Positions 1-50,244 of a stretch of 50,244 bases of DNA are shown here, in pieces (the stretch's first letter is position 1; every line of letters starts with the position of its first letter). The notes under the pieces were generated by a model. It did no database searches, was not told the DNA's origin, and saw only the letters and a list, made by a program, of their open reading frames with translations. The translations under genes and the position numbers were made by a program. The stretch comes from Candidatus Woesearchaeota archaeon (lineage in GTDB: Archaea > Nanobdellota > Nanobdellia > Woesearchaeales > DSVV01): positions 1 through 50,244 of the forward strand of contig JAGVYW010000033.1 in the NCBI GenBank assembly GCA_018303075.1, in the 5' to 3' direction.

Positions 1-2
1 AT

Positions 3-413
3 AATAAAAAAGGATTATTGCCTAAGAACCCAGAGATTATTGTTGAGGAGTATGAGGCAAGCAAAGGCAAAGAATTTTTTATTTCTTATGAAGATAAAAA
101 GCAGGATATTCTGCTTGGTTTTGTCAGGTTGAGGTTTCCTTCTCAGTTTTTGCGGCCAGAAATCACACAAAAGTCTGCTTTGATCAGGGAATTGCATGTT
201 TATGGAGAAGCAGAAGCAATAGGCGATACTGCAGTTGAGGAATCTATTGTACAGCATAAAGGCATTGGGAAAAAATTAATGCAAAAAGCTGAAGATATTG
301 CACGAGAAAATGGAAAAGATAAGATTGTGGTGATCTCTGCAGTTGGCACACAAGGATATTATAAAAAATTAGGCTATCATTTGGAAGGTGTTTATATGGT
401 GAAAGGGATATAA
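3..413 (+). CDS. elp3: Elp3-type tRNA uridine-modifying enzyme, C-terminal fragment
   Basis: The open frame enters from the left edge and ends in TAA at 411-413, so only the last about 136 residues are present. They match the C-terminal GNAT acetyltransferase domain of Elp3: a RELHVYG block, then QHKGIGKKLM, the acetyl-CoA loop with the Q/R-x-x-G-x-G/A pattern, and the family ending with VISAVGTQGYYKKLGY and GVYMVKG. In full-length Elp3 this domain follows a radical-SAM domain, and the enzyme builds the carboxymethyl-type modification on wobble uridine of tRNA. The radical-SAM half lies outside the window. The family occurs in archaea, eukaryotes and some bacteria, so by itself it does not settle the host. 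Confidence 0.88.
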   Translation, partial: NKKGLLPKNPEIIVEEYEASKGKEFFISYEDKKQDILLGFVRLRFPSQFLRPEITQKSALIRELHVYGEAEAIGDTAVEESIVQHKGIGKKLMQKAEDIARENGKDKIVVISAVGTQGYYKKLGYHLEGVYMVKGI

Positions 414-469
414 TATGTTAAAAAATTATTTTAAGTTACATTTAAATACAATCAATCTCTTATCCATCT

Positions 470-1627
470 ATGCTTAAACAAAATTTGCTTAAAATAAAAT
501 CAAATAAAAAAGCAGCTTTCTGGCTGAGATTTTTTATTATGTTTACAGTTTTGATAATTCTTTCATATGGTATCATTACTTTTTTTGATATAATTACTGA
601 GCAAGATTCAACTGCTGATTTAATAACAGAAAGTTATATCAAAGAAACACAGAAACAAATAACTCCTGTTTTTGATAATGGTTCAATTGATGTTTATTTC
701 TGCCAGACACAAAACTGTGCTGAAAAAGCAGTTGAACTTATCAATGCAGCAAAACAAACAATAAGCTGTGCATTATATGATCTTGATAATCAAGAGATTC
801 TTCTGGCTTTGCAGAAAAAGGCACAGCAGAATGTTTTTGTGAGAGTTGTTGTTGATAATGACAATAAAGGAGAGCTGCAAGGCAATGTTTTTAGATTTGA
901 TAATAACAATCAGCTGATGCATAATAAGTTTTGTGTGTTTGATAATTCATCGTTGTTTACAGGAAGTATGAACCCAACAGATAATGATATCTATAAAAAT
1001 GACAATAATTTTGTTGTTATAAATTCGTCAAAAATTGCAGAGAATTACAATGATGAATTTAAAGAACTCTGGAATGAAGAGTTTGGAAATGGGAAGGAAG
1101 TAAGATATCCAAAGATTGTTCTGAATATAAATGTTTCAGATGATTCTATAAATATCTTAAGTAATCAGCAGAATCATAGCCTGCAAAATCAGCAGATAGA
1201 AATAGAAAATTATTTCTGTCCAGAGGATAAATGCGAACAGCAAGTTATTGAGATTCTTAAAACAGCAAAGAAAAGCATTTATTTTATGGTGTTTTCGTTT
1301 ACTTCAGATAATATTGGCAATATTTTAATGGAAAAAGCAAAGCAAGGTATTGTTATAGATGGTGTTTTTGATACTTCACAAAATAATCAATTTACAGAAT
1401 ATTTGAGATTAAAGGATGCAAATATTTCCGTTATTTTTGACAACAATAAATATAAACTGCATCATAAAGTCTTCATAGTAGATGAAACTGTTGTAATTAC
1501 AGGCAGTTATAATCCAACTAAGAATGGCAATGAGAACAATGATGAAAATGTAATCATTATTCATGATGCTGAGATTGCAGCCAAATATCTGCAGGAGTTT
1601 GAGCGAATTAAGGTAGTCACAAAATAG
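470..1627 (+). CDS. Membrane-anchored phospholipase D-like protein with two PLD domains
   Basis: This 385-residue protein has one N-terminal membrane helix (about residues 17-38) and two PLDc_2-type domains. The first HxKxxxxD motif is H151-K153-D158, followed by a GS motif (FTGSMNP). The second is H331-K333-D338 with ITGSYNP. Both half-sites are intact, so the two domains can form one composite phosphodiesterase active site. Families of this shape are nucleases or phospholipases; the substrate is not evident. The helix should place the catalytic part outside the membrane, which suggests an extracytoplasmic nuclease or lipid hydrolase. There is no Shine-Dalgarno before the ATG. An AT-rich box (ACATTTAAATAC, about 437-449) fits an archaeal promoter. 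Confidence 0.8.
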   Translation: MLKQNLLKIKSNKKAAFWLRFFIMFTVLIILSYGIITFFDIITEQDSTADLITESYIKETQKQITPVFDNGSIDVYFCQTQNCAEKAVELINAAKQTISCALYDLDNQEILLALQKKAQQNVFVRVVVDNDNKGELQGNVFRFDNNNQLMHNKFCVFDNSSLFTGSMNPTDNDIYKNDNNFVVINSSKIAENYNDEFKELWNEEFGNGKEVRYPKIVLNINVSDDSINILSNQQNHSLQNQQIEIENYFCPEDKCEQQVIEILKTAKKSIYFMVFSFTSDNIGNILMEKAKQGIVIDGVFDTSQNNQFTEYLRLKDANISVIFDNNKYKLHHKVFIVDETVVITGSYNPTKNGNENNDENVIIIHDAEIAAKYLQEFERIKVVTK

Positions 1628-1630
1628 CAA

Positions 1631-1640
1631 TAATTATATA
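1631..1640 (+). promoter_or_regulatory. TATA box of the sigma-factor gene
   Basis: TAATTATATA lies about 21-30 bp upstream of the TTG start at 1661, where an archaeal TBP/TFB promoter would sit for a leaderless transcript. No Shine-Dalgarno precedes the start. I see no good TTGACA/TATAAT pair here. Confidence 0.5.
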
Positions 1641-1660
1641 CTCTTTTAATTTCCTTTATA

Positions 1661-3097
1661 TTGGGGATACTATTGGAAGATGTTGTTGGTAGTTTTCAAG
1701 GTAGTTGTTGTATTGATGATCAAATAAATACTGTCCAAGAAACTCCTTATAACACAGCTTATATTGATTCTTTTATTACTTATCTGAATGGTATAGGTGA
1801 AGTTCAATTATTAACAAAAGAACTTGAAATTTCTTTAACTAGAGAACTTCGTGAAGCACGATATTCTTTTATTGGAAAAATTTACGATGTGAATCCAATT
1901 TATGTTCTTAAACCACTGGTTAAAATATTTCATCTGGATACTGTTAACCCTATTGGTGTTGCAGAAAGCCAAGATGTTAATTATAAAGGTTATGGTGAAA
2001 GTAATCAAGAAAACATTAAGTATACAGAAGGTAAAGTTAAAGCGTATGATAGTATGCGTAAAACTGTTAAACGTTTTTATTCTGATATTATGCAGATGAT
2101 TAATAATGAATTACCTAAATCAGGCAGAGTAATACCTTCTGCAGCTGAAAAATCATTATATGGTAAATGTGTTCTGAGAGAAATTATTGATTTTGGTGTA
2201 AATTCATCGTTTTATCATGAATCATATTCTTTGTTTAAGGCAGCTACTCTTTATTATATTAAATTTTATGAACATAAATTTGATGATACTTTAACAAAAA
2301 ATGCACGAATATTAAAGATATACGATGCTTACAAAAATGATTTTATCTCAATTGGAAGAGATTATAGAACATATAAATCAATTTGTGATAAATTAGTATC
2401 TGCAAATCTCAGGCTTGTTGTATCAATTGCAAAAAGATATACACATTTATTAGATGGAATGACGTTTGCAGATATTATTCAAGAGGGAAATAATGGATTA
2501 ATAAAAGCAATAGAAAAATTTGATGAACGTCGAGGAAATAGATTTTCAACTTATGCAACATGGTGGATTAAGCAGACGATAACTCGTGCAATTGCTGATC
2601 AAAATAAGACAATCCGTATCCCTGTTTATATACAGGAAAAATTTACACTAACATATAATGCAATAGAAAAGGGTGGCAAAACTTTCGAGGAGCTAATGCG
2701 TGAAAATAAAGAAATTGGTAGAAGTAAATATCTTGATGAAAAAACCTATCATAATCATAGACAGCGATTAATAACTGCTTCACTTGATGATAGAATTGGA
2801 GCAGAAACTGATATGACTTATTATGATATGCTTGCAGATACAAAGTCAGTTTTACCTGAAGATTATCTTATTTCTGGTGATGATAAACGTGAAGTGCATG
2901 AATTATTGTTTGGATTAACTGAAAAAGAAAGAAAAATTATCGAACAGAGATTTGGTATTGGCAGTTGTATTCCAATGACACTTGAAGAAGTAGGAAAACT
3001 GCATGGTGTAACGCGTGAACGTATTAGGCAGATTGAAGTTATAGCATTGAGAAAAATGAGAAATCATTCAAATGGAAACGATGGTAAAAAAAAGTAA
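1661..3097 (+). CDS. Bacterial-type sigma-70 family RNA polymerase sigma factor
   Basis: This 478-residue protein is a full group-1/2-like sigma factor. Region 1.2 is at about 34-67 (YIDSFITYLNGIGEVQLLT), then a roughly 170-residue unconserved segment. Region 2 is at about 240-320: LVSANLRLVVSIAKRY, the GLIKAIEKFD core-binding helix, and the -10 melting segment RFSTYATWWIKQTITRAI. It keeps W301-W302, Q305 and T308, the counterparts of E. coli W433-W434, Q437 and T440. Region 3 and the 3.2 finger (SLDDRIG to LPED, about 374-401) follow. Region 4 (about 408-470) ends in a helix-turn-helix with VTRERIRQIE. Region 1.1 is absent. The start is TTG; no earlier ATG fits. In bacteria such proteins direct core RNA polymerase to -10/-35 promoters. 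In an archaeon its polymerase partner is unknown. Codon use looks like its neighbours. Confidence 0.93.
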   Translation: MGILLEDVVGSFQGSCCIDDQINTVQETPYNTAYIDSFITYLNGIGEVQLLTKELEISLTRELREARYSFIGKIYDVNPIYVLKPLVKIFHLDTVNPIGVAESQDVNYKGYGESNQENIKYTEGKVKAYDSMRKTVKRFYSDIMQMINNELPKSGRVIPSAAEKSLYGKCVLREIIDFGVNSSFYHESYSLFKAATLYYIKFYEHKFDDTLTKNARILKIYDAYKNDFISIGRDYRTYKSICDKLVSANLRLVVSIAKRYTHLLDGMTFADIIQEGNNGLIKAIEKFDERRGNRFSTYATWWIKQTITRAIADQNKTIRIPVYIQEKFTLTYNAIEKGGKTFEELMRENKEIGRSKYLDEKTYHNHRQRLITASLDDRIGAETDMTYYDMLADTKSVLPEDYLISGDDKREVHELLFGLTEKERKIIEQRFGIGSCIPMTLEEVGKLHGVTRERIRQIEVIALRKMRNHSNGNDGKKK

Positions 3098-3113
3098 TGT
3101 GAATCACAATCAA

Positions 3114-3120
3114 TTTAAAT
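3114..3120 (+). promoter_or_regulatory. TATA box of mutL
   Basis: TTTAAAT lies 23-29 bp upstream of the mutL ATG at 3143, consistent with a leaderless archaeal transcript. No Shine-Dalgarno is present before the ATG. Confidence 0.4.
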
Positions 3121-3142
3121 CATTCTTAGTTCTCTTCTTTCT

Positions 3143-4837
3143 ATGGGGAAGATAAAAGAGCTTGATAAAGATTTAGTCAATAAAATAGCTGCAGGAGAAG
3201 TTATTGAGCGTCCAGCTTCTGTTGTAAAAGAATTGGTTGAAAATGCAATTGATGCAGGAGCAGCACATATTTCTATTGAAGTAATTGAAGGAGGCAAATC
3301 TTTTATTAAAGTGAGTGATGACGGCTGTGGAATTGAAAAAGAGGATGTTGTAATAAGTATACAAAGGCATACAACTTCAAAGATTGACAATCTACAGGAT
3401 TTATTCCAGATAACAACGCTTGGATTTCGAGGAGAGGCATTAGCCAGCATTGCTTCAATTGCAAAACTTGAGATGATAACAAAAACAAAAGAAAGCGATG
3501 TTGGTGTTTCAATAACTGTTGAAAACGGCAATGTTCTCAAACAAGAGTATGTGAGTGCAAAGCAAGGTACGACAATAACTATCTCAGATATTTTTTATAA
3601 TATACCCGCAAGAAAAAAACATCTGAAAGGAATTGCTGTTGAATTCAGTCATATACTTGATATTATTACGCGCTATGCATTAATCCATTCAGAGATACAT
3701 TTTCTTTTGACACATAATGGAAAAATAATAATAAATTCACCCTCAACAGCAGATATGCTCGGCAATATAGTTACTATTTACGGCAGAGATTTAACAAAAG
3801 AGCTTTTGCCGCTTAGTTTTGCGAATGGTGATGTTGAGATCACAGGCTATATTGGAAGGCCAAATGCAGCAAGAACTGATAAAGAATACCAAAGCTTGTA
3901 TATTAATAAAAGATACATCAAGAATTATATTCTAAACAAAGCAGTGTATGATGGATATGGTACTTTTTTATTTCATGGAAGACATCCAATCTTCATTCTT
4001 AATATCAATATATTGCCGCAAAAAGTTGATGTCAATGTACATCCTTCAAAATCAGTTGTGAGAATTGATAAAGAATATCTAATTTACGAAGCTATAAAAA
4101 AAGCGGTCATTGATACATTGGTTGAGGAAAATCTAATTCCAGAGATAATTGAATCAAAGCCAAAGGAGATTGATGCTAAACTAATGATGTCTTCATCTGG
4201 ACAATTTATTGAGTATCAGACTGCATTTACACAATCATCTCTTCAGAAGCAAAAGCAGATATTGAATATACGATTAATCGGAAAAATACATAATACTTTT
4301 ATCATTGCAGAAGATGAGAAAGGAATGATTCTTGTAGATCAGCATGCTGCACATGAAAGAGTTATGTATGAAAAATTTCTGAAAGAATATAAGGATAAAC
4401 AGATACAGGTACAGCAACTATTGACGCCGATTGTGCTGCACATAACACCAAATGAGTGTGTAATCATTGAACAGAATATTGAACTGCTTCAGAATGCAGG
4501 ATTTCATCTTGAGCAATTTGGCCATGATTGTTATCTGCTTCGTTCATTGCCTTCTGTGTTTGGAAGAACTCAGCATAAGCAATTGATTTATGATATTCTT
4601 GATGAGCTGAATCTTGGCGAGACTGTTAAAATTGAGGATATAAAAGAGGAGAGAATAGCAAGAGCTGCATGCAGAAGCGCTGTAAAAGCTCATGATGTGC
4701 TGGAATTTCCTGAGATTTATAAAATTCTTGAAGCGTTGTTTCAATGTGAAAATAAATTCACCTGTCCTCATGGAAGGCCAGCAATTATCCATTATTCACT
4801 CTATGAGCTTGAGAAAAAGTTTAAGAGAAAGGAATAG
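3143..4837 (+). CDS. mutL: DNA mismatch repair protein MutL
   Basis: This 564-residue protein has the whole MutL layout. The N-terminal GHKL ATPase shows NKIAAGEVIERPASVVKEL, the VKELVENAIDAGA helix, DDGCGI and GFRGEAL. A transducer domain and an S5-like fold (VDVNVHPSK) follow, then a C-terminal dimerisation/endonuclease domain. The nicking motif DQHA-x2-E-x4-E is intact (D399, H401, E405, E410), together with ACRSAVKAHD and the zinc-site CPHGRP (C541). It is therefore the endonuclease-type MutL used where there is no MutH. The family acts with MutS, which is not in this window. Bacterial-type mismatch repair is patchy in archaea and usually taken as acquired, which matches the neighbouring sigma factor. 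Confidence 0.95.
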   Translation: MGKIKELDKDLVNKIAAGEVIERPASVVKELVENAIDAGAAHISIEVIEGGKSFIKVSDDGCGIEKEDVVISIQRHTTSKIDNLQDLFQITTLGFRGEALASIASIAKLEMITKTKESDVGVSITVENGNVLKQEYVSAKQGTTITISDIFYNIPARKKHLKGIAVEFSHILDIITRYALIHSEIHFLLTHNGKIIINSPSTADMLGNIVTIYGRDLTKELLPLSFANGDVEITGYIGRPNAARTDKEYQSLYINKRYIKNYILNKAVYDGYGTFLFHGRHPIFILNINILPQKVDVNVHPSKSVVRIDKEYLIYEAIKKAVIDTLVEENLIPEIIESKPKEIDAKLMMSSSGQFIEYQTAFTQSSLQKQKQILNIRLIGKIHNTFIIAEDEKGMILVDQHAAHERVMYEKFLKEYKDKQIQVQQLLTPIVLHITPNECVIIEQNIELLQNAGFHLEQFGHDCYLLRSLPSVFGRTQHKQLIYDILDELNLGETVKIEDIKEERIARAACRSAVKAHDVLEFPEIYKILEALFQCENKFTCPHGRPAIIHYSLYELEKKFKRKE

Positions 4838-4890
4838 ACAATTAGATTTAAAAAAATTAATTCAAAATCTTTATAATCTCAATAAATATC

Positions 4891-5237
4891 CTTACTTTAT
4901 GGACGATCAAAGCAATCCATAATTCATATCATAACAAAAAAAGCAGATATTTAATAAAATATATGCAGCTCTTAAAGATGATGGGATTTTCATCAATGGT
5001 GACTTTGTCGAAGCAGAAGATCAAGAGATGAATGAACAATACAAAAAAGTGTATTTAAATTATCTTGAAGATAATCTCTTAGGGAATGAGTTGCAGGTTT
5101 GGTTAAACCATGTAATTATTGATGACAAGCCAATGAAACTTAGTGAACAAATCAGATTACTCAAAGAAGCAGGCTTTAAAGAGATCCAAGTTGTATGGCG
5201 ATTTAATAATGAAGCAGTTTATGTTGCGAAGAAATAA
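4891..5237 (+). pseudogene. Remnant of a class I SAM-dependent methyltransferase
   Basis: A frame open from 4935 to the TAA at 5237 encodes the C-terminal third of a UbiE-like methyltransferase: FNKIYAALKDDGIFINGDF, a helical insert, and LLKEAGFKEIQVVWRFNN near the end. The glycine-rich SAM-binding N-terminus is missing. Just upstream, a second frame reads WTIKAIHNSYHNKK, which resembles the expected AIHH-type segment before the KIYAAL helix. This suggests a frameshift near 4935 plus loss of the 5' part. An ATG at 5028 could still give a 69-residue peptide, but it would have no cofactor site. Confidence 0.6.
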
Positions 5238-5283
5238 CTCTCAAATATATTCAGATTTAATTTTACCTTCTAATTCATTTATA

Positions 5284-5478
5284 TTATGCGGCACTGCCAT
5301 CCAAAATTCCACATTCAAAGAATTGCGTTTGTTTTAAACTAATCTCAATCAATTTTCCATCATTATCTTTAAAACTGACTGTTTGCTCTTTTTTCTTTTT
5401 AGCTTCGTTTATTCTATCAAGTATTTCATCATCTGTATAATCGCTGTTCTCTAATCCTAATAATTGTTTAAATGACAT
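5284..5478 (-). CDS. Small hypothetical protein, 64 residues
   Basis: The predicted protein begins MSFKQLLGLENSDYTDDEIL and has a Lys-rich helical middle (about 25-34), a short beta-like stretch, and a hydrophobic C-terminal end with one cysteine. I do not recognise a family. The gene is supported by a very good archaeal promoter on the same strand at 5501-5518 (CGAAAGGTTTATATATAAG read on the minus strand), about 25-35 bp before the ATG. It lies between two other transcription units and does not obviously belong to an operon. Confidence 0.55.
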   Translation of the reverse strand: MSFKQLLGLENSDYTDDEILDRINEAKKKKEQTVSFKDNDGKLIEISLKQTQFFECGILDGSAA

Positions 5479-5500
5479 AATAGGTTCTTTAAGATAAACA

Positions 5501-5518
5501 CTTATATATAAACCTTTC
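5501..5518 (-). promoter_or_regulatory. BRE plus TATA box for the 64-residue ORF
   Basis: On the minus strand the sequence reads GAAAGG then TTTATATATAAG, a textbook purine-rich BRE followed by a TATA element. It sits 22-40 bp upstream of the ATG at 5478. Confidence 0.6.
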
Positions 5519-5547
5519 GTTATTTTAACTACTTTAAAGTAATGCTC

Positions 5548-6180
5548 TCAAAACATTTTCATAAATTCCTCTTTACTCTTGCATTTTAGAAATGGATTGC
5601 TTTTCTTTTGATTTTTTAGAGTATCACTTGGCATTGATCCATAATCATGTCCTGGAAGAATGATTGTATTTTCATCTAATTGGAGAATCTTGTTGTATAA
5701 AGAATCGTACATTGCAAGCTTGTTTCCTTCTTCGAGATCAATTCTTCCAATTGTGTTGATAAATAATGTATCGCCTGTAATTAAGTATTTATGCTGCTTG
5801 TTTTCAAAAAATAGGCAGATACTTCCTTTGGTATGTCCTGGTGTGTTGAGAATTCTTATATGAAAGTTGCCAAGAGTAATAATCTCGTTGTGTTTCAGTT
5901 TCTTGTCTATTTTTTCTTCAGAGTATTTTTCATTTTCATGCATTAATATTTTACAGTTGTAGCTAGTTTTAATCTCTTTGTTTTTCTCGATATGATCAAA
6001 ATGTGAATGTGTGTTGATGATGTAATTTAACTGCAGATTCTTTTTTTCTATCTCTTTTTCAATCAGTTGTATGTTTCCACACGGATCAACAATTATTGCT
6101 TCTTTTGATTGTTCATCATAAATAAGATAAGAAAAATTGTTATCATATCCTTTTGTTGCGAATTGAATTACTTGGAGCAT
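5548..6180 (-). CDS. MBL-fold metallo-hydrolase (glyoxalase II-like)
   Basis: This 210-residue protein carries the complete metallo-beta-lactamase metal site: THSHFDH (H58, H60, D62, H63), H116 in TPGHTKGS, D137 in ITGDTLF, and H178 in LPGHDYG. The size and the [11 protein letters not shown] segment fit the glyoxalase II / persulfide dioxygenase-like branch, which hydrolyses or oxidises thioesters and related thiols. The exact substrate cannot be read from the sequence. It is transcribed divergently from the rps27e operon, across about 100 bp that hold both promoters. Confidence 0.85.
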
Positions 6181-6233
6181 AAGTATGTTTGTGAGTCTTT
6201 TAATAAAAATCTTCTCAAATTTAATAACAAACC

Positions 6234-6278
6234 TTTTTATATCACCTCTTATTCTTGTACTACTATTATTCAGGAGGT
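6234..6278 (+). promoter_or_regulatory. Promoter and Shine-Dalgarno of the rps27e operon
   Basis: A TATA-like TTTTATAT (6234-6241) starts the S27e/aIF2-alpha/Nop10/PAC2 unit. A strong AGGAGGT at 6272-6278 lies 7 bases before the ATG at 6286. An in-frame ATG at 6280 is too close to the site to be used. Confidence 0.5.
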
Positions 6279-6285
6279 TATGAGT

Positions 6286-6471
6286 ATGATATTAGCAAGA
6301 GAACCAAATAGTAAATTTGTTAAAATAAGGTGTCCTAAATGTAAAAATGAACAGATTACATTTGGGAAAAGTGCAACGATAGTGAAATGTTTAGTCTGCG
6401 AAAAAGTTTTGGTTGAGCCAACAGGCGGTAAATCAAAGATAAAAGCAAGAGTATTAGAAGTACTTGAATAA
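6286..6471 (+). CDS. rps27e: Ribosomal protein S27e
   Basis: This 61-residue small-subunit protein has the four-cysteine zinc ribbon of S27e: C-P-K-C in [13 protein letters not shown] and C-L-V-C in KCLVCEKVL, with the family ending [15 protein letters not shown]. The longer open frame that starts at 6109 is ignored, because a strong Shine-Dalgarno points to the ATG at 6286. It is followed by aIF2-alpha after 13 bases, then Nop10. This S27e / aIF2-alpha / Nop10 order is a well-known archaeal translation operon. Confidence 0.93.
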
Positions 6472-6484
6472 AGGAGCAAAAATC

Positions 6485-7270
6485 ATGTTATATCGAAAGA
6501 AAGATTTGCCACAGGAATATGAAATAGTAATGTGCACTATTACAAAGATTCAGTATCATTCTGTATTTGCAACAATAGATGAATATGATCTTAAAGGTAT
6601 GATTCATATCAGTGAAGTGGCTGCAGGAAGAATAAGAAACATCAACGAATATGTTAAGGAAGGAAAGGTTGTTGTTTGCATGGTTCTTAGGATTGACAAA
6701 GAACGAGGGCATATTGATCTGTCATTGAGACGAGTAACTGATATGCAGCGGAAAACTAAAATAAATGAGATGAAATTAGAGCAGATAGCTGAAAAGATAA
6801 TTGAAGTTGTTGCTCATTCAACTAAACGTGATGTACGGCAAGTATATGAACATATTACAACTCCTGTTTTCAAGAGATATAATTATTTACATAGATTTTT
6901 TGAAGATATTGTGGCTGGTTCTGTTGATGTAAAAGAGTTAAATGTCCCAAAGGAATATGAAAAAATTCTTGTTGAAACAGTAAAACAAAGGATAAAGCAG
7001 CCTGAAGTTGCAATAAAAGGAGATCTTCATATCAAAACATATGAAAGCAATGGATTAGAATTAATAAAAAATCTATTTAAAAATGTAACAGAATTTGGGA
7101 AAAAGGCATTAGATATCAAATACGCTGGCGCGGGTATTTATAAGATAACAATTAAACAAGATGATTATAAAAAAGCAGAAGCAATTGTCAAAGAAATGCT
7201 TGAAATTGTTAAAAAGTCCTGCAAAAGTACAAATACTCAGTTTGAATTTATTCGAGCAGAAACTAAATAA
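6485..7270 (+). CDS. Translation initiation factor aIF2 subunit alpha
   Basis: The 261-residue protein begins with an S1-type OB domain (YEIVMCTITKIQYHSVFATI, then KGMIHISEVAAGRI). It continues with the helical middle domain and ends in the alpha/beta C-terminal domain that contacts the gamma subunit (GDLHIKTYESNGLELIKNL to the end). aIF2 delivers initiator Met-tRNA to the small ribosomal subunit. The start is taken as ATG 6485 rather than the TTG at 6464, because AGGAG at 6472-6476 lies 8 bases before it and the TTG overlaps rps27e. The motif KRDVRQVYEH is typical of the archaeal subunit. Confidence 0.93.
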   Translation: MLYRKKDLPQEYEIVMCTITKIQYHSVFATIDEYDLKGMIHISEVAAGRIRNINEYVKEGKVVVCMVLRIDKERGHIDLSLRRVTDMQRKTKINEMKLEQIAEKIIEVVAHSTKRDVRQVYEHITTPVFKRYNYLHRFFEDIVAGSVDVKELNVPKEYEKILVETVKQRIKQPEVAIKGDLHIKTYESNGLELIKNLFKNVTEFGKKALDIKYAGAGIYKITIKQDDYKKAEAIVKEMLEIVKKSCKSTNTQFEFIRAETK

Positions 7271-7292
7271 AAATTTAATAAGAAGATGCACT

Positions 7293-7466
7293 ATGAAACA
7301 TATATTACGATGTCCTGTCTGTAAGACTTATACAATGAAACAACATTGCAATTGCGGCGAAAAGGCAATTGATATGAAACCTGCAAAGTATTCTCCTGAA
7401 GATAAATATGCAAGATATAGACGAGAAATAAAAAAACAACAATTAGTTGATAATAATATCATCTGA
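7293..7466 (+). CDS. nop10: H/ACA ribonucleoprotein subunit Nop10
   Basis: The 57-residue protein matches archaeal Nop10: an N-terminal zinc ribbon with CPVCKTYTMK and CNCG, then the diagnostic PAKYSPEDKYARYRREIK linker. Nop10 binds Cbf5 in the guide-RNA pseudouridylation complex. The ATG at 7293 is the natural N-terminus; the frame is open further upstream only because it overlaps aIF2-alpha. It is the third gene of the operon. Confidence 0.93.
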   Translation: MKHILRCPVCKTYTMKQHCNCGEKAIDMKPAKYSPEDKYARYRREIKKQQLVDNNII

Positions 7467-7480
7467 GATGATTATGCATA

Positions 7481-8284
7481 ATGACATGGAAATTTAATCA
7501 AATTGGAAAGATTCCAGAACTAAAGAATCCAATTCTTATAGAAGGTATGCCTGGAATAGGCAATGTTGGAAAGGTTGTGGCTGATTTTTTGATTGAACAA
7601 TTAAAAGCTGTAAAAATATATGATGTATTTTCAAATAAATTTCCTCATTCTGTGTTTGTCAACGAAGACAATATTATAGAACTGCCGACAATTGAGATAT
7701 ATTATAAACGTTTTACAAAAAAAGGCAGGACAAATGACCTTATTATCTTAACAGGTGATATTCAACCTATTGATGAGGAAAGCTGTTATGAGTTTTGTGA
7801 TGCAATTGTAGATCTTTTTTTGAAGCTTAAAGGAACAGAAATAATCACATTAGGTGGAGTTGGTCTTATGGAGATAGGAAATCCACCAAAAGTATACTGT
7901 ACTGGCAATAAAAAAGAAATAATCAAGAGATATACAACAGAAACTGCAGCAAAAGATAAATTGTATGGTGTAATTGGTCCAATTATTGGTGTATCTGGAG
8001 TTCTTTTAGGTATGGCAGCAAAAAAGAAAGTGCCGGCTGTGACTCTTCTTGCAGAAACACTTGCGCATCCAATGTCATTGGGAGTAGCTGGAGCTAAAGA
8101 AATACTTACAATTCTCAATAAGAAATTATTGCTGGAAGTTGATATCACAAAGCTTGACAAAGAAATCAAAGAATTGGAAGAAGAGATGCTAAAAACAACA
8201 AAAGAATTAGAAGAAGTTTATAAGCAATCATCTGTAAAAAGATTAAAACAACAATTATCAACAGATGCTAATTATATAGGTTGA
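7481..8284 (+). CDS. PAC2-family protein (proteasome assembly chaperone-like)
   Basis: This 267-residue protein fits the archaeal PAC2 family: PILIEGMPGIGNVGKVVADFL at the start, a DLIILTGDIQP strand, GLMEIGNPPKVY, and GPIIGVSGVLLGMAAKK. The C-terminal 45 residues form a charged coiled coil. Family members related to PbaB act as ATP-independent chaperones linked to the proteasome. The gene is the last of the S27e operon, 14 bases after Nop10, as in many archaeal genomes. The exact client is not known from the sequence. Confidence 0.85.
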   Translation: MTWKFNQIGKIPELKNPILIEGMPGIGNVGKVVADFLIEQLKAVKIYDVFSNKFPHSVFVNEDNIIELPTIEIYYKRFTKKGRTNDLIILTGDIQPIDEESCYEFCDAIVDLFLKLKGTEIITLGGVGLMEIGNPPKVYCTGNKKEIIKRYTTETAAKDKLYGVIGPIIGVSGVLLGMAAKKKVPAVTLLAETLAHPMSLGVAGAKEILTILNKKLLLEVDITKLDKEIKELEEEMLKTTKELEEVYKQSSVKRLKQQLSTDANYIG

Positions 8285-8312
8285 TTATATTAGACATAGA
8301 AAATCAATAAAC

Positions 8313-8320
8313 TATTTATA
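8313..8320 (+). promoter_or_regulatory. TATA box for the 108-residue membrane protein
   Basis: TATTTATA lies 23-30 bp upstream of the ATG at 8343; no Shine-Dalgarno is visible, so a leaderless or near-leaderless transcript is likely. Confidence 0.4.
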
Positions 8321-8342
8321 TCATTACAATCTGTATTAAATT

Positions 8343-8669
8343 ATGCTTGATACATTGCTATGGTTAATATTAATATTTGCACTTTCTGCAATTCCTTTAA
8401 ATTTAGCTGTGAAGATGCTGTCTGGACACTCAACATTGTTAAGGGTAGTGATTGTTAATATCATAGTAGCTGTTCTTACATTTGTAATAGATATTTATTT
8501 TACTCTAATATATTCGTTGATTATCTCATTCTTTGCCTTGTTATATGTTTATACTGTTATGTTTGATTTAAGCTATTTTCGTGCATTTCTTGCATGGATA
8601 TTGCAGTTTGTTATTATTGTAGTTGTTTGGGCAGCATTCTTGTATTTGTTTTCTATTCGATTATTTTGA
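8343..8669 (+). CDS. Small polytopic membrane protein of unknown function
   Basis: The 108 residues are almost entirely hydrophobic and give about four membrane helices (roughly 3-24, 34-58, 60-80 and 84-105), with few charged residues and no motif I recognise. An archaeal promoter precedes it. It lies between the PAC2 gene and rpl15e with its own start signal, so I do not assign it to either unit. Confidence 0.6.
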   Translation: MLDTLLWLILIFALSAIPLNLAVKMLSGHSTLLRVVIVNIIVAVLTFVIDIYFTLIYSLIISFFALLYVYTVMFDLSYFRAFLAWILQFVIIVVVWAAFLYLFSIRLF

Positions 8670-8674
8670 TTAAC

Positions 8675-8683
8675 TTTATAAAT
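8675..8683 (+). promoter_or_regulatory. TATA box of rpl15e
   Basis: TTTATAAAT predicts a start of transcription near 8703. This leaves an unusually long leader of about 125 bases before the L15e start codon at 8830. Confidence 0.45.
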
Positions 8684-8712
8684 AAACCTTAAATCTATAC
8701 TCTATAATCAAT

Positions 8713-8804
8713 GTGGGTAGTTGCTTACCTGAAGATTATCTAGTTAGTAGTCAATAGTTTGTAGTTATTGGTAATCTAGCTACAAATCATAGATTGCTAA
8801 CCAC
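8713..8804 (+). promoter_or_regulatory. Structured 5' leader of rpl15e
   Basis: A 10-bp stem with one G-U pair is formed by TTTGTAGTTA (8758-8767) and TAGCTACAAA (8777-8786), around a 9-base loop. GTGGGTAG (8713-8720) can pair with CTAACCAC (8797-8804) at 7 of 8 positions, closing an outer stem around it. The GGAGG ribosome-binding site follows at 8817-8821. The arrangement could serve as an autoregulatory leader or be merely a stable leader. Confidence 0.4.
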
Positions 8805-8829
8805 AAATCAGTATATGGAGGCTATGAAA

Positions 8830-9408
8830 ATGGGATTATACCAATATATAAGAGAAGCCTGGAAAAAGCCAGATGATACAATAAAGCAAGTGATGCAGCA
8901 GAGGCTTATCGAATGGAGACGAGAACCTGCAACATTTAGAATTGAAAGACCAACTAGGCTGGATAGAGCTCGTTCTTTGGGGTATAGAGCAAAACCAGGA
9001 ATTCTTGTTGTTCGTCAAAGAGTACAGCGAGGAGGCCATTGGAAGCCAAAACCAGACGGTGGAAGAAAACCAAAAAGATTTGGTATGCACATGGTGCTAA
9101 AGAAAAGCTATCAAAGAATAGCTGAAGAAAGAGCAGCTGATAAATATCCTAATTGTGAAGTGCTTAACAGCTATTGGGTTGCTAAGGATGGAAATTATTA
9201 TTGGTTTGAAGTGATAATTATTGATAAAAACCATCCTGCTATTAAGTCAGACAAACAACTGTCATGGATTGCAGAAAAGCAGCATACTGGAAGAGCTTAT
9301 CGAGGCTTAACATCTGCTGCAAGACGAGGAAGAGGAATGCATAGAAAAGGTGTTGGTGCTGAAAAAGTAAGGCCAAGCAATCGAGCAAATGATAGATTGT
9401 TGAGATAA
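8830..9408 (+). CDS. rpl15e: Ribosomal protein L15e
   Basis: The 192-residue large-subunit protein begins with the family N-terminus [14 protein letters not shown]. It contains [34 protein letters not shown], the [17 protein letters not shown] core, and a basic tail with [20 protein letters not shown] at 8817-8821 is 8 bases before the ATG at 8830, which decides against the upstream ATGs at 8815 and 8824 and the TTG at 8794. It is monocistronic, with a convergent gene just downstream. Confidence 0.95.
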
Positions 9409-9436
9409 AACTTTTATTTTTTTGATTTTTTATTAT

Positions 9437-9985
9437 CTATATACATGTCCATGTTCCAGAAATATCACATTTACCTGAGGGACATTCACCATCATCTTCA
9501 CAAGGTATTGGAGCACATTCTTCTTCACAGTTTCCACCACAGTCAATTCCTTCTTCATCTTCATTTTGTATGCCGTCATCACATGTACTAGATTGTTTTG
9601 GAGCTGTACATTCAAGATTTCCAACACTGCCGATAGTAATACCATCACAACCAATGACTTTATATTCTGCAGATAATGGAACTATATTACCACCTTGATC
9701 TTTAAAATAAATGCAAATCTTTTTGTTGGTGTTGACCATCTGTTTTAGCTCATTGCATGTTTTTCCAGATAATTGTTCAGCTTCTTCCTGTGTCAACATA
9801 CCGTCTTCAAATAATTCGTTTGTATCAATTGATTTTGTGATAAGTTCAGCTTCAGATGTTAATTCTTTATGTTTTGGTGTTGTAAATATGACCGCGTAAA
9901 ACATAACAATTGCAATAAGAAAAATCATCATTGCCATAAATACTTCTAATGACCATGTCTGGGCTTTCGTACGTCTTTTTCTCAT
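9437..9985 (-). CDS. Pilin-like anchored protein with Cys-rich C-terminal motif
   Basis: The 182-residue protein opens with a basic stretch (MRKRRTKAQ), then TWSLEVF and a long hydrophobic helix (about 13-34), the layout of archaeal class III (type IV pilin) signal peptides cut near K-A-Q. The exposed part ends in a Cys-rich region with CDDGIQNEDEEGIDCGGNC, followed by C-x(5)-C type pairs. This motif recurs in secreted proteins of many organisms and probably forms disulfides. It is likely a minor pilin or cell-surface protein. It heads no visible operon but lies 52 bp downstream of the coiled-coil gene on the same strand. Confidence 0.7.
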   Translation of the reverse strand: MRKRRTKAQTWSLEVFMAMMIFLIAIVMFYAVIFTTPKHKELTSEAELITKSIDTNELFEDGMLTQEEAEQLSGKTCNELKQMVNTNKKICIYFKDQGGNIVPLSAEYKVIGCDGITIGSVGNLECTAPKQSSTCDDGIQNEDEEGIDCGGNCEEECAPIPCEDDGECPSGKCDISGTWTCI

Positions 9986-10037
9986 GATTGTTTCTCTTTA
10001 ACTATTGTCTTTTATATATTTTTGGATTTATACATTA

Positions 10038-10604
10038 TTATGGACTATACTTTACATTGCTCTGATATTCGCCAAGTAATGTCTTTACTATTCTTTTTGT
10101 TGCATGTGTGATATCGTCAATTGTCTGTCTGTCAGCATTTTCGTGAGGATTTTGATTTGCAAGCTGATTCATAACATTGTATATATCTTCAACTTTTGCT
10201 CGTTCATAAGGGTTTAATGGCAGTCCTGTATCTAAAATATCTTTGAGATTTGTGTACATGCCTATCATAGAACTAACATTTGTTTTGTATTCAGTTTGCT
10301 GTGAAATGTCTTCTTTTCGCTGAGGAGATTCATGTCCGATTGTTTCTTCTAATGACTGCTGGAGCTGTGCTTTTTCTTCAAGAATCTTCTTCCGTATCAA
10401 TTCATCAGTTAATTGCTGGTCTTTTTTTTGTTTTATCTCTGTCTCTGTATCTTCCAGCATCTTTTTTGCTTCTGTAATTTCTTTATCGAGATTTTTCTTT
10501 TTTTCTTCTTCAAACTGTTTTAATTTTGCTATTCTTGCTTCAGGAGACAATGTTAATAATTCTTCTCTGCTTAATGTTGTTTGTTTATTTTTTTCATCAG
10601 CCAT
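10038..10604 (-). CDS. Coiled-coil protein of unknown function
   Basis: The 188 residues are soluble and highly charged. A long coiled coil covers about 20-90 (repeated E/K heptads with KKILEEKAQLQQ), followed by a helical C-terminal half containing NPYERAKVEDIYNVMNQLA. There is no signal or membrane segment. I do not recognise a family. It lies 26 bp after the 494-residue protein on the same strand, so the two are probably co-transcribed and may bind each other. Confidence 0.65.
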   Translation of the reverse strand: MADEKNKQTTLSREELLTLSPEARIAKLKQFEEEKKKNLDKEITEAKKMLEDTETEIKQKKDQQLTDELIRKKILEEKAQLQQSLEETIGHESPQRKEDISQQTEYKTNVSSMIGMYTNLKDILDTGLPLNPYERAKVEDIYNVMNQLANQNPHENADRQTIDDITHATKRIVKTLLGEYQSNVKYSP

Positions 10605-10630
10605 TTGTTTTCATCTGCTTAAAATAGTAT

Positions 10631-12115
10631 TTACCAGTTGAGTAATTTCTCCTTCTTCTTATAGTTTTTGTAGGTCTGCCAGATTGCATCACCTGCTACT
10701 CTTTTTGCTGTATCTTTCTCTGTTTCTAACATAGGTTCTGATAATTTTATTTCATCATGACCACGTCCTCCTTTTCCATGGCCGTCATGTTTTCCATGAG
10801 ATGAAGCAGATTTAAAAGAGATAAATGTTCCTAAAATACTTTCGATGAATGATTTCTTTTTCTTTTCATGATGATCATCTTTTTTCTTTTCAAAAGCTGT
10901 TTCATCTCCTGCTTCTTTTAAGTATCGTTCTAATTCATCACCTAATGCTTCCATTGCTGCTTTTACAGATGAATCCACTGATTTTAATAATTCTAAATCT
11001 TCTTTCTCTCTCATTTTGATATAATTCTGTATATTCTTATCTTCCCATGCATAAGTACGAAGTGTAATATCAGTTAATCCTACATGGATTGGACCTCGTT
11101 GATATTCTTGCTGATAAGATAATGTTGGTTTGCTCCTGTACATGATTGTGAGAATAACAACTGCTTTTATCTTTTTATTTCTTCGTTCCATTCTATTAAT
11201 TGTTAGTTCAACTGGGAACTTTTGGCATAAGATTTCAATTTCAATGATTGAACCTTCAAATGCAGCAATCAAATCAGGAGATTTAGTTTTATCAGATAAT
11301 TCTAATCTTCTTATGTTTCTTAAATATGGTTTTACCCAGCTGAGGTACATCTTTATAATTTCAAAATGCTGGCGGAGATATTTTATTGTAAAGATTCTTC
11401 TGTTTTTTAATTCATTGAATGTTGCTTTTTTCCAGTCTAAATAAGTACGCAGTTTTCTCTTTAAAACTTCTTTTACTTTTTTGTTGAAATCAAGAGCGTT
11501 TATCATCTCATCAACATCTTCTGGTTCTCTTGGATGGATTGAAAAAAATAGATCTGGCAGTGTTGTAAATTGTAACTCTCTTGCCATCCCATAGACTGAT
11601 GCTGGGTTTTTTGAACCTTGTTCTACTAAGTCAATCCAGATTCCTTTTAATGTAATCTCTGCACTTTCTCTACTTTTGCTTTCTGTATAACTATCATTAT
11701 AATACTGCAATCTTTCGTCTAATATTCTTAATTCCCGCACTAATTGAAATAATTCTTTTATCATCTTTCCAATTGTTGCGAGAAACTGTGAAACTTTATC
11801 CTGCTGCAACCCAATTCTTTGCTGTGCGCTTCCAAAAAAAGCAGAATGTTCTGACGCAGTAAATGTGTCTGTAATTTTTATAATATCGTGAAATCCTTGA
11901 TCATGACGAAGATGTTCTAACAGCCAAAAATATGTTTCTTCTATTGATTGATTAAATACTTGATATATTGTTCTGTATCTTTTTAATGGTTTTGGATAAC
12001 CTGTTTTTCCTGTAATATATTGACCAGCATTATCTCTACCTAGTTCTATCTCTTCTTCTTCCTTGAAACCGAATTTTGTTAATAATTCTGTTCCTTCAGG
12101 GCTTCCTTCACTCAT
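10631..12115 (-). CDS. Large alpha-helical protein of unknown function
   Basis: The 494-residue protein is cytosolic by composition and mostly helical. Middle segments are rich in aromatic and basic residues (RYRTIYQVFNQSIEETYFWL near 47-66, and KYLRQHFEIIKMYLSWVKPY). A low-complexity Lys/His/Asp/Gly linker (about 407-455, including HHEKKKK and HGKHDGHGKGG) separates a C-terminal helical tail. The His-rich linker could bind metal, but that is speculative. It heads a minus-strand unit with the coiled-coil gene and perhaps the pilin-like gene. I do not recognise a family. Confidence 0.65.
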   Translation of the reverse strand: MSEGSPEGTELLTKFGFKEEEEIELGRDNAGQYITGKTGYPKPLKRYRTIYQVFNQSIEETYFWLLEHLRHDQGFHDIIKITDTFTASEHSAFFGSAQQRIGLQQDKVSQFLATIGKMIKELFQLVRELRILDERLQYYNDSYTESKSRESAEITLKGIWIDLVEQGSKNPASVYGMARELQFTTLPDLFFSIHPREPEDVDEMINALDFNKKVKEVLKRKLRTYLDWKKATFNELKNRRIFTIKYLRQHFEIIKMYLSWVKPYLRNIRRLELSDKTKSPDLIAAFEGSIIEIEILCQKFPVELTINRMERRNKKIKAVVILTIMYRSKPTLSYQQEYQRGPIHVGLTDITLRTYAWEDKNIQNYIKMREKEDLELLKSVDSSVKAAMEALGDELERYLKEAGDETAFEKKKDDHHEKKKKSFIESILGTFISFKSASSHGKHDGHGKGGRGHDEIKLSEPMLETEKDTAKRVAGDAIWQTYKNYKKKEKLLNW

Positions 12116-12186
12116 AATTACCCCTTTTTGACATTTTTAATTTACATAGAATTTGTAGTTTATATACTTTATTATAAAGAGTTGCT

Positions 12187-12750
12187 TCAACAACTGTAGT
12201 TTGTCTTAACATTATGGTTATCTATCTTGAATCCAGAGTCTTCTGATGTTTCGATAAAGTCAATAGTTGCTCCTCTCATATGATTTAAGCTTTTCTCGTC
12301 AATGCATATTATTATCCCTTTTTTCTCAATAACTATGTCACATTCTTGCGGTCCTTCTTCAAATGCTAAATCATAGTTTATTCCTGAGCATCCTTCTGGA
12401 ATAGCTTGTATCCTTAAAACAGCGTCTTCTTTACCTTCGCTTTTCATCAATTGCAGCACTTTTTCAGCTGCTTTATCAGTGATTGTCAATGTTTCAGTTG
12501 ATGTTGTTTCAGGCGATGTTTCCTTTTTCTTAGGCGCTTGGCTAGCTGCTTTATTTAATTCCTGAAGCATTTCTTTAAATCTATTGTCATCCATACCATG
12601 ACCAATTGTACCTTGCTCTAAAGTTTCCCATGCTGATGCATGGCAGCCAATACAATGTAATCCATAATCCAGCATAATCTGTACACATTGCGGATACTTT
12701 TCTACTATTTCTCCAATTGTCATATCTTTGTGAATCAATTGTTCTGGCAT
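12187..12750 (-). CDS. DUF1858 - IscA/HesB-like fusion protein
   Basis: Two domains are joined in 187 residues. Residues 1-70 match DUF1858, a redox-disulfide domain, with the LDYGLHCIGCHAS pair C33-x2-C36. Residues 87-187 match the A-type Fe-S carrier fold (LTITDKAAEKVLQLM, then the conserved IPEGCSGINYDL with C121). In classic IscA a CxC pair near the end completes the cluster site. Here the end is NVKTNYSC, with a single C187, so the site is altered or shortened. A Pro/Thr/Ser linker joins the parts. The role is probably Fe-S cluster handling. The gene next upstream on the same strand is a ferredoxin 59 bp away. Confidence 0.8.
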   Translation of the reverse strand: MPEQLIHKDMTIGEIVEKYPQCVQIMLDYGLHCIGCHASAWETLEQGTIGHGMDDNRFKEMLQELNKAASQAPKKKETSPETTSTETLTITDKAAEKVLQLMKSEGKEDAVLRIQAIPEGCSGINYDLAFEEGPQECDIVIEKKGIIICIDEKSLNHMRGATIDFIETSEDSGFKIDNHNVKTNYSC

Positions 12751-12809
12751 AAAAAAATCACTCTGTTCGTTTTTTATTAATAACTACGAACCAATTATTT
12801 CTAATTTTT

Positions 12810-13064
12810 TTAGATTATCTTTTCATCTGTCTCTTTATTTTTTATATGTATAACATTTACAGGGCAGGCATCTGCAGCATCTTTGTTTGCAATAAGTTCT
12901 TTTTCTTCAATATCTCTTTCTTCCCAGCCATCTGCTCTTTTGATTGAGTCTTTAATATCAGATTTACCGTCTTCGTGCATCTCCCAATATTCTGGAGAGA
13001 TTGCAGCGCATGCAGCACAGCCAATGCAGTCAGGTCTGTTATGTTCTATTTTAAATTTTACCAT
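12810..13064 (-). CDS. Ferredoxin with one [4Fe-4S] cluster
   Basis: The 84-residue protein has the single-cluster motif C13-x2-C16-x2-C19 and a distant C67-P, which together can bind one [4Fe-4S] cluster. The sequence between them is acidic (EYWEMHEDGKSD), as in archaeal and thermophilic ferredoxins. It should carry electrons in the cytoplasm. A TATA-like CTTTATAAAG (13091-13100) lies upstream on the minus strand. It probably shares a transcript with the DUF1858-IscA gene downstream of it. Confidence 0.88.
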   Translation of the reverse strand: MVKFKIEHNRPDCIGCAACAAISPEYWEMHEDGKSDIKDSIKRADGWEERDIEEKELIANKDAADACPVNVIHIKNKETDEKII

Positions 13065-13268
13065 AATCTATTTTCTATGAATTTGGCTAACTTTATAAAG
13101 CTTTTTGTTATTTTTTATAAGAAAATTTATATAAAATTATAGATTTAATTATAATTAACTTCTAGCTGAAAAATAGTTAGAATTATTGAAGTTCTTTCAA
13201 TTCCATTACCCTTTAGGATTGAATAACAAAACAAACTTTTTTAAACATGTATGTAATCTTATCTAATT

Positions 13269-13721
13269 ATGGAGATAATGGAACCAAATAGTGCAATACC
13301 TAAATTTAAATATCTGGATCATACTTCTGAGGCGAAGTTTCAAGCTAATGGAGCAACAATGGAAGAAGCATTTGCTCATTCAGTTTTAGCTATGTTTAAT
13401 ATGTTGACTGATATTAAAAAGGTTAAACCTGTGTTGAGAAAGGAGATTGAGATAAAAGCACCAAAATTAGATACTTTGTTATTTGATTTTCTTGATCAAT
13501 TTGTTGTATTATTAGATACAGATGGGTTTATTGCAAATCAAGTAGATTCATTAAAAATTACAAAAAAGTTTGAGATGTATACATTGAAAGCAATTGTCAG
13601 AGGAGATTCTTACAAAGATTATGATGTACATGGTTCATTGAAAGCAATAACATATAATGATATGGTTATCAAACAGCAGAAGAATGGTACATGGATAGTA
13701 CAGGTTGTTGTTGATATATAA
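13269..13721 (+). CDS. Archease, RtcB-activating protein
   Basis: The 150-residue protein matches archease: FKYLDHTSEAKFQANGATMEEAF at the start, the MFNMLTDI helix, LLFDFLDQFVVLLDTDGF, and the conserved terminus with KAITYNDM and WIVQVVVDI. The acidic residues that bind metal (D in LDHTSE, the final DI) are present. Archease speeds guanylylation and multiple turnover by RtcB. The gene lies directly before rtcB, the usual pairing. A TATA-like TTTTTTAAAC at 13237-13246 is about 25 bp upstream. The ATG at 13278 is a possible alternative start. Confidence 0.92.
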   Translation: MEIMEPNSAIPKFKYLDHTSEAKFQANGATMEEAFAHSVLAMFNMLTDIKKVKPVLRKEIEIKAPKLDTLLFDFLDQFVVLLDTDGFIANQVDSLKITKKFEMYTLKAIVRGDSYKDYDVHGSLKAITYNDMVIKQQKNGTWIVQVVVDI

Positions 13722-13763
13722 TCTAATATTTTGGCAAACACAACATACGAAAAAAGTGATTTT

Positions 13764-15230
13764 ATGAAAAAATTTGAAGTATCTGGAATGAAAATCAAAA
13801 AGATAAATGATTATCTATATGAGCTTGAACAGCGAAGTTCAATGAATGTTCCTGTTAAAATATTTGCATCAGAAGCATTGATGGAGAATCTTGTCAAAGA
13901 TAATGCAATAATGCAGGCAAAGAATATGACGGAAATGCCAGGCATACAGAAAAATGCTCTAATCATGCCAGATGCACATCAAGGATATGGTTTTCCAGTC
14001 GGAGGAGTTGCAGCTTTTCCTATAGATAACGGTTGTATTTCACCTGGAGGCACAGGATTTGATATAAATTGCGGTGTCCGTCTTTTATCAACACAATTAA
14101 CAAAAGAAGATGTTGAACCAAAGATAAAAGAACTGCTTGATGTTTTATTTCAAAATGTTCATTGCGGTGTTGGAAGCGAATCAAATGTAAGGCTGACGCA
14201 TGCAGAATTAGATGAAGTGCTCAATGGTGGATTAGATTGGGCAAAAGAGCATGGCTATGCAACTCAGCATGATATTGATCATTGTGAAGAAAACGGCAGA
14301 ATGAAGCAGGCAGATGCAGGCAAGGTTTCACCAACTGCTAAAAAAAGAGGAAAGAATCAGCTGGGTACACTTGGCGCAGGCAACCATTTTCTAGAAATAC
14401 AGATTGTTGATGAGATCTTTGATGAAAAAACAGCAAAGGCATTTGAAATCTATGAAAAAGGGCAGATTGTTGTTATGATACATTCAGGCAGCAGAGGATT
14501 AGGGCATCAAGTTTGTACTGACTTTCTTCGAAGAATAGAAGATGAATTACCTGAGTTAATTGCAAAGCTGCCTGAAAAAGATTTAGCATATGCACCAACA
14601 AGTTCACCAATTGCGAAGGATTATTTGCAAGCAATGGCAGCAGCAGCAAATTTTGGCTGGTGCAACAGGCAATTGATGGTATTCAATATTAGGAAGTCTT
14701 TTGCTAAAGTATTTGGAACAGAATATAATTGCAAGCAAGTTGAATTGAAAACAGTTTATGATGTAGCTCATAATATAGTCAAGGTTGAAGAGTATATTAT
14801 TGATGGTGTTTCTAAAAAACTCTACGTCCATAGAAAAGGTGCAACACGAGCATTTGGACCAAATCACAAAGAACTACCAAGAGATTATCAAAAGACAGGA
14901 CAGCCAATATTATTGCCAGGCAGCATGGGTACTGATTCGTATGTATTAGTTGGAACTGATAAAGCAATGCAGGAGACATTTGCTTCTACTCCTCATGGCG
15001 CAGGAAGAGTGATGAGCAGAAATGCTGCTAACAAATTGTTCAAAGGAGAACAGATTAAAAATGAATTAGAGAAAAGAAACATCTTTATTAAATCTGCATC
15101 ATGGAAAGGCTTGTCTGAAGAAGCTCCTGCAGTCTATAAAGACGTTGATGAAGTTGTGCGAGTATCACATGAAGCTGGGATTGGAAAGTTAGTTGCAAAA
15201 TTAGTGCCTTTTGGTGTGCTGAAGGGATAA
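13764..15230 (+). CDS. rtcB: tRNA-splicing RNA ligase RtcB
   Basis: The protein (488 residues from this start) has all RtcB landmarks: MPDAHQGYGFPVGGVAAFP, GGTGFDINCGVRLL, LGTLGAGNHFLEIQ, HSGSRGLGHQVC, NFGWCNRQL and the guanylate-accepting HGAGR (H411). It joins 2',3'-cyclic phosphate and 5'-OH RNA ends in tRNA splicing and repair, using GTP and Mn2+. The frame extends upstream to a TTG at 13731. ATG 13764 is preferred because GTGAT (13756-13760) precedes it; ATG 13788 is also possible and fits the usual family N-terminus. No intein is present. Confidence 0.93.
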   Translation: MKKFEVSGMKIKKINDYLYELEQRSSMNVPVKIFASEALMENLVKDNAIMQAKNMTEMPGIQKNALIMPDAHQGYGFPVGGVAAFPIDNGCISPGGTGFDINCGVRLLSTQLTKEDVEPKIKELLDVLFQNVHCGVGSESNVRLTHAELDEVLNGGLDWAKEHGYATQHDIDHCEENGRMKQADAGKVSPTAKKRGKNQLGTLGAGNHFLEIQIVDEIFDEKTAKAFEIYEKGQIVVMIHSGSRGLGHQVCTDFLRRIEDELPELIAKLPEKDLAYAPTSSPIAKDYLQAMAAAANFGWCNRQLMVFNIRKSFAKVFGTEYNCKQVELKTVYDVAHNIVKVEEYIIDGVSKKLYVHRKGATRAFGPNHKELPRDYQKTGQPILLPGSMGTDSYVLVGTDKAMQETFASTPHGAGRVMSRNAANKLFKGEQIKNELEKRNIFIKSASWKGLSEEAPAVYKDVDEVVRVSHEAGIGKLVAKLVPFGVLKG

Positions 15231-15276
15231 TGGGCATTCTTTCTTAATTTATGCAACACAGCATAATTATCGTAAC

Positions 15277-15312
15277 ATTTATAAACAACACCATAATAGT
15301 ATCAATTGATAC
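15277..15312 (+). promoter_or_regulatory. Promoter with palindromic operator of the MNT/HEPN locus
   Basis: A TATA box, ATTTATAAAC (15277-15286), is followed by a perfect 14-bp palindrome GTATCAATTGATAC at 15299-15312, placed across the expected transcription start and just before the ATG at 15317. The position fits an operator for autoregulation by the winged-helix part of the first gene product. Confidence 0.55.
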
Positions 15313-15316
15313 CAAA

Positions 15317-15910
15317 ATGGAAACAAAAATAAGAATTATTGATCAGTTGGATAAAAATAGAAAAGGAGTTCATATTAGGGAGCTTGCTAGGCTGATAAAA
15401 ACAAGTTATAATAATACTGTTAGAAATATAGGGATACTTGAAAAAGAAAATACAATAAAAAAAGAAAAAGATGCAAATTTAATAAAATTAAAGCTAAAAA
15501 ACAATCCTTTAACAGTTGCATACCTTAAGCAAGTTCACACAGAAAACTTTCTTTCCCTTCCAAAGAAAATCTCAAATGCAATAACTGAATTTCTTAATGA
15601 ACTTGAAGAAAAACCATTGATAGCGATACTATTTGGTTCATACGCAAAAGGAAATTTCATACAAAATTCTGACATTGACATACTATTAGTTTTTCAAGAA
15701 ATAACAAACCAAAAAAATATTGAGAATACTGCAAAGAGAATAAGTGCGAGAACAAATACAAAAATAAGTCCTATTTATGTGAGTTACAAAGAATTTGAAA
15801 AAAATTTTTTAGACAAAGAGCATGAATTCTCAAATGAAATCAGAACTAATATAATAATAATTAATGGTATAGAGCACTATTGCAATATTTCATGGAGGTT
15901 TTGGAAATGA
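15317..15910 (+). CDS. MNT nucleotidyltransferase antitoxin with winged-helix N-terminus
   Basis: From ATG 15317 the protein has 197 residues. Residues about 1-60 form a winged helix-turn-helix (RIIDQLDKNRKGVHIRELAR and NNTVRNIGILEKEN). The rest is a minimal nucleotidyltransferase with the diagnostic LFGSYAKGNFIQNSDIDILL, that is GS-x(n)-DxD. In MNT/HEPN pairs the MNT protein transfers AMP to the HEPN toxin and so neutralises it. Fusion with a DNA-binding domain suggests direct autorepression at the palindrome just upstream. A longer frame from 15251 would include the promoter, so the later start is chosen. The stop overlaps the next start by 4 bases. Confidence 0.85.
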   Translation: METKIRIIDQLDKNRKGVHIRELARLIKTSYNNTVRNIGILEKENTIKKEKDANLIKLKLKNNPLTVAYLKQVHTENFLSLPKKISNAITEFLNELEEKPLIAILFGSYAKGNFIQNSDIDILLVFQEITNQKNIENTAKRISARTNTKISPIYVSYKEFEKNFLDKEHEFSNEIRTNIIIINGIEHYCNISWRFWK

Positions 15911-16461
15911 TATTTAATCCTCATAAGTTATTAAGAGATAAAGAATACTGTAAAAAATTATTTAAACATTACATTAAAACAAAAGCTCTCAGGAAAACAA
16001 ATCCAAATTTTGAAAAATACATCAGTAAAGCAATGTCAAACCTTGAATTAGCAAATTTCTTGTTTGAAGAACACAATTACTCAATAAAAGAAAAGCTTCC
16101 GAACAAAGATTTTTATGATTGGTGTATTACTATTTATTATTATTCAATATACCATGCCTCTCTCGCGTTGATTGCAAAATTAGGTTATAAATCAAATAGT
16201 CATCTTGCAACATTAGCAACAATAACCTTGTTTTATTATCATAAGGATAATGTACTAAAAGAAGAAGATGTTAATTTTTTATTGGAAAAAATAAATCTTG
16301 AGGAAAAAGAAATAGATTTTGTGATTGAATCAAAAAATTTAAGAGAAAGAGCATGTTATGGTGTGGATGAATCATTTAATCTATCAATTACAAAGATGCT
16401 CCAAAAGCAAACAGCAGACTTTGTAAATAAGATTAAAGAAATGCTTGATGTTGAATCGTGA
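15907..16461 (+). CDS. HEPN-domain toxin (UPF0332-like)
   Basis: The 184-residue all-helical protein has the HEPN layout: DWCITIYYYSIYHASLALI, GYKSNSHLATLATI, and a late helix with LRERACYG. UPF0332-type HEPN proteins usually have R-E-x-A-D-Y; here the Asp is replaced by Cys. No R-x(4-6)-H ribonuclease motif is visible, so RNase activity is uncertain. GGAGGT at 15894-15899, inside the end of the upstream gene, lies 7 bases before ATG 15907. The ATGA overlap shows translational coupling with the MNT gene. It is the toxin or target half of an MNT/HEPN system. Confidence 0.8.
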   Translation: MIFNPHKLLRDKEYCKKLFKHYIKTKALRKTNPNFEKYISKAMSNLELANFLFEEHNYSIKEKLPNKDFYDWCITIYYYSIYHASLALIAKLGYKSNSHLATLATITLFYYHKDNVLKEEDVNFLLEKINLEEKEIDFVIESKNLRERACYGVDESFNLSITKMLQKQTADFVNKIKEMLDVES

Positions 16462-16552
16462 TTATTATAATTGTGATTCGAATGTTTGTTAAGAATCGCA
16501 ACTTTATAGTCATCAAAACAATAAAAAACTTTGCCGAAAATTTTTTATTTTA

Positions 16553-16566
16553 GAAAGGTTTATATA
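16553..16566 (+). promoter_or_regulatory. BRE/TATA promoter of the membrane-protein pair
   Basis: GAAAGGTTTATATAG is a strong archaeal promoter. Transcription should begin near 16590, leaving a leader with GAGGTG at 16623-16628 before the TTG start at 16635. Confidence 0.55.
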
Positions 16567-16634
16567 GTAGTAGAAAAATAAAAATAACTATTAATTACGA
16601 TATTAATTAGATTATAAAAATTGAGGTGTTATAG

Positions 16635-17150
16635 TTGTTGTACAAAAAACAAGTTTTGTCAATAAGTTTGCTTCTTATGTTAATGTTTATTTTTAGTACA
16701 GCAGTGTTAGCAGCTGTTGCAGGACCTGGTGAAATACTAAGTGATGTTGGAGATTTTTTAAGAGAATGGTTAGGTGGTACAAACATAACAGATGATGCGG
16801 GTTTACTTGTTGCGATGAGAATTATTTTATTTTTCTTAGTGTTTACTGTTTTGTTTGTTGCAGCACATCTTATTCCAAACTTCAATAATAGGTTAGCATT
16901 AGTTATTGCATTACTAATCTCAGTAATGACTGTGTTGTTTTTTCCCCAAGCTTTACTGATTGCAATGGGTGAAACATATACAACAGTTATTGCATTACTT
17001 GTATTTGCAGTGCCAATTGGTGCATTGATTGCATTACTTTGGAGATTACCTACGGCACCGTGGTATTGGAATCTAATAAGAATGGGTATTATAGTGTTTG
17101 CGTGGACGTTACTTAATATAATTACAACAGCTGTTGAAGGTGGTTTATAA
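16635..17150 (+). CDS. Polytopic membrane protein with signal peptide
   Basis: The 171-residue protein starts at TTG 16635, 6 bases after a GAGGTG ribosome-binding site. An N-terminal hydrophobic segment ending ...STAVLA-AV looks like a cleavable signal. Residues about 38-50 (FLREWLGGTNITDDAG) are probably outside. Four further membrane helices follow (roughly 52-75, 80-105, 110-133 and 138-165). I do not recognise a family. The stop overlaps the start of the next gene (TAATG), so the two products are made together and probably form a membrane complex. Confidence 0.65.
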   Translation: MLYKKQVLSISLLLMLMFIFSTAVLAAVAGPGEILSDVGDFLREWLGGTNITDDAGLLVAMRIILFFLVFTVLFVAAHLIPNFNNRLALVIALLISVMTVLFFPQALLIAMGETYTTVIALLVFAVPIGALIALLWRLPTAPWYWNLIRMGIIVFAWTLLNIITTAVEGGL

Positions 17151-17761
17151 TGGCGGACATAACTACAGCAATGGGTGTATTTGGATATTACTTTTATGTT
17201 GCATTAGCATTATTGTTTATTGTTGAGATTATTAGGTTGATTGGGAATATTAGCGGTGGTGGTGGAACCATTAATGAAAGTATGGACGCGATTAAGAAGA
17301 AATTTGCTGAGAAGAAAAAAGATTCAGGTAAAGAAAAGAAAATTGATCGAGTTGAAGAAGCATTATTAATTGATCTTGACAGAAAATATCAAAAATTGCA
17401 ATCGGATATTAAAAAAGCAGCAACAAAAGCAACTCCAGCAGCATATACTCCAGTAATGACTAATTTACAACAAATAAAAGATGAAACATTAAAATTAGAG
17501 AAATTAGTTAAATTTGAGATATCGGTAGAATCAAAAGCAGAAGTTATTAAGAATAATAAGACTTTTGCTAGAATATTAGCTGATGAAGGAAACTATGTAA
17601 GAGCATTAGAAAATGGATTCCAAAAAATAGAAGAATTTTTTGAAAGAACTCCTACACCAAATACTAAACAGATTGGAAATCTCACAACATTAACTAATTA
17701 TTTACGAGCTGTTATTAGGAGATTAATCCAAGATAACAGAAATGAAGAAGCTGTGGTTTAG
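17150..17761 (+). CDS. Single-pass membrane protein with helical cytoplasmic domain
   Basis: The 203-residue protein has one N-terminal membrane helix (about 8-32), a glycine-rich turn (NISGGGG), a Lys/Glu-rich linker, then a long soluble helical domain (EEALLIDLDRKYQKLQSDIKK onward). The tail is rich in charged helices. No known family is recognised. It overlaps the preceding membrane gene by one base. A T-rich run after its stop (TTTAGTTTTTTCTCTTTTC, 17758-17776) may end transcription. Confidence 0.65.
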   Translation: MADITTAMGVFGYYFYVALALLFIVEIIRLIGNISGGGGTINESMDAIKKKFAEKKKDSGKEKKIDRVEEALLIDLDRKYQKLQSDIKKAATKATPAAYTPVMTNLQQIKDETLKLEKLVKFEISVESKAEVIKNNKTFARILADEGNYVRALENGFQKIEEFFERTPTPNTKQIGNLTTLTNYLRAVIRRLIQDNRNEEAVV

Positions 17762-17849
17762 TTTTTTCTCTTTTCTATATCTTTAAAATCCAACTAATAT
17801 CATTCGACTTATAACCCGATAAATATTAAAGTTTTAGGTTGTAAACCGA

Positions 17850-17867
17850 AAGATATTACTATATCTT
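17850..17867. repeat. Inverted repeat upstream of the AbiE locus
   Basis: AAGATAT and ATATCTT form perfect 7-bp arms around TACT. It lies about 15 bp upstream of the better-placed operator repeat and could be a second regulator site or part of a terminator for the preceding unit. Confidence 0.35.
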
Positions 17868-17881
17868 AAAATAATGACATG

Positions 17882-17909
17882 AAGTTATCAAAAAGGATAA
17901 CTTTATATA
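17882..17909 (+). promoter_or_regulatory. Operator-like inverted repeat overlapping the TATA box of the AbiE locus
   Basis: AAGTTATC (17882-17889) and GATAACTT (17896-17903) are perfect 8-bp arms with a 6-base spacer. The right arm runs into the TATA box TTTATATA (17902-17909). The ATG of the AbiEi-like gene is at 17934. A repressor bound here would block BRE/TATA recognition, as expected for autoregulation by AbiEi. Confidence 0.55.
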
Positions 17910-17933
17910 CTTGTAATAAGATTAACTTATAAA

Positions 17934-18620
17934 ATGAATACTATCCTACTGCTCGATAAGTTAAAAAGAAAAACTGTTTTTACAATTAAGGATATAGAAC
18001 ATATTGCATTTTGTGATAATGCGTATGCGAGACAGATACTTCATAGACTAAAAGAAAAAGCTCTAATAAAACAAATTAGCAGGAATCTTTATACACTTAA
18101 GACAAACATTTTTGTGATCTCAAGCAATATTGCTTATCCAAGTTATGTCTCTTTTTGGTCGGCATCTTCATATTCTGGGTATACTGAACAAGTTTTGAGC
18201 AGAATTCAAATTGCAGTAACACGGAAAGTAAAACCAATTAATTTTGAAGGTTATCAAATAGTATTTATTCCTATAAAGCATTTTTTTGGATATAAAAAAG
18301 TGCAAACAGAAGAAGGTGAATTATTTATTGTTGAAAATGAAAAATTGATTATTGATTGTTTATTATATCCAAAAGAATCTGGAAATCTTGATGAAATTGA
18401 AAAAATAATAGCAAACGCAGAAATATCATCAAAGAAAATGATGGAATACCTTAAACGAGTAAATAATCAAACACTTATAAAGAGGATAGGTTATCTACTT
18501 GAGAACATACGTTCAATAGATATTTCATCAAGCTTTAGATTGGATAGTAATTATGTACAGTTGAATCCATTCAGAAAGAAAGGAAAAATAATTATTCCTA
18601 AATGGAGGATAAAGAAATGA
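17934..18620 (+). CDS. AbiEi-like antitoxin / transcriptional regulator
   Basis: The 228-residue protein has an N-terminal winged helix (FTIKDIEHIAFCDNAYARQIL, HRLKEKALIKQISRNLYTL), then an AbiEi-type C-terminal region (YPSYVSFWSASSYSGYTEQ, and IIDCLLYPKESGNLDEI). AbiEi proteins repress their own operon and neutralise the AbiEii nucleotidyltransferase toxin in a type IV system. The inverted repeat over the promoter supports autoregulation. The stop overlaps the ATG of the toxin gene (ATGA). The family assignment is good; antiphage activity is not demonstrated here. Confidence 0.82.
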   Translation: MNTILLLDKLKRKTVFTIKDIEHIAFCDNAYARQILHRLKEKALIKQISRNLYTLKTNIFVISSNIAYPSYVSFWSASSYSGYTEQVLSRIQIAVTRKVKPINFEGYQIVFIPIKHFFGYKKVQTEEGELFIVENEKLIIDCLLYPKESGNLDEIEKIIANAEISSKKMMEYLKRVNNQTLIKRIGYLLENIRSIDISSSFRLDSNYVQLNPFRKKGKIIIPKWRIKK

Positions 18621-19375
18621 TAACAAAAGATGAGCTAATACAATATTCTAGAATGAGAAAACTAAAAAATTTAGGTCAGGCAGAGCTTGATTATTTCCAA
18701 ATATTGCTGCTCTTTATACTTTATCAAAATTATGGCAAAGAACTTATATTTAAGGGCGGTACTGCTTTGCAGAAATGTTATGGTTTGGATAGATTTTCTG
18801 AAGATCTTGATTTTACCACAAAAGAAAAGATTGATATAAAAAAATGTGAAAATGATCTTAATCGATTTAAATTAGAATATGAAATAGAATCAAAACCATT
18901 TGGTAGTTCTATTAGTTTTGTTATAAGGATTAAGGGTCCATTGTACATAGGAACGAAAGCAAGTTCCTGTAGGTTAATCATAGATGATAGTGTAAGAGAA
19001 AATGTTTTGCTTAGGCCTGAAATAAAAACAATAGGAAGATTTCTTGAGGAAGTTCCTACATTTGATGTTATAGTAATGCAGCAAAAAGAAATATATGCTG
19101 AAAAAATACGAGCAATTATGAGCAGAGATAAAGCAAGAGATGTATATGATTTATGGTTCTTAATAAAAAATAATACTGAATTTGATAAACTTCTGATTAA
19201 TGAGAAATTGAAATATTATAATGAAGTGTGGGATTTTAAGAACTTCCAAAAAATGCTTCATAAAAAGAAAGATATATGGGCAATAGAATTGAAACCATTA
19301 ATACAAGTTGTGCCATCTTTTGAAACAGTAACAAAAGAGATTGTTGAAAACATCAAAAAGGATAACCATAACTAA
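18617..19375 (+). CDS. AbiEii/AbiGii-family nucleotidyltransferase toxin
   Basis: From ATG 18617 the protein has 252 residues. It carries the family core LIFKGGTALQKCYGLDRFSEDLDF: a GG-T loop and the D-L-D metal-binding pair. Later come KEIYAEKIRAIMSRDKARDVYDLW, where the K...R..RD-x-YDL motif is diagnostic. Related toxins such as MenT transfer nucleotides to tRNA and stop growth. GGAGG at 18604-18608 lies 8 bases before this ATG, so the ATG at 18602 is not the preferred start. It is coupled to the AbiEi gene by a 4-base overlap and ends just before the convergent galT. Confidence 0.85.
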   Translation: MITKDELIQYSRMRKLKNLGQAELDYFQILLLFILYQNYGKELIFKGGTALQKCYGLDRFSEDLDFTTKEKIDIKKCENDLNRFKLEYEIESKPFGSSISFVIRIKGPLYIGTKASSCRLIIDDSVRENVLLRPEIKTIGRFLEEVPTFDVIVMQQKEIYAEKIRAIMSRDKARDVYDLWFLIKNNTEFDKLLINEKLKYYNEVWDFKNFQKMLHKKKDIWAIELKPLIQVVPSFETVTKEIVENIKKDNHN

Positions 19376-19383
19376 ACAAAAAG

Positions 19384-20364
19384 TTATTCTCCTCGATACC
19401 ATTTCGCTGCATCTTCTGGATAGATTGTATTAATCACTGTGTCTGTTGCAAATTCAAAGCCAGCAAAGATGTTAATTCGCGGCGTAAATTCAACATGAAA
19501 GTGCATGTCCTTGACGCCATTCTGAAAATAGAAATTAAAGTCAGCACCAAGTTCTTTTAATTTTGCTAAAATCTTCTGCATGATATCTGCTAATTCTTCT
19601 ATTTCTGCATCATTGAAGTCAATCAAAGATAGCTTGTGCTGTTTTGAGAAGATTGTAATCTCATAAGCAAATCTTGATGCATATGGTGTAAAGGCAACAA
19701 AAGAATTGTTTTCAAAACATCTTCTATAGGAATCTTTTTCTCGCTCGATAATCTCACAATATGCGCATTTTTCATCAAATCTGTCTGACTTATCTTTACA
19801 TGCTTGTTCTTTTTGCTGTATCAATGTTGGGATTATATTATAAGCAAGCACTTGCGAATGGGAATGTTCAATGCTTGCGCCAGCATCTTTGCCATGATTT
19901 TTAATGACTTGAACATATTTGATGTTTTCAATGTTATTTAATATCATAATTCTTGCTTTATACAAATGCAATAGTTTAATAAGATGTTCTCTGTTGTAAT
20001 CAAATATTTGTTCTCCGTGTTTATCTGTTTCAATTATTATTTCATGTTGTCCATAATTGTCAGAATAAGTGTAATATTTGTTATCTGTTGTAATCACAGA
20101 CTTTCCTTTTAATTCTAATGCTGGAAATTTGTTAGGAATGACTCTAATTATCCACTTACCATCTTTTCCTATGTGCATGATCTCTTTGGTTGTCAAATGC
20201 TCATTGCCTGGGCAGAAGCTGCAAATTTTGTTGCTTTTATTTGTTTGATTTGTCTGCATAATCTGTACTTTTTGCTGCTTATTGAAATCATGCGGTCTAT
20301 CCTTGCGAGTATCTGAAATAAGAACATATCTTTCTAGTATGTAATCTTTGCGAAGCTCTCCCAT
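19384..20364 (-). CDS. galT: Galactose-1-phosphate uridylyltransferase family protein
   Basis: The 326-residue protein has a HIT-fold GalT layout. The zinc site is C48-x2-C51 (KICSFCPGNE) with a later ligand pair. NHGKDAGASIEHSHSQ holds the catalytic H-x-H-x-Q (H169 as nucleophile by alignment to HPHGQ). The second half has CAYCEIIERE, FVAFTPYASRFAYE and the HFHVEFTPR segment. It would exchange UMP between UDP-sugar and a sugar phosphate. In archaea several relatives act on other sugars, so the substrate is uncertain. It follows larC by 39 bp on the same strand, a pairing with no obvious metabolic logic. Confidence 0.85.
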   Translation of the reverse strand: MGELRKDYILERYVLISDTRKDRPHDFNKQQKVQIMQTNQTNKSNKICSFCPGNEHLTTKEIMHIGKDGKWIIRVIPNKFPALELKGKSVITTDNKYYTYSDNYGQHEIIIETDKHGEQIFDYNREHLIKLLHLYKARIMILNNIENIKYVQVIKNHGKDAGASIEHSHSQVLAYNIIPTLIQQKEQACKDKSDRFDEKCAYCEIIEREKDSYRRCFENNSFVAFTPYASRFAYEITIFSKQHKLSLIDFNDAEIEELADIMQKILAKLKELGADFNFYFQNGVKDMHFHVEFTPRINIFAGFEFATDTVINTIYPEDAAKWYRGE

Positions 20365-20403
20365 CCGGAGAATTAAGTAAGCAGGATTTAAAATGATTTG
20401 TTA

Positions 20404-21159
20404 TTACTGTGAAAAGAGAATCAGCTTAAGAACATTTGGTTTTTCTAGCTCCATTGTGCCTGCGCCATATCCTAGTTTAATCATTTTGATATTCTTTGCT
20501 TTCATTTCTTTTTCAAACACTTCAAAATCTTTTTGCTCTTTTACAATTGTCTTTAATATAACAGCGCCAGTTGGTGTTATTATCTCTTTTTTTATTGGAA
20601 CTTTGTACATATCAAAATCTTCCAAAAGTTTGAGAGCTGCTGGAGCAGGATTTGAGATCTCTCCATGGTTACAATGAATTGTTCCAGAAGGCAAAGGTAT
20701 TTTTGAACAGTAGACTTCATCTATTCCAAGTATTCTAAGCTGCTGTAAACAAATAGCTGAGCCAATTATATCAATAATCGAGTCCATTGCACCAACCTCA
20801 TGAAAATGAATCTTGTCAATTGTTGTGATATGGACAGATGCTTCTGCTGAAGCAAGGTTGAAAAATAATCTTTTAGCAAGTATCTTTACTGCATCTGATA
20901 ATGAGCTTTTGTCTATTAGATTGTTGATATCAGAAAGATGGCGTTCATTGGCCGTGTCGTTAACTGTTAGTTTAAGATATTTTGCAATAATTCCTTTTTT
21001 ATTAATAGTTTCTGCTTTAATTGAGAACTCGTCTATCTTAAGTTTTTTTAATTCTGATTGAAGATAATCAATATCAACTCCTAAATCAATGCAAGCTGCT
21101 ATAAACATATCACCAGCAATTCCCGACTGGCAATTGATGTATAAATAATTTCTATTCAT
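20404..21159 (-). CDS. larC: LarC-like nickel insertion protein, N-terminal (LarC1) part only
   Basis: The 251-residue protein matches the N-terminal part of LarC (UPF0272): YLYINCQSGIAGDMFIAACI, KIHFHEVGAMDSIIDIIG, the IPLPSGTIHCNHGEISNPAP strip and TPTGAVILKTI. LarC is a CTP-dependent nickel insertase completing the pincer cofactor of lactate racemase. Full-length family members have about 400 residues, with a LarC2 domain joined to LarC1 directly or by frameshift. Here translation stops at 20404, and galT begins 39 bp later, so no LarC2 is encoded downstream. The gene belongs with larB and larE on the same strand. Confidence 0.82.
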   Translation of the reverse strand: MNRNYLYINCQSGIAGDMFIAACIDLGVDIDYLQSELKKLKIDEFSIKAETINKKGIIAKYLKLTVNDTANERHLSDINNLIDKSSLSDAVKILAKRLFFNLASAEASVHITTIDKIHFHEVGAMDSIIDIIGSAICLQQLRILGIDEVYCSKIPLPSGTIHCNHGEISNPAPAALKLLEDFDMYKVPIKKEIITPTGAVILKTIVKEQKDFEVFEKEMKAKNIKMIKLGYGAGTMELEKPNVLKLILFSQ

Positions 21160-21194
21160 TTTTATTCACTTCGTTCGTAAAAATCATTACTTAA

Positions 21195-21375
21195 TTAGTA
21201 CTTAAAACGTTTTTCATACTCTTTATGTTCAAACTTTAAGAGCTTCCCACTCATTTTTTATTTTAGTGGTAATGAAAGCGACAGAAATATTCTTATTCAT
21301 CGTACAATCAAATCATCTTTTATGAGCTTCTTAATTCTTTCTGAATTAAAAGTCCAGATAATACAACCGGACTAT
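21195..21375 (-). pseudogene. Decayed RelBE/YoeB-like toxin-antitoxin remnant
   Basis: Read on the minus strand, a frame from about 21371 ends WTFNSERIKKLIKDDLIVR, with a TGA that overlaps an ATG at 21300, the ATGA overlap typical of TA pairs. The second frame begins MNKNISVAFITTKIKNEWEA. After a one-base shift it continues FEHKEYEKRFKY and stops at 21195. That resembles the start of RelE/YoeB-type toxins (a strand, then a helix with E-x-L-K and H-K-E-Y). Both genes are truncated. The identification rests on short stretches and is tentative. Confidence 0.35.
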
Positions 21376-21425
21376 GCAAAATAATAGTTTTGCTCATATT
21401 ATATAACTACATATAATACTTCTAT

Positions 21426-22217
21426 TTAAATTTTCCTCTTCCCAACAGCCAATATATTACTTGCAGCATAACCAGCGCCAAATCCATTGTCTATATTAAC
21501 AACAGTAACACCAGGAGCACAGCAGTTTAACATTGATAATAGGGCAGCTAATCCTTTGAAGTTTGCGCCATAACCAATACTTGTTGGTACAGCTATTACA
21601 GGGCAATTAGCTAATCCTGCTATAACACTTGCTAATGCTCCTTCCATGCCTGCGATTACAATAATTACTTTTGCATCAAATATCTTTTGTTTATTTGCAA
21701 GCAGACGATGCAATCCTGCTACGCCAACGTCATATAATTTTTCTGTGTGATTTCCCATCTCTTTACAGATTATTGCAGCTTCCTCAGCAATAGGAATATC
21801 TGATGTGCCAGCTGTAATGAGAAGGATGCCTTTTTTGAATTTTTTAACTTTTGGATTCTTCAGTCTTATTGAAGAATCTAATTGACTATGAATGATAAAT
21901 ATTTTTGCCAGCTTATAATATTCAGATGAAATATACTTTCTTTGAATCTGCTGCGCTATTTCTTTTTCTATTTTAGTAATAATTATATTTTTCCTCTTGG
22001 GATATAGCTTTTCAATTATTGAAAATAAATGTTCAGGAGCTTTTCCTTTTCCAAAAATAACTTCAGGAAATCCAGTGCGTAATTCTCGATGATGATCAAT
22101 TTTGGTGTGGCCAAGATCTTCAAAAGGAAATTTTCTTAGATAAGAAACTAACTGATTGTGTGAAATCTTTCCTTTTTTATAATCTTTTAATAATTTAACT
22201 ATGTTCATTTTTATCAC
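21426..22217 (-). CDS. larB: LarB, pyridinium-3,5-biscarboxylic acid mononucleotide synthase
   Basis: The 263-residue protein ends in a PurE-like (AIR carboxylase) domain with AGTSDIPIAEEAA, IVIAGMEGALASVIAGLANC, PVIAVPTSIGYGANFKG and the final NIDNGFGAGYAASNI. The N-terminal part carries HHRELRTGFPEVIFGKGK, as in other LarB proteins. LarB carboxylates and hydrolyses nicotinic acid adenine dinucleotide, the first step of the nickel-pincer cofactor pathway. The start overlaps the end of larE by 23 bases, so the two genes are translationally linked. Confidence 0.92.
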   Translation of the reverse strand: MIKMNIVKLLKDYKKGKISHNQLVSYLRKFPFEDLGHTKIDHHRELRTGFPEVIFGKGKAPEHLFSIIEKLYPKRKNIIITKIEKEIAQQIQRKYISSEYYKLAKIFIIHSQLDSSIRLKNPKVKKFKKGILLITAGTSDIPIAEEAAIICKEMGNHTEKLYDVGVAGLHRLLANKQKIFDAKVIIVIAGMEGALASVIAGLANCPVIAVPTSIGYGANFKGLAALLSMLNCCAPGVTVVNIDNGFGAGYAASNILAVGKRKI

Positions 22218-23136
22218 TGTTATTATCTTTATTATTCTGATTATTATTCAATAAATGCAAGCTTCCTTTTCTATATCCTTCTAAATCAAGTGTAATATAC
22301 TGAAAACCAACTTGTTTCAGTGCTTTTGATAATAGATCATAATTTTGCAGTATTGATGAAAAATCAGATGGATGCACTTCAATTCTTGCAATTGCGCCTG
22401 TATGATATCTTACACGAACTTGCTGTATTCCTAAATTATGGATAATATTCTCTGCTTTTTCAATTGCACGAAGTTTTTCAGATGTTATTCTCTCTCCGAA
22501 AGCAACACGTGAGGATAAACAAGGTGTTGATGGTTTGTTCCAGACAGGAATCTGCAGCAGGTGGGAAATTAAGCGGATTTCTTTTTTTGTCATCTGTGCT
22601 TCCTGTAATAAGCTTCTTACATCAGATTCTCCTGCAGCTATTGTTCCTGGACGATAATCTTGTAAATCATCATAGTTTGTGCCGTCAAGAATTACAAAGC
22701 CAGTGATCTTCTGATTTTTTATATAAGTGTTTAATTGCTTATAAAATTCAGATTTGCAATAATAACAGCGATTTTCTGGATTTTTGAAGTAATTTTCATT
22801 TTTCATCTCGTTTGTTTCAATGAAAATGTGTCTTACTCCTATCATCTTCGAGATATTTTCTGCTGTTTTAATCTCATCTTCTGCAAGAGATGGAGAAATT
22901 CCTGTTACAGCAACAACTTTCTCTTTAAGAATATCATAAGCAAGTTTTGCAATCAATGAACTGTCAACTCCGCCTGAAAAAGCAACATATATCATTTGAT
23001 TTTTCTGCAATGCATTAAGCAAAACTAATAAGTTTTCTAACTTTTTTCTAAGGTTAGAAGAGATTATCTTGTTTGTAGAGCTTAATAATCCATCAAATGA
23101 GTAAAAAATCGGATATTCTTGAATATTTTGAAGCAT
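22195..23136 (-). CDS. larE: LarE, ATP-dependent sulfur transferase of nickel-pincer cofactor synthesis
   Basis: The 313-residue protein has a PP-loop (YVAFSGGVDSSLIAKL, about 50-65) and the LarE signature ILDGTNYDDLQDYRPG. Three cysteines are notable: C124 and C127 in ENRCYYCKSEFY, and C206 in KPSTPCLSSR. C206 aligns with the sacrificial Cys of the Lactobacillus enzyme. The presence of all three matches the LarE type reported to bind a [4Fe-4S] cluster and use it for sulfur transfer. The C-terminus is an Asn/Asp/Lys-rich tail. A TATA box TTTTTATATAAAAC (minus strand) lies about 20-30 bp upstream. larE is first in the operon larE-larB-larC. Confidence 0.92.
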   Translation of the reverse strand: MLQNIQEYPIFYSFDGLLSSTNKIISSNLRKKLENLLVLLNALQKNQMIYVAFSGGVDSSLIAKLAYDILKEKVVAVTGISPSLAEDEIKTAENISKMIGVRHIFIETNEMKNENYFKNPENRCYYCKSEFYKQLNTYIKNQKITGFVILDGTNYDDLQDYRPGTIAAGESDVRSLLQEAQMTKKEIRLISHLLQIPVWNKPSTPCLSSRVAFGERITSEKLRAIEKAENIIHNLGIQQVRVRYHTGAIARIEVHPSDFSSILQNYDLLSKALKQVGFQYITLDLEGYRKGSLHLLNNNQNNKDNNSDKNEHS

Positions 23137-23152
23137 AATTAAGGGTGAAAGA

Positions 23153-23165
23153 GTTTTATATAAAA
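23153..23165 (-). promoter_or_regulatory. TATA box of the larE operon
   Basis: On the minus strand ATTTTTATATAAAAC lies about 17-29 bp upstream of the larE ATG at 23136, fitting a near-leaderless transcript. Confidence 0.45.
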
Positions 23166-23215
23166 ATATTGTGGAAGAATCAGCGATTATTTCTGTAGAA
23201 ATTGTATTTTTTTAT

Positions 23216-23242
23216 TATTAAAAAAAGAAAAAAAAGAAAAAC
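23216..23242 (-). terminator. Oligo-T terminator after the Lys-rich micro-ORF
   Basis: On the minus strand several T tracts (GTTTTTC, TTTTTTTTC, TTTTTTTAAT) follow directly after the TAA at 23243. Runs of T are the usual archaeal termination signal. Confidence 0.45.
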
Positions 23243-23293
23243 TTATTTTTTCTTTTTCTTTTTAACGCCAGATTTTTTCTTTTTAGCTGCCAT
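23243..23293 (-). CDS. Putative 16-residue Lys-rich micro-protein
   Basis: The ORF encodes MAAKKKKSGVKKKKKK and a stop. It has every sign of expression: a strong promoter at 23361-23371 (minus strand CATTTATATATAAG), a consensus GAGGTGA site 6-7 bases before the ATG, and oligo-T termination immediately after its stop. Nothing else is encoded by this short transcript. Such a peptide would be almost purely cationic and could bind nucleic acid or the ribosome. I know no named family for it. The alternative is a leader peptide or an RNA gene whose sequence happens to read this way. Confidence 0.5.
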   Translation of the reverse strand: MAAKKKKSGVKKKKKK

Positions 23294-23360
23294 TCTTATT
23301 CACCTCTTATTTTTTGAAAAAACAGTTTAGAATTTTTTCTAATTCTTTTTATGGGCAAGC

Positions 23361-23371
23361 TTATATATAAA
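23361..23371 (-). promoter_or_regulatory. TATA box of the Lys-rich micro-ORF
   Basis: TTTATATATAAG on the minus strand, preceded by GGAAACA as a possible BRE. It is nearly palindromic, so it might also serve the trm1 direction, although another AT box (GATTTATTAG, 23407-23416) is better placed for trm1. Confidence 0.5.
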
Positions 23372-23438
23372 TGTTTCCAAAATGAATTTGTGAATGAAAA
23401 TAAAAAGATTTATTAGCAACAAAGTTTTTTCTTGAGAT

Positions 23439-24584
23439 ATGGAGAAGATGATTAAAGAAGGAAAAATTTTTTGTAAAATTTATTCAGACAAAAAAATTTC
23501 AAGAGAGCTTCCTGTATTCTATAATCCTGCAATGAAAACTAATAGAGATGTAACTGTTGAATTATTAAGAGTACAAAAAAGAAATAATCTTCAGATTGCA
23601 GATGTTCTTGCTGCTTCTGGAATAAGAAGCATCAGGATGATCAAAGAGCTTCCTGCAAAAAAAATAAAAACAGTCCTTATCAATGACTGCAGTGAAAATG
23701 CAGTCAAGCTTATCAAGGAAAATCTAAAAATTAATAAACTAAATCTCGGTAAAAATAATAAAATTACAATTTCATGCAATGATGCAAACAAAGCATTATT
23801 AGACGGAAATGGCTTTGATTATATTGATATTGATCCTTTTGGTTCTCCTAATCCATTTATTGATTCAGCAGTAAAAAGGCTTGCAAGAGATGGAATTCTT
23901 GCAGTAACTGCAACAGATACAAGTGCATTAGCTGGAACATTTGAAAATGCCTGCAGAAGAAAATACTGGGCAAAACCAATGCGGAATGAATTGATGCATG
24001 AGATAGGGATAAGAATCTTAATTAGAAAGGTTCAACTTATAGCAAGCCAATATGAAAAAGCATTAACGCCTTTGCTAAGCTATAGTACGCAGCATTACAT
24101 GCGTGTTTTTTTTGTTTGTGAAAAAGGAAAAGAAAAAGCAGATGCAATCAATAATCTGCATAAATATGTACTTTATTGCACAAACTGTATGCAAATACAA
24201 ACAGATAATCTTAACAAAATTGAATGCTGCAACAAACAAATGCAGTATGCAGGTCCTTGCTGGGTTGGAGAGCTTAATCAAAAAAAAATGGTACAACATA
24301 TTCTTGATAATGTTATGAGAAATAAGATGTATAAAGAAGAAAAAGAGCTGCAGAAGCTTTTGCAGGCAATAAAAGAAGAATCATGTGTTTCTACAGTAGG
24401 TTTTTATGATATTCATATGCTTGTGAAAAGAAATAATCTCAAAAATATCCCTAAATTTGATTTTATTATTAAAGCCTGCAAACAGCGAGGATTTGATGCA
24501 GTAAGAACACATTTTGATGAGTATGCTATAAAAAGCAATATTTCTGCAAAGATGTTGATATCTATATTAAAGGAATTAAATTAA
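23439..24584 (+). CDS. trm1: tRNA (guanine26-N2)-dimethyltransferase Trm1
   Basis: The 381-residue protein shows the Trm1 core: YNPAMKTNRDVTVELL, the SAM-binding IADVLAASGIRSIRMIKE, DYIDIDPFGSPNPFIDSAV, ATDTSALAGTFENACRRKY, and HEIGIRILIRKVQLIASQYE. A C-terminal zinc module has YCTNCMQ, ECCNK and GPCWVGEL. It methylates G26 of tRNA once or twice. The ATG at 23439 gives the normal N-terminus, and a TATA-like box is at 23407-23416. It converges on the aEF-1beta gene. Confidence 0.94.
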   Translation: MEKMIKEGKIFCKIYSDKKISRELPVFYNPAMKTNRDVTVELLRVQKRNNLQIADVLAASGIRSIRMIKELPAKKIKTVLINDCSENAVKLIKENLKINKLNLGKNNKITISCNDANKALLDGNGFDYIDIDPFGSPNPFIDSAVKRLARDGILAVTATDTSALAGTFENACRRKYWAKPMRNELMHEIGIRILIRKVQLIASQYEKALTPLLSYSTQHYMRVFFVCEKGKEKADAINNLHKYVLYCTNCMQIQTDNLNKIECCNKQMQYAGPCWVGELNQKKMVQHILDNVMRNKMYKEEKELQKLLQAIKEESCVSTVGFYDIHMLVKRNNLKNIPKFDFIIKACKQRGFDAVRTHFDEYAIKSNISAKMLISILKELN

Positions 24585-24644
24585 AATAACTTGAATATGT
24601 TTAGTTAATTTGTTGATAAGTTGTTCTATCCCCTTCAATATAAA

Positions 24645-24920
24645 TTATCCAACTGCTCTTCGCACATCAATAACATCAACAGAAATTACTCCTTTGATTG
24701 CTGCAATCTTTTTTTCTAATTCTTCTGTTGAGCCTTTGCTTTCATCCATAACCATTATGAGATTTAATGAGTTTAATCCAAAAGCTATTGGCTTAATTTC
24801 AACTTTTCCTAGAATTGCGTCGTGTTTTTCAATCAATTTTTTTGCTTCTTGCTCAATATGCTTTAAATCTTCTTCTGGAGATTCAGGCATTACTTTGATA
24901 GTTACTATAACATCTGCCAT
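24645..24920 (-). CDS. Elongation factor 1-beta (aEF-1B)
   Basis: The 91-residue protein matches archaeal EF-1beta, the guanine nucleotide exchange factor for EF-1A: ADVIVTIKVMPESPEEDL, the PIAFGLNSLNLIMVMDE strand, and SVDVIDVRRAVG at the end. It follows a zinc-ribbon gene on the same strand by 30 bp. This is the common archaeal pair. Confidence 0.93.
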   Translation of the reverse strand: MADVIVTIKVMPESPEEDLKHIEQEAKKLIEKHDAILGKVEIKPIAFGLNSLNLIMVMDESKGSTEELEKKIAAIKGVISVDVIDVRRAVG

Positions 24921-24950
24921 TTTTTGTTCCTCGCATATTATTTATTTTTA

Positions 24951-25121
24951 TTAGTTTGGTCCTGTAAATCCACAGTTGCTGCATTTATACTGTGCTGCAA
25001 TCTCCCGAGCATACTGTGATCTAGTTATCTTTACTTTTCCGCAGCTTGGGCATGGAAATGTAACTGAGCCAATTTGATTAGTAACTTCTGATCCTGTTGA
25101 AACACATACTAATTTTGCCAT
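24951..25121 (-). CDS. Zinc-ribbon RNA-binding protein, 56 residues
   Basis: The small protein begins MAKLVCVSTGSEVTN, has the pairs C-P-S-C (FPCPSCGKVKITRS) and C-S-N-C (YKCSNCGFTGPN), and ends after the last ribbon. It matches the archaeal zinc-ribbon family (COG2888-like) that sits next to EF-1beta and is thought to bind RNA. GGAGGG lies about 7 bases before the ATG at 25121. It is the first gene of the pair with aEF-1beta. Confidence 0.88.
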   Translation of the reverse strand: MAKLVCVSTGSEVTNQIGSVTFPCPSCGKVKITRSQYAREIAAQYKCSNCGFTGPN

Positions 25122-25240
25122 TTGAATAATCCCTCCATATTAAAATAATCTCCAATCAATTATCTCTGCAAATTAAGTCTGATAGTATCTATTGGTTTTA
25201 TGACCTATTTAAAAAGTTTTAGGTTTAAAAAAATCATTAA

Positions 25241-25250
25241 CTTTAAATAT
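25241..25250 (+). promoter_or_regulatory. TATA box of the transketolase genes
   Basis: CTTTAAATAT lies 21-30 bp before the ATG at 25271. No Shine-Dalgarno is visible, which fits a leaderless transcript. Confidence 0.4.
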
Positions 25251-25270
25251 CTCTCAATATAATCGATATT

Positions 25271-26170
25271 ATGCAAAAAAAAGCTGCAAAGAAAGAGATG
25301 ATTAAAGAAGCGTCCAGTGAAATCAGTATAAAAAAATTGGAATTGACTGCAAATAAAATAAGACAGGATATCATCAAGATGCTTTTTGCTGCAAACTCTG
25401 GTCATACTGCTGGTCCATTGGGAATGGTGGAGATTTTTACAGCACTTTATTTTAAAATTCTTAAACATGATCCAAAAAATCCAAAACTTGAAGATAGAGA
25501 TAGATTAATCCTTTCAAATGGTCATATTTGTCCTGTACAATATGCATGCATGGCAAATTCAGGATATTTCCCAGAAAAAGAACTTCTTACTTTACGAAAG
25601 ATAAATACAAGATTACAAGGGCATCCGAATAGATTAGATCTGCCAGGATTAGAAAATTCGTCTGGGCCATTGGCGCAAGGTTCTTCGATTGCTGCTGGAA
25701 TTGCACTAGCTGCAAAGATGGACAGAAAAGATTATACTGTATTTTGTTTGATGAGTGATGGAGAACATCAAGAAGGACAGATATGGGAAGCATTGATGTT
25801 TGCTGGCAATAAAAAATTAAATAATTTTATAGGAATAATCGATAGGAACAATATACAAATAGATGGTTATGTTGAGGATATAATGTCTATTGAACCATTA
25901 CGGCAAAAATTAGAGGCATTTAATTGCAATGTTTATGAGATGAATGGCAATGATATGAAAGAAGTTGTTGTTACACTTGAAAATGTACTCAAAAATAGAA
26001 ATAAAACAACAAGACCAAGTATAATTATTGCAAAAACAGTGCCAGGCAAAGGAATAAGTTTTATGGAGAATAAATATGAATGGCATGGCAGGCCTCCAAA
26101 AAAAGAAGAAGCTGAGGCAGCATTAAAAGAATTGCAAGCAGAACGAGAAATTATTATCAATAAAAGATGA
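25271..26170 (+). CDS. Transketolase, N-terminal subunit
   Basis: The 299-residue subunit binds the thiamine diphosphate pyrophosphate end: GHTAGPLGMVEIFTALYF, LSNGHICPVQYA, SSGPLAQGSSIAAGIALAAK, and the cofactor motif LMSDGEHQEGQIWEAL...IIDRNN. Archaea often encode transketolase as two genes split between the PP and Pyr domains, as here. The enzyme moves two-carbon units between sugar phosphates; in an organism without a full pentose phosphate path it supplies ribose or erythrose phosphates. The C-terminal subunit follows after 22 bases. Confidence 0.93.
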   Translation: MQKKAAKKEMIKEASSEISIKKLELTANKIRQDIIKMLFAANSGHTAGPLGMVEIFTALYFKILKHDPKNPKLEDRDRLILSNGHICPVQYACMANSGYFPEKELLTLRKINTRLQGHPNRLDLPGLENSSGPLAQGSSIAAGIALAAKMDRKDYTVFCLMSDGEHQEGQIWEALMFAGNKKLNNFIGIIDRNNIQIDGYVEDIMSIEPLRQKLEAFNCNVYEMNGNDMKEVVVTLENVLKNRNKTTRPSIIIAKTVPGKGISFMENKYEWHGRPPKKEEAEAALKELQAEREIIINKR

Positions 26171-26192
26171 CGAACATTGCGAGGAATTTTTT

Positions 26193-27173
26193 ATGTTAAA
26201 CAAAGATTTACATTTAGTTGATGATTTAAGCAAAGCTGAAAAAGCTGCAACACGAGACGGTTTTGGAAAAGGTCTTTTAGAATTAGGAGAAAAAAACAAA
26301 GATGTCGTTGGATTATGCGCTGATCTAAAAGAATCAGTAAGAATGAACTGGTTTGCTGAAAAATATCCTGAAAGATATATTGCAGTTGGTGTTGCAGAGC
26401 AGAATTTAGCGGGTGTTGCAGCGGGATTAGCATTTGCTGGAAAAATTCCTTTTGCAAGCTCTTTTTCAGTTTTTTCTCCTGGAAGAAATTGGGATCAATT
26501 GCGTGTTAGTATATGTTATAGCAAAGCAAATGTGAAGTTGTGCAGTTCTCATGCTGGATTAACTGTTGGCGAAGATGGAGCAACTCATCAGGCATTAGAA
26601 GATATTGCAATCACTAGAGTTTTACCAAATCTTGTAGTTATTGTTCCAAGCGATGCTTTAGAAACAAAAAAAGCAACGATTGCAATAGCAAAATATCAAG
26701 GACCTGTGTATATGCGATTTTCTCGTGAGAAAACTCTTGTTTATACAACTGAGCAGACGCCATTTGAGATAGGAAAAGCGCTTGTTTTAAAAGAAGGAAA
26801 TGATGCAACTGTGATTGCCTGCGGTATAATGGTTGCAGAAGTATTGAAAGCAGCTGAGGTTTTGGAGAAAGAAGGTATTTCTGTTGAAGTTATTAATAAT
26901 CATACAATCAAACCAATTGATGTTGAAACTATTATTAATTCTGTGAAAAAAACAAAAGCTGTTGTAACAGCAGAAGAACATCAGAAAACAGGCGGTTTAA
27001 GAGGGGCAGTGTTGGAATTGCTTGCTGAGTATGATGTAATGGCTGTTTCTGGCTATGTTGCAGTAGAAGATAAGTTTGGAGAATCAGGAACTTCTGTAGA
27101 ATTGCTTGAGAAATATGGATTGACTGCTGCAGATATTGTTGAAGAGGTCAAGAAAGTTGTGAAGAAAAAATAA
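26193..27173 (+). CDS. Transketolase, C-terminal subunit
   Basis: The 326-residue partner carries the Pyr domain with the catalytic Glu in YIAVGVAEQNLAGVAAGLAF, then SSHAGLTVGEDGATHQALED and RFSREKT. It ends in a transketolase C-terminal domain (VIACGIMVAEVLKAAEVL to the end). GAGGAA at 26181-26186 precedes the ATG by 6 bases. Together with the preceding gene it makes a complete heterodimeric transketolase. DXP synthase is a relative, but the split form and the GEDGATHQ block favour transketolase. Confidence 0.93.
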   Translation: MLNKDLHLVDDLSKAEKAATRDGFGKGLLELGEKNKDVVGLCADLKESVRMNWFAEKYPERYIAVGVAEQNLAGVAAGLAFAGKIPFASSFSVFSPGRNWDQLRVSICYSKANVKLCSSHAGLTVGEDGATHQALEDIAITRVLPNLVVIVPSDALETKKATIAIAKYQGPVYMRFSREKTLVYTTEQTPFEIGKALVLKEGNDATVIACGIMVAEVLKAAEVLEKEGISVEVINNHTIKPIDVETIINSVKKTKAVVTAEEHQKTGGLRGAVLELLAEYDVMAVSGYVAVEDKFGESGTSVELLEKYGLTAADIVEEVKKVVKKK

Positions 27174-27345
27174 TGATTTTTATTGTCTCCAAACTGATAC
27201 TAACACAGAGATATGTAATTATCTTAATAATAATATTGCTGTGCGTTTTGCAAAAAATAACATAGTCATTCCTAATATTGAGTTGAAATTTGTCAGAAAT
27301 AAAGTTGACATGGTTTCTTGATTAATAATTATAAGAGGATGCTTC

Positions 27346-27420
27346 ATGAAATCTACTGATGAGCTGCAAGAGTTGCGCTTAAAAGAATGGAAACAGCAGA
27401 ATCAAGATGAACGTTTTTGA
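27346..27420 (+). CDS. Possible 24-residue micro-ORF
   Basis: ATG at 27346 is preceded by AGAGGAT (27334-27340), a weak ribosome-binding site, and the peptide (starting MKSTDELQELRLKEW) is a charged amphipathic helix. It may be a real micro-protein or the 5' part of a broken gene, since the frame stays open after the stop. I do not recognise it. Confidence 0.2.
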   Translation: MKSTDELQELRLKEWKQQNQDERF

Positions 27421-27571
27421 AAGGAAAAAGTAGAATTTGAAAAAAGATATCTTTGCAATTGTTTGTTGGTTATCTCTCTTGTTAATAATTCTTACTTTCT
27501 TATAAGTTTTCATTGTGAGATTACTTAAATCGTAATACCTATGGTACAATTCGTAATAAAATACAGTAAAG

Positions 27572-27580
27572 CTTATAAAT
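27572..27580 (+). promoter_or_regulatory. TATA box of the aspartate kinase gene
   Basis: CTTATAAAT lies 23-31 bp upstream of the ATG at 27603, with no Shine-Dalgarno, consistent with leaderless transcription. Confidence 0.45.
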
Positions 27581-27602
27581 AATCGTAAAATTCTTTTAAT
27601 CT

Positions 27603-29111
27603 ATGGGCATTTCAACAGATCCTTCAATAGACCAAATTATTGTTAAGATAGGTGGAAGCAGCTTGGCAATAGCTGAGCACTTTCAGATGGCTTATCAATT
27701 ATATCATGCAGATAAAAGAAGAAAATTCTTTGTAGTTTCTGCGCCAGGTGTAGGTGCGAAGAAAAGTAATATCAAGTATAAACTAACAGATCTGCTTATT
27801 TCTCTTGCAGATAGATATGAAACAGACCATTATGGAAATAAAGCTGCTGCTGTAGAAGCAAAAGGTTTGGAACAGTATGATAAAAATAGTTTAGAATCAT
27901 TAGTTATGCAAATATTTGAAGAGATGGGTGCTTTTCTTGGTTCTGCAAATCCTGCAAATCCTGTTCGTGAACAATTGCAGGCTGCATTGAATGACTTTTC
28001 TTCATCAGATTCAAGGCAGCATTCTGCTAATGTACAAAGATTAGGGGAAGCATTTTCTCAGGAAATACTTTATCAATTATTTAAAAGAAATGGTATTGAA
28101 AATGTTAAAAAATTATCAGCTGCTGATTTTCTTGTTGTTAATGGAGGCAATCCTCTTGATGGTGTTGTTTACTTAGATAATACTCTTGATAATCTTAGAA
28201 GATGGAAAGCTGGCAGTAATTTTGATCCTGAATGTGTATATATTGTTGATGGCTATAATGGCAGAACTGTTGATGGCGGTGTTTCATTGCTTGCAAGAGA
28301 TGGTACAAATAAAACACAGGTTTTGTTGGCAATTGGTTTAGATATTCAATATTGTGAGAATATAAGTGATGTTGAACGTATCTTTTCAGTCAATCCAAAG
28401 CTTGTAGAGAATCCAAGACCAATTGAATCTATCACAATACGAGAACAGATTGAGCTATCTGCGAGAGGCTGTGGAAAAGTGTTTCAAGCATCTGCGCTTT
28501 CATTAATGCAGCAAGCTGGCATTTATCCAACAATTGATGTAAAATCATATGCAAATGCTGACAAAACAGGTACATTGATAGTATATACGCGAAATCATTA
28601 TGAAACTCCATTAGTTGGCATTGGCTTGCGAGAAGCAGTAACAAATATTACAATTACTGATCCAACAATGGCAGATACTCCAGGGTATGTTGCAAAAGTT
28701 CTAGAACAAATAGCACAGATGGATATTAATCTTTTGCATATGCGTTCTGGTGAGAATCAAATCACTTTGTATATTGCAGATGATTCTTATAAAGGAAAGT
28801 TTAGACCAGATGAGATAGTTAGTAGAATTTCAAATAATACTGGAGTAAATAGTAATGCTATTGAAGTAGAGTATAATAAATCAATATTAGGTGTAATCGG
28901 TGAGGGGATTGATGCTAGGTTACAGCATAAGATACAAGGTGTATTGCTTGATAATGATATTAGGATGCTTCCTTATGTTGATAGTTCAAGTGTTAGTGTT
29001 TATTTTGTTGTTCATAGAGAAGATGCTAAAAAAGCAGCAAATGTTTTATATAATGCATTTTTTAAACAAGACGAATTCCACTTGTCTATTGACAGGTGGT
29101 GGAATTCGTAA
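27603..29111 (+). CDS. lysC: Aspartate kinase
   Basis: The 502-residue enzyme starts with the kinase motif VKIGGSSLA (K15, G17, G18, S19) and contains the helical insert typical of monofunctional aspartokinases, then GGVSLLARDGTNKTQVLLA and the substrate segment SDVERIFSVNPKLV. Two ACT domains follow (about 340-410 and 420-490), where lysine or threonine usually bind for feedback control. It makes aspartyl phosphate. No other gene of the pathway is nearby. The last ten residues (HLSIDRWWNS) lie beyond the usual end of the ACT domain and are encoded by a hairpin. Confidence 0.92.
   Translation: MGISTDPSIDQIIVKIGGSSLAIAEHFQMAYQLYHADKRRKFFVVSAPGVGAKKSNIKYKLTDLLISLADRYETDHYGNKAAAVEAKGLEQYDKNSLESLVMQIFEEMGAFLGSANPANPVREQLQAALNDFSSSDSRQHSANVQRLGEAFSQEILYQLFKRNGIENVKKLSAADFLVVNGGNPLDGVVYLDNTLDNLRRWKAGSNFDPECVYIVDGYNGRTVDGGVSLLARDGTNKTQVLLAIGLDIQYCENISDVERIFSVNPKLVENPRPIESITIREQIELSARGCGKVFQASALSLMQQAGIYPTIDVKSYANADKTGTLIVYTRNHYETPLVGIGLREAVTNITITDPTMADTPGYVAKVLEQIAQMDINLLHMRSGENQITLYIADDSYKGKFRPDEIVSRISNNTGVNSNAIEVEYNKSILGVIGEGIDARLQHKIQGVLLDNDIRMLPYVDSSSVSVYFVVHREDAKKAANVLYNAFFKQDEFHLSIDRWWNS
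29071..29109 (+). repeat. Hairpin at the 3' end of the aspartate kinase gene
   Basis: ACGAATTCCAC (29071-29081) and GTGGAATTCGT (29099-29109) are perfect 11-bp arms. The interior adds TTGTC/GACAG pairing around TATT. The stop codon begins at the last base of the right arm, so the repeat encodes the C-terminal tail. It may be a terminator hairpin or an inserted small palindromic element. Confidence 0.55.
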
Positions 29112-29162
29112 GCGTCAAGAACCACCTTAGGTGTTATCGATAAGCATGCCACTGGTTTATAA

Positions 29163-29309
29163 TTATGCCTTACCTAGGATTCTGAATACTTTTGTTCCGC
29201 ATTTAGGGCAAACGCCTTTCATAGCTTTCATGCCATTTTTCATAACTGTTTCTTTCCCGTCTTTTATTTGCACTGACATTTTACATTTCATACATCTTCC
29301 TTCTGTCAT
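29163..29309 (-). CDS. DUF5679-like zinc-ribbon protein, 48 residues
   Basis: The small protein begins MTEGRCMKCKMSVQIKDGKE and has the pairs C-M-K-C and C-P-K-C, with the family pattern KNGMKAMKGVCPKCGTKVFRILGKA at the end. It fits the DUF5679 zinc ribbon found widely in archaea; the function is unknown. AAGGTGGT lies about 5 bases before the ATG at 29309. It faces the aspartate kinase gene. Confidence 0.82.
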   Translation of the reverse strand: MTEGRCMKCKMSVQIKDGKETVMKNGMKAMKGVCPKCGTKVFRILGKA

Positions 29310-29321
29310 ATTATACCACCT

Positions 29322-29393
29322 TTATTTCAATTGAAAACTCTTAAGCTGTGCCATAATTTCCAGGCATTTTTGCTTCCTAATATGATTTCTCAT
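29322..29393 (-). CDS. Possible 23-residue leader ORF before the DUF5679 gene
   Basis: An ORF beginning MRNHIRKQKCLEIM ends 12 bases before the DUF5679 start. A TATA-like TTTTTATATTAG on the minus strand lies about 30 bp upstream of its ATG. It could be a translated leader peptide or a small protein in an operon. There is no family evidence. Confidence 0.25.
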   Translation of the reverse strand: MRNHIRKQKCLEIMAQLKSFQLK

Positions 29394-29538
29394 ATATCAT
29401 AATTCATAAAACAGGTGTTCTAATATAAAAATGTATTGGAAATAATTTTTTTGCAAAGACAAAAAAATTAAGATTTAGGGATTCTGGATTGTGGTAATCA
29501 ATAACTATAATAATAACTTACTATTTTTCTATGTAAAT

Positions 29539-29612
29539 GCCCGTGTAGTATAGCTTGGATAGTACACAGCCCTGCGGAGGCTGTAGCCGGAGTTCAAATC
29601 TTCGCACGGGCG
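29539..29612 (+). tRNA. tRNA-Arg (anticodon GCG)
   Basis: All four arms pair. The acceptor stem is GCCCGTG (29539-29545) with CACGGGC (29605-29611). The anticodon stem CAGCC/GGCTG encloses the loop CTGCGGA, giving anticodon GCG for CGC/CGU. The T stem CGGAG/CTTCG surrounds TTCAAAT. The discriminator is G29612 and CCA is not encoded. No intron is present. Confidence 0.93.
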
Positions 29613-29614
29613 TT
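29593..29614 (+). repeat. 22-bp direct repeat, copy 1 (tRNA 3' end)
   Basis: The T-loop to acceptor part of tRNA-Arg plus two bases (TTCAAATCTT...CGGGCGTT). An exact second copy lies at 29693-29714. tRNA 3' ends are the usual attachment site of tyrosine-recombinase elements. Confidence 0.8.
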
Positions 29615-29618
29615 AATC

Positions 29619-29648
29619 GTGTGGCTCTTACGAAGTAAGAAGCCACAC
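29619..29648 (+). repeat. Strong hairpin after tRNA-Arg
   Basis: GTGTGGCTCTTAC (29619-29631) pairs with GTAAGAAGCCACAC (29635-29648), a 13-bp stem with one bulged base and a GAA loop. It is followed by TTGTTTTCTTTTG and may end the tRNA transcript or belong to a mobile-element scar. Confidence 0.6.
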
Positions 29649-29663
29649 TTGTTTTCTTTTGAT

Positions 29664-29684
29664 CAAACTTTTCGTAAAAGTTTG
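29664..29684 (+). repeat. Second hairpin between the tRNA repeat copies
   Basis: CAAACTTTT (29664-29672) and AAAAGTTTG (29676-29684) are perfect 9-bp arms around CGT. With the first hairpin it fills most of the 78 bp between the two direct-repeat copies. Confidence 0.6.
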
Positions 29685-29692
29685 CCGTTGAT

Positions 29693-29714
29693 TTCAAATC
29701 TTCGCACGGGCGTT
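29693..29714 (+). repeat. 22-bp direct repeat, copy 2
   Basis: Exact copy of 29593-29614, displaced by 100 bp. It carries the tRNA T-loop and 3' acceptor strand without the rest of a tRNA, as at an att site after integration and loss of an element. Confidence 0.8.
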
Positions 29715-29752
29715 TTATTTCTGTTGTTTTTTTTAAAATTCTTTTCTATACT

Positions 29753-29760
29753 TTTATATA
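29753..29760 (+). promoter_or_regulatory. TATA box of the DUF2062 gene
   Basis: TTTATATA lies 25-32 bp before the ATG at 29785, with no Shine-Dalgarno, consistent with a leaderless transcript. Confidence 0.5.
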
Positions 29761-29784
29761 CTTTGAATTTATTGAATAGATTTT

Positions 29785-30396
29785 ATGGGAGAATATTACA
29801 ATGCACTAAAAGAACATTTCAAAAGACATCATGAAACAATGAAAGAACATAGCAAACGCTTTATTTATCATGTTGATTTTCATAGAAAAAAGATTTATGA
29901 ACATGGAAAAAGGATAGTGAAAAGAGCAAGCTTCAAAGAAATCTACAAAGAATGGTATGCGCAAGTTGCAGAAGTCAAAACACAACCGTATGAGATTGCT
30001 TTTGGTCTAGCATTGGGGCTGTTTCTTGGGATATTGCCAACACTTGGGTTTCATATACTTCTGGCATTATTGATTATTGCAATATTTCGTATTAATAAGG
30101 TTGCTTTATTCATTGGACTAGCTTTGACAAATCCATTGGTTACACCTGTTATCTATTCTGCAAGCTTAAAAATAGGAGGGTTGATCCTTAATACACCCAA
30201 TATTGAAGTATCTTTTAATCTAATAACATGGGGTTATATTAAACATTATATCAAACCATTTCTTATAGGTAATATAATTCTTGCAACAGCTGCTGGGCTT
30301 ATATCATATGCTATTACATATTATTTTGTAAAATATTATAAAAACAAAATTCTCATTAAAATAAAAAATGGGGGAAATGATATAGAAGAAACTTAA
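29785..30396 (+). CDS. DUF2062 membrane protein
   Basis: The 203-residue protein has a His/Lys-rich N-terminal helix region (1-65) and then the DUF2062 domain: QPYEIAFGLALGLFLGILPT, GFHILLALLIIAIFRINKVAL, FIGLALTNPLVTPVIYSASL, and a last helix at about 160-182. DUF2062 proteins are small inner-membrane proteins of unknown biochemistry, sometimes linked to glycan or lipid metabolism. It opens the long plus-strand envelope cluster, but has its own promoter. It lies 70 bp after the tRNA repeat copy. Confidence 0.82.
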   Translation: MGEYYNALKEHFKRHHETMKEHSKRFIYHVDFHRKKIYEHGKRIVKRASFKEIYKEWYAQVAEVKTQPYEIAFGLALGLFLGILPTLGFHILLALLIIAIFRINKVALFIGLALTNPLVTPVIYSASLKIGGLILNTPNIEVSFNLITWGYIKHYIKPFLIGNIILATAAGLISYAITYYFVKYYKNKILIKIKNGGNDIEET

Positions 30397-30476
30397 TGAA
30401 ACAATAAACTATATATATCATTAAGCGTAGAGATTTTACATAGTTGGAAAAGTGCCAAATATAAAGAGGTTGCATA

Positions 30477-31538
30477 ATGGAAAAAGAGTATCTTATTCAA
30501 CATTTAATATTGTATGTAGATTTTCAGCTAGAAAATGGGTATGAATTAAAAGATATTGCTGATGCACTATTGCACTATGGCTATAAGAGAGAGATTATTT
30601 CTGAAATAATAAAACATTTTAAGGATAAACAGCAGAGAAAAATTATTAAAAAACTTCCAAACAGAGATAAAGAGATAATGAGAGAGGATATGGCATTATA
30701 TATACAAAATATGCTTATAGACTATATCAAGAAACAACAAAAACTTAGTTTTTCTTTGAAATCAATTGAGCGTGCATTGATACAAGTTGGGCATCATAGA
30801 GATGTTGTGCAGAAAGCTATAAAAACAATCAAAAGAGGAGAATATGTTGATTTTCAGCAATCAACTGAAGTTAAAAAATATCCATTGTCTCTTTTATTTG
30901 TATTGATGTTTATAATAAGTATAGCAATTATCTTTATGATTTCTGTTGCAACAAATGAGAATATATTATTAGTATTTATTACATTTACCCCATTGTTTAT
31001 TGGATTAATTCTGCTTTATGCGTTGGTTACGCTTATTGCTAATAAAATAATAATTACAATAACACCACCAATTGTTCTTATTGCAGTTATTGGTGTATTT
31101 TTTTATCTTTCAAATACAACAACAATTTACAAAAATACAGATATGCAGATACTTCTTGGATTAAATATAGTAATAGCGTTCTTTGCTGCACTTATTATAT
31201 CAATCTTTGGAAAAACTAATCTAAAATATTCATCGAAAAAAGATAGAAAAATCAATAATAATTCAGGTAATAATTCAAATGATAATTCTGAGGATCATTC
31301 TGAACTTAAAGAACATATTAATAATGATGAAAAAGAAGTTCATCAAGTTCATACTCATGCTTCTCATAGTACACATGATTTAATCAATATATTAGAAGAT
31401 GAAATAATTGAAAACAGAGAGATTGAATCTAATATTAATAATGAATTCGATAAAAGCAAAGAATTTAGTAAAGAATCAAATAATAGTGAAAAAAAGCTAA
31501 AAAAAGAAAAGATTAAAATAAAGGAGTTTTTACCATAA
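30477..31538 (+). CDS. Membrane protein with two N-terminal helical repeats
   Basis: The 353-residue protein begins with two related helical units (about 5-45 with GYELKDIADALLHYGYKREI, and about 75-115 with SFSLKSIERALIQVGHHRDV). These resemble each other in length and in the [A]-L-x-x-x-G-[YH] core, so they may be a duplicated interaction module. Four membrane helices follow (roughly 137-160, 165-190, 194-215, 222-243), then an Asn/Asp/His-rich tail. AGAGGT at 30464-30469 precedes the ATG at 30477. No family is recognised. A TATA-like run near 30411 suggests a separate promoter. Confidence 0.65.
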   Translation: MEKEYLIQHLILYVDFQLENGYELKDIADALLHYGYKREIISEIIKHFKDKQQRKIIKKLPNRDKEIMREDMALYIQNMLIDYIKKQQKLSFSLKSIERALIQVGHHRDVVQKAIKTIKRGEYVDFQQSTEVKKYPLSLLFVLMFIISIAIIFMISVATNENILLVFITFTPLFIGLILLYALVTLIANKIIITITPPIVLIAVIGVFFYLSNTTTIYKNTDMQILLGLNIVIAFFAALIISIFGKTNLKYSSKKDRKINNNSGNNSNDNSEDHSELKEHINNDEKEVHQVHTHASHSTHDLINILEDEIIENREIESNINNEFDKSKEFSKESNNSEKKLKKEKIKIKEFLP

Positions 31539-31591
31539 TATTATTTTTAAACAAATTTTAAAGATAAAAAGTCAAAAAAGGGTGTAATAAA

Positions 31592-33448
31592 TTGTCATGG
31601 ATTAATACAGCATTACAGTATATTGATAATCAGGCGGGGTTATATGCATTTATTGCTGTTATTCTGGTTGTTTTGATTTATTTAATTAAGCCTAAACCTA
31701 AAGACAAAACAATACCTTCATTAATATTTATCATGAAACAAAGCGGCAAGGCAAAAAAGCAGTCTTTCTTTAGAAGATTAGTGAGTGAAGTGTTATTCTT
31801 TATGCATCTCTTAATCATTATGTTGCTTGCTGCATCTGCAACGCAGCCATTTTTCTTTTCAGATTTACAAGTCAATGCAGAAAATACTGTGTTAGTTTTA
31901 GATATTTCTGCAAGCATGACGACAAAAGATGGATTTAGCACTAGATTTGAAAGAATGCAAAGTGAAGCAAAAAGCAATCTCGATGGAAAAATAAGCATCA
32001 TTCTTGCGGGTAATGAACCATTTGTTGTATTAGATGGTGGAAAAAAAAGTGATGCAGTATCTATTATAGAAAGTATTATGCCAACTGCATCATTATCAAA
32101 TATAGGTAATTCAATTCTTACAGCAAATGATATGCTTAAAGAAAAAAAAGGTATTATTGTTGTAATCAGTGATTTTATCGGAACAGAAGGTCTTGAAGCT
32201 GATGTTGCAAAGAAAACAGTTGAAGCAAAAGGAAAAACAATCAAATTTATCGACTTAAAAAAAACTAATGCGAAGAGCGTAGGCATTGTTGATTTGCAGT
32301 TGGATGATGATAAAGTTATTGCAGCAATACACAATTATAATACTGAAGAAGAAATAGTTACAGTCAAGTTTAATCAAGACTCAACACAGCAAGTGAAAGT
32401 TTCTTCTGATATGTCAACAAAAGTTAGTTTTAAACCATTGCAAGGAATTAATAAGCTCTCAATTGATGTAAATAGTGGAAATGATTATTTTCTTTTAGAT
32501 AATACAGTCTATATAAGTTATCCAGTAATTGAAGAAAAGAAAATATTATTGATATCTAATAAACCTAAAAACGCAATTCTTCCAGCATTACAGGCATACA
32601 AAGACAGCTGGAATAGCCATATCTCAATTGATGTTGCAGAGCCGCCAAAACTGCCTATTATAAATCATGATTTAATTATCATAGACGGGTTTGAAAAAAC
32701 AAAACTTCCAAATGCAGTTATAGAAAATATTGAAAAACTTATTAATAAAGGTAAAACTAATTTAATTGTTACACCACAAGATGATCTTAAAGAAACAAAG
32801 ATTGCAAAAATATTTCCATTTGAAATTCTAGGCAAAGGCAATGAAACTGAGGTATTTAATCAATTGGCTGTATCTGAAATAACAAAGGATGTTAGTTTTT
32901 CAAAAGTAAATAAATATCTACGTGTACGTATTACAGATAATAAACCAATTACATTGGCAGCTACACCTGATAATGATTCAATTATTTTTATAAGCGGTTA
33001 TGGAGCAGGTTTTATTATGTATTATGGTATTTATGATCAAGAAAGTAATTTTAAATATCAGATATCTTATCCAATATTCTGGCAGCAAACTATTGATTAT
33101 ATGCTGAATAAGCAAAGTCTTCAAACATTGAATTATAAGATTCATGATAAATTATTATACGAAGATGCTATGCAGATACAAACACCAACAAAAAGCATCA
33201 AATCAGCTTTGATTGATTTTGATGAAGTTGGCGTATACAAAATAAAAAATAAAGATATTGCTGTAAACTTATTGAATAAAAAAGAATCAAATGTAAATAC
33301 AGTAAATGATGCAGCAAGCAATGAACAGTTTGATTTAGAAGGATCTCAATCAAAAGAAAAGACTAGACTGCTTCCTTATATCGTCTATGCAATTCTTGCA
33401 TTTTTGTTTATAGAATTGTTGTACATAAAAGTTCGCGGTGATTTATGA
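31592..33448 (+). CDS. BatA-like protein with von Willebrand factor A domain
   Basis: The 618-residue protein opens with the BatA N-terminal layout: a helix at about 14-32, KPKPKDKTIPSL, then FRRLVSEVLFFMHLLIIM as the second helix (about 65-90). A VWA domain follows with an intact MIDAS, D104-x-S106-x-S108 in LVLDISASM. The extracytoplasmic middle is long, and a final helix is at about 597-613. In the MoxR/Bat systems such proteins sit in the membrane beside a MoxR ATPase and act in stress or protein assembly. The start is TTG with GGGTG upstream (31579-31583). It overlaps the next gene by 4 bases. Confidence 0.82.
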   Translation: MSWINTALQYIDNQAGLYAFIAVILVVLIYLIKPKPKDKTIPSLIFIMKQSGKAKKQSFFRRLVSEVLFFMHLLIIMLLAASATQPFFFSDLQVNAENTVLVLDISASMTTKDGFSTRFERMQSEAKSNLDGKISIILAGNEPFVVLDGGKKSDAVSIIESIMPTASLSNIGNSILTANDMLKEKKGIIVVISDFIGTEGLEADVAKKTVEAKGKTIKFIDLKKTNAKSVGIVDLQLDDDKVIAAIHNYNTEEEIVTVKFNQDSTQQVKVSSDMSTKVSFKPLQGINKLSIDVNSGNDYFLLDNTVYISYPVIEEKKILLISNKPKNAILPALQAYKDSWNSHISIDVAEPPKLPIINHDLIIIDGFEKTKLPNAVIENIEKLINKGKTNLIVTPQDDLKETKIAKIFPFEILGKGNETEVFNQLAVSEITKDVSFSKVNKYLRVRITDNKPITLAATPDNDSIIFISGYGAGFIMYYGIYDQESNFKYQISYPIFWQQTIDYMLNKQSLQTLNYKIHDKLLYEDAMQIQTPTKSIKSALIDFDEVGVYKIKNKDIAVNLLNKKESNVNTVNDAASNEQFDLEGSQSKEKTRLLPYIVYAILAFLFIELLYIKVRGDL

Positions 33449-35823
33449 TGGATATCAGTATGTTTTTTTCATTGAAGTTTGAAAGGATCTATATGCTTTT
33501 CTTATTTATACCGTTATTTGTAATAATGCTTATCTTGTTAATCATTAATTTTGTTCACTTTGATGAAATTGAAAAAAGAAGAAAAAGAAAACAAAGATTC
33601 TGGATATTTATCTCACGTTCAGCAATAATTGGATTATTAGTGATTGCATTGACATCCCCTTTTCTGGAGAAGAAAGAATCTAGCGATGGAAATCCAGAGA
33701 TTGTGCTGCTCTATGATAACTCAAGTTCCATGCAGTTGTATAATCTTGATATTGATGCTTTCAAAAAACAATTAGAAGATAAAGTACCAACACAAGTAAA
33801 ATATATTGGAAATGAAATCTCTTCGCCGATTGGAGATGAAATATTTAAGCAATTGCATAAAAAGAATCTCTTGCTCATAAGTGATGGAAACAATCAAAAA
33901 GGCAGTATTGCACTACATGATGTCGCAGTATTAGCAAATAAATTCAATACCACTATAAATGTGCTTAAACTTGACGAGAATAAAAAAGATACTTCTATAA
34001 TCATCGATGGTGCAAAGATAGCAATAATCGATACAGAATATCCATTTAAGTTTGCTCTGGATAATCTTAAAGAAACTGGAAGGGTACAAGTTATTGTAGA
34101 TAATAAAGTAATATTTGATAAAGATGTTTCTGTTGATAAAATACCATTATCATATAAGTTCACAACATTAGGAGATCATATTATTATTGCAAAGTTTATG
34201 AGCAAAGATAATAAAGAAGGCAAAGATCATTTTGAGATAAATAATATCTATTACAAAGTTGTTGAGGTTGTTGAAAAGCCAAAAGTACTTTATATCTCTT
34301 CAAAAACATCAATTATTGATGATATATTGCAGCTAAGATATAATGTGGTGAAACAAACAACATTGCCGCAATCATTGGATGGTTATTTTGCGATTGTTGT
34401 AAATGATAGAATGAATGCAATTACTGAAGAAGAATCAAAAAAAATTGAAAGTTTTGTAGATGATGGAAATGGCTTAGTTGTTATAGGAGGAGAGAATTCA
34501 TTTAATGTACCATCACATCTTGATCTGCTGCTTCCTGTGCAAATGGGAGCAAAAGAAGAGAAAAATATTGTGTTTAATTTCTTATTATTGCTTGATGCTT
34601 CAGGATTTACGCCGGAACAGCTTTCTGCAGAGGAGCAGGTTGCAACACAAATCTTGCTGCAGTTGAATAAAAGAAAAGAAAGAATCAATGCTGGCATTAT
34701 GAGATTTGCACATGATACTAAGATTATTTCTGATTTTGCAGACATTAGTTTAGCAGATGCAATGGTCAAGAAAATGATTGATTTTGATGATGTTTCAATT
34801 ATTGAGGGTGTTGTTTGGTACAGGCCAGCTAATCTTGATGTTGGAATTCGAAGAGCTGGAGAAATGTACAAGAATTTCGAGGGAAACAATAATATCATTG
34901 TAATTACGGATGGAGCAATCAAAGAGGATGTGCTGTTAGGGGCAATTGAATATATTAAAGCATATCGTGATAAAGGAATAAGGATTCATAGTTATCATCA
35001 TCAGAGTTTATTTTTGGATGATAATGCATTAATTCCAAGCAGACAAGCTATTTCATCTTATGGCAGAGGATTGTATATTAAGGAGATTACTGATATTGAC
35101 AAGCTTTTTGAAAAAAATCTCATTATTTCTGATCAAAATCATTGGATTACATATGGACTGCCTAAACTAGATGCAAGTCTTGTAAAATATAACAAAGTAA
35201 TTCCTACAGCTTATGGGCAGACACTTGTTACAACTGGAACAGGTGTGCCAATAATAACAACAAACAGCTATAATAGGGTTGCTGTTATCTCAACAGATGA
35301 TGGTACAGAATGGGCGCAGCAACTTTTTTCAAAGAATAATCTTTATTTGTCATATAGAGTATTTGATTGGGCTGTAGGTGATCCAAATAGAAATAAAGAG
35401 AGTTATGTAAAAGTTGAAGATGCAATAGTTAATCAAAAAACATTAGTAAACTACAAAGGCAAATCTGCTCCTGTTTCTGACAGATGTAATTTTGTTGCTG
35501 TTGAAGATTATTATGAATGTTATATTGTTCCAACAACAATTGGACTTGATGAAATATTAAAAAAGAAATTTAATGTGAATTATCCTGAAGAATATATTGA
35601 TATGGGTTATAATGAGGATGAGCTTAAAGTTCTTGCTCAGAAAACAAGCGGCAATTTTTTTACAAGCAGTGATATACAAAATATAGTTGAAAAGACCAAA
35701 AATAGCGCAAAAGTTGATATTGTTAAAAAGATTTATATAGACTGGTATTTTGTTATTGCTGCTATTATTATATTTTTAACTGAAATAATCATACGTAAGA
35801 TAGTTGAAAGATTAAGAGATTAG
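33445..35823 (+). CDS. BatB-like membrane protein with VWA and amidotransferase-like domains
   Basis: This 792-residue protein has two N-terminal helices (about 14-36 and 51-68). A first VWA-type domain has MIDAS D91-x-S93-x-S95 in LLYDNSSSMQ. A beta-rich domain and a class I glutamine-amidotransferase-like region (AIVVNDRMNAITEEESKKI, GLVVIGGENSF, about 310-360) follow. A second VWA-like domain (LLLLDASGFTPEQL to NIIVITDGAI) has a degenerate MIDAS. The last helix is at about 767-785. The mixture of VWA and GATase-like folds matches the large archaeal/bacterial proteins beside MoxR. It is translationally coupled to the BatA-like gene (ATGA). Confidence 0.78.
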   Translation: MMDISMFFSLKFERIYMLFLFIPLFVIMLILLIINFVHFDEIEKRRKRKQRFWIFISRSAIIGLLVIALTSPFLEKKESSDGNPEIVLLYDNSSSMQLYNLDIDAFKKQLEDKVPTQVKYIGNEISSPIGDEIFKQLHKKNLLLISDGNNQKGSIALHDVAVLANKFNTTINVLKLDENKKDTSIIIDGAKIAIIDTEYPFKFALDNLKETGRVQVIVDNKVIFDKDVSVDKIPLSYKFTTLGDHIIIAKFMSKDNKEGKDHFEINNIYYKVVEVVEKPKVLYISSKTSIIDDILQLRYNVVKQTTLPQSLDGYFAIVVNDRMNAITEEESKKIESFVDDGNGLVVIGGENSFNVPSHLDLLLPVQMGAKEEKNIVFNFLLLLDASGFTPEQLSAEEQVATQILLQLNKRKERINAGIMRFAHDTKIISDFADISLADAMVKKMIDFDDVSIIEGVVWYRPANLDVGIRRAGEMYKNFEGNNNIIVITDGAIKEDVLLGAIEYIKAYRDKGIRIHSYHHQSLFLDDNALIPSRQAISSYGRGLYIKEITDIDKLFEKNLIISDQNHWITYGLPKLDASLVKYNKVIPTAYGQTLVTTGTGVPIITTNSYNRVAVISTDDGTEWAQQLFSKNNLYLSYRVFDWAVGDPNRNKESYVKVEDAIVNQKTLVNYKGKSAPVSDRCNFVAVEDYYECYIVPTTIGLDEILKKKFNVNYPEEYIDMGYNEDELKVLAQKTSGNFFTSSDIQNIVEKTKNSAKVDIVKKIYIDWYFVIAAIIIFLTEIIIRKIVERLRD

Positions 35824-35944
35824 AATGAAATAGATTAAATTGAAATTTGCTAATCTCAAACAGATAAATATAAAAACTAAAAGATTAATAACAAATTGAA
35901 AATAAATGATAATTGAAGATAAATAGATTAGATAGGTGTGAATC

Positions 35945-36499
35945 ATGGGTTATATGAAAACTGATGTCAACTTTAAACTTCTTGGGTTAGTCATCCTTGT
36001 TGCAACAATTATTGTCATAATTGTAATAATATATCAAGCAAGTTTAGGCAAGATTAATACATCATATTCAACAATTGAGGGGGAGTTAAAATTGACTAAT
36101 GCAAATCTTACAAAAACCAATAATCTATTGTTAGAATGCAACCAAAAAGCTGAAAATCTGTCCAAAGATATAAATGAAACACAATTGTTTTTAGAAAAAG
36201 CGCAAAGTGAATACAATAAAATCTATGAGCAGACTGAAGGGGAATTATCACAGACCGAAAAAGAGTTAAAAGCTCATAAAAATCAGCTCCAAAGTGTAAA
36301 AGATCAATTGTCTGCAATAACTAATCAATTTAATAATGCAACATTGCAATTATCTGTCAAAGAAAGTGAAAATACCAAACTCTTAAAAGAGATAGAAGAT
36401 TTAGATAAGAAAAAAGAAGAATTAAAGAAACTAAAAGATAAACTTGAACATTGTGAAAATGAAGATAATACGCTTGCATGCTATAATGCAGTAAATTGA
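35945..36499 (+). CDS. Anchored coiled-coil protein
   Basis: The 184-residue protein has one membrane helix (about 12-32) and then a nearly continuous coiled coil (about 37-170), with heptads rich in E, K, L and N (LSQTEKELKAHKNQLQSVKD). Two cysteines lie near the end (HCENEDNTLAC). No catalytic motif is visible; it probably acts as a spacer or bundle-forming partner. GGTGTGAATC upstream of the ATG is a plausible ribosome-binding site. The downstream gene starts just after or overlaps its end. Confidence 0.7.
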   Translation: MGYMKTDVNFKLLGLVILVATIIVIIVIIYQASLGKINTSYSTIEGELKLTNANLTKTNNLLLECNQKAENLSKDINETQLFLEKAQSEYNKIYEQTEGELSQTEKELKAHKNQLQSVKDQLSAITNQFNNATLQLSVKESENTKLLKEIEDLDKKKEELKKLKDKLEHCENEDNTLACYNAVN

Positions 36500-36543
36500 T
36501 TTCAATTAAATATCTTTTAGGTGAATATAATAAATTAATTGAG

Positions 36544-37002
36544 GTGTTTACAATCAAAAAATTCGGAGAAGATGTCTGGAGAATTGTTTTTTTGATTATT
36601 GTAGTGCTGCTTATCCTCTTTATTGGCTATAGTTTTGATAATGGAATACAAAAAACTGAAGATATGGTCGGAAAAGCAATTGAGCTATTTGCTAAGCAAA
36701 ATCAAAAAGAAAGCCAACAAAAGCAGATAAAACCATTTTGTGAAGAATCTGACATAGTTGATACAGCAAATACTGGTTTTAATCCATTTGTAAGAGGTAA
36801 GATTGAGTATTATGGCAGAGATTCTATTGATTCAAGTAATCTAATGGCACATACAATAACAAAAATAGATCATTGCAAGAACAAGCAAATGCTGATAGAG
36901 TATTCCTGCGAAAATTATCAAAAAAATAATCAGGAATTATTTTCAATAGTTAATTGTGAATTAGGTTGTGATGAACAATTAGGAGTATGTAAAACACAAT
37001 AA
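36544..37002 (+). CDS. Anchored Cys-rich surface protein
   Basis: One membrane helix (WRIVFLIIVVLLILFIGYSF) is followed by KTEDMVGKAIEL, a motif shared with two other proteins in this cluster. The C-terminal domain is Cys-rich: HCKNKQMLIEYSC, then VNCELGCDEQLGVC. This C-x(n)-L-x-E-Y-x-C ... C-x2-GC-x(n)-C pattern recurs in secreted DPANN proteins and probably forms disulfides. The start is unclear: the frame reaches TTG 36496 and includes GTG 36544. GAGGTG at 36541-36546 followed by TTTACA points to ATC at 36553 as the real start codon, giving a natural M/I-K-K-F-G-E N-terminus. Confidence 0.68.
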   Translation: MFTIKKFGEDVWRIVFLIIVVLLILFIGYSFDNGIQKTEDMVGKAIELFAKQNQKESQQKQIKPFCEESDIVDTANTGFNPFVRGKIEYYGRDSIDSSNLMAHTITKIDHCKNKQMLIEYSCENYQKNNQELFSIVNCELGCDEQLGVCKTQ

Positions 37003-37034
37003 AAAATTATGGTTAAAGAGAGGAAGTTTTTTAT

Positions 37035-37787
37035 ATGGAAGAAATAAAGAGTGCATTGCATGAAGTGTATGGGACACAAAATAAAGTAATATTATTAACA
37101 ACATTCTTAGAATCTGTAGTCGTATTCTTAATAAGTTATACTGTTCTATTGCTTATCAACTTTTTTAAGAATATGTCAATAATAATAGCAATCGGCTATT
37201 TTTTGTATAAAAGCTATATGAGAATAAATAATAAATCATTAAGAGATGTTGAAGAGAGAAATCCGTTTCTTGCAGAAAAACTGAGAACTGCTGCAGATAC
37301 TTTGCTGTTTGATAATTTTATGGTTCAAAAATTAAGGGAAACTGTAATCAGCGATCTTTCGCAAGTAAGATTATCAACATTCATAAATGTCAAGAAATTG
37401 TTTAAAATAATCGCAATAATGTGTTTATTAGCAGTGGCAAATATATTCATAGGTATTAACCATCTGCAGATTATTGATCTTGAAGCAATTATCGGCGGGA
37501 TGGATTTTGATTTCAATCTGAGAGATAAATTATTAAAGGGATATGTATCACAATCATTATTAGATATCAATGCAGATATGAATGATATTAATAAAGATTC
37601 GCAAATACAAGAGATTGATGATCTGATGCAGCTGCGTAATCTCAATCTATTGAAAAAAAATGAAAAGCTTCCTGATGATTTGTTTAAGGCATCTGATAAA
37701 AGTTTTGAAGAAACTACTTCAAAAAAGAAAAGAATTTATATCAGGAACTACTTTACAAGTATAAGAAAAGCAGAAGTTGGCAATTAA
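37035..37787 (+). CDS. Membrane protein of the MoxR cluster, unknown family
   Basis: The 250-residue protein has two close N-terminal helices (about 22-42 and 45-62), a soluble helical part (KSLRDVEERNPFLAEKLRTA, like that of large MoxR-linked membrane proteins), a third helix (about 122-140), and an acidic soluble tail. The block EERNPFLAEKLRTAADT also appears in archaeal DUF7502/DUF4175-type proteins next to MoxR, but I am not certain of the family. GAGAGGAAG upstream (37019-37026) is the ribosome-binding site. It ends 33 bp before moxR. Confidence 0.65.
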   Translation: MEEIKSALHEVYGTQNKVILLTTFLESVVVFLISYTVLLLINFFKNMSIIIAIGYFLYKSYMRINNKSLRDVEERNPFLAEKLRTAADTLLFDNFMVQKLRETVISDLSQVRLSTFINVKKLFKIIAIMCLLAVANIFIGINHLQIIDLEAIIGGMDFDFNLRDKLLKGYVSQSLLDINADMNDINKDSQIQEIDDLMQLRNLNLLKKNEKLPDDLFKASDKSFEETTSKKKRIYIRNYFTSIRKAEVGN

Positions 37788-37820
37788 TGGTGATTAATAG
37801 TTTAAAAAGAGGTTTTTACA

Positions 37821-38801
37821 ATGATTGAAATTGAAAAATTAAAAAGAACATTTGATGCAGTATTTAATGAAACAGATAAGATTATAGTTGGACAAAGAGA
37901 TATCATAGAACAAGTTCTTGTGGCAATGTTAGCTGATAGCAACGCACTTCTTGAGAGTTATCCTGGATTAGGCAAAACATTAACTGTCAAAACATTATCT
38001 CAAGTTATGGATATGAAGTTTACAAGAATCCAATGTACTCCTGATTTAATGCCGTCAGATATTACAGGTACTGAAATTATTGAAGAATCAGGAGGGAAAA
38101 GATTCTTTAAATTCCAAGAAGGGCCAGTGTTTTCAAATATCTTATTAACAGATGAAATAAACAGAGCAACGCCAAAAACACAATCAGCTTTGTTAGAGGC
38201 AATGCAGGAGAAACAAGTAACTGTAGGAAATAAAACCTATCAGCTGGACAGGCCTTTTTTTGTATTGGCAACACAAAATCCGATTGAACAAGAGGGAACA
38301 TATCCATTACCTGAAGCGCAAACTGATAGATTTTTGTTGAAAATCAGGGTAGATTATCCAACATTTGATGAAGAAGTTGAAATTGTTAAGAGATATACTA
38401 AGATTTTAAAAGAAGATCCAATCAAAAAGATATTAGGAAAAAATTCTTTCTTAGCACTGCAAAAATTTACTAGAGAAGTGCCTATTGCTGATGATTTAGC
38501 AAAGGATGTAGTCAAAATTATCAGTTTGACAAGATCAGAAAAAGAATTCATTGAATATGGATCATCACCAAGAGCATCAATTGGGTTAATATTAGCAGCA
38601 AAAGCAACAGCATTAATGAATGGAAGAAGCCATGTTAGTGTAAAAGATATTGAAAAGATGGCATATCCTGTTTTACGGCATAGAATTATCTTAAATTTTG
38701 AAGCAGAAAGAAAAGGTTTAACAAATGATGATATCATTCGAAAGATTCTTGAAAAAACAATAGGAACAACTGACAAGGAAAAAGTGAAGAAAGAAAAGTA
38801 A
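37821..38801 (+). CDS. MoxR-family AAA+ ATPase
   Basis: The 326-residue protein has a Walker A at P48-G-L-G-K52-T53 (SYPGLGKTLTVKTL), a Walker B at LLTDEINRATPKTQSALLEAM (D111, E112), and the MoxR sensor block FFVLATQNPIEQEGTYPLPEAQTDRFLLK. The C-terminal lid has GSSPRASIGLILAAKA and RHRIILNFEAE. MoxR ATPases act as chaperones together with VWA proteins, and in several systems prepare secreted or metal-containing proteins. No DUF58 gene is seen beside it, although DUF58 is the common partner. GAGGT (37811-37815) is upstream of the ATG. Confidence 0.93.
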   Translation: MIEIEKLKRTFDAVFNETDKIIVGQRDIIEQVLVAMLADSNALLESYPGLGKTLTVKTLSQVMDMKFTRIQCTPDLMPSDITGTEIIEESGGKRFFKFQEGPVFSNILLTDEINRATPKTQSALLEAMQEKQVTVGNKTYQLDRPFFVLATQNPIEQEGTYPLPEAQTDRFLLKIRVDYPTFDEEVEIVKRYTKILKEDPIKKILGKNSFLALQKFTREVPIADDLAKDVVKIISLTRSEKEFIEYGSSPRASIGLILAAKATALMNGRSHVSVKDIEKMAYPVLRHRIILNFEAERKGLTNDDIIRKILEKTIGTTDKEKVKKEK

Positions 38802-38828
38802 TACATAATATTTTTTAACTATACAAAG

Positions 38829-38837
38829 CTTTATATA
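38829..38837 (+). promoter_or_regulatory. TATA box before the 740-residue surface protein
   Basis: CTTTATATA predicts transcription from about 38860. A GGGGAATGG stretch follows at 38884-38892 as the possible ribosome-binding site. Confidence 0.45.
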
Positions 38838-38896
38838 CCAGTAAACCTCTAATTTTCAAAAATTATATTATTATTAAAAAAAAGGGGAATGGAACT

Positions 38897-41119
38897 ATCT
38901 TAGGCTCAAAAAAAGCACAAGTTACAGTGTTTATCATAATAGGATTAGCTATAGTTGGAGCAGTTCTCGGATTTATTTATCTTTCTAATAAAATAAAGTC
39001 AGATGAGTTAATCACTTCAGATAAAGATCCTGTTTCTGCTTATGTTAGACAATGTTTAGCAGAAACAGCAAAAGAAGGATTAGTACTTCTTGGACAGCAA
39101 GGCGGGTATATATATCTTGATAATTTTGATACACTATCTGCTACTCTTGATCCAGATAATGCTGAGGTAGTACAATTATATAATGGAGCTGTTAATTTAC
39201 CTTACTGGCTCTATCAGAAAAAAGGTGATGTTTTGGATAAATCACATATGCCGCAATTGATGAAAGTATCAACAGGCGATAATTCTATGCAGGATCAACT
39301 AGAAAGATATATCTCAGAAAAACTTCCTGAATGTACAAATAAATTCAAAGCATTACAAAAAGTAAATGTGATTGTTACAGAAAAAAAAGCACCTATTGAA
39401 ACAACTGCTGTTTTTGGCGATGAAGAAACAACAATTACTGCAAAATATCAGCTTGAGATACTGCAAAAAGAAAAAGTAACTCAGCTTGACAAATTTGTGG
39501 TAACAGTTCCAGCAAGTCCAAAAAGAGCATATAATCTTGCAAAAGATATAACTGTTTATGAGCAAAATAATTATTTTTTGGAAAAGGATACTTTAAATCT
39601 AGTACATCTTTATTCTGGAGTTGATGCAGAAAAACTGCCCCCTACTTATGATTTCAGGGTTTCTCAATGCGGGGATATGATCTATTGGAATCATCCTTCT
39701 GTTTATGATAAATTTAAAAATATGCTTGTTAATAATATGGTATTCTTTGGTGTTGAAAATACAGATGACAAGAAGATAAAGATAAATGCAGAATTACAAC
39801 CTGATAAGAAAAATAGAGCAATAGAAAATGGTGTTTTTAATGGATTTATCCACAAGATTTCTGACAATAAGTACAAAGGAATGAATGTTAATTATATTTA
39901 TCAAAATAATTATCCACTTGCACTTGATCTTGGTTCTGATGGTATTCTTGAGCCAAAAACTATGGACATTAATCTATTATTCTTGAGCATCTGCATGGCA
40001 GAGTTTCATTTTGCATATGATTTTTCGTTTCCAGTAATAGCTGCTATTACAGACAAAGAATCAAAGATTGATAATGTGCCATATTTATTCCAGTTTCCTA
40101 TTAAAGTTATTGTAAAAGATAATTTAGCGCGTGTAAGGTTTAGCGATGTTCTTGGTGGAGCAGCAAAACAACAACAACAGGGAGTAAATGAATGCGGAAT
40201 TGAGCAGAGAACTTCAGGTGATATCGCTATAACTGTCAAGGATCAATTCAGCAAACCTGTTGATAATGCTCTGGTGTATTTCCAATGTGGTCCAACATTT
40301 TTGTATGATTATGACGAAAATAAGACAATAATTGGGGCTACAAAAATAGCTGATAAATGCTTCATCGGAAAAACAGTGCAAGGAAAGCTGACTGCGAAAT
40401 TCCCACCATGTATTGGCGGCTCGATTATTAATATAAAGGCAAAAGGCTATAGTGAAATTGTAGATAATATGGAGGATATTATCGAGGGAAAATCGTCTTC
40501 ACCGGAGTTTACAGTCGAGAAACTAAAAGAAGTAGAATTAAATATGCAGAAATATTTTATTGATACAACGCAGGGAATTGCACTAAATGATAAAGGTGAG
40601 GTAGTGAAGTGCTCTCCTTTAGGCAGTGCAACAAAACTTGGAAAGAAAGAACAGGTAATGGTAAAATTTGCGAATCTTGATGCTGAAACAGGTGCAATAA
40701 AGCCGCCGCCATTTGCGTTGTATACTCCTGGAAACAAGACAACTATTTATCTATTGCCTGGAAAATATGAAGTTGAACTACTCTTGACACGATTTGAAGC
40801 TTATCCTGGAGAAATGACCATCAAGAAAAATTCAGAGTCAAAACATATTCCTGCGGCAAGTTTATTTGAAAGTGGGAAAACAATATATTATCCTGAAAAA
40901 GATGTGTTATTAAAAACAGCTCTAACTGGAGGAAACAAATTTATCATGGATATCAGCGAAGATCAGTTAGCTAGTGAAAATTCGGTGTTATTATTAACTG
41001 TTTTTGACGAAGGACAGCCAAAGATTGTCGAGCAGGTAGGTGTTGCACTACAGCATAGAGAAGGATGTTATGAACTGAATAAGAATATAGCTGAACCTAG
41101 ATTTGTTAAGGTTGAATAA
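38897..41119 (+). CDS. Pilin-like anchored secreted protein, 740 residues
   Basis: The frame is open upstream of a GTG at 38927 and continues GSKKAQVTVFIIIGLAIVGA, the classic archaeal class III (pilin-type) signal with K-K-A-Q-V-T before the helix. Only a start upstream of the GTG keeps this signal. ATC at 38897, behind AAGGGG, is the best candidate; the ATG at 38889 is out of frame and stops at once. The mature part is long and mostly beta, with CNxxC-like pairs. A carboxypeptidase-regulatory/Ig-like segment (GDIAITVKDQFSKPVDNALV, about 430-515) is present. Function is unknown; it is probably a surface or pilus-tip protein maturing with help of MoxR/VWA. Confidence 0.72.
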   Translation: MLGSKKAQVTVFIIIGLAIVGAVLGFIYLSNKIKSDELITSDKDPVSAYVRQCLAETAKEGLVLLGQQGGYIYLDNFDTLSATLDPDNAEVVQLYNGAVNLPYWLYQKKGDVLDKSHMPQLMKVSTGDNSMQDQLERYISEKLPECTNKFKALQKVNVIVTEKKAPIETTAVFGDEETTITAKYQLEILQKEKVTQLDKFVVTVPASPKRAYNLAKDITVYEQNNYFLEKDTLNLVHLYSGVDAEKLPPTYDFRVSQCGDMIYWNHPSVYDKFKNMLVNNMVFFGVENTDDKKIKINAELQPDKKNRAIENGVFNGFIHKISDNKYKGMNVNYIYQNNYPLALDLGSDGILEPKTMDINLLFLSICMAEFHFAYDFSFPVIAAITDKESKIDNVPYLFQFPIKVIVKDNLARVRFSDVLGGAAKQQQQGVNECGIEQRTSGDIAITVKDQFSKPVDNALVYFQCGPTFLYDYDENKTIIGATKIADKCFIGKTVQGKLTAKFPPCIGGSIINIKAKGYSEIVDNMEDIIEGKSSSPEFTVEKLKEVELNMQKYFIDTTQGIALNDKGEVVKCSPLGSATKLGKKEQVMVKFANLDAETGAIKPPPFALYTPGNKTTIYLLPGKYEVELLLTRFEAYPGEMTIKKNSESKHIPAASLFESGKTIYYPEKDVLLKTALTGGNKFIMDISEDQLASENSVLLLTVFDEGQPKIVEQVGVALQHREGCYELNKNIAEPRFVKVE

Positions 41120-41133
41120 TTATTGGTGATTAA

Positions 41134-44100
41134 ATGAATATGATGCAGTTCAATAAATTTTTTTTAAAGAAAAAAAAATTTATGCATAAATCATTGGCAT
41201 TATTTATGATTTGTTTAGTTTTAACACTTCCTTTTTTTTCAGCAGGTGCTTTAGCTGTAACAGGGCAGATTGAAGAAGTTGCATATTCAGGTGATGTTGG
41301 CATTCCTGGATATATGAATGCAAAAGATGATGCTTTACATGTTCAGATTCTTGCCAGCAAAGATGCAGGTGAAACAACAAATAAAGATATTGTTATTGAA
41401 TTCAACCAGAAACAAGTTAATGCTGATAAATGTGAAGCAGTAGATGAACTTTCTGGAATCTCAAATAAATATGTCTGCAGTTATACATCAGAAAAAAAAT
41501 GGTATGCTCCAGGAAAAATGGATCTTATTGTAAAACTAGTTGATAAGCCAACAGTAGCAATATTGGATAGTGAAGTAAAAGAAGTTTTTATTGATGGTTA
41601 TGGCCCTGAGATCAGTTTAGATATTCCTTCTGGAACAAAAGATAGTTTTACACTTAAATATGATATTAAAGATAAGATATGCAAAGATTGTTCACAGCAA
41701 TGTGTTGGATTATACCAGATTTTTTTGACAGTCAATGGAAATATTGCAGATCAACAAGATGTTAGTGATCAAAATCTTTGTGATTATTCATTTAATGAAG
41801 AAAAATCAATAGGAGATTTAAATCTAGAATTTGGCAAAAACGAAATATGTGTTGTTGCAGTCGACAAATTAGGAAATATTGGCGGCAAAGATAAGAAAAA
41901 AGGCGAGTGTAAAACGATCACTGTAGACAGCACTGCGCCAATATTTGATGAAAATTCATTTGTTATCTTCGATGATAAGACTGGGCTTGTTGTTAATTTC
42001 AGAAAAGATACTGTAATAACAGCAACAATTAAAGTGAATGTTACTGATGATCAAACTACAATAAAACCGCAAAATGTAGAAGCTGATTTCTCTGCATTAA
42101 ATCCTGCTTATAAAAGTGAATATAAGGCAATAAAACCAAATCAATGCAAAGAACATGAATTAGAAATCAGCAGTGAGCAATCAATCTCTTTGTATGAATG
42201 TACATGGAATAAAATCAAAATCGCTGGCAACTTGGAATCAGATAATATTCCTGTAGCAATTACAGCAAAAGATGCAAGCGAGAATGCTGCAGTCTTTTCG
42301 AAAGCTCTTAGTTTACCAATAGATGCAGTTAATCCAAAAGTTGTGAAAATAATTGCATTATCTGAAAATGGACAGCAGATAAAATATCTTAATGGTGATA
42401 ATAATACAATTGCTTTGCTTATTGATGAACAAGGTGCTGGATTAGCAAAAGCAGATGTTTATATCAAAATAAATGGAAAAGAAAGCAAGGCAGCTCGATG
42501 TATTGCAGATAATGGATGGATATGTTTATTTGAAAATGTTCAATCTTTGTCTGGTCAAACTGGTGATTCTAAGCTTGTCTCAGTTGTTGCAGAAAAATCA
42601 AGCGATGATATCGGCAATCTTTTTGATGATAAGGGAGATAATAAAGAAATCTTCCTGCTTGATGTAGATGCGCCAGAGTTTCCTTCAAAAAGCATTTCAA
42701 TAATACCAAAAGGTGTTGAAAGAGATACTCTTGTAAATGGCGATATTGTTGAGATAAAAGCATTGATTAAAGAAAAAGGAGCTGGATTATCAGGAGAAAA
42801 TGTTTATGCTGATATTACTGCATTTGATCCAAGCTTGGAAGGAGATGCTGCGAGATTGCAGGCAGATGATTGTGCTGTCAAAACAGAAGATGATACAAGT
42901 GAAGATGCTACTGTTCCTGCTTCTGCTGCTGTAGATTCTGGAGCAGATGGCGGAATAGATGATGGAACAGATGCTGAGCAAATTCCAGAAGATATGTTTT
43001 CTGATGATGAACAATTGTATGAATGTACTTTTGAATATACTGGCAATATTGCAGCACAAGATATTTCATTAGAAATAATTGCAAATGATAATGCAGGCAA
43101 TCAAAAAAAGAGCAGTGATGATGATGAATATGGTAAAATAAAAGCAGTTGAGGTGGTGCAGAAAAAAGCAGATTTTTTTGCTGATAGTCTTGTAATAAAA
43201 GCAGATGAAATCAATAGAAATCATCTTTGGATGAGTGATGCAGGCGCAATTGTTAGAGCTGAGATAACATTGCAAGCGAAAGGCGGAAAAGAGCCGTATG
43301 TGCATGGATTTAGATTAGGCACTTGCACTGGAATGATTGATACTGAAAAATCATTAAATGCTTCGACTCCAATAACATTCAATGAATATGGGGTTCCTGA
43401 AGTCAAGAATAAAGGAAGAAGAACAAAATTGATATTGTTGACTTTGCCGACAATGGATAAAAAATTATTAAAAGATGCAAAAACATTTATTGTCACTTGC
43501 GATGGTGCAATCACGCAATCAAGTTCAAAGAACAGCAATATCTTTTCTCCAGATGAATTATTTCAAGCAGTTGTCACAATTCAAATAGGTTCATCAGTTT
43601 ATAATCCAGGAGATGCTGCATTGAATAAGATAATTGAAGGAAAAACATTTGTTGATGTGATGGATGCAATCATTAGTGTATTAGAGCCAATTGTTGATAT
43701 TTTAAGCAAGATCTGCGAGCCTATTAATGATATCAGAACGATTATCAACAATATTTGTGCTATCATAAACAGTATTGCAATAATATTAACTGGTACTCCT
43801 TGGGGTGAGATTAGTGGAGCAGCGCAAACTGCGCGAGGAAATGATAATACTTGCACTGAAATAGGCGGGTTTATGGATAAATTATGGCAGGGGTGGACTG
43901 GTAAAGATCCTGAACCAGGAGCATGGAATGAGAAAAGCTTTGCAAGTATAGGATATTGGTGTGATTTAGTATTATGTACAAGTTGTTCAGAGCAATGGGG
44001 CAGTAATATTCTTAATGGGTGGGGAGGAGATATTATAAGTCCTTCAAGAACATTTGGTAGTAATTTGAAAGATAATCCTGAAGCAGCAAAGGCTGCTGCT

Positions 44101-44688
44101 GATTTTATACGTCTGCCAGGTGATCCTCCTAATTTAGGTGATTTTACAATTGGAATAAATCTTGATCCACATCAAAGTTTGATTGTCGCATTAATCTGTT
44201 CACCTCCTTGCTTGCCAACCATAAAGAATAAACTTACAGCAATGAAACAGATTGCTGTTTCAAATAATGTCTGCAGAAACCTAGCATATAGGACAACAAA
44301 AACAGATAAAGCTCCTGCTGATTTTAGTAAATGTGATGGTCTTGTTGGGCAGCAAGTTTGTCAATTTATTGCTGGTGAGTTATGGTATATTGTGCCTGCA
44401 TTAATAACGCAGTTTGCACAAAAGTGGATATCATATTTCCTAGAAAAAGGTCTGCGTTATATTGGCAATTGCCCTGATGGAATATCAACATCAAGTCCAG
44501 GAACAACTCTTTGTATTGTTACAAGATTAGAAATTGCAATTTCAACAGCATTCAAGATAACAGAAACAGCTGCTAAATTCGAGAAATTAGCAAAAGACTT
44601 TAGTTTTGATACTAAAAGCGTAGATGATACGCAAAAAGATATTGAAGACGAATATGAAAAAGCTTATGGGGAGATTCCTGAGGAATAA
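41134..44688 (+). CDS. Giant secreted Ig-like surface protein, 1184 residues
   Basis: A basic N-region and hydrophobic core (about 17-46, ending FSAGALA-V) form a signal peptide. The exported part is acidic and beta-rich, with several Ig-like units. Two share a pattern of a paired Cys: LNPAYKSEYKAI...C...YECTWNKI...ITAKDASEN and FDPSLEGDA...C...YECTFEYTG...IANDNAGN, so at least one domain is duplicated (about 310-390 and 560-670). The last third is different: amphipathic or hydrophobic helices (about 855-890), a Trp- and Cys-rich stretch, and LICSPPCLPTIKNKL. No known family is identified. GGTGAT (41125-41130) precedes the ATG at 41134. Confidence 0.75.
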   Translation: MNMMQFNKFFLKKKKFMHKSLALFMICLVLTLPFFSAGALAVTGQIEEVAYSGDVGIPGYMNAKDDALHVQILASKDAGETTNKDIVIEFNQKQVNADKCEAVDELSGISNKYVCSYTSEKKWYAPGKMDLIVKLVDKPTVAILDSEVKEVFIDGYGPEISLDIPSGTKDSFTLKYDIKDKICKDCSQQCVGLYQIFLTVNGNIADQQDVSDQNLCDYSFNEEKSIGDLNLEFGKNEICVVAVDKLGNIGGKDKKKGECKTITVDSTAPIFDENSFVIFDDKTGLVVNFRKDTVITATIKVNVTDDQTTIKPQNVEADFSALNPAYKSEYKAIKPNQCKEHELEISSEQSISLYECTWNKIKIAGNLESDNIPVAITAKDASENAAVFSKALSLPIDAVNPKVVKIIALSENGQQIKYLNGDNNTIALLIDEQGAGLAKADVYIKINGKESKAARCIADNGWICLFENVQSLSGQTGDSKLVSVVAEKSSDDIGNLFDDKGDNKEIFLLDVDAPEFPSKSISIIPKGVERDTLVNGDIVEIKALIKEKGAGLSGENVYADITAFDPSLEGDAARLQADDCAVKTEDDTSEDATVPASAAVDSGADGGIDDGTDAEQIPEDMFSDDEQLYECTFEYTGNIAAQDISLEIIANDNAGNQKKSSDDDEYGKIKAVEVVQKKADFFADSLVIKADEINRNHLWMSDAGAIVRAEITLQAKGGKEPYVHGFRLGTCTGMIDTEKSLNASTPITFNEYGVPEVKNKGRRTKLILLTLPTMDKKLLKDAKTFIVTCDGAITQSSSKNSNIFSPDELFQAVVTIQIGSSVYNPGDAALNKIIEGKTFVDVMDAIISVLEPIVDILSKICEPINDIRTIINNICAIINSIAIILTGTPWGEISGAAQTARGNDNTCTEIGGFMDKLWQGWTGKDPEPGAWNEKSFASIGYWCDLVLCTSCSEQWGSNILNGWGGDIISPSRTFGSNLKDNPEAAKAAADFIRLPGDPPNLGDFTIGINLDPHQSLIVALICSPPCLPTIKNKLTAMKQIAVSNNVCRNLAYRTTKTDKAPADFSKCDGLVGQQVCQFIAGELWYIVPALITQFAQKWISYFLEKGLRYIGNCPDGISTSSPGTTLCIVTRLEIAISTAFKITETAAKFEKLAKDFSFDTKSVDDTQKDIEDEYEKAYGEIPEE

Positions 44689-44789
44689 ATATAATTCTGC
44701 GAACTATCCGTTCAGCAGAAATTAGGCTGGGCATCTGGCAATAGATATTTGGCAATTTTGATATTGGAATTTGGTAAAAGTAAAATACG

Positions 44790-45002
44790 GTGATAATTAT
44801 TGATTCAATTCCAACAAAAGAATCTGAAACAGTTGAATTTAAGAAATCGACAAGTGATTTCTTGAAAAATGAGGAATTGGAAATACCTATGTTTAGCCAA
44901 ACTGGAAATTACTTTGGAATAACATTCAAAAGACCATTATTAGACAAAACAGAAGAAGATTTACCAAAAGTTACTAGGAAGAAGATATTGGAAGATTATT
45001 AA
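44790..45002 (+). pseudogene. Internally deleted Schlafen AlbA_2-type ATPase/regulator remnant
   Basis: The 70-codon frame joins the two ends of a large protein. IPTKESETVEFKKSTSDFLK is the start of the AlbA_2 domain (E-S-E-x-V-E-F-K-x-S). LEIPMFSQTGNYFGITFKRP resembles the far C-terminal end of the same family (P-x-F-x-x-x-G-x-x-F-x-V-T-F). All of the middle is missing, so the product cannot be functional in the normal way. The start is also abnormal: GGTGAT (44789-44794) is the likely ribosome-binding site and ATT (44796 or 44799) would be the first codon, while the GTG at 44790 lies inside the site. Confidence 0.5.
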
Positions 45003-45014
45003 AGGTAAAAAACT

Positions 45015-46205
45015 ATGAAAAACTTCAAACGAATGGTTGTAATGATTATTGTAATAATTCTTTTAGTAGCGATAAGCTTATTTGCTGAGCAAAGCAATAA
45101 TAAAGAGGATTTAGTGGGGAAAACGATTACTCAAAGTACATATGATGAATCAAGTGTTCAACTTAGAGTAATTAATTCAACAACAGGTGCAGAACCATCT
45201 TCTGTTCAAGCACAAGATTTATCTTCTAACATAAACAAAGATGGTTCAGTTACATTCAAATCAAAAGATAAAAAACAGAAGTTTATAGTTCCTGCAGGAC
45301 AAACAGATGTATTTATTTGTGATGAGGATAGATGTGAAAAGCCAACAAAATGTCCTAAATGTAAATTTGAAGAGAAAGATGACAAATATATATTTCTTAA
45401 TAATGGAGTTCAAGTTGAAACAGATTTAGCTGAAAATGAAAATCCTGAAATTGTTCGAGAGAAGAATGAAAACTTTTGTATGAAAGATATGAGTAAACCA
45501 CAATGCGAATATGTACGGCAAGGTTTAACTAATGCAGTAAATATTGCAACTGCGCCGTTTAGAGCAGAAGTTGAAAGGGTTGTAGGTTCTTATGTTAATT
45601 CACTACTTGATGAAATGTGGATAGGCAGCAATAGAAATTTCATAATGGCATATTGCGGGGCAAAGTATTATGAAAAAGAAGGTTCGCAGATACAAGCGTT
45701 TGGCGGCATAGCTGACAGCTGGAAAACACCTGCAAGTTATGGAGTAAGAGATCCAATTGATGTTGTTTATGATGGATTGCTGAGCGGCGAAAGTAATATC
45801 ATCAAGATGTCAGGAACAAAAGAAGAAGTTACTCCAGAAATGTATCGTTATTCTGGAAGAGTGCAGCTGCTTGGCAATATGCAGTATAGAGTTTATTTTT
45901 ATAATTCCTGCACTAAACAAAGCTCTTTATTTGAAGGAGGATTTGTAAAAGAAGGGCAATTATCTGCGATTGGAGCGCCAAATTATGATATTCAGCAGTA
46001 CAATGATTATCTTGCAGGAGCAGCAACAACATTTAACTGCAAAAACGGGCATTGCAGGTTTAATCAACTTTGTGTGAATACAATCAAAACTATAAAAAAC
46101 GACGATAAAAAAGAAGAAACTACTTGCGTAACACTTGCAAAGAAAAAGTTTTTGACAGCGTTTAAAAATGGAAATGCTGATAAGAGCGGAAGTGTTGAGT
46201 GTTGA
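45015..46205 (+). CDS. Anchored Cys-rich secreted protein, 396 residues
   Basis: A single N-terminal helix (about 7-23) is followed by NNKEDLVGKTIT, the motif also found in two neighbours. Residues about 70-125 form a module with GSVTFKSKDKKQKFIVPAGQ and C-x(4)-C-x(4)-C-x2-C in CDEDRCEKPTKCPKC, similar to a module in the giant protein at the right edge. The remainder has DPIDVVYDGLLSGES and a Cys-containing tail (FNCKNGHCRFNQLC). It is probably a disulfide-bonded surface protein. The ATG at 45015 is preceded by AAAGGTAAA. No enzymatic motif is seen. Confidence 0.7.
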   Translation: MKNFKRMVVMIIVIILLVAISLFAEQSNNKEDLVGKTITQSTYDESSVQLRVINSTTGAEPSSVQAQDLSSNINKDGSVTFKSKDKKQKFIVPAGQTDVFICDEDRCEKPTKCPKCKFEEKDDKYIFLNNGVQVETDLAENENPEIVREKNENFCMKDMSKPQCEYVRQGLTNAVNIATAPFRAEVERVVGSYVNSLLDEMWIGSNRNFIMAYCGAKYYEKEGSQIQAFGGIADSWKTPASYGVRDPIDVVYDGLLSGESNIIKMSGTKEEVTPEMYRYSGRVQLLGNMQYRVYFYNSCTKQSSLFEGGFVKEGQLSAIGAPNYDIQQYNDYLAGAATTFNCKNGHCRFNQLCVNTIKTIKNDDKKEETTCVTLAKKKFLTAFKNGNADKSGSVEC

Positions 46206-46256
46206 AAGTATTGTTAAAACTTGTTACCTGTATTCGTACTCAAATGAGAACGGAAG

Positions 46257-46266
46257 ATTTATATAT
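46257..46266 (+). promoter_or_regulatory. TATA box of the DUF4143 ATPase gene
   Basis: ATTTATATAT lies 21-30 bp before the ATG at 46287, with GGAAG upstream as a possible BRE. There is no Shine-Dalgarno, so the transcript is probably leaderless and separate from its neighbours. Confidence 0.5.
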
Positions 46267-46286
46267 TAGTTCTCTTTACGATACTT

Positions 46287-47558
46287 ATGCAAAACATGGA
46301 TGATGCCTTAAGACTACTTAATCCTTGGTGGGAAGATGGAAAAGTAAGCGAGGAACTTGCAAAGAGCTACAAAAGAGAATCTTTTAAGAAAATGCAGGAA
46401 TTTAAAAAATATAAGCAGATAATTATTCTTACAGGATTAAGAAGAGTTGGAAAAACTACTCTTTTATATCAAGCCGTGAAAGAGCTACTCAATGAAATAC
46501 ATGCTAAAAATATATTTTATTTTAGTTTTGATAAAGAGGTTGATGATATAGTAGAACTTTTTGAAAACTATAAAGAATTGACTGGGGTAGATTATAAAAA
46601 AGAGAAAATTTCAGTTCTTTTTGATGAGATTACAAAATTTAAACTGTGGGCAAGCGAATTAAAATTAATATATGACGCATGTCCTAATATCAAGTTCTAT
46701 ATTTCTTCATCGAGCAGCATTAATTTAGAAGAAGAGGCTATAAAAAATCTTGCTGGAAGATATTTTCTAATTAATATCTGTCCATTGAATTTCAAAGAAT
46801 TTTTAGAATTAAGAGGCAAAGAGAAAATAATCAAGAATTATAAATTATACTATAGGGAGATAAAAAGAGAATTTTTTTCTTATTTAAAGAGAAGTTTTCC
46901 AGAAACTGTCAGCTGGGATAATGAATTAGTTATTAAAGATTATCTAAGAACAACAATTATAGACAAGATAATCAAGTCAGATATTCCGGAGAGATTTAAT
47001 AATATCAATAAAAAATTATTGTTTACTCTCTTAGATTTATTCTTTAAGGAGCCAGGTTTTTACCTTGATTATGATAATCTATCAAAAAGTCTAAGGATAA
47101 GCAAGAACACATTGTATCCTCATATTTTCTATCTTGAATTCTGCTACTTGATAAGAATTATCAGAAATTTTAGACCAAGCACTTTATCAGCAAGCAGAAA
47201 ATTGCAAAGAGTTTATCCTTATTGGTGGAATCTTGCATATTGTTATGGAGAGAACAATGATAAAATTATAGAGTCTTTTGTCTTAAGCACAATAGATGGA
47301 AATCATTATTGGAGAGATATAGAAAAAGAAATTGATTTTTTAAAAATTGATGGTAAGAATATTATACCTATTGAAGTTAAAAATAAAGAAATAATTGAAG
47401 AAAGGGAATTAAATACATTAAGATTATTTATGGATAAATATAAAATAAAAAAATCGCTTGTTTTATATCTCGGTGATGAAAATATAAAAAAGTGTAATTC
47501 AGGTGTGATTCAATTTATTCCATTCTGGAAATGGCTGCTCGAAAAGGATAAAAATTAA
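46287..47558 (+). CDS. AAA_14/DUF4143 ATP-binding protein
   Basis: The 423-residue protein has a Walker A in ILTGLRRVGKTTLLYQ (G50-x4-G55-K56-T57), a Walker B-like SVLFDEITKF, the sensor YISSSSSINLEEE and AGRYFLINICPLNFKEFLEL. A DUF4143-type C-terminal domain ends with the restriction-endonuclease-like EIDFLKIDGKNIIPIEVKNK. Such ATPases are common and mobile in archaea, and their role is not settled. It sits between two genes for related surface proteins with an independent promoter, which suggests that it inserted into the cluster. Confidence 0.85.
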   Translation: MQNMDDALRLLNPWWEDGKVSEELAKSYKRESFKKMQEFKKYKQIIILTGLRRVGKTTLLYQAVKELLNEIHAKNIFYFSFDKEVDDIVELFENYKELTGVDYKKEKISVLFDEITKFKLWASELKLIYDACPNIKFYISSSSSINLEEEAIKNLAGRYFLINICPLNFKEFLELRGKEKIIKNYKLYYREIKREFFSYLKRSFPETVSWDNELVIKDYLRTTIIDKIIKSDIPERFNNINKKLLFTLLDLFFKEPGFYLDYDNLSKSLRISKNTLYPHIFYLEFCYLIRIIRNFRPSTLSASRKLQRVYPYWWNLAYCYGENNDKIIESFVLSTIDGNHYWRDIEKEIDFLKIDGKNIIPIEVKNKEIIEERELNTLRLFMDKYKIKKSLVLYLGDENIKKCNSGVIQFIPFWKWLLEKDKN

Positions 47559-47598
47559 AAGAATATAAAAAGGAGTTAATCAAAATAATAGGGATATA

Positions 47599-50244
47599 AT
47601 GAAAAAAGAGGATAAAAAGGCAGTAATTGTCTTGGTGTTAATTCTGATAGTGTTAGCTGGCTATGTTTTGAGCAATCCAGGAGTTCTATCAACAAAAAGC
47701 GAAAATAAAGAGGATTTGGTTGGGATGGCTGGAGAGCCAGTTGTTATAAAAGGAGAAGATTTACATCTGAGTAAACAACCACCTGTTGGTACAATCATAA
47801 AAACACCAAGCGGTAACATATTTTTGTATAAAGGAATCAATAAGGGTGTTATTACTTATATACCTTTAACAAAAGATAAAAATACAGGTAATTATGTTAC
47901 TAATGAAGGAGGTATATCTATAAAATCTAAAGAAGTAGGAGAAGGTACTAAATTAGCTAAATTATGTGGTAGTAAAGGATGCACTGTTTTAGGTGTTGCA
48001 AGTATCCATATATTAGGTGTTACAGCTGATCTTACTTACAAGCCAGATCCATCTAAAATTCCTCAAGAGTTTTATCCAAAAGAAGAATCTGCAAAAGAGG
48101 TAGAAACTGAAAAACCTGCTGAAATAGGAAAAATTCCACAAGAAAAAAAAACAGATACTTCAGAAGAAACTAAAGAAACATCTGAACCTACTCCTCCACC
48201 TGAAGATACAACTCCTGAGCTTAAACCAGCACAGAAACTTTCTGCAGCAGAATCAACAGCAAAAGTTGAAGCATTGCAGGAAAAAGTGTATGCTCAAGAT
48301 ACAAAATCTTTAACTGTAGTTAATCCTGATGAAACAACAACAACATTTACAAAAACAGGAACTGCCTGGGTTGATGATAGTGGTAATAGTTATGATGATA
48401 CAGATGTTGCTGCTGCGATTGGTAAAGGTTTGTCGTTAGGATATTATACAACTGTGCAATTAGAAACAATAAGTGGAACAGATACAGTATCTGGAGGTGA
48501 GCTAACGTTTGTGACACTACCTCCACCAATAGTAATGGAATCTGAAACACAAACGGTTGCTGCGGATTTAGTACTTTCTCAACCAAAAGCAGAACCTCGT
48601 GAAGCAGAAGGTGAAACTGCTAAAGGAAAAAGTGGAATAGAAACAATTATTGAAGGACCCGAACCAGTAGAACCAAAAGGTTTTTTTGCAAAAGCAAAAG
48701 AATTGTTTGATAAATTATTGCATCCAAAAGAAAGTTCTGAAGAGGAAGAAGTATTAGCTAAACCAAATGATGTAGAAGGTGCTTCTGAAACAGTAGAACC
48801 AGAAGATGAGGAAGAACAAGGAACATTTTTTGGTAGTTTATGGAATGAAGTTACTAATTTCTTTTCTTATGGTGATAAAACGCCACAATCTTCTGAAGGA
48901 AGTACAGCTGTTTCTGAGAGAACTGATGAGAGTGAACCTGAACCGTCTGAAACAGATGAAAAATCTACAGATGGAGAATCAGATACATCTTCAGCACTAA
49001 ATCCTTCTACAGGAGAACCAACTCCAAAAACAGAAACTCCTGTTTTACCTGTTGCATCTACTATAGAGCCAGCTTCTACAGGAACACCAACACAATCTGG
49101 TGGAGAAACTACTTTGCTAGTTGCTACTGCTGAAACTGCTGAAACTCCATCTCCACCAATAGTAGTATCTGTCCAACCCTCAAGACCTGCAGAAGGTGAA
49201 CAAAAAGTGGAAGCAAAACCAGCAGAATCAACATCAACTGTCAAAGCACCATCTCTCGACAATGCTTTAGAAGATATGGACGAAAGTATTGTAGATTCAA
49301 CAATTGAAATTGATGGATTAATATATAAAAAAGAAGCTGATAATAAATGGACAGCAAAACCTGTTCAAGGTGGAACACATACATTAGATGATCAGCAAGT
49401 TGCACAAAAATGTAAAGATGATTTATGTAATATTCAATTAAAGTTTGGCAAGCAAAAGAAAACTTATTCATATGATCCTGAAGTAGAAGCAGCTGAAGTA
49501 GAAGCTAAACAGAAGAAAGAGTATCAAACAAATATCCTTCTCCAAGTTCTTGCTGGGTTATATGAACCTGATGATGGTATTATTGTTACGTATAATCAAA
49601 AAGACGACAGAATCATCTATAAAATTAAAAATGGAAAAACTACAACAACATACGAAGCAGGTAGTGATAGAGAAATCTATAAATGTGTTGATGGTGAATG
49701 TACTAAATGTTATGATTGTCAAATATATTCACAAGAAGGAAAAGCTGTATTAAAAGATGGAACAGGAGCAACACACGTTGTTGGAACAAAAACAGCTTCG
49801 GAAATAAAAAACGAAGCGGAAGAAAAAGTTGAAGCGCAAGCTGTGGCGCAGATAGAAAAACCTACAGATGAAACTTCTCCAAAATCACCTCCACCTGCCA
49901 AAAACTTCGACGATCAAATCAATTCTCTTGATACAGCAGCAGAAGATTCAACTGCTGTTGTTAATGATGTTACTTATACTAAAAATGATAAAGGTGAGTG
50001 GGTTGATGCAACAAATGCAGATCACAAGCTTACTGACAAACAAATGAAAAGAAAATGTACAGATAATAATTGTAAATTAAATGTAATAAATACTGATGAT
50101 TCTAATACTGATGATTCTATTACTATAACAATAACAGAAAACGACAAACCAAAACTAGAGATGCCAAAAGCAGTTGGTGATGATGGTTCTGTTACTTATA
50201 CAGTAGGGAGTGGTGATGAACAATTAACTTATAAAGTAGCCCCA
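47599..50244 (+). CDS. Large repeat-containing anchored surface protein (3' end outside window)
   Basis: ATG 47599 opens a frame of 882 codons that continues past the right edge. An N-terminal helix (about 8-25) precedes SENKEDLVGMAG, the shared post-helix motif. The body is rich in E, T, P and S linkers (for example TETPVLPV and KPAES) joining small globular units. A unit with a Trp and a D/T-D-x-x-V helix recurs at about 236-295, 562-623 and 782-835; the last two have C-x(4-5)-C (KCKDDLC, KCTDNNC) and are 220 residues apart. Another unit (TTTTYEAGSDREIYKC to CYDC, about 675-710) matches the 45015 protein. It is likely a secreted adhesin or stalk protein. Confidence 0.75.
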   Translation, partial: MKKEDKKAVIVLVLILIVLAGYVLSNPGVLSTKSENKEDLVGMAGEPVVIKGEDLHLSKQPPVGTIIKTPSGNIFLYKGINKGVITYIPLTKDKNTGNYVTNEGGISIKSKEVGEGTKLAKLCGSKGCTVLGVASIHILGVTADLTYKPDPSKIPQEFYPKEESAKEVETEKPAEIGKIPQEKKTDTSEETKETSEPTPPPEDTTPELKPAQKLSAAESTAKVEALQEKVYAQDTKSLTVVNPDETTTTFTKTGTAWVDDSGNSYDDTDVAAAIGKGLSLGYYTTVQLETISGTDTVSGGELTFVTLPPPIVMESETQTVAADLVLSQPKAEPREAEGETAKGKSGIETIIEGPEPVEPKGFFAKAKELFDKLLHPKESSEEEEVLAKPNDVEGASETVEPEDEEEQGTFFGSLWNEVTNFFSYGDKTPQSSEGSTAVSERTDESEPEPSETDEKSTDGESDTSSALNPSTGEPTPKTETPVLPVASTIEPASTGTPTQSGGETTLLVATAETAETPSPPIVVSVQPSRPAEGEQKVEAKPAESTSTVKAPSLDNALEDMDESIVDSTIEIDGLIYKKEADNKWTAKPVQGGTHTLDDQQVAQKCKDDLCNIQLKFGKQKKTYSYDPEVEAAEVEAKQKKEYQTNILLQVLAGLYEPDDGIIVTYNQKDDRIIYKIKNGKTTTTYEAGSDREIYKCVDGECTKCYDCQIYSQEGKAVLKDGTGATHVVGTKTASEIKNEAEEKVEAQAVAQIEKPTDETSPKSPPPAKNFDDQINSLDTAAEDSTAVVNDVTYTKNDKGEWVDATNADHKLTDKQMKRKCTDNNCKLNVINTDDSNTDDSITITITENDKPKLEMPKAVGDDGSVTYTVGSGDEQLTYKVAP

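Follow-up and report, generated by a model that had tools for sequence, protein, structure and literature searches.

The 3' end of a tRNA-Arg(GCG) gene in a woesearchaeotal draft genome is repeated a short distance downstream of the gene, with two hairpins in between. This raises the question of whether an integrated element was once present here and left its attachment site behind, or whether the hairpin-bearing sequence is a tiny element in its own right. The genome (G000) comprises 1.24 Mb in 44 contigs, and the stretch of 50,244 bases analysed here is referred to as the window; its genes, which include an archaeal-type tRNA methyltransferase TRM and an EF-1 exchange domain, we take to be archaeal.

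Structure of the tRNA-Arg(GCG) locus

The tRNA gene is matched by Rfam at 29539-29612 with 56.5 bits, and at the gathering score the Rfam scan of the window returned the tRNA only and no other family. The exact repeat of 22 bp reported in the first-pass annotation is present letter for letter, 29593-29614 in the 3' part of the tRNA being identical to 29693-29714 at a spacing of 100, and the repeat grows to 25 bp when one mismatch is allowed (X and X' in Table 1). Only 75 bp lie between the 25-bp repeats, and the two hairpins described there, with loops GAA and CGT, were both recovered inside this interval by folding. They are designated h1 and h2, and the sequence that carries them is designated E. 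The 3' arm of h1 at this locus contains one unpaired A. The 81-nt stretch folded as single-stranded DNA gives z = -4.8, and none of 200 shuffles was equally stable.

The tRNA-Arg repeat is the sole case in the window of an exact 20-mer repeated within 300 bp; such repeats were found 0 times in 40 order-1 Markov windows, and the repeat is thus well beyond chance. A third copy of the 22 bp was looked for and is absent from the window. Genes do follow the locus as annotated, under what proved a loose label of envelope cluster: those tested are DUF2062, BatA/vWA, vWA and a MoxR-type AAA ATPase.

The window also contains, at 29061-29160, another dispersed repeat, about 100 bp long, with 23 matches in G000 (19 at >= 96% identity) and 2 in G001, a second genome of the genus. 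It possesses a long hairpin, follows TTTAAACAA in 10 of the 11 copies read, and overruns the end of an aspartokinase-like ORF, whose last codons it supplies. This repeat presumably resembles an IS200/IS605-type miniature element, more so than E does.

Table 1. Features of the tRNA-Arg(GCG) locus, in window coordinates
Feature	Position	Strand	Basis
tRNA-Arg(GCG), intact target gene	29538..29613	+	ARAGORN; Rfam RF00005
X, upstream copy of the repeated target, from the T-arm to shortly beyond the tRNA	29590..29614	+	direct repeat, letters checked
Element E: h1, linker, h2	29615..29684	+	covariance model R1 match
h1, covarying hairpin, GAA loop	29619..29648	+	pair counts over 16 copies
Motif TTTTGATCAAACTTTT	29657..29672	+	8 genome places at <=1 mismatch (7 exact); reversed control pattern 0
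h2, 9-bp hairpin, CGT loop; its 3' end marks the fixed right boundary of E	29664..29684	+	folding, letters, other copies
Junction patch, where downstream and upstream copies differ	29685..29692	+	mismatches cluster in first 6 nt after h2, 38 copies
X', downstream copy of the duplicated target, then a T-rich stretch	29690..29714	+	direct repeat; E-free homologue L166

Copies of E in the genus

Further genome copies of the unit, the search for which had been suggested in the first-pass annotation, are present. A 301-bp query of the genome returned a partial unit beside a second tRNA, by eye tRNA-Arg(CCT). Exact occurrences of the motif TTTTGATCAAACTTTT number 7 in G000 and 10 in G001, the one further genome searched in the genus; the reversed pattern, serving as control, is absent from both. 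Most of these 17 places show the order X-h1-h2-X'; L035 has no repeat, and L030 and L037 have a weak repeat only. L029, a copy in G000 with one mismatch to the motif and surroundings like those of L035, shows no repeat by eye.

A covariance model, R1, was constructed from an alignment of 16 copies, the window copy among them, that were picked by h2 or a variant of it; copies with N gaps, the copies of contig C20, and L029 and L035 were left out. With 150 candidates scored per genome and the weakest matches regarded as doubtful, R1 gave 19 matches in each of G000 and G001 at an E-value <= 0.1, one of which overlaps another on the opposite strand, and 14 and 15 matches, respectively, at <= 0.001. 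The window locus is matched at 29605-29685 with 64 bits. E thus forms a family with a common layout; G000 and G001 each have about 14-19 copies, located at tRNA and protein genes. The identity of X varies from copy to copy and includes the 3' end of a tRNA, the 5' side of a tRNA, the 3' end of a protein gene (C38, the host gene being what we take for a TFS-like zinc-finger protein) and the start of a gene (C3).

Hairpin structure of E

E is about 70-90 nt long and consists of h1, a short linker and h2, the last having the form TTTTGATCAAAC.../GTTTG. Over the 16 aligned copies 95.5% of cells are paired and 9 of the 19 pairs change on both sides; the covariation score was reached in 0 of 500 shuffles, and on one of the five covariation measures, that of further pair types, the copies did not exceed the shuffles (280/500). 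Because the pairs of the outer stem of h1 change on both sides (6 of 7) with pairing retained, h1 is conserved as structure more than as sequence. The right end of E coincides with h2, and the left end is not sharply defined. No terminal inverted repeat was apparent by eye in the alignment of 16; in a rough test over 38 copies the ends scored a mean of 4.9, against 3.8 for shuffled ends, with 7.8 the highest value. Rfam identified only tRNAs at 13 E loci.

Target duplication and its junctions

In the genus 30 R1 loci were returned, of which three lie too close to a contig end, leaving 27 testable. X' was found within 12 nt of h2 at a score >= 14 in 24 of the 27, against 15 of 536 controls, and at a score >= 20 in 23 of the 27, against 2 of 536. 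Those missed at score 14 are L209 (13.4) and two loci, L211 and L213, that possess h1 and no proper h2. Eleven of the 27 copies lie outside the model alignment, and the repeat is present in nine of these. The genomes are drafts, and several E copies are located at contig ends.

Across 38 copies with a score >= 12 and X' near h2 (25 from the genus and 13 from other genera) the repeat is 19-122 bp long. The right junction is fixed, with X' beginning about 0-5 nt past h2, while the left end varies along with repeat length. In copies at tRNA genes, read by eye, the start of X' lies in the T-arm or close to it. Mismatches between X and X' affect 29% of positions over the first 6 nt of X', compared with 6-12% in later bins, and 29 of the 38 copies show at least one within these 6 nt; these junction mismatches are in part an edge effect, as the alignment was extended ungapped to h2. 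Mismatches fall mostly at nucleotides 3, 4 and 6 after h2 (17, 16 and 14 of 66).

At protein genes the ORF stops 43-63 nt before h2 in all five examined. At four of these, X' repeats the last codons in the frame that opens directly behind h2, and at L196 it does so in another frame; with five protein genes, the codon phase of X' is drawn from too few cases and was set aside as evidence. At C38, L185 and L186 the stop codon beside E differs from the stop in X', and E or the junction therefore supplies the stop.

Tandem arrays of E are found on contig C26 and on C28 of G001, each containing one more X than E. The C20 array also ends with X, its left side being cut by the contig end. In L192, L198 and L204, X' holds part of the 5' arm of h1.

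Sites without E and comparison of orthologues

The element-free site sought in relatives was found at the tRNA-Arg(GCG) gene of G004 (L166), a genome of another genus in the same family, where GGGCG runs straight into the T-run without E. In G000, the orthologues of two E-bearing sites of G001 (L175 of L039, and L177 of L038) end without E or X', and R1 found nothing in either at an E-value <= 1. No G000 orthologues of the G001 sites L032 and L036 were found. Some relatives are thus free of E at the corresponding place. According to the first-pass annotation, relatives with no history of integration but with the same duplication and spacing would have spoken against its reading; none was seen in the relatives compared, G001 having no tRNA before the DUF2062 gene.

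The G001 orthologues of C38 and C3 contain an h1-like hairpin in the same place, with no h2 and no X'; R1 gave a weak match at the C3 orthologue only. Here E may predate the split of the two species and have lost h2 and X' since, or the h1-like hairpin may be a resident one. X and X' of C38 and C3 are more alike than expected for an insertion older than the species split. Plain insertion does not explain these h1-like hairpins without h2 and X', nor the pieces of the h1 arm in X'. The direction of copying was also considered at L198 by outgroup comparison, by eye. X and X' differ there in eight codons; the G000 orthologue agrees with X at four of them and with X' at the other four, and this evidence is neutral.

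Distribution beyond the genus

R1 matches were identified, under stricter filters, in 25 genomes, G000 among them, out of 145 sampled across the order. From other genera 28 loci were fetched (one, from G004, in the same family), of which 27 were testable. The repeat is present at a score >= 14 in 12 of these, against 6 of 584 controls, and lacking in 15; at a score >= 20 it is present in 10 of the 27, against 2 of 584. At three loci from other genera (L224, L227 and L228), E is located within an archaeal 16S rRNA gene, in antisense orientation and with no repeat. E is antisense in all three, and is therefore not simply an RNA intron. The rRNA matches at these loci are about 180-340 bp longer than the model. 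In L219, L220, L242 and L239, E lies by eye within or beside tRNA genes, in or near the T-arm, in both orientations and without a repeat; Rfam called no tRNA at these four loci.

The h2 pattern alone is found in at least 116 stretches of genome contigs, distributed amongst methanogens, DPANN archaea and some bacteria. With 12 sites near ends or N skipped, the repeat was present at a score >= 20 in 25 of 125 bare h2 sites, against 12 of 631 controls. In methanogens (L051, L052, L064, L109 and L046) bare h2 occurs in tandem arrays, and in these the sequence preceding h2 appears again behind it. Being widespread, and with the repeat at 25 of 125 sites, h2 alone was considered as the mobile unit; h1 plus h2 was kept as the unit for the order, and beyond it h2 may move alone. 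Two h2 patterns had no match in viral contigs, and a viral carrier of E was discarded.

Candidate enzymes

No RVT_1 reverse transcriptase profile was found in G000. G001 contains two, and among 19 genomes RVT_1 is present in 3 of the 14 that bear E and in 1 of the 5 that do not; a resident RVT_1 protein, absent from G000 and not associated with E, was therefore rejected as the mover, though a reverse transcriptase of another family or from another source may act in trans. The reverse transcriptases at the G001 and G004 loci presumably resemble those of diversity-generating retroelements. Y1_Tnp is represented in G000 by a fragment only, an 87-aa frame that covers profile positions 53-121, and was not found in G001, so that a Y1 transposase was rejected as the resident mover as well. 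The fragment (C38:62846-63073, L214) and the E copy at C38:61095 are about 1.7 kb apart.

Origin of the duplication

The locus is likely to be one member of a family of gene-less mobile elements, very small in size, that leave a long target duplication of variable length upon insertion. E itself is probably mobile, and the suggestion that it is a tiny element in its own right is borne out by the occurrence of the same unit, in the same layout, at many unrelated gene ends. Insertion with target duplication is favoured because host sequence is repeated on both flanks, because some relatives are free of E, and because arrays finish with X and not with E; that the duplication arises during insertion we infer from this comparison.

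The attachment site of a lost element, which the first-pass annotation had offered as the other reading, fares poorly and is now very unlikely. Here a tRNA-targeting element with a tyrosine recombinase would have integrated site-specifically and later been lost, leaving attL and attR. Partial archaeal tRNA genes are commonly traced to integrated elements (PMC9897764), the start of X' in or near the T-arm at tRNA copies agrees with such a history, and the mismatch patch at the start of X' would suit a recombinase overlap. Lost elements would, however, leave unlike remains, whereas the same 70-90 nt with its covarying hairpins stands between the repeats at tRNA and protein genes alike; the copies read share the same two hairpins while the repeated piece varies by site and includes protein-gene ends. 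The failure of both h2 patterns to match viral contigs also weighs against it. Replication slippage at a resident, terminator-like hairpin, which would duplicate the sequence later and without transposition, is unlikely, if less so. It would account for the h1-like hairpins without h2 and X' at the two G001 orthologues and in L211 and L213, and for the repetition of X after bare h2 in other archaea and a few bacteria at the frequency given above, with many tandem arrays by eye. But slippage would have to copy X and yet drop the second E at nearly every site, the three arrays of the genus read to their right end finish with X and flank rather than E, and L175 and L177 hold neither E nor X'. It is highly improbable that E and X' form a functional unit that is kept, such as a small RNA that matches the end of the neighbouring gene through its 3' part, X', and regulates it. 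The covarying structure and the near identity of X and X' at many sites, over up to 122 bp, are what such a unit would show, but 29 of 38 copies carry mismatches in the first nucleotides of X', some sites lack X' altogether, and E adjoins unrelated genes.

Under insertion of a mobile E with target duplication, E would land beside a gene end, and 19-122 bp of the host sequence to its left (X) would be present again on its right (X'), so that the gene would stay whole on the X side and X' would remain as a dead copy. An ordinary DNA transposase with a fixed stagger is disfavoured because the repeat lengths are spread, and the mismatch patch beside the fixed right end points to imperfect pairing as the way in which this end is joined. 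Together, the spread in length and the patch would favour a copying process that proceeds from the h2 end into a break with a wide stagger. In such a process, a strand or RNA ending in h2 may pair over about 6 nt, mismatches being tolerated, with one strand of the break, and synthesis may then copy E into the gap in a manner like target-primed copying. The proteins would come in trans from the host or from an element absent from these genomes. Recombination between X and X' could produce the tandem arrays.

Comparison with known elements

A search of open-licence papers found no description of such an element. MITEs of archaea, for example SMN1 and SM3A of Sulfolobus islandicus, are described in PMC3718332 and PMC10969869 as short, gene-less, dispersed and presumed to be moved in trans, and E is likewise all of these. 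According to PMC3718332, MITEs have terminal inverted repeats and small direct repeats, whereas E shows no clear terminal inverted repeat and has flanking repeats of 19-122 bp. E would thus behave like a miniature mobile element and yet does not show two features by which MITEs are defined, the terminal inverted repeats and a short target duplication of constant length. REP or GTAG-tagged palindromes, with their REP-associated tyrosine transposases, are like E palindromic repeats between genes (PMC3733652, PMC2817692). They differ from E in that long target repeats are present at E and no intact Y1 transposase is found in G000 or G001. IS200/IS605-type miniature elements share with E the two hairpins and the folding of a single strand. 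They insert at a fixed short target without duplicating it, unlike E with its long target duplication.

Elements integrated in tRNA genes and bounded by attL and attR have in common with E the direct repeat of a tRNA 3' end; between the repeats described here there is no integrase-bearing element, the space being only 75 bp. Eukaryotic SINE-type retroelements share with E the small structured unit, the fixed 3' end and the target duplications of variable length, and E may be said to resemble them in layout. They differ in that no RVT_1 was found in G000, and SINE target duplications are usually shorter than those at E. It is a tentative and rather doubtful proposal that E is a prokaryotic counterpart of SINEs, a structured unit of 70-90 nt that would copy itself into widely staggered breaks at gene ends across an archaeal order by means of a predicted enzyme. 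To our knowledge, no prokaryotic SINE counterpart of this kind has been described.

If the reading of E as a mobile element holds, a gene-less unit would be repeatedly duplicating long stretches of its host beside tRNA and protein genes, and would also be found inside 16S rRNA genes, in archaea of small genome. The E family would then be another source of the 3' tRNA fragments that are otherwise attributed to integrated elements, and assemblies may break at its arrays. Should E move by copying without a resident enzyme, it would pose a testable question on how target duplication comes about.
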